Positions 1 to 64,000 of a stretch of 64,000 nt of DNA are shown here, piece after piece. The DNA comes from Antedon mediterranea. Its lineage: Eukaryota > Echinodermata > Crinoidea > Comatulida > Antedonidae. The position numbers were made by a program, and so were the translations under genes. The stretch lies in NCBI RefSeq assembly GCF_964355755.1, contig NC_092670.1, positions 17,235,201-17,299,200 on the forward strand, given 5' to 3'. The notes below the pieces were generated by a model that saw only the letters and a list, made by a program, of their open reading frames with translations, made no database searches and was not told the DNA's origin. How positions within the stretch are numbered: position 1 is the stretch's first letter; the number at the start of each line of letters is the position of its first letter.

Positions 1-838
1 TAGTTTTTTTATTCATTTTTTATTTTATTCTGTGCATAGGTATATACTTACATACTCAGATGCCTATTGATTTTCAGGGAAATTTATATATTGGTCATGT
101 CACTGCACAAAAGCTTATCTTCCTTTAATAGATATATTAAATTGCACACTATGTATTCTTTTAAGGACATATTCTTTGACATGGACCAAAGACAAAAACA
201 ACTGAAGCTGTATTGATCAACAAAATAGATCTGACCAAAGCAAAATCAATTGTATAGATAATGTTTGTGTCTGATCAAACTACCGTAAAGCCTCGAAAAG
301 AAGCTCATGGCTTCTTTTTTTAGTATCTTGAGTGGGCTTCTTTTTTTAGTATCTTGAGTGGGCTTTTTTTCAAGATGGGCTTAATTTAAAGATTTTTTTG
401 CAAACTAAAGAGGGGCGAAATTCGAAATGAATGCTGTACATTTTGTGAATTGCTGTAGAATTTTTTAGACATTTACCTGCCAATTTTACATATTTGTGAT
501 AAATATACCATTTTTAACTGTAAAATAAATGTATGATATAAACTCGGTCATACATTATATCTGCATCACAAGTTATCTGGCATTAAACCACCTTTGTTCA
601 TTTGGTATTCAAATAGTCTATCTCGAAAAGAAGCCAATAACTATCTTGAAAAGAAGTCCAGTGATTTCGAGATGGGCTTCATTTCGAGATGGGCTTCTTT
701 TCGAGATTACTTATGCAGACCAAAGAGGAGTGGGCTTCATTTCGAGATGGGCTTCTTTTGGTATCGTATGTCAATACTTAATACAATTCACAGTTTTCAT
801 ATACCAGTATACCAAGATATATGTCTTGATGATCTTAC
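1..838. other. No gene recognised; short GGGCTTC/GAGAT repeats
   Basis: No further exon of the neighbouring minus-strand gene could be placed here, although that gene must continue to the left. The stretch holds degenerate direct and inverted short repeats built on CGAAAAGAAGCC and GGGCTTC(A/T)TTTCGAGAT, at about 292-372 and again at about 618-765. The second cluster can fold on itself. The origin of these repeats is unknown. Confidence 0.5.
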
Positions 839-3800
839 TTGAGCTCTTTTGTTTCTTTCAGATTCCTCTAGGTCGCTCAGTTCCGACAACTTCGCCTCTG
901 TCTGAAAAAGGACAGCATTGATACACACAATGTTATTGATTCTAATTGATATGATTTTGTTGTAACTTGTATTTGAGCCAACTATGTATGTACAAGTAGT
1001 TGTCAAAGACATCTTGAGAAAGGTCTCAAACGTAGACCTACGCATTAATCACGATGGAAGCATTATTGATCGAAGCTTTGAGAAACTGAACAGTTCTTTT
1101 CACAATTACATAAGCGGTTCCATTATCAATCTCAAATATTGATATAAAGTTTGCGGTACACCACATAAATTAGTTCTGAGTTCTCACTCCTGAGGACGAT
1201 ACGATCAAAGCATATTGATCGTAACGTCGAGAAACTCAACAGTTCATTTTAGAACTTATATACGTGATGTACCGTAAACTTGATAATCAACATATGATTT
1301 CGCTATGCAAACCTTCAAACAATATAGCAATCTTAACTAATTAATTAACTTACTGCGGTAGATTCTGTCGTTGTCGAATTTAATAAGCTTTCAGTTTGCT
1401 CATCAAACGATTTATCTAATTAAAAAACAAACAAAAACACTGTTGTTCAATGTAAATAATCTTAAAATTATATTAATTTATTTATCTATCCAAAACATTA
1501 AAAGGCATATATACATTTTCTAGCGAAAAGCAAGGCGCTCATTTGCATTCAAAATAAGAAATAAAAAAAAACAAAAAATAACATTATAAAAACAGTAACA
1601 AACTTACTTAAATGACAGTGACAATCACAGTGGTTCTTTATTTCTTTATCGACCCTTTTCAGGGTATAAAAAAACATTTCAATCTTAAGCGTGGTTCCCA
1701 CTAACGACGCAACACAAGGACGTAACGAAACGCAAGTGAATTGACCAATCACAAGCGATGGCTTATTCGCTTGTGATTGCTAACTGTCTATAACTTCGCT
1801 TGTCATTGGTTAAAACGCTTGCGTTGCGTTTACGTCCTTGCGTTACGTTCTAGTGGGAACCAAGCTTTATACAGAAACAAACTAAACACTTCCAGACATA
1901 AATATTTGGTCTTATACATAATTGATATATCGAGAAGCAACATCTAACTAAAACAAATACAAACTTTTATGAATAAATTTAGCTAAGTTTGATAGCTTTT
2001 TTTGGATCTGGTATTAAGTAATTGGTGCATTTTGGTTCTATTTGGGAGGGTGATAATAGGCACAGCATAGCGGAAGTTAATTTAGACAAACTTACCAGTA
2101 ACATCTCGAATACCGTTCAAACTTCCACCATCCAGAAGCACTGCCACTACAATAGACATTGTATCACCTCCGGCTTTAAGATTTTCGTAAGGAGTATCAT
2201 CACTCAGAAGTTTATTGTCAAGTTCTTCCAATATCGCTTCTGCTTCTTCTGTACTTGGAGGTCTAACCTAATAAACAGCAGATCTGATTCGTTCATTCAT
2301 ACAATATTAAAATATTCAAAGTTTGTACTTTTCATCTGATGAGTGTGTTAGCCCTGCTAGCATATGGAACAAATGTGTTGTGAAATAAAGTACTATGAAT
2401 TAAGTAAGTTTTATTTTTGATACATCTAGTCCTACCAATGCTCGTTCGAGCACTGCAACCAGACGATCTAGTTATCTCGTACTCACATTATTCAAAGTAT
2501 ATAGGCCTAACTTACTTATAATTAGCGCATGCGTAGTAATAGGCCCAGGCCTACACTACGCTGGTTGTCAACAATAAAATACACAAACAAGTCGTTGAGA
2601 AATATACATTATTAGGTTAGAAGAATAAAACAAAATGTTTTTTTTTAATTAAAAAAATAGTACCATTATGCATGTAACTCTTGTTTAGATTCACTCTTAA
2701 TGATGAGATGATACTTACAAAGATATCACAGACTTTCAGTCTGGTCGACGACTTCAACTTATCACGAATTTCTACGTGCAATTCCAATTTATAATCGTCA
2801 CTTTCTGGACCAGTCGGAGGCTTCAGATGGTTAAGCTTACCAGTTTCTTGTGTAAATAAGAAGCTGTCCGTTGTCGATAAACTATTTTTAGCTAATAATA
2901 ATTATAATTAAGCTTTAGTTAGTTCTCGCCTAGTGAAAAACCGGCTTCTCAACCTGACGATAATTTATACGCTCGTTTAGTTTCAGGGAGCTTTCAATTT
3001 GCGACGACCGACGACACATTGTCATGACCTAGGTCGACGAAAGCGAAAGTTCCACATTATAGGTAGGCCTACATCCCATGATTTCTTTTTGTATAGGATA
3101 ATAATAACAATGCAGTGTCCACTGATAATCGACAGGTAATGTCTAACACTGGGTTGAAACCTTACCAACCGTACCTGGTGGCTACGGCCCTAATGTGGCT
3201 CAAACATTTACCGACTCGCGATTAGTTTAAACAATGAATGATGATGAATATTTGACTATTTTCAGAAACGTCCACAAAATATTATATACTGTACTAAAAA
3301 AATACGTTACCAAAAGCAAGTATATTGTAAAATGGCAATTTCTTTCCAGAAAGTGTACTTACTATAAACTTTATATTCACCAATACCATCAGCGTCATAC
3401 CAATTATCACACGTTATATTTACGCTTTCCCCTACTGTTAGTGTAGTTGGAGACTCACAGGTGCAAGTACCGTCATCTGGAGGTATGTTAATACCGATTC
3501 TGATAGCAGCTACACCATCTACACCGTCAGAATCCGTCGCTACCAGTTCAATCTCATACCGAGTTACTACAGGAAGGCTTTGTTCAACCAACTCACGTGA
3601 TATGTATAATGTACTTGTCTGTATTCCTATTTTTATAAGCAGCATAACATATAGATATGTTTAAAGTACCAAGTAAAATAAAGAGCAACAGATGGTTGTA
3701 ACAAAGAGCAAAAACATCTCAAATAGAACTTTATTTTTGAGTTTGTAACAAAGAGCAAAAACATCTCAAATAGAACTCTATCTTTGAGTTTGTAACAAAG

Positions 3801-6800
3801 AGCAAAAACATCTCAAATAGAACTCTATCTTTGAGTGGTCACTCGCAAACACCTTGCAGCGAGCTTCTCCTACTGGACTGCCCACATGAGGACCTATATC
3901 TGCTGATTTATTTATTTAAGTAGAATACACCTAGAAACTAAAATCATGGTCAAATGATATGCCTATGGTACAAATTAAAAATATATATTAAGGTTACTAT
4001 ACCTGTTGGTTTAGAATCGTAATCATCCCAGGACACCTCAAAATAACCGGTTTCGTTTCCGGGTCGAAGTTTCCATTTATAACTAGTAATATTACAAGGC
4101 TGAACACATTCCCCAATGACACGAATGTCAGTATCAGAATTTAATACCTGGCCATACTTCGACGGTTCCAATGAGTAAGAAAACGGCGTCCCATCCGCAA
4201 TCCTGAATTTAAAAAAAAAACAAACAAACATCACAAATTAATATATTAAATAATATATATTTAATAATATTAAATCGGAAGGCAAATTTCTAAAAAAATT
4301 ACAATGCTGTGTCTTTAAAAATTAAATTAAATTCTTTATTAATAGGCTACATCACAGTTAAGTTGATAAAAAATAACATCAAGAAGACAAGTAATAGGCC
4401 TAAACAACATCGGCACTTACAAAAGGCAATGGTTAAACAGTCATGAATAATTGTACAAAATGAAATGAATGAATGGATGGATGAATATTGTATACATTAT
4501 AGTACAGAGGATCGGCTGTTAACCCAGGAAGATATCAAAATAACCAAGTATCGTAGGAAAGTTTCATGATACAGCATCACTGTATTTAGGATTAATACTA
4601 TACAAATTACATGTCTACTGGTGCTATTATTATTATTAGTATTGTATTTATAATTGCAATAGACACCATAACAGTTAATGTTAAACCAGAGAGCAAAATA
4701 ATCAAGTATTATAGCAAAGTTCCATGATAAAGCGTCACTGTATTTAGGAATGTGTTAGGCCTACAGTTACCTTATAATGGGTTGAGGAGGAGTAGATTCC
4801 GTCAGTCTTAGTTCGAGGTATCTTAACCCTTCATTTTCTCCTTTTATTCCCTTCAGTACAATCTCATAATCAATTTCAGAAATCATACGTGTTGTGTTTA
4901 GAGTATAGTTCGTATGTTGAAGATAGGTCCCATTTTCAGGAAATATCATACCAGGTCCTTTCAAACAGATAATACAATTTATTTAATTTATGATTTATAA
5001 ATACAAGATGATAAATAATGTTCAATTAAATTAAATCAATTAAATGAAAAACCTAAAAGATACTAAGTATATATGTATATACACATCACAGGCACAACAA
5101 TGAAACATACTGACATTTAATTAATTAATTTGAAGCGATAAAGATGAGAAAATCTATGAGAATGAGAAAAAGTCGTCCCAACCGAGATTCAAAACCGGAA
5201 CCTTTTGCATTCATTCATTCATAATAACATTTAATTCTTATCTTTCATGGTAAACAAAATAACAATTTAAATATAAATAATTAAGAGGCAAAAAACCCAG
5301 ACAGTAATAGCATTTGGAGGTTTCCCTCCAAAAAACACTTGTGACGGGTAGCCAGTTAAGAAGTTGTAATTATACTGAAGTTTGAACAGAAACAAAACAA
5401 GACAAACAAACAAGTAACGCAAGACAAGGACAATTGTTAATAATAATAAAATACTATGTGAGCACAGAAAAACCAAAATAAATATGTTCATTTAAGCCTA
5501 TTATTATAAGTTGTTTATGGAGTATAATTTGTTTAGGTTTAAAAGAAAATATTGTTTTGAAGGTGCCATTTTTATTTCGTCGGGAAGATCATTAAATAAT
5601 TTTGTGCCACTATAACAGATATTATGTTGCATTAATGTTAATTTGGTAAGGGGAGGGTGTAGGTTACAGGAGGAACCTTCTGCTTCATATGCAGTAGTTG
5701 TCCTAACCATTAGACCAATGGGGCGCGCTTTCATGGTATTGTTCAAACTCGATTGGATAGCGACTCTTTAACATGATGCATCTAGTTACTAGGTCCTCGC
5801 AAATTAAAAACTCCCTATTAATAACATATTCAAACCTCCACAAAAACATCCTCCAAATTCATCTTCTTCAAGATCCATACAGGCTACTTTTCCATTGCTG
5901 GCTAGCACATCGTCGTTTATGTTCCCAGATGGCCAGTTTTCAGTTTTACGTCGGCAGAATATTTGGAATGTTTCAATGCCCTTAAAACAAACAATACAAT
6001 GAAGATATAATGCCGATGGTCCTTTTTTGCCATATCTGGGCACACTAAAAAATCTATTTGTTTTAAATGTTGAAGAAATAAATTAGATAATAACAATAAC
6101 TAGATTTACTAAAAATGTTTTACAGTAGTTCATGTCAGACGGTAAATATTAGGCCTATCATGTTTTCTGTAGACTTGCCCCAAGTTATTTGTATAGTTAT
6201 TTCGAGGCTTTTCAGAGTTTGTCTCTGGAATACAAGCTCAAGTAGTGCACGTATGAAACGCCATATGTGCCAACATATGGCGTTGAAAAAAATAGCTCCT
6301 AAACCAACATGGAATATTTTTAACTAATATTAAGTCAAAACTCCGTCTTGAACCCAGACTAGATTTTCTACATATAACACGTTTACTTAATTTTTAATAA
6401 AAAATATACCTGTGAAAATGTCTGATCAATATTCGGATCTGTAGAATATGTATATGGTGACAATTCTAGTAACTGTCCCATTCCGATTGATAGTCTATCA
6501 ACTTGGCCCTCGACTCCAGCTATGTTTAACGGTAACTTCTGCACATTCACAAAGTGTGTCATACTGGATACAAATACTACTGGTTCTGTTTCCGACCTCA
6601 ACATTTCAACCGTATAAATGAATTTATAAATGCCAACATCCATCTTAAATTTGTCAAATCTAATATCTGCTTCATCATAAGCTGCTGTGTAAAATTGGTC
6701 TTCAGGATTTAAGGACGCAAGGTCTATTACTCGTTCAACGATTCCGTTTGGTGTGACCTTCGTTAGATTCCAAGATTTTATGTTTTCAACAGTTTCTTCA

Positions 6801-9800
6801 CAGTTAATAATAGTTTGCGTTGAGATAATCAAGACATCTTTAGAGTTCACAAGACTGGGTAACGTTATATCAGGCTGGTGGTTACGTATTATTATATCAG
6901 GTACGTGGCAGTTCAGTGTCGTTATTGCAAATGGATATTCTTCCATTAAGGTTGATACAAAATTATACGCTTCTATCCTAAGCACATAACTCTTTTCTTC
7001 GGTGTACGCGTGGGAAATATCGATTTCGGTATTGATTGTTGTCGATTCGACAGCTACATAGTCGTCAGACCCTGAACACATTATTGGTGTGCCATAAAAT
7101 TGCCTTGGAGTTCCATCACCGTAATCAAAAACAATACACGTATTATTACCAACTTGTCCGATTTTAATAGTAAAGTATTTCAAGTCGTTTTGCCCCGCTA
7201 ACGGGCCTTCATCAACAACTATGTTTCGTACACTGGATTCAACTTTGATGTTCAAAGTAGATACGTTAGTTGAACTGACTGAGTTGTTAGCCTGTACGGT
7301 TACTGTATAATCACCGATCTAAAAATAATAAAAAACAATTAAAGAAAAAGTATTTAAATCCATTTAAAATATTATAATAATAATAATAATGGTAGTCTTA
7401 CAGTATATAGCACCTAATGCAATGATTTATAAAATATCCTAAAATTAAATAATAATAATAAAAAAAAAGAAAGGCAGAGGATCCATTCTCCAGCACTTTG
7501 AAACTCCCATATATAGAGCGTGGGGCGCAGTGTAATGGGCGCAGTGTAATGGGCGGTCGACTTCTGATCGCGAGACCCGAAGTTCAAGTTGTTGCATTGC
7601 TAGGCAAGACACTTTACTTACGTTTGCCTCTCTCCACCCAGGTGTACAAATGGGCTCATGATAAGTACAAAGATTACTATCTGCAATATACGTTTTTTAT
7701 TTCAAAAAATAAATAAATAACAATGGCAATAATGCGACGTGCTTTAGCATTAAGCGCTATGTAAGACCGACATATTATTATTATTATTATGGATATTCTA
7801 ATATTGTATAACAATATGAGTATTAATTGGATTAAATAAACTGACAATATTTGAAACAACAAATACAAACACAAAGTACATACCGCCAGATAAGAATGAC
7901 TGTAGACATCGTCGAATGTAGTTGCAGCTACACCATCACCAAAATCAAAGTATGTGTATTGTAGGTTGCTACCTAATAATAAATACATAATACAAAAATG
8001 TACTCGTCCGTTTAACTTGAATATCAAATCAGTGGGTTCTTTATTAGGCGCTGTGAGAGCACCACATACTACAGTAACAGTTTCACCATAGTCATTATTA
8101 ATATCAACATTATCGTAATCTTTAAAAGCTATTATCGTACATCCACATTGGCCTACCTTGTAGAACACTTGCAGTAAAAAGTGTCGGTACTTCTATTGGG
8201 ACATGCCATGTGCCACTGACTAGATTAGCATCTTCTGCATCTCTGTACTGCTCTTGTACTGGTATATGACGTGGTGTTACAGAAAAATTATAAATAACGT
8301 CTGTTATTTCAACCTAACAAAACGATCAATTAAAATATCATTTCATTATTTTTAATATAACAAAAAAAAGGATGCATACAAATATTTTATAAATCAATCA
8401 AACATTATGACAATAAAATAATGTATACAGCATTGTTAGATGAAAATACGCTGTGCCAAGGCAATCTAACAACAGGACACTGAGCTGTCCTTTGATCTTA
8501 TATCTGGCTGCGACAAATACCAACAGTAAAATCTTCGTTCGCAAAGCAAAGCCAAGGAGGCCTACATATATGAGGCGTGGAACTGATCGTGCCGTAGCCA
8601 CAGATAAACCCTTTGATCACCGCAATTCAACATCCTGTTGTTAGATTGCAAACGTTGCAATATCCTTACCAATACTTCATATTCTTCACTATTTAGTAGA
8701 TTGGAAAATACTAATTTAAGTGTGTATTCGCCAGAATATGTAAATGAAATTTTCAACGAGCATGACTGTCCGATTGATGTAATATCATAAATGTCATCGT
8801 AAACGACTTCGTCAAAGGCATATCCACCGCTGATCGAGACATCCACAAAAGTGGGTGCTTTAACTGCCGCATTATTATACGTAACAACCGTTGTAATCAC
8901 TCCTACAATTTAATATACAATTACATTTGTTATAATAAGTTAAATATATATTTTCGAAACATTTCCTTCAACGTACTGTATATAACACATTTTAGACAAG
9001 TTCAAATACAATCGATTTGTGACGGTGAGCATATGAGAAAAGAACAGGACATTATACTGTATACTGTTGAAAGAAAGAATTTAGCGTGATGAGAATGATC
9101 ACGTCATCTGCTTTGGTTTCACCTAGGACGCACGGCAAGGATGTAAGCGCACCGCAAGTACTGCAATTTGACCAATCACGACGTGATATTCATGTGATTT
9201 CTCTTTTGTCTGTGGTTGGCCAACTCACTTGTTGTGCCGACGTCATTGCATTACCTTTGACATCCCCCAAACCATTAGGTTGAGGACTGTTTGTAACAAT
9301 ATCATATGCAGCTAAATCGACTGGGTTGTAAACGGTGATGTTAAATTCAAATACTTCATAATTCCACAAATTGCTTGCATTCACTGTTATTGTTAAATTT
9401 CCCGCTGCCTCGAACGAATGAGTGATGTTGTCTGGTACATCAGGCGAGGTTGCTGTTAAAAAGACATATGTAAATAATTTTTAATTTATACCGGGCATTG
9501 TAATACAATAAATACATTATTTTAATAATTTAATTTCAAAATAAATACATATTTTTAACTTCTCTACGACCCTGTTTGTTTTAAGCCTGGTTCGCAATCT
9601 GGCGCAATTGACCAATCACATTCCAATGATCTTGGTCAAATTACTTGCGTTCACCTTCTCCAAGCTTGTACTTGTTAACGGATAACCCTGGCTAGTACAA
9701 GTACTGTCTGTTTGAGCTTATTTTCTAATAACTTGATCATGTCAGATATTGGAGCCAAAAAAAAAAGACTTTAATAGTACTACGTACACACTCTATCGAC

Positions 9801-12800
9801 TTCGTCAGGTGTTGATCCATCTCCCCAATCAATGTACAGCGCCGCTGGAATACCACGCTCTAGCCATACAAAGAGTGTCGCTTCTTCTGTAGAATCTACA
9901 ACAGTGTGGTTTATCATTGTCAGTTCTAATCCTGAAATCGATAAGAAAATTACAAAATGTGTTAGCTCAATTGATGCCATTACAATCTAAATCCACCTTA
10001 AATTTCTGGTAAACGGAATGCAGTTATGTGGGTTTTGAATCAGTTTTCTAAACGCAAAAAAAACACATTCTTATTAATATCGATTAATCGATAAATGCTT
10101 GGATTTTAATTCAATTATCTACAAAGTTTAATTTAGCCTTTAGCCTAAACATAATGTATGTAAATCACAACATTGTATAGTTTTAAAGTATCTGGTTAAT
10201 AGATATAATACCAAAATGCTGGGTTGATGACAAACAGATCGAGCGTCGAATTATCAACATTTCATTCATATATTTAATCTCTATTATATTAGACACACAA
10301 AATATATACCTGTTATATTCTGTTGAATAGTAACTGTACATGTTTTCGTTTCAGTGGTCAAACTATTACGGACATCAACCGTAACTGGGTGTTCCCCATA
10401 CGTCGGGAATGCGTATGTTATGACCGCTAGAAGTTCTTTAACCAAACTAACTCGGAGATAATGTTGAGTTTCAAAAACCAAAGCATCTGCGACATCCAGT
10501 ACCGAGCCCGTACTGTATGCAACTCCGGAATATTGGTACTCGATAGTGTTATTGGTAATATTCTGCCAACCAAAACCCGCAGCATTCGTTTCATAACCAA
10601 TAACAAAGCCAATATCAGCAAGAGTGCCTCCAATGATGTCAGCTATTGGTATCTGGAAATACTGAGACGCATTTGTTACTGTAAATGTTACTGGTATAGC
10701 TGCCATAACTTTGTAATCAGTTCTTGGGCCGGATTCATCATACCGTGGGTCCTTAGGAGAACACACGCCACCATATTTACACGTACCAGACATTGCACAG
10801 TATACGCCAGTGGTACCACAATAGTCAGTGTATAGTGGATTTGATTTATAGGCAAAGTCATAGTTACAGTTTGCTTCTACATCGCAATTGTTATTTTGAG
10901 GACAGTAAATGTCGGCACCTGAACACAGTGGTTTTAGGATCTATTATGCAAAAACAACATGAGAATTTGAATTTAGGAAGAAATAAAATTACTGTATAAA
11001 CTTTATCCGTTATAATAATGAATATTTCGTTTTTTTTGGCATTTTGTTTTTTGATTTTTTACTTTATGTAATTATTCTAAAAGGTTAATGTGATTGGTAA
11101 GTCAACAGAATAAATACATTAAAAGCTTCCTTTCTTTAATAAGCATGTGACCTACAGTAAGACATAGTTGTCCTTTGTCTAATCGCCTCTGGACCATTGA
11201 TATTTAAATTAAAACATAGTACAGTCTTAAATTAAACTACATTTTTTCTTTCAAACGAAACATAATTAAGCTAGATTGTTTAATAAATTGAATTAATTAC
11301 GGTAATACAAGAACAATGTTATCTTTATCTTACAAGTATGTTGACTGTACCAGGTGTAGTAACATAGGCCTCTACTGACATGATGTAGCCAGGTTGTAGG
11401 ATTTCTAGTCTAGGTAGAACCCATACCGTGGAACCAGAGTTTAACAAGGTACCGTCCATTAAATCCGCCCTTGCATCCTGTGCTATGAATCCAATACTAT
11501 ACATAGCAGGACCTATTCAATATTCAATTTCGTTATTTCAGGAAGGAATGAATTAAAAACATTATTTTATTATATTATTAATATACACAGTGAAAATCTA
11601 TATTGAATTTATGTTGCAAAACAGTATATACAGTAATTCCTGAGAGATCTCTAGTACCCAACAAAGTACCAAAGGAAGTGTTTTACTGTATGGCAATTGA
11701 AGAACAGCTCCTTAAAGTGGCCTCAAGTCAGTTTGTTGTTAAAATATAGAATTCTCAACAACTTACTACCAATCGCAGTCGTGTTTAACGTGTCCCCATC
11801 CATATCAACATCAACCAACATCTCAGAACCCTTAAACACAGTCAAAGTCATATCAAAATCATTGTTGAGATCTTCCACAATTGGACAAACCAAATCGAGG
11901 CCATCAGCGTCAATCTGCATTTGAACCAATACATCCGTAGTGTCTTCATCACCCTTTAAAAGAAATGAACAAACATATCTCGCCAATTGTAACAAATATC
12001 TATCAATAAAAAAACGCGCTATTTCACAAACATAATTTTCTAGAAAAAAAGTGCTGAAATTCTATGCGTTCAGTGCGACATGACTCGACTTCGTACTAAC
12101 GTAGTTACGTACAGGTACTATACGTAGTTACGTACAGGTACTATACGTAATTACGTACAGATACAAACTTAAATCATGTTAGTGGTGTATTGCTAATGTT
12201 GCTATGCAGCAAATCTTCAACACATTGTTTTCTAAGCAAATCTATTTCTTGATCTCCGACAAGTTGCGATTTGTTGTATACGCATAAACCTAACTCAGAA
12301 ATTTGCTTTTTCTTCTTTCATTCAGTCATTTATGGAAAGCATATATTTTACTAACGCGTTATTTTGGTTGGTACATGTCTATTATTAAAGAAATTTATAT
12401 TACAAACTTACAGCCAAAAATCCATTTTCTGCTGTGCATTTAACACTGTAGTAACCAGGAATGGCGTAGATATGAGATTGTGTCAACAGTTTTATCGGTT
12501 CAGTAACAGCGACGCCATCACCAAAATCGAAAGTAAACTCCGGCTCGTAACCAGTAGAAGTAACAGTAATAGAACCAGAAACACCAACAATGAACGTAAC
12601 ACCTGTTGTCAAGTTGACTGTAATGGGAGTGTTCAAAGAATCGAACACTTCACAATAACCTATACCGCCACAAGTCTCAGCACCATCCCCGGTACAAGGT
12701 GCATTGCAAGATGTAGATGTAAAGGCATTCGCCGGTAAATATGTGTTGGTGACAGAACATAAGCAAATGTTTCCCTCTTCAACAGCAGCAAACGCGTAAT

Positions 12801-12975
12801 CATATTGTGCACATGATATCTGACAGCCAAGTTGGGTAAGTTGATCTGGGTCACGGTTTTCAGGTGGTTCATAAAATACACGAGCCAACTTATCAACTTC
12901 ATAGCAACCATGTGTAACTGTGAGAAAGACCACAAACAACCAGTAAGCAGTAGAAATGCACACAACTTTATTCAA
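839..12975 (-). CDS. Polycystin-1 / receptor-for-egg-jelly-like protein (WSC, PKD repeats, REJ), partial
   Basis: Large extracellular part of a polycystin-family membrane protein. I placed 18 exons with GT/AG ends and matching phases: 12412-12917 (perhaps to about 12975), 11767-11953, 11334-11512, 10310-10940, 9788-9931, 9255-9452, 8670-8902, 8157-8313, 7884-7972, 6410-7318, 5836-5980, 4771-4957, 4003-4202, 3363-3626, 2719-2891, 2096-2267, 1354-1415 and 839-901, about 1,500 codons. The first holds a Cys-rich WSC domain (LGCQISCAQYDYAFAAVEEG, GAETCGGIGYC) and a PKD repeat (FDFGDGVAV). A Cys-rich segment opens 10310-10940, followed by PKD cores WGDGS, FDFGDG and FDYGDG. From the second half of 6410-7318 to about 3363 the pattern is REJ (CEETVENIKSWNL, FQIFCRR, CNITSYKWKL, CTCESPTTL). 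A hydrophobic signal-like stretch (STAYWLFVVFLTVTHG) precedes the WSC domain but has no in-frame ATG, so the first exon is missing or upstream. GPS, PLAT and transmembrane parts, known for the family, would lie beyond the left edge. The family assignment is firm; the paralogue is not determined. Confidence 0.85.
1687..1867. mobile_element. MITE-like element, TTAA-flanked, GGTTCCCACTA family
   Basis: About 180 bp with long imperfect terminal inverted repeats. The left end reads AAGCGTGGTTCCCACTAACG. The right end, reverse-complemented, reads AAGCTTGGTTCCCACTAGAA and continues into alternating CGTAACGCAAGGACG motifs. TTAA lies at the left flank. A second member is at 13001-13142, with weaker remnants near 9103-9185 and 9587-9662. 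It carries no coding capacity, so it would be non-autonomous. TTAA flanks suggest a piggyBac-type mobiliser, which is inference. Confidence 0.7.
3698..3838. repeat. 47-bp tandem repeat, 3 copies
   Basis: Three head-to-tail copies of a 47-bp unit beginning GTAACAAAGAGCAAAAACAT, at 3698, 3745 and 3792. They differ by two substitutions in the first copy. The array lies in an intron of the REJ-type gene, between exons 3363-3626 and 4003-4202. Confidence 0.9.
4531..4752. repeat. Diverged direct repeat pair
   Basis: About 65 bp at 4531-4595 and 4688-4752 share the pattern AAATAACCAAGTAT / CATGATACAGCATCACTGTA with several differences. The pair is intronic in the REJ-type gene. Nothing else is recognised between exons 4003-4202 and 4771-4957. 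Confidence 0.55.
5270..5746 (-). mobile_element. SINE head and LINE 3' end remnants
   Basis: On the minus strand, 5746 down to about 5655 looks tRNA-derived: an A-box-like TGGTCTAATGGTTAGGA is followed by GAAGCAGAAGGTTCC, a B-box-like region. Directly after it an open frame reads NICYSGTKLFNDLPDEIKMA, a typical C-terminal end of a non-LTR retrotransposon ORF2 (aromatic residue, then NDLP..IK). AT-rich sequence without genes follows. Either a SINE inserted beside a LINE tail, or the two are a chimeric element. It is intronic in the REJ-type gene, between exons 4771-4957 and 5836-5980. Confidence 0.55.
7500..7668 (+). mobile_element. tRNA-derived SINE
   Basis: A tRNA-like head (GGGGCGCAGTGTAATGGGCG, then CGCGAGACCCGAAGTTCAAG, resembling A and B boxes of RNA polymerase III promoters) is followed by GGCAAGACACTTTACTTACG and CCTCTCTCCACCCAGGTGTA. 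The latter is a tail I recall as common in SINEs of marine invertebrates. The A-box region contains a small internal duplication of GGGCGCAGTGTAAT. It is intronic in the REJ-type gene, between exons 6410-7318 and 7884-7972. Confidence 0.65.
12099..12167. repeat. 23-bp tandem repeat, 3 copies
   Basis: Three copies of ACGTAGTTACGTACAGGTAC + TAT at 12099, 12122 and 12145. The third is slightly diverged. The array is intronic, between the WSC exon and the next exon of the REJ-type gene. Confidence 0.85.
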
Positions 12976-13000
12976 TAACAGTTTGGGTTGGAACTAGTTT

Positions 13001-13142
13001 AAAGATTGGTTCTCACAAGGACATAAGGGCAAGGCAAGTATTTACCAATCACACGCGACATTTCGTATAATCCATCGTTTGTGATTGGTCAAATTTTTGC
13101 GATTACGTTCCTGCGTTGCGTCCTTGTGGGAATCAAGCTTAA
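13001..13142. mobile_element. MITE-like element, second TTAA-flanked copy
   Basis: Same family as 1687-1867. The left end reads AAAGATTGGTTCTCACAAGG; the right end reads GTCCTTGTGGGAATCAAGCT followed by TTAA. Inside are two CAATCAC/GTGATTGG motifs facing each other. It starts about 25 bp from the signal-peptide-like coding of the REJ-type gene, where an upstream exon or promoter would be expected. Confidence 0.65.
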
Positions 13143-14689
13143 AAGAGGTTTAAGTTGAAATGGTTATCATAGGACATGGGCACTGTCCGCTAAACTTAAT
13201 TCGTTCTAAGAATAAAATCTATCTATTGGCAAATTATGATAGGCTCTTAATGAGCGAGCCTTTTAGAAAATATTGAATTTTGACAACCAAACAAAAGAAC
13301 TCCATACTTTACTAAAAGCTTTTAAAATAACGATACTGATGTTTATGACGTGGTTATAGTAACGTTGTCTGGTTACAAGGATTTCTAATTAACGGTTCTG
13401 TTTAAATTGTAATTCTATATATTAGGCTAATTTGACACTATGGGACTACGTTGTATCTTGTAAGTTGCAAAAAATGGCATCTACATATTTACATTGAAAA
13501 ACAGTAGTTAGTTGAATATTTGTTGACAATTTGTAGGCCTATATTGAGTAGGTAATATTCTGTGGCGTTCCATACCACATTATCTATTCTCATATTGTTG
13601 TATTTAGGGATTCATCTAGGAGTAAAATTCACAATTCTATTGTTGACATAAAAAAAGCCAAATATGAAATATAAATTAATAACATATTTAAAAAGATCAG
13701 TGTGTCAACTTTGTTACCAGATTTAGAGAATAACGTTACCATGACAACTTATTACCGCTACAATAATCCATAATATACCAACAACTATCAAACTGACTTC
13801 AACAATATAAAACATTTATGAGATGATTAATATGATAAAAATTATTTGAACAAAATTCTGAAGGCAGGCAATATTTTGATAGCTAATTTTGTGCAAAATA
13901 ATATAATCGTCATAAAAAAAGCGATGATTATTTTGTCAATAATTGCCATCACGTCTATTATTATAATGCTAGTATCCTTTACTATTGTTATGATAACAAC
14001 ATTCAACAACAATGTATTGTAATTTGTAACCATCGAAACACAATAAACTGGAATGTAAAAACTCATATCGTCATTTGGGCTTATTTTTTAGAATTTTTAA
14101 ATATCTCCCATAGTAGTTCTGTGTATAAATTATATGAATACCAGAGAGGATTTTTTATACAAATCGTGAAACTAACGAATGTTCAAGGCCAAATAACAAC
14201 GAAGAAAATGTTAATTCTACGTGTTCTCCTTTATAAAATGTATCCAAACATTTATTTTTTAGTTTTAGATTAGATTGACAATATTTTCCCTGTATCATAG
14301 GAATATTCGGTAATACAGAATTTCATGTGTATCACATGTGATGCCTGTATCATGTAAGGTTAGTTTAATTAAAAGGTTATGGTATATGATACTAAATAGG
14401 CGATACATATAAATTACCAAATATTGGAGAAATCTAGATACAGTAACTTTTATTGGGTGAAATAATCATGAAAATATTTTTCCAAATATATTCATTGAAT
14501 TTTATTATTTTGATAACTTAATTTATATATTGGAAATATTTTCTTAATTAAGATCCAGCATCGTAAAACACAATTATATTAAAGTAACAATATTGATTAC
14601 TTACCACTGATAACTGGTTGCCAAGTTATCTAGAAGAAAGAGTAAGAATATAACAATGTCACGACTAATATAAAGCGTGTAGCAAACAA

Positions 14690-15200
14690 TAACAAACGTC
14701 GTGTTTGTAAATGGAGGAGGACATTGGTTGAGTTTGTATAGAATAAAAATAATAATATATCTGCTTTATGTAATCTGAGGGACCGGGAAACGTATAAGAA
14801 TAACCTTTTACGTTTTACAAGGCTCCTCATTTCTTCAATGATCTTCCTCTATCTATCCGCAATTCATTATCCTTTTCCTCTTTCAAACCTAGACTTGACT
14901 TTTCTCCAAACTATGTAATCCTTTTCCAGACTTTAAATTGTAAAATTTTAGATCTAAATATTTATATATATATTATCTATTTTTTTAAAATTTAACATAT
15001 CAGTTATTTTCTATATTTCCAAATTTTCTTATTCCGATTTTTAATTCTCATGTAATTTATTTTATTTATAGGCTTTTGTTTTTCTTTAACTTTTCTGTTT
15101 TTTTGTTGTTGTATTTTGTGTATTGTATCTGTTCTGAGGGTCTCAAATGATCAGCAATTGCTGGATGAATCACCCTCATCAAGTGTCCTTCCTTCTTCTC
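14690..15200 (+). mobile_element. Non-LTR retrotransposon 3' remnant
   Basis: The plus strand can be read FYKAPHFFNDLPLSIRNSLS followed by FSSFKPRLDFSPNYV, the usual C-terminal end of CR1/L2/jockey-type ORF2 proteins. An AT-rich 3' stretch and a segment near 15140-15190 (GGTCTCAAATGATCAGCAAT) follow. Upstream frames are broken. It is an old, inactive fragment. Confidence 0.5.
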
Positions 15201-16595
15201 TATCCTCACGTACATTAACTAAATTTGGCAGACAATAACAAATTGTTTGGAACGAGGAATAGAATAAAATACCTTACTTGGCAATTGGAACTAATTATTC
15301 TTAAATGCAGTTTAGATTTTATTAAAAAATAAACAAATTTTTGTTGGAACGAGGAATGGAATAAAATAATTTGGAAACTCAAATTTATTTAAAATGTTTT
15401 CACATCGAAAAAATAAAGATACAATTAAATAACATTGACTGTTACATTGACATAATAATAACACAGAAACTATCGATGTATACGTATTTATAGCATTATT
15501 CATAAACATAGCACAGTTCATAAATAACCATATTCTTATTCTTCTATAAAATATTATATTCACCACCACAAACTAAGTTTTATGAGCGATTGTATTTTAA
15601 TAATTTGAACATGAACGCACACGAAGCCACGCGTGTGGAATAATTTCACTGAAATTTGTTGACATAAAAAGCATTCAACCCCACGAATATCTAAATCTAT
15701 AAATATTCTGAATTTAACCACTCTTATGTTGCGTTACAGACCATCTATCTAACGGTGGTTTAGAATCTTTTTACAAGTAAAATAAGAAGAATAAAAGGGC
15801 AATAAAAGTAGGACGAACCCACGTAAGACAAAAAACATGTCATTTGAATTAGGTATTCATTCAAAATGTAATAATAATTTCTATAATAATGATATAATGA
15901 TTTCTAATGCGCACTTCTCCACCACCAAAGGTGCTTAATGCATCTATATTTAAATGTTTTTAATTACAATCACCTTATTCAGATGTAGGCCTATCCCTGA
16001 CTTCCTCAAGCACTCTGTCCCTGTCCAATATTAGCGGATTTCGTTTCGGGACGATAACAAAGGAGATTACAAAATATTATTACCATACGCATAAGCCCAA
16101 AATATTGGGCGATTTTATTTTTTTCTTTTCTTACTCCAATTACGAAAGCACGTTATTATACAGATTCATCTGTGACGAAAATCTGTCTTCCACTGCATCA
16201 AGAATATTTATTTCCTTTCATTTATTATTATTCAAGTCAAACAAACATTATTGCTTGATATAGGAGTTAATTGTTTTAAGTTAAAATACAGATATATTAT
16301 GATTTCAAGAAAAAACATCTTCTAGGTTAAAAGTTAATTCAAAATGGTTAATAATAATAATATCGAACATTTATAAAGCGGTCTTTACCGGAGTCTCACA
16401 GCGCAACATGAAAAGAATAACTATTGAAACAGGTGAGTTTTAGGAGAGATTTGAATTAAAAAAATGTGGAATGAGGAAGTTGGTTCCATATCTCTGGTAC
16501 CTGAGCAAAGAAGCCCTTAGGTACGGATTAAGGTTAGTTCTAGGTGGTGTTAACTATTGGTTACTCTTGTGGTTGGATTTCAACTTCCCTACTAA

Positions 16596-16745
16596 TACCC
16601 CTTTCACACCAAAAGCAAAACTCCGGAGACACTGTTGCTAGGTTGGTGTGAAAGGGGTATCTCCGGAGTTTTTCGACGTTTTGAATGGTCCTAAACCCCG
16701 GGGTGTCTCCGGAGATCACTCCGGAGTTTTGGTGTGAAAGGGGTA
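16596..16745. mobile_element. TA-flanked MITE with TCCGGAG motifs
   Basis: About 150 bp with terminal inverted repeats: CCCCTTTCACACCAAAAGC on the left, and the right end reads TTTTGGTGTGAAAGGGG. Both sides are flanked by TA. The interior repeats TCCGGAG four or more times in both orientations. The TA flanks fit a Tc1/mariner-type target duplication. Confidence 0.75.
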
Positions 16746-18387
16746 TAAGTGAGGACATTGAAAACATTTAAATAGGCAATAGGAAATCAACTGATCATTT
16801 TTCACCTTTAACCTGCCAAAACAGAATTGATGAAAAATCATTCAGCGAGAAAGGTTACATTACGTCATCTGTACTACTAAAACGCTTCACCTCATTTAAA
16901 TAAATGAATTAATACCACTTGTTAATTTCATGTAAATGATTTGTCTATCAAAAAAATCGTTGCAATTGATTTACTGAGACCTAAAACTGTGGTAGAATTA
17001 ACTTAATTAACAGAAATCAATTTATAAAATGTATTACATCGGGTTCAAGGAGATTAACGAATTGATACAGATAGGGTCTTGGTAATTTTTTGGTCATTAG
17101 CTCACGTGTAAAAAGGCGCAGCTTTTATCGTACCCTTTCTCTCTTTATTATTTCAATTTATATTTTCATATACATTTTGGGAAAATAAAGATTATCGGTA
17201 GGCCCAGTACTGTATTATCAAAAAATAAAATATCACCTAGATGCAAAGTATCCAAATGGTTAGGCCTATTATCATCGTACTGTAAATAACTATATTGTTT
17301 TACTGTCTGTTGGTTGTTAATGGCAATCTTTATAAACCTAAACTATGTAGCCGAATTAATGTGCTGACTCTGTTACCTTATGATATTACGCAGACAAATA
17401 CATAATAAATATCTAATATCAAATAAATTTGTGTTCCATATAAAAAACTGAACATAAGGTTATGCTAATGATGTAAGATAATAATATAGGCCTACATCTG
17501 GAAAATCTTGTTTTCGGTAATAATTTCAAAGATTTTACTCCTTCGTAACTAACAAATACCAACATTGGAAGAATAACGTATAATAACAAATATATATATA
17601 TATATATGGCTTGCCGGCAATATTGCCTTTCTTAAAGAAAATCTATTTTATCGTTTTCATTTTTTAATCAAATAGGCCTATTGAAATTGGTAGTGTTTCA
17701 AAAACTTACCGAGATGATAAATATAAAAACAATTGGCAGGCGCCTGTCCATGTTGCCTTAATTCACACTTTAAACATACCAATGATGTACATTTTGTAGA
17801 GGTAATATCTTAATCCCAAAATGTCGCAATAAACTCGACGACGATTGTGCGCGGACAACTCTCGCACAAAATCATCGACACTGTGCATCTAGAAAAACCT
17901 AACACGCATGCGCAAAACTGATCGTTAATCGACGATTTGATATTTTTTCCGATCGATAAAGCCGGAAGACAATTTCAAGTTGGTATTATTAAGTTATTAA
18001 TGAAAAGTGATCATAGTCGATCGCATTCGAACAATACATCTACTTAGATGTGCAAGGTAGCAATTAACAAGTAATATTCCACGTTGCCACAGACGTTTAT
18101 GATCTTGTTCTATACGACGTATTCATAAACAGCGTATTTTATTCAAATGACGCTCGATACAATTTTAGCGAATGAAAGACATCATTAGTGCATATTATTT
18201 TAGTAAACAAAAATGATTGGATAGTCGATAGCATACGTGCAAACAAACGTTCAATCGTAAAAACGGCACCATTATCGTAGGCCTACAGTATAAATTAAAT
18301 GACTTAAAATTTGGGTCGGAATACGATTAGATTAAAAAAAGAATATATATATATATATAATATATATCTAAATAAATAAAAAAAAGA

Positions 18388-18790
18388 GTACGATTAGGCC
18401 ATCTACATGTAGCATGCATGGACACTCTTACAAAATCATATAAGCGTGGCGCACAAAGGTACTAAAATGACAAACATTGTATGCTTAGGTGACGTGTACA
18501 ACAGGAATCTCGACTACACTCACTAACACTCGAATACGCGCATAGTACGTGGCGCATAAAGACAGAAAATTGGGTAGGAATACGATTAGGCAACCTATAT
18601 GTGGCATGCATGGACACTCTTACAAAATCATATAAGCCCAATGCAAGCGCGGCGCACAAAAGGTACTGAAATAACACAAATTGACGTGTACAAGAGACTC
18701 GACTACAATATCACTAATACTCGAATACGCGCATGTACGCGGCGCATAAAGACAGACAATCACATGATACTAGAATACGTACACTGGTTA
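18388..18790. repeat. About 190-bp direct duplication
   Basis: Two diverged copies of a unit containing GCATGCATGGACACTCTTAC, GACGTGTACAA and CGAATACGCGCAT start near 18391 and 18581. A weaker third trace (GATACTAGAATACG) lies near 18767. The stretch is relatively rich in CG dinucleotides compared with its surroundings. Origin unknown. Confidence 0.7.
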
Positions 18791-19077
18791 CTGGTGTATA
18801 AAGACACCGACTACAAATCACATCAATAGTAGTTATAGTTCGATAATTTTCTTTTGTATATTTCTTAAATTATTCAATCGATGAACCTTAATTTCAGCCA
18901 ACAGCAATTTCCTTTAAGTGATGGCAACAGACGTATGTTAATATTTGTAGTAGATTTTCAAGAGTTACGTTTTGTTTTAGATACTTTAATAGGATCGATG
19001 CTTATTATGTAGAGTCAGTCATAATTCAGACATACAATATTTTCTATATCGTCGGTGAATTTATCATTTTCTCTGTT

Positions 19078-19125
19078 TAAAGCTCTGTCTACATTATCAA
19101 AGTTTATGTGACAAAAACATGTAAT
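19078..19125. mobile_element. Partial CTCTGTCTACACT element (left end)
   Basis: Only the left terminus (AGCTCTGTCTACATTATCAA, then AGTTTATGTGACAAAAA) of the family described at 20000-20150 is present. Confidence 0.55.
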
Positions 19126-19999
19126 TGATAAAGAATGAATATGCATGTTATAAAATCAAGGCTGAACAAAAATGGGCTAATTTCAAAGAAAAACAGATTT
19201 TATATTAATTTTTAATGGTAAAATATTAAAGTGTATGTTTTTTACATTATGTATACTTGTGGCTGTTCTTCGAAAGAGAACACAGAAATACTTGTACATG
19301 TCAACTCAACATCTTATGTTTATGTTCAATATCCAAACTACACCATTATTTCTACTTTTTAAGGATTATGCTAGTTTGTTTGTTTGTTCGTATATTTATT
19401 TAGACTCTGTACTTATATTCTACAAATGTGGTCATGTTTTTATGACAACGTAATTTATATTTAAATACTGTATCAAAAACGATACGTTTTTTTAAAGATA
19501 ATAGTTGGAAGAACCCACAAAAGACAAAAAAACATGTGATTCAATCCTGGGAATGATTAAAACATTAAATACAACTTACTGTACTATAATTATGTTTTCC
19601 TTACCATGTAATCAAATTGGCTGGGTATCTTTCACACTTCATTGCACTTTAATTTTAACAATTACAAGAACATATATAGTTGATTAAAATAATTTTGAAT
19701 TCAAGTTTGAAACTCTATCTTAACAGAATATTGGTTAATGCTTATGCGTTCGTCCGTTGCTATGGACGCATCCAGCTAATTTGAGCGTCATCGGGTGTTT
19801 TCTATAGATCACGGTAAGCATTGTGTTTAGTGTGTTTTTATTGTCTACTTTCAAAAGCCAACAAAATCTATTTAATACATTAGTTATATTTTATGGTATT
19901 TTATAACTATATGGATATCGATGTTTTAAAAATACGTTTTAGTCGTGGTAGTACGGAATAATTACATACCATTGATTTGTCGTTGTCGCTCTGGTGTAA

Positions 20000-20150
20000 A
20001 GCTCTGTCTACACTATCAAAGTTCTTTGTGACATAACAATACGATGCGCCCATATATGGACATGGTGATGTCATATCACTACCATTGGGAATTTGGGCAC
20101 ATCACACTTTTTTTGTCAACCTAGTTTGATAGTGTAGCCTAGACAGAGCT
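20000..20150. mobile_element. MITE-like element, AGCTCTGTCTACACTATCAA family, complete copy
   Basis: A 151-bp palindromic element flanked by TAA on both sides. The left end is AGCTCTGTCTACACTATCAA; the right end is its inverse with a two-base change (GTGTAGCCTAGACAGAGCT). The interior carries GTGACATAAC, GATGTGCCC-like and CATATATGG blocks shared by all copies. Further copies in the window are at 37775, 51690, 52295, 54649, 55963, 57432 and 62796. No open reading frame; non-autonomous. Confidence 0.8.
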
Positions 20151-20603
20151 TAAGAGTGTTCCTACCAGTTCTGCTCTTTCCCGTGGGTTTCTACTTTAAA
20201 ATTGGTAATTTTTAGTTCTCCTCCTTTGGAACATAACACCCCTATTCAGGAGACTTCCATATTAAATAACACATTTTGTTAACCGAACGAGAGGCAATAT
20301 ATGTTTCAACACTATGGGCAACACCTATTAAGACAGGCACATTGTTGGGTCTTGAGAAACTGCCCCTTTAACAGTAGTTCTGTCTGTATACAGTAGGCCT
20401 AATTTCTGAAAATTGTTAATACAGTGTTTCTGTCTTCGAAGCGTAATGATTGTAAACAAAGCACTATTAATGATATAATTATTATGAGGCTTGTCCTTGT
20501 AAACAGCTTCCATTTAAACGACGGTTTAATAATGATATCATGTTAATGCTTTGTTACAATTTACATAGCGTATTTGCAGCATCAGAACATAGAGAAACAG
20601 CCA

Positions 20604-22862
20604 TTAAAGTGTTAATTCAATCATCCGAATTGTATGGTTACCAGGGAGATGAGACTGACCAATCGACGACGAGCCAGCGTCAAACATCTTTAAAGGTATA
20701 TGGCAACATTTCAGTTTCCATTTGTGCAACAAATGCACAATATCAAAATCCGAGCTACATAAATATAAGAAAGAGTACATTTTATTAGTAGGTGTTAAGT
20801 TTAAAAGAAAGAAAAATGTACATTAATAATAGTAGTTAAGTTTGATATTATATTTTGCTTCCATGTAAATAAGAAGCTTTCGATTTGTGTTAACCTAGAT
20901 CCCTAGTATAGAATTCAAGTAAATTATGCATTTCATCATTTTTCCATTTGCCTTCCAGCTCTGAAATATATTTTTTTTTAAACAAAAAATAGGTTAAAAT
21001 GCACATGTTAAAAATAGGTTAAAATACACATGATTGCGATAAAAGAAAGCTATGGTCATGTTCTGGACCTAGAATCGACCAAATTGGGTTCAGCAACTTG
21101 ACAAAAATTGCTAAACCAAACTCATATTAATGACGTCATAGGTCATTGCAAAATAACAAGTTCCCTAATATAATGGTGTAGTACAATGATGATTAATAAA
21201 GTATATCTTACATCCTTTCTTGATAGGTAATCCAACTCTTTGAATTCTTGTATCTATTTAGTATAAATGCAACAGTGACAAGTACATCTTCAAAATCTAA
21301 ATTGTAAAAAATGGTTAATACTGTATTAATGAAAAACAAAAGAAAATATTATTCAATCTAATTTTTAAATCAAAGGTGTTGGAATGTTCAATAATACAAG
21401 AATATTTTTGTGAATTACTCTTACTGTATAACTATATATAGTTTTATTCCAAAATTGTTTATATCTCTACCAAGCTACCTTCTTTGTTTTCTACTCTTAT
21501 TCAGACTCCACCCTGCCTCCTTTTGTTGTATTTCTTTTATTCCTGTCTACCCAGGCAGCACTTGCCAGCTCTTATACAATTACGTTATTCAAATTCCTTC
21601 ACTTGCACTGATGAAGGGCTAGTGTTGCCGAAAGCTCTGCTAACTTTTATGGCTGTTTTACTTATCGTTTTGATTTAGCTTTTTTTTTTTTTTTGTATCT
21701 CCATTGAGATCCAGCCACTGATACCCACAGTCATTTTTTCAGTAATTTGCCTTTGGATGTATAACTATATATAAAAACAAATTTCCTACCTTTTTCATCA
21801 TAAAAACAGTCACTGGCTAACACAATGTCAACGTGTGGAAGATTGAGAAGAGCTAATGAATACTGACCCCAAGTTATACCAACAAAATCCACTTTGTCTA
21901 AAACTTGATTCTCTTTACAACTTCTCTTGCTATGTTCAATGCATTGAGGAAATAAACTGTTATCCGATAGGGTCACATTAGCTCCCAATTTAGAAGCTAA
22001 TATACCTGGTAGACTTGTCCCAGCACCTAGCTGTAAAAAATATGTTGAAAATAAATGTCTCAAATGGCTTGTTGTTGGCTCTGTTTTTTAATGTATTAAA
22101 AAGGGTTGTCAAATTGCATGCAGCTTAGGGTTAAACACATTGCTAACCTATGTATAAGTACTGTACCTCGAGTATGAACTTTGTTTTAATATAATCTCTT
22201 CTGTTAACAATATACTGCGCCAATACAGCTGCTGCAGGCCATGTATACATGCCATAGCGAGGGTCAAGAATCTATAAAAACAAAATAAAAAGATGCGGTA
22301 CTAATACTATAATAATATTATTGCTGAAGAAATCTTCAATTCAATACAAAATATTTAAAATGAACAATAAACGCACCAGGCCATTCATTCTAATAAATAA
22401 GGCAAATACTATTATATATGTTATATATTATTATGTTATTGTTATGTGCAATTTGAACGATTTTTTAGAAGTTTTATGTTTATTTAGAGCGCTCAGTTAA
22501 AAAAACTAAATTCTGGTGGTAAATAAAAGCCACAAATAATAATAGGTTTGCATTATGTAATAAATATACAATATAAAACCCAATAAATCCTTCCTATGCC
22601 TAGGCCCTTGGCTCAAGGGACACAAACGATATCGACCACCCAGCTGGCCATGCTTTAGATAGCCTAGCCTCTACTAGCTAGGCCTAGGCTAGGCTAGGCC
22701 TATAGGCTATATAATACTAGTAGTAGTAGACCTAGGAGGCCTAGAAAGCTAGAGTTAATGTTTACTGTATTTGTTTGTATATACCTCTGGGATGTTTATT
22801 TCTATCTGTTGTTCATTACATAAATCGAAAACAAACTTTCTTTTCATGCATTTTTCATCCAT
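20604..22862 (-). CDS. METTL23: METTL23 methyltransferase
   Basis: S-adenosylmethionine-dependent methyltransferase of the METTL21/METTL23 group; mammalian METTL23 is reported to act on histone H3 arginine. Five exons join without phase conflict: 22785-22862, 22167-22271, 21790-22030, 21212-21296 and 20604-20754, giving 219 codons plus TAA. The start is ATG at 22862, then MDEKCMKRKFVFDLCNEQ. Exon 2 gives DPRYGMYTWPAAAVLAQY, strongly METTL23-like. Exon 3 carries the SAM-binding glycine loop LGAGTSLPGILASKLGA, acidic motif II (LSD), and ASDCFYDE with a DxxY motif. Exon 4 reads DFEDVLVTVAFIL and SWITYQER. Exon 5 reads HKWKLKCCHIPL and ends LPGNHTIRMIELTL. The length is close to the mammalian protein as I recall it. 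Intron 1 next to the start exon is packed with TAGGCC words (22660-22753). It is a lone gene with no evident link to its neighbours. Confidence 0.93.
22660..22753. repeat. Cluster of AGGCCTA / CTAGGC words
   Basis: About 90 bp made almost wholly of overlapping CTAGGC, TAGGCCTA and GGCCTAGG words plus a short (AGT)n run. It sits 30-125 bp downstream of METTL23 exon 1. A similar cluster lies at 60090-60150 beside WDR35 exon 1. It is consistent with nested TAGGCCTA scars that then decayed (see findings). Confidence 0.6.
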
Positions 22863-23478
22863 TCACATGAAATCAAGATTTCGCGCGGACTTTCCATCAT
22901 TTCCTTCTCTCTCAACAAAACCAGTCATGCGTGTTATTTACAGTTTTGTGTTTCGATTGGTACTTTCAGAAGTCATTCGACTGGAATATTTATAAACTTT
23001 CTGATATTTCACAAGTAATGCTTTTCACGTTTAAAATAAAACTCAACTATTTCGCTTTTTAAAAATCAACCCTATTTTATTCTACTCCAATGGACCACAA
23101 GAAAATAAAATGTGCTACACAGTTTCAATATAAACCCACGGGGTGTCATACTTAATGTTTCTACGAAAGTGTTCTGTTGTCCAAAAATGAAAAACAAAGA
23201 TGAATATGCTTTAATAAAGTTATTACTTCATAACTTAAAAAGACATACTGTATAAGTCCTATTAAGGGGACACGGGACCTTAAAAAATGGGTTCATACTG
23301 GAAAATGTCCCGTGAATAGGAGTTTCCCAAAGAAATGGTTCTACTATTATACAGCAACAAAAACACTGTCTAAGTTTAATCAGACAGAAGTAATGATCAC
23401 TTTGTCGATCCAACGTTTAGGTTAAAACGAATAACTATTATAATAACATTAAAAAATAGCCTATTATATTTTACACTT

Positions 23479-26400
23479 TTAGAGATAACATTCTTCCTCG
23501 TATTTGTCTTTTTGCTTCTTCCGTTCTGTGTATGGAATTAATCTAGGATAAAGCAATATTATACCAATTCCCATAGTACTTATTATTATACAACTTGAGC
23601 CAAATGCCCACTGAACGCCGTATTTGAAATATGCAAATCCACCATATAAAGATCCTATCAGCCTGCCGATATTCCCCATAGCACTAAACACACCCATACA
23701 AATACCCTGTGAAAAAAAAACACAAGTACTGTAATTTTTATACAGTAGAGGCCTAATACATTATATTATACATATATTCATTTTCATCCGTACACAAACT
23801 TCCAGTAATATATCATATCTTATGGTTGACTCTCTCAACTTTTAGGCCTACGTATCAATAATGAGCAACTGTTTACCATGATCAAACACTACGATGTTTA
23901 CTTAATTATTATGTTTAACCATACAGTATAGTCTATTATAACTTAATAATACTTTTATTGGTTTTGTTGTCATTTGCTATAGACATAGGCACAATTTATA
24001 TTGTTTATTCTTCACATGTTCCCCTTACAAAATGATAACTTGATAGGCTTTCTACAGAAGTCTGTGATTGTTTCTTATTTTTATCTCTGGACATCCAAGA
24101 TTATTCTTTTTGATTTTAGTTTAAAATACCTGATGTTTAGGTTGTAAGGTCTTGGCATAAATAAAGAATGCTGTACTTTGTAACATTGGGTACCCAAAAC
24201 CTTGAATACTCAAAGCTGTCACGTATTGGGCTACTGGCATAGCTGGAGTAGAATCACACCAGGAGTACTTCCATGGGCATCCTCCCTCACCAATATTAGC
24301 AGACGTTCCATTTACATCTAAAATAAATACAATATCAATGACCGTCATTATATTTATATATATATAGTTTGGTAACAGGGGGTTCTACTTGTAATAAGCT
24401 ATGCTTCAGAGATTCCCCCTTTCCATTCTTATGTTTTGGAAATAAAAAGAAAGAAGATGAAGAAAATGATGACGCGCGGCGGCGTACAAAGCGTTATCAA
24501 CGTGTCACATTCCTGTCTCTGGTGTCACTGACTGACTGACCTAGCGATATACCAACTTCTCGTGACCAACCAAATGACGTAATTAATATTTGAATAAACA
24601 GCAATATTAGTTTACTATCATGCAATAATAATATAGTTTATGTTTTTATTGATTTACTTAGAGAGTATAATAACTACATTTGATAGACAATGATGTAAAC
24701 ATAAGTCGACAAACAAACCTATAGTGGGTCTTTCAAGTGACCCAGGACCAAACGGGATAAGCAGAACTGAGCTTATTATGGTTAAAACCATTCCAATTGA
24801 TAACGAAACACGCTCATCAATTCTAAAAGAAAGTAACAAAACTATAATGTGAATACAATTGTCATAAATAAATAATATAATAAGATTTTAAAATAGCTAA
24901 ACAATCACGTATTAGGTCTACAATGAAAAATCTAATGTGGCTTTTAGTAGGCCTATAATAATATGCAAATCAACAGCAATCACTCTTACTGGATTCGTTA
25001 TCTCGTCACGTTTATTTTTATACTTACAGTTTTGATGTTTTCCCCAATATCATCACAACAAAAATAGCGAGGCCAGCTAATGTAAACATTATCATGCTAA
25101 AATTACGTGTTGCTAATTGTCGACTCCATCCAAGTATGTGCATTCCATACGGTGCTGCCACTCTAAAATATAATGAAATTGTTTGTTTTGTTTGCTTCAT
25201 TAATTTTCCACACATCCAACAAAAATACAACATATATTTATATAAATAAAACATGATAACAATGTGCGAATGGAGATCAAAATATGTAATAGTTTGTTGA
25301 CATGACAAGTAAACTAAATTTACATAAATAAGTTTTTCACCATAACAATCTAAATCATCCACATCGACCATTCATAATCGATCATTTTCACCAAGCGACA
25401 ATTATCGACCACACACTTCCTATTGTCAGGTTCATCATTCAAACTTAAGTTTTAAAGAATTTCCCTTAAGCCTAAAACATCAATAAACAATATATAAAGA
25501 CCACCCTAAAATTAACATTAAAGGATTTTTCTTATAAAGTGGTATTCACAAAGGTTTTATGGTTAAGTGAATTCCAAAAGTAAGTTATAATTTATTCAGT
25601 TTCAAGAAGACTCAAGAGTTTAAAAAGACCGGGTTCCAAAAGACCAAAACGCCGAGGCATTCTTCATCTTTACTTTTCCTTTTAGAACACACCACCGATT
25701 ACCGCAAACCTGCAGGCCTACTAATTTATTTTACTCACGTTGATTTTACTCCAAAGGTAAAGACGGTGGCGGCGAAAAGAAGATTCAGAAACACGGTAAC
25801 AACTATATCAAGACCAGAAAACCACGAAACCTTCTCAACTGATGACTCTTCTACTGATGATGAATCTTCTACTGATGGCGAAAAACAAGTACATGTCACC
25901 GATCAGCAACACAAACGTTCATGTGGGTATTTCTATTTTAAAATTATAACTTTAGGTCTACTTCATAGTCATAAGGATGAGCAATAAAATGTCCAAATTG
26001 GAATCTTTACCTTGTTTTAAACGCGTTATTTCACTTGTAGTGATGTCATCAACATGTACTTCTTTGAACAAAAATAAGATACACACCAGCGTTAGGCTGA
26101 CCAAGAGTACGTTGGTGACTGCAGGCAAAGTGTAAACGTTTAAGCTCATGGTTGAAATTGTAAAACCTTCCTCTCCAATTGGAACATAGGCCATTTGTAA
26201 AACTATCAACAAAACAATACAAGAAATGCAAGTTGTTTATGCCTATTACATTTTTAAAAAATGAATTCAATTCAAGGTAACATTTATTTCTTTCAAAACA
26301 AAATAACAATAAGAAAGAACAGTTCTTCTAATTTACAAATATTTTGAGAATGAAACAGACTGGAAAAGAAAAAAAACCATTTCTTTAAATTTTGAAAGAG

Positions 26401-27819
26401 GCAAAGCCAAAAAATGATACTTGCATTGTTCAATTACAGCTTTAGATTTTTAATTGTAAGGTGGTCAAACTAGTTGAATACGAAAAAAAGGTTGAAATGT
26501 TACCTGGTCCCACTGTATAGCCAAGCATTTGGGCAGCAACAAAATGAGACGTAGCTGTAGTTCTCTCAAGTATGGTGGTACCGACAGATAAGTATACTCG
26601 AGCAATCGCTAAGCAACCTATTATTCAAATTCAAATTCTAATTTATTCACCTTCCTTTGGAGAAACATATAAAAACTGTACAATAAAACACAACAAAATG
26701 AAGATTCACACGAATCAAAAGATTAAAAAGGTTTTAACAAGTTAAATAAAGTGTCAAAAATTGTGAAAAATGGCAGACTTAACGCTATCTATCATAGTTT
26801 GAGAACAATAATAAGTCGTTACACATTGCACACAATGTATTAAAGGACATATAGAATATTAAATCTTTGTATACCTCCAGAAATTCCAGCTAAGGCTCTT
26901 GATATGTAGACTAAAGTAATTTGTTGAGACTCTATATGATATGGAATCACATAAACTATATTGGAACCAAGAGCAGCAATACTAGTTATTATTAGCGGAA
27001 TTTTACAGCCAATTCTACTGCTGACACTACCACAAGTAATACATGACACTAATGCTAACAACCCCTGCATTCCCGTTAGTTGCCCCATTACGGTCGTCTC
27101 AACATCATCATCCATCTGAAATTGTAAAAGTAGGCCAAGCGTTAACATATAAAACAAAGATTTAATTGAATGCGATTGTGTTCTAATTATGACACGATTT
27201 ATAATACAAGATGTTCGTTTTGTTTTTATAGAAATTATTATGAATGGAAAGGTTTTGCTATGGCTTTCATTTTATCTCTTATCATTTATACGGCTTAATA
27301 ATTATCAATTATCAATCAATAGTTATCAATTATGGGATTCGGTTTAATAAAAGTTAACAATGAAATTTATCAATTACAGTATCCATACACTTTCTATTGT
27401 CTTTGCTGTTATACAATGCTACGGCAAACTTAATATTACACATATTTATTGTACACAAATAAGGGAATAAATAAAGTAAATAAATTGTTTAGAGTCTATT
27501 TAAACGACTGTTTTAAACGACTCCATGGGCTATTCCGATGGCAAGAAAGCGAAATGTATTGTTCTTTTCATAAAAATATATAATAAAATGACTTACATAT
27601 TTCAAATACGACCACATTGAAGTTAGAATAATCGAGTTGGCAAAAGCCTCGCAAAAGGCAACAATGTACATGGTGCGTATGGAGTGCCATCGTCGTTTAA
27701 GTTTAGTCGAGCTTCTGAAAAGATGAAAATATTAAATGTTTATTTTTTTCTTTCATTATTTCGTATTTACTTTTATGATCAATGTATTACCTAGTGTATT
27801 CTGAGTTCGAATCAAGCAT
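23479..27819 (-). CDS. MFSD8: MFSD8/CLN7-like lysosomal transporter, tandem copy A (intact)
   Basis: Major-facilitator-superfamily membrane protein like human MFSD8 (CLN7), a lysosomal protein reported to conduct chloride. Ten exons join in phase to 493 codons plus TAA: 27791-27819 (ATG at 27819, MLDSNSEYTR), 27597-27714, 26875-27115, 26504-26617, 26011-26202, 25739-25871, 25028-25162, 24719-24822, 24130-24317, 23479-23706. Motifs seen: RRWHSIRTMYIVAFCEAF (first helix), ISRALAGISGG, RVYLSVGTTILERTT, LQMAYVPIGEEGF, VAAPYGMHILGWSR, GGCPWKYSWCDSTPA (a luminal Cys pair as in MFSD8) and MGVFSAMGNIGRLIG. Twelve hydrophobic segments are expected for the family. The protein is shorter than copy C, mainly at the N-terminus. 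Intron 3 carries about 160 bp not found in copy B. It is the downstream half of a head-to-tail duplication with copy B. Confidence 0.9.
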
Positions 27820-28799
27820 TTTAAGCGTTTAGGCCTATATGAATAAAACAACGTCTCGTTCACAGCATCGGCTGGCAATGTGTAAGGTGAGCCGATCATG
27901 CGCTACTACAATAAATGAAAATTCAAACATTGCCCCTATGTAATCTGATAATAACCTACTTTTAGATAACATGGTATATGGCCTACTATAATATATTACA
28001 CGGTTAGTGTGGAGATTCAAAATGTAAACTTTAAAAGTTCAAATCAAGCGATTATTAATTATAATACTTATTATATACTTATTAAATAATTGAAAAAAAA
28101 TGAAATACATTTTCCGGGCCCTAAATCTGCTTTTTGAATCAGCGTGTTTTTTAACATATTATTTGCAAAAGCCAGGTTCACTACTTATCAATAGCAAACA
28201 AACTAAATCAACGAAGATTGATTAATCTATAGTAAGTGTGAAATCTAGCTAGATCCCAATAAGCATCATGATGATCTTATTATATTGTTTAGTACTACGT
28301 CTCTAATATTATATCATGACACTAGGCCTACAGTCACAGGATTGAGTTGGGTTTGGTTTCCGAGTGCATTTTCTGCATTTTCAATGTGAAGTTGTATTAT
28401 AAATATTACCGAGTCAGTAATTCAGTTTTTGTTGTCTTTTGTGGTTAACCACCACCTTTATTCATTCAACCTTTCATACATATTTCATTCACATTTCATT
28501 TTCGTACAATAAATTACCGTTTTCTACTTTTTTCGTTATTTTCTGATTTTTACACTTTTTACCTTATACCTAGTGTTTTAATTTAAATGCATACAAATAA
28601 CCATACAAATCTACACTTCATAGTTGTTGAAAGTTTATAGTAAATTCCAAGCCCACCAAAAAAAAAACTAGTATGATAATAATACTGTACTATATAAACA
28701 CGAACATATTTTGAATATAAAAAGTATACCGTTATAGGCCTACTGCGCCTAAATATAGCACAATCCGATCATTTCAGACAAAGGTGATTATATAATTAT

Positions 28800-28833
28800 G
28801 CACGTGATCGCCTTTTGTTATATTATGACGTCA
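28800..28833 (-). promoter_or_regulatory. E-box and CRE upstream of copy A
   Basis: GCACGTGA (28800-28807) and the palindrome TGACGTCA (28826-28833) lie about 1 kb upstream of the copy A start. Both are kept at the same spacing in copy B (34540-34573). CACGTG is the core of the TFEB/CLEAR element that controls lysosomal genes in mammals, and TGACGTCA is a CREB/ATF site. Function is inferred from conservation and gene type only. Confidence 0.45.
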
Positions 28834-28894
28834 TTTTGCTTAATAAAGTTATTCAGTTAGTTATTCTCCTCAGAATAAAAATACATACGGTAGA

Positions 28895-29011
28895 ACTCCT
28901 ATTAAGGGGACACGGGACACGGGACACGGGACCCCCCCCCCCCCCCAAAATGGGTTCATACCGAAAAATGTTCCATGAATAGGAGTGTCCCAAAAGAAAT
29001 GGTTCTACTGT
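28895..29011. repeat. GTAGAAC...GTTCTAC dispersed element
   Basis: Inverted-repeat element whose ends read GTAGAACTCCTATTAAGGGG and GGTTCTAC, containing ACACGGGAC and TGGGTTCATAC. A related copy is at 23255-23343 in the other duplication unit. In this copy ACACGGG is triplicated and followed by a C16-17 run (28931-28946). No coding capacity. Confidence 0.6.
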
Positions 29012-29422
29012 AATAACGTTTACATTTGACCAGGTACACAGTATGACTCGTGTTTGTTGATCCAACTTTTGGTCAAAGTGACTTTGATATTAAAAAATTG
29101 TCTAGGTATTCAACACTTTTAGAGATAACATTCTTCCTCGTATTTGTCTTTTTGCTTCTTCCGTTTTGTGTATGGAATTAACCTAGGATAAAGCAATATT
29201 ATACCAATTCCCATAGTACTTATTATGATACAACTTGAGCCAAATGCCCACTGAACGCCGTATTTGAAATATGCAAATCCACCAAAAAAAGATCCTATCA
29301 GCCTGCCAATATTCCCCATAGCACTAAACACACCCATACAAATACCCTGTGAAGAAAAAACACAAGTACTGTAATTTTTATACAGTAGAGGCTAATAGTA
29401 ATACATTATAATATTATACATA

Positions 29423-29466
29423 TAGCGCTAAATACACCCATACAAAGACCCTGTGAACAAAAAACA
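29423..29466 (-). repeat. Stray copy of the exon 10 acceptor region
   Basis: About 44 bp repeat the first bases of copy B exon 10 together with its acceptor (on the plus strand CACCCATACAAAGACCCTGT matches CACCCATACAAATACCCTGT at 29331-29350). It lies some 75 bp upstream of the true acceptor at 29347. Copy A has no such fragment. Confidence 0.7.
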
Positions 29467-32400
29467 AAAATAATGTAATGTTTATACAATAGAGGCCTTA
29501 TACATTATACATATTCATTTTCATCCGCACACAAACTTCCAGTATTAATTTTTTATATATATCCTATGTTTGACTCGCTCAACCAACTTTTACATATCAA
29601 TAATGAGCAGCTGTTTACCATGATCAAACATTATGTTTACTTTTTACATATTTAATCCTCAGTCTATTATAACTTTCCATAATAAATTTGTATTAGTTTT
29701 AGTGTCATTTGCTATAGACATAGGCCCAATTTATATTGTTTATATTTCATCGCATGTTCCCCTTATAAATGATAACATGTATAGGCTAGAGAAGGTTGTG
29801 ATGATTATTTATTTGTATCCCTGGACACCGCCGAAGTTCATTCATTCTGATTTTAGTTTAAAATACCTGATGTTTAGGTTGTAAGGTCTTGGCATAAATA
29901 AAGAATGCTGTACTTTGTAACATTGGGTACCCAAAACCTCGAATGCTCAAAGCTGTCACGTATTGAGCTACTGACATTGCGGGAGTTGAATCACACCAGG
30001 AGTACTTCCATGGGCATCCTCCCTCACCTATTAGCAGACGTTTCATTAACATCTAAAATAAATACAGTATCAAGGACCGTCATTAATATTTATATATATA
30101 GTTTGGTAACAGGGGGTTTCTCCCTTTCCATTCTTATGTTTTGTACTATGATTATTTATGTATGTTTATGATTATGTGAATGGATATAAAAAGAAAGAAA
30201 TTGAAGAAAATGGATGACGCGCGGCGGCGTACAAAGCGGTATCAACGTGTCACAATCCTATCTCTTGTGTCACTGACTGACTGGCCTAGCGATATACCAA
30301 CGTCGCGTGACCAACCGAATGACGTAATTAATATTTGAATAAACAGCAATATTAGTTTACTATCATGCAATATTAATAGTAAATGTTTTTATTGATTTAC
30401 TTAGAGAGTATAATAACTACATTTGATAGACAATGATGTCAACATAAGTCGACAAACAAACCTATAGTGGGTCTTTCAGGTGATTCCGAACCAAACGGGA
30501 TAAGCAGAATCGAGCTTATTATAGGCCTAGTTAAAACCATTCCAATTGATAACAAAACACGCTCATCAATTCTAAAAGCAAAGTAAAAAAACTATAATGT
30601 GAATACAGTTGTCATAAGTAAATAATTAATAATGATAAGAAGTAAAAATAGCTAAACAATTATTAAATCTAATCTGGCTTTTAGTAGGCCTATATAATAT
30701 CACTATTACTGGATTCGTTATCGTCGCGTTTATTTTTATGCTTACAGTTTTGACATTTTCCCCAATATAATCACAACAAAAATGCCGCAGCCAGCTAATG
30801 CAAACATTATCATGCCAACATTACGTGTTGCTAATTGTCGACTCCATCCAAGTATGTGCATTCCATACGGTGCTGCCACTCTAAAATATAAATACTTATA
30901 TATAAATTGTTTGTTTTTTGTATGATTCAATAATTTTTCATATATTCAACAAAAATATACAGATATTTATATACATAAGACATAATAACAATGTGTGAAA
31001 GAAGATAAAAATAACTAAATACATTACGCATTGACCACCTAAGCAGTTGTCGACATGACAAGTAAACTAAATTTAAAAAACTCAGTGTGAATGATTAAAA
31101 TTCGATTCATTATTGACACAATTCTTGTACTCATTAATACGCATAAGTTTTTCATAATCGATCATTTTCACCTACGTGCCCATTATCGACCACCACCACT
31201 TCCTCGTTGTCAGGTTCAGATCCAGTGCCGTGTTCACCATTCAAACTTTAAATTCTAAGGTTTTTCCTTAGGCCTAAATCATCAATAAATAATATTTAAG
31301 GACCGCCTTTAAATCAACATTTAAGGATATTTGGTTAATTGGTTAATTTCCAAAAGGAAATCATAATTGTATAAAGTTTCAAAAAGACCCAGTTCCAGAA
31401 GAACAAAACGCCGAGGCATTCTTTATCTCTACTTTTCGTTTTTGAACACATCGATTACCGCAAACCTGCAGGCCTACTAATTTATTTTACTCACGTTGAT
31501 TTTACTCCAAAGGTAAAGACGGTGGCGGCGAAAAGAAGATTCAGAAACACGGTAACAACTATATCAAGACCAGAAAACCACGAAACCTTCTCAACTGATG
31601 ACTCTTCTACTGTTGATGAATCTTCTACTGATGGCGAAAAACAAGTACATGTCACAACAAAAACGTTCATGTGGATATTTCTATTTAAAAATTATAACTG
31701 TAGGTCTCAACTTCATAGTCATAAGGATGAGCAATAAAATGTCGAAAAGTTTAATCTTTACCTTGTTTTAAGCGAGTTATTTTACTTGTAGTGATGTCAT
31801 CAACATGTACTTCTTTGAACAAAAATAAGATACACATCAGCCTTAGGCTGACCAAGAGTACGTTGGTGACTGCAGGCAAAGTGTAAACGTTTAAGCTCAT
31901 GGTTGAAATTGTAAAACCTTCCTCTCCAATTGGAACATAGGCCATTTGTAAAGCTATCAACAAAACAATACAAGAAATTCAAGTTGTTTATTACGTTTTT
32001 AAAAATGAATGATATTCGCATTATTCAATTACAGCGTTAATCTCAGTGTCAGTATTGATGATACAGATTTTTAATTGTAAGGTGGTCAAACTAGTTGAAT
32101 ACGAAAAAAAGGTTGAAATGTCACCTGGTCCTACTGTATAGCCAAGCATTTGGGCAGCAACAAAATGAGAAGTTGCCGTAGTTCTCTCAAGTATGGTGGT
32201 GCCAACAGATAAGTATACTCGAGCAATCGCTAAGCAACCTATTATAGTTTGAGAACAATAGTGTAACATTAGTAAAGAAGTCGTTACACATTGCACACAA
32301 TGTATTAAAGGACATATAGAATATTAAATCTTTGTATACCTCCAGAAATTCCAGCTAAGGCTCTTGATATGTAGACTAAAGTAATTTGTTGAGACTCTAT

Positions 32401-33149
32401 ATGATATGGAATCACATAAACTATATTGGAACCAAGAGCAGCAATACTAGTTATTATTAGCGGAATTTTACAGCCAATTCTACTGCTGACACTACCACAA
32501 GTAATACATGACACTAATGCTAACAACCCCTGCATTCCCGTTAGTTGCCCCATTACGGTCGTCTCAACATCATCATCCATCTGAAATTGAAAATAAGTAG
32601 GCCAAGCTGATTACAAAATGTTCATCTGGTTTTGGATATTCATAAATTAATAGTTCTTTTCGAAAAAAACAAGAAACTACCTGTTTGACAATTTCGCTGT
32701 CTTTTCTTCTGAAAAAGCTGTCCGAGCAGGACAGCGAAACTGTCAAGCATTTTACAGTTTCGCTAATTTTTTTTTCTCGAAAAGAATTGCAAATTCAAGT
32801 AGAGTTAATATTAAAGTAAAATAAAGATGTAATTGAAAGCGACTGTGTGCTATAAAATATACAAGATATTCGGTTTTGTTTTTATAGAAATTATCAATGG
32901 ATTAAATGTATGCATTTTTATACTGTGGTACAACAATAAAAACTGAACATTAGGTTCATGGTGATACCGTTGCTATGGCTTTCATTTTATCATTTATACG
33001 TCGGCTTATTAAAAGTATAATACCGTATTCATACACTTTCTATTGTCTTTGCTCTTTTACAATGCTATACGAAAAACCTAATACACATATTTATTGTACA
33101 ATAATATAAGATAATAATTATAATAAATTGTTTAACGTCTACCAAAATC

Positions 33150-33437
33150 GACACCATGGGCTATTTAAACGACACCATGGGCTATTTAAACGACACCATG
33201 GGCTATTTAAACGACACCATGGGCTATTTAAACGACACCATGGGCTATTTAAACGACACCATGGGCTATTTAAACGACACCATGGGCTATTTAAACGACA
33301 CCATGGGCTATTTAAACGACACCATGGGCTATTTAAACGACACCATGGGCTATTTAAACGACACCATGGGCTATTTAAACGACACCATGGGCTATTTAAA
33401 CGACACCATGGGCTATTTAAACGACACCATGGGCTAT
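33150..33437. repeat. 21-bp minisatellite, 13 full copies plus one partial
   Basis: Unit GACACCATGGGCTATTTAAA + C, identical in every copy I read. It lies in copy B intron 2, about 100 bp from the exon 2 donor. Copy A has only one related unit at the same place (TTAAACGACTCCATGGGCTA at about 27513-27532). Because 21 is a multiple of three, plus-strand frames stay open and would encode MGYLNDT or RHHGLFK repeats. I regard these as by-products. Confidence 0.95.
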
Positions 33438-34382
33438 TCCGATGGCAAGTAAGCGAAATGTATAGAACTTTATTATAATATTTTAATCATAATATTTTTT
33501 TATTGTCATAAAAATATATAATAGCATGACTTACATATTTCAAATACGAACACATTGAAGTTAGAATAATCGAGTTGGCAAAAGCCTCGCAAAAGGCAAC
33601 AATATACATGGTGCGTATGGAGTGCCATCGTCGTTTAAGTTTAGTCGAGCTTCTGAAAAGATGAAAATATTAAATGTTTATTTGTTTCTTTAATTATTTC
33701 GTATTTACTTTTATGATAAATGTATTACCTAGTGTATTGGAGTTCGAATCAAGCATATTAAGCGTTTATATGAATAAAATAACGTGATCTCGTTTCACAG
33801 GAATGAGTGGCAATGTGTAAGGTAAGCCGATCATGCGCTACTACAATAAATGGAAATTTAAACATTGCCCCTATGTAATCTGATAATAACCTACTTTTAG
33901 ATAATATAGTATATGGCCTACTATAATATATTACACGGTTATAGTGTTGAGATTCAAAATGTAAACGTTAATTAGTTCAAATAAAGCGATTAAATCATAA
34001 CAAAATAAAATACATTTTCCGGGCCCTACATCTGCTTTTTGAATCAGCGTGTTTTTTACTGTAGACATATTATCTGCGAAAGCGAGGTTCACTACTTATC
34101 AATAGCAAATAAACTAAACCAACGAAGATTTATTAATCTATAGTAAGTGTGAAATCTAGCTAGATCCCAATAAGCATCATGATAGGGTGCGGTGATTGCA
34201 GTATTATTGTATGTTGTTAAATACCAGCCCTGTTTAGTACTATACCTTATTAATATTATATCGTGACAGTCACACGATTGACTTGGGTTTAGTTTCCGAG
34301 TGCATTTTCAACTTTCTTGCTTTTCTGCATGCTCAATGTGAAGTGGTATAAATATAACCACGTTAGTAATTCATAGTTTATA

Positions 34383-34412
34383 GTAAATTCTAAGCCCCCC
34401 CCCCCCCCACCT
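34383..34412. repeat. Poly-C run
   Basis: About 14 consecutive C between TAAG and ACCTAAAAAA. It corresponds to a CCCACC-AAAAAAAAA stretch in unit A near 28652-28668, so the C run has expanded in unit B. A separate G-rich run is in copy C intron 6 near 37995-38017. Confidence 0.7.
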
Positions 34413-34539
34413 AAAAAAAACTTAGTATGATAATAATACTATATAAACACGGACATATTTTGAATAGAAAAGGTATACCGTTATTCTGCGCCTAAATATA
34501 GCACAATCCGATCATTTCCGACAAAGGAGATTATATAAT

Positions 34540-34573
34540 TCACGTGATCGACTTTTGTTATATTATGACGTCA
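34540..34573. promoter_or_regulatory. E-box (TCACGTGA) and CRE (TGACGTCA) between divergent copies B and C
   Basis: TCACGTGA (34540-34547) and TGACGTCA (34566-34573) lie about 120-150 bp upstream of the copy C start on the plus strand and about 790 bp upstream of copy B on the minus strand. Both sites are palindromic, so they could serve both directions. TCACGTGA is the inner core of the mammalian CLEAR element for lysosomal genes. The duplication boundary falls right after the CRE. Confidence 0.5.
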
Positions 34574-34694
34574 TTTTGCTTTGTTAACTAATGCACCGTT
34601 ACTGCAATCTTGTGACCGCTTGACATTTTGTTTGATCTAGGCCTACCAGGGCTCTCTCGGGTCTATTTTCAGTTTGAAGCAGACAGATGCCCCA

Positions 34695-37600
34695 ATGGAA
34701 TTTGGTAAGAAAACTATTATATAATAAATTATTATGCTTCATATCGTATTATGAACTTTTTGGAAAAGTATGTTGGGAAGGGATTCATAAATCATTGAAA
34801 ATGGAATGATTCAATAGAATCACACCAAAGTAAAATTAACCTTGTGGGAAATTATATAATGTATTGATTATAATAGACAGCAAATACATAGACCAGCAGG
34901 AGACTACCCGGTTGTTGGACGAAGAAAAGGAAACCAGCTATGGTGGAAACGGAACTTCTTATGACGTCATATCAAAGTAAGCTGGAAGATAGTGCCAAGA
35001 ATGGTCAGAATGATGAGAATAATACTGAGGAGGGTTACGAGACTGAGGAAGATTAGGAGATACAGAAAGATGAGATGTGATTACTAGGAGACTGATAATA
35101 GATAATGACTCGATACTGTAGTGATGAGAGAGAAGAGAGAGAGAGAGGATGAGAATAAGACTGAGGAGGGTTAATAGACTGAGGAATTGAGGAAGGTTAG
35201 GAGATTCAGAAAGATGAGATGCGATTACTAGGAGACTGATAATAGAGAATGACTCGAGACTGTAGTGATGAGAGAAAAGGGAGAGAGAGAGGATGAGAAT
35301 AAGACTGAAGAGGGTTAAGAAACTGAGGAATTGAGGAAGGTTAGGAGATTCAGAAAGATGAGATGCGATTACTAAGAGACTGATAATAGAGAATGACTCG
35401 AGACTGTAGTGATGAGAGAAAAGGGAGAGAGAGTGGATGAGAATAAGACTGATGAGGGTTAAGAGACTGAGGAATTGAGGAAGGTTAGGAGATTCAGAAA
35501 GATGAGATACGATGACGAGGGTACCAAGAATAAAGGATGAGATTAGTGGGGAGAGAGAGGATAAGACTGTGAACAAGACTTAGGAAGAGGAGGATGAAAC
35601 CAATGACGACACTAAGGATGAATATGATTACGATGCAATGGAAAGTCGTCTGTGATGCGAGGATGAGACATATGGTGACATATCGTAATTTTATACAAAG
35701 TTCAACATTATACATTATCAAAATTAATATTTTATTCTTCTTCTTTTGTTTATTTGGAATTCAAGGAAAAATGCTCTCGATAGATCATCAGAGAGTGCAA
35801 GGTGGAAGTCGATACGTGTAATGTACTTGACAATCTTTACTGAAGCAGTAACATACTCAGTCATCTTGCCTTCCATCTGGTCTTATATACTTGATGTAAG
35901 TTTTAACATTAAAGATGTACTGTCCCCAAAAACATGAAAAATGAAGATTAATTCAATCAGACTTTAATAGGTTATTTTGTAGTTTTGATATTGTTGATCA
36001 CTTCTGTAAAAAAAATAATGTTTACACTTATAAAATAAAATGGTCAAATTCAACCAAATACCCATTGACTGGCCGCAAATTTGACTATTTTTTCTTTAAT
36101 TTACAGTTTTTTTCAGGTAAATACCCTTTTAGATCCAATTTTTGGTCAATGTGGATAAATATTATGTGCCAATAACATGGCATATTAAAAAAAAAATGTT
36201 TAAAGAATTATTTTTCCAGGGAGATTTACATCTTTAAATATAAAAAATAAGAACGTTTATTGAATTGTCAACATCGTTTAGTTTACTGATGGCGGTGTTA
36301 TGGTAATCAAAAACTCAAAAGCCAATGAAAGGCCTATCATTATATTGTTTAGATTGACGAGACTGCTACTGCAACATTGCTAGGATGGGCCAACTCTACT
36401 CAGGGTCTATTTGCTCTCTTAGCTGGATTCATTTGTGGATGGACAGCAGGCAGATATAATTGTAAGGTGCCGGTAACGGTAACATTAATCGTAGGACTGA
36501 TGGCTAACATTTTGTATATGTGCGTATACATTCCAGAATCCCATCAAATTACAGCGTTGATAGCGGCTCGAGCGTTAGCTGGGATACAGGCAGGTAAGTA
36601 CAACTTGACTCAAGTCTTGACAAAATACTAATTCCATGGACAGGAACGATAAGTTTCAATACAAAGCTTAAATTAAATAAGCACATTTTGAGATTTTTTT
36701 TCTTCTATTTTAAAGGTTGTATAACTGTCACCAGAGTTTACATCAGTGAAGGAACCACACTGAAGGAGCGAACGCAAATATCATCAAATCTCGTCATTGC
36801 ACAACTAATTGGATACACAGTTGGACCTCGTAATTATAACTTATACATTCGTTTTATTATGCCATACGATATATCTTTAACCGTCATCATTTTCTCAGAC
36901 TTCCCAACTTGGAAAAATATAGGGAAATTTTATGAAACTATAGAGGGCGCTATAATATTATATACACCCATAGAGGGCGCTGTAAACACCTAAAAATATC
37001 GTCATCTATAATGGGTACCGAAGGCGAAAACAGCAACTCATTATTTCACTTATAAAAACAACGCATGAATGGATTATAAACATTATATCGACCGATATCA
37101 TTATGTTTTCTATTCTCGTATCAATATCTAGAGTAGTAGAAATTATAAATGTATACATATCGGGAGGCTCGCGTATTGCAAGATTTTTTTCATTTAATTT
37201 ATTTGTTTCACTTTACAAATATATATATATATTTTTAACCATATTTAATGAGGTGATCCATCCAGCTATTGCTAATCATTATGGACCCTCAGAGGTTCAC
37301 AAAGCAAACATATACACAAGATGCTCTACATAAACAAAGTCTTATTAGAAGTCTTTGGGAGTGGAGAATTTGGTCCTTAGAAAAAATCCTGACATGTGAC
37401 GGGACTTGAACCCTTTATATAAATATAAAGTGGAGGAGCCTAAAAGAAAGCAAAGCTTGGTGAATAGGCTCCTCCTCAAAACAAAGATTAACATGATGTA
37501 GGTTGTGGCACCACGGTCCACCTTCCAAATGTAATTCAATCTTTTCAGTTTTACAGGTAGCCTACGTTCCTATTGGTGAAACTGGTTGGACTGTGGGCAA

Positions 37601-39793
37601 GCTGAAAATTAATGTTTACACATTTCCAGCAATAACAAACTTGTTTATAATCTTCATAAATTTAATTTTTGTTATATTTGTATTTCGCGAAATTCGAGTT
37701 CCCGATGAACCAGATCAGCACGCCAGCAAGCCAGATACCGATTGTTGTACTGGTAAGTAAAAAAATATGTTTAAAGCTCTGTCTACACTTTCAAATATAG
37801 TGTGATATGCCCAAATAAGGTAGTGATATGCCCAAATACGGTAGTGATATGACATTCATGTTCTATGGGCTTATCACAGACATTTAGAGATTTACGTCGT
37901 TTATGAAAAAACCGTCGTACAGTGTGAATTTTTCAGATAGATAACATTCCCGATCTGCTCAAACTTTCCTAAATGTCTCCAATAAAGCTTTTTGGGGAAG
38001 GGGGAGGGGGGGGGGGGCAAACTGCGATTTTGGTGTATGTCAAGTCACTAAATGTTGTTATCTCGGCAATCTGCAGGATTATTAAATATATTAGTAAATT
38101 ATTACAAAGATTATTTTATTCTCTATTCACGGTCAAGTTTGTATGATTTAACTTCTGAAAACGGGTAGACACTGCAACATTTTCTTTAACTATTCAAACA
38201 GGAGATCCTAACAAACCATTTGGTCTTCATGAACTTAACAATTATCATCATGGTCTCATCATTCTTCATTCATTCATTCAAATGCGGGTAACCGTAAAAA
38301 GAGGAAGACACTTCTATTTTTAATTTAATTTTAGAATATCAAATTGTTGGAAGTGAAGGAATGGTGCATATTGACATATCTTCAATAGATCTTCCGCTTG
38401 TTATGTTTTTAAATGCCGTTTATTGCGTTACTATTTTTAGTTTTGGATATAATACAACGTAAGTATGAAAACAACACCGTACACTTTTTAAACAATACAA
38501 ATATTAGTCTGTTGTAGATATACCGTTTCACTCGAATTATTAAGGCTAATTAAACAATTAAGTGTTTTGGGGGGTTACTCTATTTAGGATTGTCTCTCCT
38601 TATGGAATGCATCTGCTTGGATGGTCACGTGAAGAAGCTGTAGAGAAGAGTGGAATTATCGCATTATCATTGGCCATTCTCTCAATATTTGTTATAGCAG
38701 CGATGGGGCGTCTTTTAGAAAGGTATGATTATTAATACTAGGCATTTTATTGCTATCAGTATCCGCACAGTCACACAAATGCTAAAACGTTTAGGCCTAT
38801 TCTTTTTTCCAGATTTAAAGACCGTGTTTTTCTCGCGATCGGTATTATAATGATGATAATGTGTACAACGTTGGCTATTCCGATGGGTCCTGGCGTACCT
38901 CCTCGTCCAGGTAAGTGTAGTTTACAATTCTAAATACAAAATGTATTGTGGATGCGGGATTGGATGCCAAAGTGGACGATTAACGATTACCAGTATGAAA
39001 GAAGAACGCACACAAAATGTTCTCAAGAGTAGTGGTGTATAAGGACACAATTTTAATTTTAAAATACTTCATTAAGACTTTTTATTTTCAGATATAAATA
39101 TGACAACCAATAGTTCAGACGATGGTCAAGGCGGCTGTCCCTGGACGTACTCCTGGTGTGATACAACTCCTAGTATAGCCGTAGCACAGTATATTGTCTC
39201 CTTAAGTGTTCTAGGTTTTGGATATCCTATACTTCAAGCAATCACGTATATTATATATTGTAAAACACTTGGACCAAACCAACAGGTAAACTTAATGTTA
39301 GTTAATTTAATTTAAACCGTCCGTTTGTATTTGTTCAAGATTAGTTATTTGGGGTAAGTTGGTTTTTATGGCCACACTTATCGCTAACTTTTAGTGCAGG
39401 TAGGTAGGCGTGTGATCAAAGCCACGTGTGCACAGACAGCGAACTTTTGACGCGTGGTGTGTCGTTCCCGATTTGTCGGTGTTGTAGCGGTATTTTTCAA
39501 CGTCGTATTTCCACATACAATAGCAAGAACCGCCCTCGAAAATAACAATTTTGCACACTTGACTTGAGTATTTTATATTTTTTTAGGGACTGTTTCTAGG
39601 TATCTTTGGAGCCATGGGTAACACAGGCAGAGTTGTGGGGCCATTATTGGGCACATTCATCTACACTGAATTCGGAGTTCAATGGGCAGAAGGGTGTTTA
39701 CTTGCGCTACTTACCATAGTTGCAACTGGAGTATTTCCATTTTACAAAAGAATGGTGCCATATACGGTTTATCAAAAGAAATGTATTAGCTGA
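34695..39793 (+). CDS. MFSD8: MFSD8/CLN7-like lysosomal transporter, copy C (intact)
   Basis: Eleven exons join in phase to 518 codons plus TGA: 34695-34704 (ATGGAATTTG), 34877-34976, 35766-35895, 36353-36593, 36716-36829, 37549-37752, 38335-38458, 38588-38722, 38813-38910, 39092-39285, 39587-39793. The length matches human MFSD8 as I recall it. The N-terminus has an acidic/Leu stretch (ETTRLLDEEKETSYG), the place of lysosomal dileucine sorting signals in the family. Motifs: ARWKSIRVMYLTIFTEAV, ARALAGIQAG, RVYISEGTTLKERTQ, LQVAYVPIGETGWTV, VSPYGMHLLGWSREEA, GGCPWTYSWCDTTPSIAV, LGIFGAMGNTGRVVG. Exon sizes 241, 114 and 135 equal those of copy A, so intron positions are shared and all three genes descend from one. 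An out-of-frame ATG at 34687 precedes the chosen start. The gene is divergent from copy B and clearly more distant from A and B than they are from each other. Confidence 0.92.
35003..35540. repeat. 144-bp GA-rich minisatellite, about 4 copies
   Basis: A 144-bp unit (contains GGATGAGAATAAGACTGA, GATTCAGAAAGATGAGATGC, ACTCGAGACTGTAGTGATGA) recurs with marks at 35147, 35291 and 35435; the first copy, about 35003, is diverged. It occupies intron 2 of copy C, starting about 25 bp after the exon 2 donor. As 144 is divisible by three, the minus strand stays open for 205 codons (34959-35576), encoding a Leu/Ser-rich 48-residue repeat. No start context or homology supports a gene. Confidence 0.9.
35911..36235. 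mobile_element. MITE-like element, TTAAAGATGTA-TGTCCCC family
   Basis: About 325 bp, left end AAAGATGTACTGTCCCCAAA, right end CCAGGGAGATTTACATCTTT, both joined to TTAA. Shared internal blocks are CATGAAAAATGAAGATTAAT, CAATTTTTGG and TGGCATATT. It is in copy C intron 3. Other copies: 44963-45285 (reverse), 51054-51349 and 58597-58944. Confidence 0.75.
37775..37870. mobile_element. Partial CTCTGTCTACACT element
   Basis: The left terminus AGCTCTGTCTACACTTTCAA and the interior block TGATATGCCCAAAT occur, the latter tandemly duplicated. The right terminus is missing. It is in copy C intron 6, just after exon 37549-37752. Confidence 0.6.
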
Positions 39794-41648
39794 CAAAGCG
39801 CTGCTTTTAAATGATTTGACTAAGCATAATCAATTATTCTAGGCCTATGTGTTATTTCTCAAAAGAAAATATTGTTCCTACTGTATAGGCCTCCATTAAA
39901 ATTATTGTTAGAAAAAGGCTAAATAATTTTATAGAAAAAAGGCAGATATCAATGCATTATATAAACTGTATAGTATTTTTAAAATGCTAATTGTGCAATA
40001 AAAATTATTTCATACGTTCCACCGTAAGGTTAGTAAAAAATTATATGCATGCAGTGTGCCTACAGTATTGTAATTGATTTCTTTGTGATTATATTTGAAA
40101 TGAAACAACGAGCTGTATCGGCGGTAAACATCAATGAAACAATCAACATTTGAATTTAAGGGGGATGGAGTGTACGGATAGAACGAGGAAGTTGGTTCAA
40201 GATCTCTGGTGCCTGAGCAAGAATCAGGTTTGCCTGAAAATATAACTAAAATCCAGTATCGCAAATATTGGTGCTGGTGCAGAAGAGATTCTTAAAATAT
40301 TTTTACCTTAAGTCCATAACTGTCAATGAGGTCTTTAATTTCGTCTGTAGAAAAAAACAAAGCTATTGGCTATGATAACCTTCCGGGAAATGAATTCGTA
40401 TTGCTGCGCCCCATATCTCAATGCCTCTTTTTTACATCTTTAATCTTTCGTTCGAACATTCAAAGTTCCAAATTGAACTTAAAATATTTCGCCGCTATTT
40501 AAAAAAAAGGGTTCAAACACGACATAGGAAACTATTATTATATCGACCTGTTTCTGTTTACCGGTGCTATCCAAAGTTAGATGAACGTTTTGTTAACTTC
40601 TTTGACAAATGTAACTTATTTTTTAATCAATACGTTTTCAGAAAAAAAAATAGCACAAAACTTTCTTTAATAAATTTAGTTAACAATCTTTAATTTCAGT
40701 TAGACAATTAAAAATCAGTTCTTTTGCCTATTGTTGCTTTCGATTCAAAATAGTGTACCCATTCTTATATACAATGTCAACACTCTAAAACACCTTGACT
40801 TTCAAAAGCAACTGACGAGACAGTTTATGATTCGGCGGCGGGAAAAGCTGCAAGTGACGAAATACATTATTTAAGACAACCGAAAATTGTAACAAGTTAC
40901 TTGATAGAAAGAAGATACTTACCAGTGACCAGTATTAGTACCTACAAGAAGTTTTGAAGACCCGAGTTTCTACCTATTGGGACAAGAACTCCAGAAGTTC
41001 TCAATCTATCTACAATGATACACACTCCCACTGCACTACAATGTGCATCAACAACGCAAATGGTTAGTTTATGCATAGATTAAAGAGTCAGCATTGGATT
41101 TGGAAAATATCAAAAGGTCACACAAATGACCTGCTGAATTAAAGTATTCCACTGCACGTGTTACTTGCTATTTCTGGCGATACTATTTCTCCGTGCCAAA
41201 ATATGGATTGGATTAAATGTAAATGTATACTTTTTTAATCCTAGTCCAAAGTCTAAAAAAGGGCACGTTCATTTTAGCCATTATATTTTCATTGGAGTTA
41301 ACAATATAAAAATGTTTATCTTGAATAATTTTACTCTGTACTATAACTAATTCTCGGTGACTTGCGGTCAGTCATTTTCAACGCCCATTGAACCCTAAAG
41401 AATGTTTGTGCCAATGTGTTGCCTTTGTCACTATCTTCCTAAGCTACTACAGTATTATGTAAATTTGGCTACTTTAAGATGGTCAAAAACTTGTGGTGTC
41501 CAAAGAACACATTATACAATTAAGACCCTCTTATTTTTTATTTGGTAAAATTGTCTCGTACGGACTATTTTGGTACGAAACAGACGAAGCAGCTTGGAAC
41601 TAATCATTCCAAACAACAGTGCGTACATTGTGCGCATTTGAGCAATCC
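39794..41648. other. Gene-poor stretch with one dispersed repeat
   Basis: No gene is supported. AATAAA at 39997 is a plausible polyadenylation signal for copy C. About 40172-40232 (GAGGAAGTTGGTTCAAGATC, then TCTGGTGCCTGAGCAA) resembles 16474-16510, a dispersed element of unknown type. An open frame at 40421-40693 has no recognisable family and I do not call it. The rest is AT-rich without visible structure. Confidence 0.5.
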
Positions 41649-42948
41649 GAACGATCTCGTAACTGAACAATCTGAGCGATCTTGTATTTGAACAGCTTGA
41701 ACGATCTCGTAACTGAACAATCTGAGCGATCTTGTATTTGAACAGCTTGAACGATCTCGTAACTGAACAATCTGAGCGATCTTGTATTTGAACAGCTTGA
41801 ACGATCTCGTAACTGAACAATCTGAGCGATCTTGTATTTGAACAGCTTGAACGATCTCGTAACTGAACAATCTGAGCGATCTTGTATTTGAACAGCTTGA
41901 ACGATCTCGTAACTGAACAATCTGAGCGATCTTGTATTTGAACAGCTTGAACGATCTCGTAACTGAACAATCTGAGCGATCTTGTATTTGAACAGCTTGA
42001 ACGATCTCGTAACTGAACAATCTGAGCGATCTTGTATTTGAACAGCTTGAACGATCTCGTAACTGAACAATCTGAGCGATCTTGTATTTGAACAGCTTAA
42101 ACGATCTCGTAACTGAACAATCTGAGCGATCTTGTATTTGAACAGCTTGAACGATCTCGTAACTGAACAATCTGAGCGATCTTGTATTTGAACAGCTTGA
42201 ACGATCTCGTAACTGAACAATCTGAGCGATCTTGTATTTGAACAGCTTGAACGATCTCGTAACTGAACAATCTGAGCGATCTTGTATTTGAACAGCTTGA
42301 ACGATCTCGTAACTGAACAATCTGAGCGATCTTGTATTTGAACAGCTTGAACGATCTCGTAACTGAACAATCTGAGCGATCTCGTATTTGAACAGCTTGA
42401 ACGATCTCGTAACTGAACAATCTGAGCGATCTTGTATTTGAACAGCTTGAACGATCTCGTAACTGAACAATCTGAGCGATCTCGTATTTGAACAGCTTGA
42501 ACGATCTCGTAACTGAACAATCTGAGCGATCTTGTATTTGAACAGCTTGAACGATCTCGTAACTGAACAATCTGAGCGATCTTGTATTTGAACAGCTTGA
42601 ACGATCTCGTAACTGAACAATCTGAGCGATCTTGTATTTGAACAGCTTGAACGATCTCGTAACTGAACAATCTGAGCGATCTTGTATTTGAACAGCTTGA
42701 ACGATCTCGTAACTGAACAATCTGAGCGATCTTGTATTTGAACAGCTTGAACGATCTCGTAACTGAACAATCTGAGCGATCTTGTATTTGAACAGCTTGA
42801 ACGATCTCGTAACTGAACAATCTGAGCGATCTTGTATTTGAACAGCTTGAACGATCTCGTAACTGAACAATCTGAGCGATCTTGTATTTGAACAGCTTGA
42901 ACGATCTCGTAACTGAACAATCTGAGCGATCTTGTATTTGAACAGCTT
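41649..42948. repeat. 50-bp satellite, 26 copies
   Basis: Exactly 26 head-to-tail copies of a 50-bp unit starting GAACGATCTCGTAACTGAAC. I found only three single-base variants (42099, and C for T at 42382 and 42482). The unit is itself a dimer of two diverged 25-bp halves: read on the minus strand, GCTGTTCAAATACAAGATCG aligns with GATTGTTCAGTTACGAGATC. Fifty is not divisible by three and the minus strand has no stop in any frame. All three minus frames are therefore open across most of the array and encode the same 50-residue cycle from different phases, the longest 459 codons from an ATG at 42979. Confidence 0.97.
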
Positions 42949-44277
42949 GAACTACCTGCATTATGCCATTATTCTTCATACATTGCTTTCTGCATTTATA
43001 TATGTGAAATTTGGTCTATAATTAAAAAAAAACGTACAACATATTTTGTGTAAAGTTGATAAAGAAAATACTTCGCTACAAAATGGTATTGATAGGAGCT
43101 CTTTATCCAATCACACATTATCTTTCAAATATACATGGATTCCATAGAAATAAATATACATTCTGACAATTTGAATACGTTGACAAATATATACAGGTAC
43201 ATAAAAAGATATACTGTAGATATCTGGTAGGTGCATGCGTGTTACAATGACCGTTATATCGTTCCAGCGAACTAATCGTCGCAGATCTAAAGGCTGCTAC
43301 ACACTAGGACGATAACGATCAATAGATAAACATACTTTTTAAGGGTCTTGAGCACTTGTGGATATGTGTGCTTTATAAATCTTATCGTTTCTTACATAAA
43401 ACAACAGAAATTAGCAAAGTTTTCATCCTAAAACTATATAATAACCATCTATGCAATCAAATGACGTCATGATCAATAAAAACAATAAAATCGTTATATC
43501 GTCACGATATTATTGCTCTTACAAATCATGACGTTATTTGATTGGACTTGAAAGTATTATTTTCATAAAAGAATAAATGGTTATTCTATAGTTCTAAGAT
43601 GAAAACTTTTTTTGTTTTATTTTATATAAGAAAAATGCCTATTTATCTATTTACCATCGATCGTTTTCGTGTCAATGGGCCTGAACTGACTGTGTACAGT
43701 TGAAATGCATAAATGTATTATTACTGTATTTATTTAGAGCCTGTAGTAGTAGAGGATAGCAACAAAACATTTCTAAAAGTGAACCTAGAGTAACTGTAGA
43801 CTATGTCATGTGGTTAGCTGTTAAGAGTACTGTCAATACAATAACACATTATCACAGGATGATTGGAACTATACTACTCTCAGTTTACAGGACATACATC
43901 AATGGATGGATTTGTGCATGATACATATTATAACACAACTCTCATAAAATATTATATTGCTGCTTCTTTAAAAATGATAGCTAATCTATGTAAATGCATC
44001 ATAGTACTACAGTATATAAAATCACTTAACAAGAGGTTTTTACAGAAAAAAAGCAGGAGTAATCCATCAAGGATAGATTTTTTAGAACTATTCATAAAAA
44101 ATCATGGATTACTAAAACACATGAGGTATAACTTACAAGCACATAAGTCCAGAAATGTTGGGTTAGAGGTCAATTTACCTCCTAAATGTATTATGGGAAC
44201 ATATCACTTGTAACCTTGCACTGTACCACAAAAATCGTCCCTTTACAAGCAATATTTGACATATTATTATAATATTT
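42949..44277. other. Intergenic stretch between satellite and WDR35
   Basis: No gene is supported. It holds the long palindromic element at 43301-43680. Short open frames near 43863-44213 have no ATG-based coding signal or family resemblance. The WDR35 polyadenylation region should fall in the right part, but I see no clear canonical signal on the minus strand. Confidence 0.45.
43301..43680. mobile_element. Long palindromic MITE-like element
   Basis: About 380 bp with imperfect arms. The left arm has ACGATAACGATCAATAGATA and GTTTTCATCCTAAAACTATA; the right arm has the inverses (TATAGTTCTAAGATGAAAAC, then ATCTATTTACCATCGATCGT). The centre contains TGACGTCATGAT facing ATCATGACGT. No coding capacity. 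Confidence 0.65.
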
Positions 44278-44305
44278 GATTTAGTAGTTCTTTTTTCCTA
44301 CTAAA

Positions 44306-44307
<2 letters not shown>
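44278..44307. other. Perfect hairpin overlapping the WDR35 stop codon
   Basis: GATTTAGTAG and its exact inverse CTACTAAATC are separated by 10 bases (TTCTTTTTTC). The right arm overlaps the TGA codon (44306-44308, minus strand). In the mRNA this would be a 10-bp A/U-rich stem starting at the stop. Confidence 0.6.
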
Positions 44308-60209
<15,902 letters not shown>

Positions 60210-60588
60210 TATTTTTTGTCAACTGCAAGTCTAAATTGCAAACATTAATTGATTGAACAAACTTTTTTAACGTTTAGAGCGAATTATTTATTGAGGCATT
60301 TCGCCTTGGAAACATCAAAATGCGCCACCAACGTCTAATATTGTGAGGACACAAAAAACATTTTGTTGTTTTGTTAATGTTAGCTACATATTTAAAAATT
60401 ATAATCAACTAGGCCTACATACCGTAATATATGATTATCAGAATAGTTTATAATTTTACTTTAAAAAATGATATTCGTGGCTTTTAAGATATTTTATTAT
60501 TAAAATCATTCGCTGATAATGTAGAGGTCATGAAATTGAATTCTGGGACGGATATATTTGACCTTTTCGCACGACGTGCATTTTGAGG
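60210..60588. promoter_or_regulatory. Shared head-to-head promoter region of WDR35 and RPL30
   Basis: Only about 350 bp separate the WDR35 start (60209, minus) from a probable RPL30 transcription start (plus). ACCTTTTCGC at 60561-60570 fits a 5' terminal oligopyrimidine start (C at 60562), normal for ribosomal-protein mRNAs. A non-coding exon would end at 60588 (TTGAGG, then GTAGGT) and join a second leader part at 60707 (TTTGCAG before it). The promoter call rests on this TOP-like sequence and gene spacing. Confidence 0.55.
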
Positions 60589-60741
60589 GTAGGTGTTTAT
60601 GAACATTCGTGTCATATTTTCGGAAATATTTTACTTTTTTGATTACTAAATCATCATAATTCTAATATGTACTTGTTAAATAAGTATTTATTTAATTACT
60701 TTGCAGGTTTTTAGCTGGAAAAAGGAGGCTAAACGTTCACA

Positions 60742-62254
<1,513 letters not shown>

Positions 62255-62319
62255 TAAAATGTATTTATTTAGTCTGCTGACAGGTTTCATATCTTGTAAA
62301 TGAAGTAATAAAAATCTAT

Positions 62320-62795
62320 AGAAAAATTACTGATTTGTGATTATTTTACACGTGTCCAGTGTAAACTAACTAGCATAGTATCACTGAAATGGTATGGCAA
62401 CATGATTAAACATGTAAAATACATATTTAACCATTGAGGAAATAAATGGTATGATTTGATCTGGAAATTCTGCCATGTTTATGACGATGAGGTACAATTA
62501 CGTCATGTGCATGTGCAGTGTAAGTTCAATCATTGTGACTTGATTCTGACACTATAGCATACCACCAGCTGGTGTTCTGCATAGTTCGAAGTTCACTTGA
62601 TGTTTCTCCATTTATTTATTTCCTCCATTATTAAACCAAGAACAATGATATTAATTTTTAAATGGTGATAATGACTGAGATTGTAGTCTGAAAACTCCAC
62701 ACCCGACCTAAGCAAAATATTTATACAGTAATACAGGGACAGGATTGATGACTAATTAACAGCACCGCACCTGACTTTCCTTGGAAGTGTTCTAA
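62320..62795. other. Intergenic, nothing recognised
   Basis: AT-rich sequence downstream of RPL30. No open frame, repeat or motif that I can support. Confidence 0.5.
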
Positions 62796-62890
62796 AGCTC
62801 TGTCTACACTAACAATTTATGTCACAAAAAAATGTGATGTGCCCATGGACATGATGATATCACACTTTTTTTTGTTAAACTAGTTTTACA
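62796..62890. mobile_element. Partial CTCTGTCTACACT element
   Basis: The left arm AGCTCTGTCTACACTAACAA and the block AAATGTGATGTGCCCATGGA are present. The right arm is broken (TTGTTAAACTAGTTTTACA). It sits directly before the LINE. Confidence 0.6.
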
Positions 62891-62937
62891 TATCTAATTC
62901 TATACACTTAGTTAATTCCCATATTTGTAATGATCTC

Positions 62938-64000
62938 TTGTCAGATGTGATAAGGTGTGAAATACAAGTTTCAAACTGGACGATTTTGACTTATGTATGT
63001 CATAGGCCACCACAAAGTGATGTTCAATCTGATCAGGATCTACTTGACTATTTTCAAAACAGTATTAATAGGAACTACCAGTCCTTGGGTGACCATTACA
63101 GCAGGAGTACCCCAAGGATCTGTTTTGGGTCCATTTTTATTTATTGTATTCATAAATGATATGGTTGATAATATCAAATCTAATATTAGTTTATATGCAG
63201 ATGATACTTCGTTATATGATATTTGTACAGATCGTAATATTTCAGAACAAAAATTAAATGGTGATCTTAATGTCATTTATAATTGGGCAAAAAAATGGAA
63301 AGTAACATTCAATGCTAACAAAACGAAAGCTATACTGTTTACACGTAAACATTTAGATAACTATGTTAGTTTAAATTTCAATAATGTAAATCTACAATTT
63401 GTAAATGATCATAGGCATCTTGGTGTAATGCTTAATGCAAAACTCAAGTGGGATTCCCATATCCAATCTGTAATTAACAAAGCGTCTTTATCTTTAAATA
63501 TGCTACGTCGTGTCAAACATATTCTACCTCGACAGGCTCTCTGTCACATTTACATATCACACGTTAGACCATTAATGGAATATGCAGCTCCTGTTTGGTG
63601 TAATATCCCAGATAAATTAGGTGATGAACTAGAAAATATCCAGATTTCTGCAGGTAGAATATGTACTGGTGCGTGGAAACATACAAGTCATAATGCATTA
63701 AGACAAGAATTAGGCTGGTTATCATTGGAAAAACGTAGACAATTTCTTAACCTAATACTGTTTTTTAAAATTATTCATAAGTTAACACCGGTGTATCTTT
63801 ACTCCTTATTTAATTTTTCAGACAATATTGAAGTTTATAACTTGCGTAACATCCGAAATATAATAATTCCATTTTGTAAGACCACATCATATCGTTTATC
63901 TTTTGTCCCATCTATTATAACACATTGGAATGAGTTAAATAATGAAATAAAAAATTCCTCATTTCTTGTTGAGTTTAAAAAATTGCTACTGAAATCCAAT
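62938..64000 (+). mobile_element. Non-LTR retrotransposon (CR1/L2/jockey-like), internally deleted, runs off the right edge
   Basis: From about 62941 the frame reads ILTYVCHRPPQSDVQSDQDL, then LDYFQNSINR, matching the late part of an apurinic-type endonuclease domain (YRPP motif). At about 63060 the frame shifts by one and continues without a stop to 64000 (about 313 codons) as reverse transcriptase: TSPWVTITAGVPQGSVLGPF, LFIVFINDM, the catalytic YADDT, WAKKWKVTFNANKTK, HLGVMLNAKLKWDSHIQSVI, RPLMEYAAPVW, then the C-terminal WNELNNEIKNSS. The early palm and finger region is missing, so the copy is a deleted, inactive element even though the remaining RT frame is clean. Its 3' end lies beyond the window. 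Confidence 0.85.

Follow-up and report, generated by a model that had tools for sequence, protein, structure and literature searches.

The 64-kb stretch of the Antedon mediterranea genome analyzed here, hereafter the window, harbors a tandem duplication whose units, A (23218-28841) and B (28859-34581), had been assigned to MFSD8 in an earlier sequence-only reading. That reading also drew attention to an 8-mer, TAGGCCTA, found in one unit where the other has TA, and every 8-mer it quoted sits at the coordinates given. Alignment of the two units, which are 86% identical over aligned bases, revealed six indels measuring exactly 6 bp; four are TA-centred (A 27830, A 28735, B 30522 and A 26238), and a fifth event, at A 23843, was smeared by the aligner and read by hand (CTTTTACATATC in B, CTTTTAGGCCTACGTATC in A). 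Unit A carries TAGGCCTA at 23843-23850 and 27830-27837, where B has TA, and at 28735-28742, where B has TT, a one-base variant of TA. At 26238-26245, already suspected to be a mutated case, A reads TATGCCTA against TA in B, being either a mutated copy or an end variant, and for the TAGGCCTA of A at 28323-28330 the state in B is as ambiguous after alignment as it had been by eye. The TAGGCCTA of B at 30522-30529, opposite position 24778 of A, sits in an open reading frame on the minus strand, which it lengthens by two codons for Arg-Pro (MVLT-RP-IISS versus MVLT-IISS in A). A neighbouring exon of A gives a weak match to MFS_1, under Pfam's gathering score, which bears on the MFSD8 assignment. 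A further TAGGCCTA in B (31269-31276) corresponds to a mutated TAAGCCTA in A, and one is common to both units (24948-24955 and 30685-30692), being older than the duplication or converted. Most copies in the two units are private to one paralogue. The same alignment contains two 5-bp gains of CTGTA at TA, which produce the CAG-type word TACTGTA at 28683-28689 of A and at 34057-34063 of B, each absent from the other unit; these had escaped the earlier reading, as had a TAGGCTA/TAGCCTA word of the 5-bp class at 20135-20141, in a AAGCTCTGTCTACACTATC MITE copy (match C1:17255315-17255349) at a site where other copies have TA.

Outside the duplication, TAGGCCTA occurs between 2502 and 18285 (at 2502, 3064, 4395, 4756, 6150, 13534, 15986, 17261, 17487, 17673 and 18278), at 20394-20401, directly past unit B at 34638-34645, between 38792 and 45910 (at 38792, 39840 and 45903) and between 60119 and 61026 (at 60119, 60410 and 61019). 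A nested cluster at 22660-22709 combines TAGGCCTA at 22679 and 22695 with TAGGCTA/TAGCCTA at 22660, 22685, 22690 and 22703. Altogether the window contains 29 copies, when first- and second-order Markov models predict 0.50-0.58 (about 0.6). The near-absence noted for 46-60 kb is real, with zero copies between 45,911 and 60,118; this part of the window abounds in MITE copies and tandem repeats, and TACWGTA is sparse there too (5, where the window average predicts about 11). At 41649-42952, 26 tandem copies of a 50-bp unit remain open for more than 450 codons in several minus-strand frames, and this array is probably a repeat rather than a gene.

The whole 354-Mb genome contains 128,871 exact copies of TAGGCCTA and 1,589 of the same word reversed. 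Considering that the reversed word contains a CpG and is a less fair yardstick, we relied instead on a third-order model trained without the motif, which for 231 kb of largely non-redundant sequence predicts 3.5 copies where 103 were observed. The excess is huge genome-wide. In the same sample, other GGCC-centred palindromes (AAGGCCTT, GAGGCCTC, CAGGCCTG, TTGGCCAA and others) are at or below expectation, and beyond the edges of the 8-mer just a mild G/C preference is seen at the adjoining base. One-mismatch forms show a surplus of about 46, compared to about 100 for the exact word, which, together with the private state of most copies in A and B, implies a recent process; among the variants, TATGCCTA/TAGGCATA was observed 19 times versus 7.8 expected. 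The doubled word TAGGCCTAGGCCTA occurs 3,605 times in the genome, approximately sevenfold above the number expected if about 33 million TA sites were hit independently, as estimated from the TA density of the sample, and this surplus needs clustering or slippage in addition. Where the doubled word turned up in viral contigs, it mostly stood alone. In the open-access literature, we found no paper that names TAGGCCTA as a repeat or scar.

To place the word among its relatives, the 231-kb sample was scanned exhaustively for TA-NNN-TA (32 classes) and TA-NNNN-TA (136 classes), counting distinct contexts. Only two three-base classes pass z=3, CAG/CTG (TACAGTA/TACTGTA, 153 versus 59.4) and GGC/GCC (TAGGCTA/TAGCCTA, 57 versus 20.0), the next-highest having a z of 2.8. 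GGCC, the core of TAGGCCTA, is by far the largest of the four-base classes (101 versus 3.5), and the others over z=3.5 are microsatellite-like words, with TAATAATA, TATATATA and TACTACTA among them. The scan therefore leaves three non-microsatellite outliers, TACAGTA/TACTGTA, TAGGCTA/TAGCCTA and TAGGCCTA. The cores CAG, GGC and GGCC gave nothing comparable between other repeated dinucleotides in this sample, which makes TA the specific context.

Given that the pair A/B is by itself insufficient to polarise gain and loss at most sites, the direction of change was taken from repeat families. A MITE starting AAGCTCTGTCTACACTATCAAAC is very abundant (window 19995-20151, 51687-57620 and many other places), forms 42-bp or 92-bp tandem arrays in places (C1:410893-412382, C1:1406560-1410607), and its word GCTCTGTCTACACTATCAAA, a 20-mer core, has 11,413 exact occurrences in the genome. 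Seven MITE copies, told apart by the sequence that follows, read GCTCTGTC-TAGGCCTA-CA... at one TA of the family, one of the seven with a further TATGCCTA nested within, and the copy at window 20135 has TAGGCTA at the family's TA. In a 367-bp repeat family, TAGGCCTA was gained by two members (L045 and L052), TACAGTA by one (L054) and TACTGTA by another (L055). LINE copies provide a TAGGCTA in L001 where others read TA, and another in L035-L037, near-identical copies that we counted as one event. At the polarised sites the change is thus a gain of AGGCCT at an existing TA, and the derived state has the insert between two TA copies that arose from one TA, as in Tc1/mariner-type footprints. The converse, precise loss between the two TA repeats, had been offered as the alternative; it would start from an ancient, formerly commoner word that shed AGGCCT, and it draws on the fact that A and B alone leave the two directions undistinguished at most sites; the MITE and the 367-bp family, however, have TA as the common state and the insert in single copies, a pattern that loss cannot yield. 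Precise loss is largely refuted at these sites and we give it hardly any credence overall. In three MITE copies (C1:25146588, C2:8813910 and C9:1033015) the family's TACACTA reads TAGGCTA, with CAC replaced by GGC rather than GGC inserted, which could represent a scar plus a deletion between TA repeats.

The CAG class offers a comparison with a known footprint. Counted on both strands of the genome, TACAGTA occurs 314,802 times, compared to 119,155 for the reversed word. The MITE has a second TA, at which the family sequence is CACTATC; about 14 copies show CACTACAGTATC there, and imperfect CAG forms such as TACAGGTA and TACAGGTATC are also found. No GGC scars were seen at this TA, so target choice is not the same for the two classes. 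The excision footprint of Sleeping Beauty is TAC(A/T)GTA (PMC3432063), and its excision leaves 3-nt 3' overhangs (PMC7827188). The genome contains at least 47 DDE_1 matches, and around one of them, at C1:22455894-22459122, lies a pogo-like element with TA flanks and perfect 26-bp terminal inverted repeats (CAGTCAACTCTCCCAATACCGGAC.., beginning CAGTCAACTC, with CAG ends), so that for this class a resident element has the core as its terminal bases. DDE_1 scores nearly equal to that of this element were obtained at C7:24065651 and C11:22016935, which suggests recent copies. A published footprint word, polarised gains and a CAG-ended element in the same genome indicate that excision scars of the proposed kind accumulate here, and TACAGTA/TACTGTA is a putative product of the same process acting on elements that end in CAG...CTG.

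By analogy, TAGGCCTA is probably the footprint that repair left after excision of a TA-specific cut-and-paste transposon of the Tc1/mariner/pogo type with GGC...GCC ends. Such an element would insert at TA and duplicate it, giving TA-GGC...GCC-TA. At excision, the second strand would be cut three bases inside each end, leaving a GGC 3' overhang on both flanks; the tips of the overhangs could then pair by their last two bases (GC with GC) with no mismatch, and filling one base per strand would produce TA-G-GC-C-TA, that is, TAGGCCTA. If all three bases paired and the G:G mismatch were tolerated, TAGGCTA or TAGCCTA would result. We infer the GGC-ended donor, the overhang length and the pairing of the GC tips from these products. 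Both predicted words are enriched, the mismatch-free TAGGCCTA far more than TAGGCTA/TAGCCTA, as would be the case if the same ends could be repaired in more than one way, although TAGGCTA could partly be TAGGCCTA minus one C. As a weaker point, TATGCCTA/TAGGCATA would follow from one end with another first base. The sequence-only reading had supposed instead that GG...CC ends left two bases each, as a Tc1-type 2-nt GG overhang would, but the TAGGTA/TACCTA predicted by that geometry is not enriched (46 versus 58.1 expected in 231 kb). We prefer the three-base GGC overhang because it fits both TAGGCCTA and TAGGCTA/TAGCCTA.

Of the transposon scar first suggested for the window, three points hold up: the excess, the changes of precisely 6 bp located at TA, and a form consistent with a cut-and-paste element that duplicates TA. 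The scar is what we infer from that form, given that no TA-GGC...GCC-TA donor was found in about 300 kb or among GGC-starting insertions at two MITE TA sites. For GGCC, then, no resident element sharing the core was identified in this material, which represents less than 0.1% of the genome, so that even a family with as many as a thousand copies might go unseen. A search for TA-bounded inverted repeats starting with GGC returned nothing beyond TAGGCCTA and one larger inverted repeat, in L011/L010, and recurrent TA-GG starts were only TAGGCCTA itself or LINE-internal sequence. Three GGC-starting sequences at MITE TA sites were rejected as chance matches, two (L065 and L066) having no MITE remainder within about 960 bp and the third (L074) lacking the MITE prefix. 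There are eight DDE_3 (Tc1-type) matches, and at the two loci checked no flanking inverted repeats were found; a Transposase_1 search gave no match, with its control likewise silent. On the genome scale, some 129,000 recognisable 6-bp scars (about one per 2.7 kb, in-frame codons included) may have been written by an unknown or extinct TA-specific GGC...GCC transposon, or by a donor-free insertion activity, with almost no full-length copies left, a broader claim that we advance tentatively.

The best alternative to excision is direct insertion, in which a recombinase, polymerase or terminal-addition activity puts AGGCCT into TA and no full-length element was ever there. It would account for the missing GGC-ended element (in about 300 kb and two MITE TA sites), for the sevenfold surplus of doubled copies and for the uniformity of the product, which is far greater than in usual natural repair and counts against excision. 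Even so, the companions TAGGCTA/TAGCCTA are a prediction of excision, and the word of the parallel TACAGTA class is that of an established excision footprint, with a CAG-ended element resident, so we regard direct insertion as unlikely. Slippage of (TAGGCC)n or (TAGGC)n, or a short templated duplication, could also make such words: doubled copies number in the thousands, TAGGC runs occur at window 22660-22709 and C11:397771, and the remaining over-expected TA-flanked words are microsatellite words. First copies, however, arise where the ancestral site is TA only, with no template near, and slippage leaves the use of TA alone among dinucleotides unexplained. Such turnover is thus unlikely for single TAGGCCTA copies and could well have produced some of the tandem ones; as a general explanation we consider it improbable. 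Still less probable is a protein-binding site multiplied or kept by selection, for which the perfect palindrome and its dense clusters at some loci would speak, given that the word appears in MITEs, old repeats, a satellite and an exon, in copies private to paralogues and with no conservation of the wider flanks.

The excision footprint that we favor resembles that of Sleeping Beauty, a Tc1/mariner element, in having a short insert between two TA copies, in that TACAGTA/TACTGTA is itself the second class found here, and in that 3-nt 3' overhangs with a central mismatch would explain two product forms. Here, in contrast, the center is GGC(C) rather than CAG, the donor is putative, and the main product has one base more, in line with pairing of the GC tips. 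Pogo/Fot-type elements (DDE_1, CAG ends) share the TA target and include the resident one with perfect 26-bp repeats, but CAG... ends cannot leave GGCC. The rice Harbinger terminal consensus GG(G/C)CC resembles the core of TAGGCCTA (PMC4423477), whereas PIF/Harbinger elements duplicate TAA/TTA rather than TA and TAGGCCTA has no fixed third base next to TA; other PHIS groups use AT, ANT, CWG or TNA targets (PMC4482050). Excision scars that can be counted between related sequences have been described among rice species, where they are varied and complex (PMC4423477), while one 6-bp product dominates here. The kind of event is already known; the word, the scale and the repair geometry seem unreported in the open-access literature searched.

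If the excision reading is correct, scars would rank among the main types of small insertion in this genome, on a par with other indels, each recording one past insertion and excision, and the regularity of the product would allow germline excision to be counted genome-wide without seeing the element. They would also show how ends with 3-nt overhangs are joined in nature, and would be a source of codons, as with the Arg-Pro of copy B. Motif finders and naive indel models would take such words for regulatory sites or microsatellites.

Local density varies: at L010, L013 and L067, TAGGCCTA, TAGGC, CTAG and GGCC words form dense clusters, above the density of random insertion. A 106-bp satellite array of about 65 units is present in L006 (C6:6000001-6010000) and L013. 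No TAGGCCTA was found inside the L006 array, which is consistent with a young array, and near position 988 of L013 a satellite monomer at the array edge appears to have gained TAGGCCTA.
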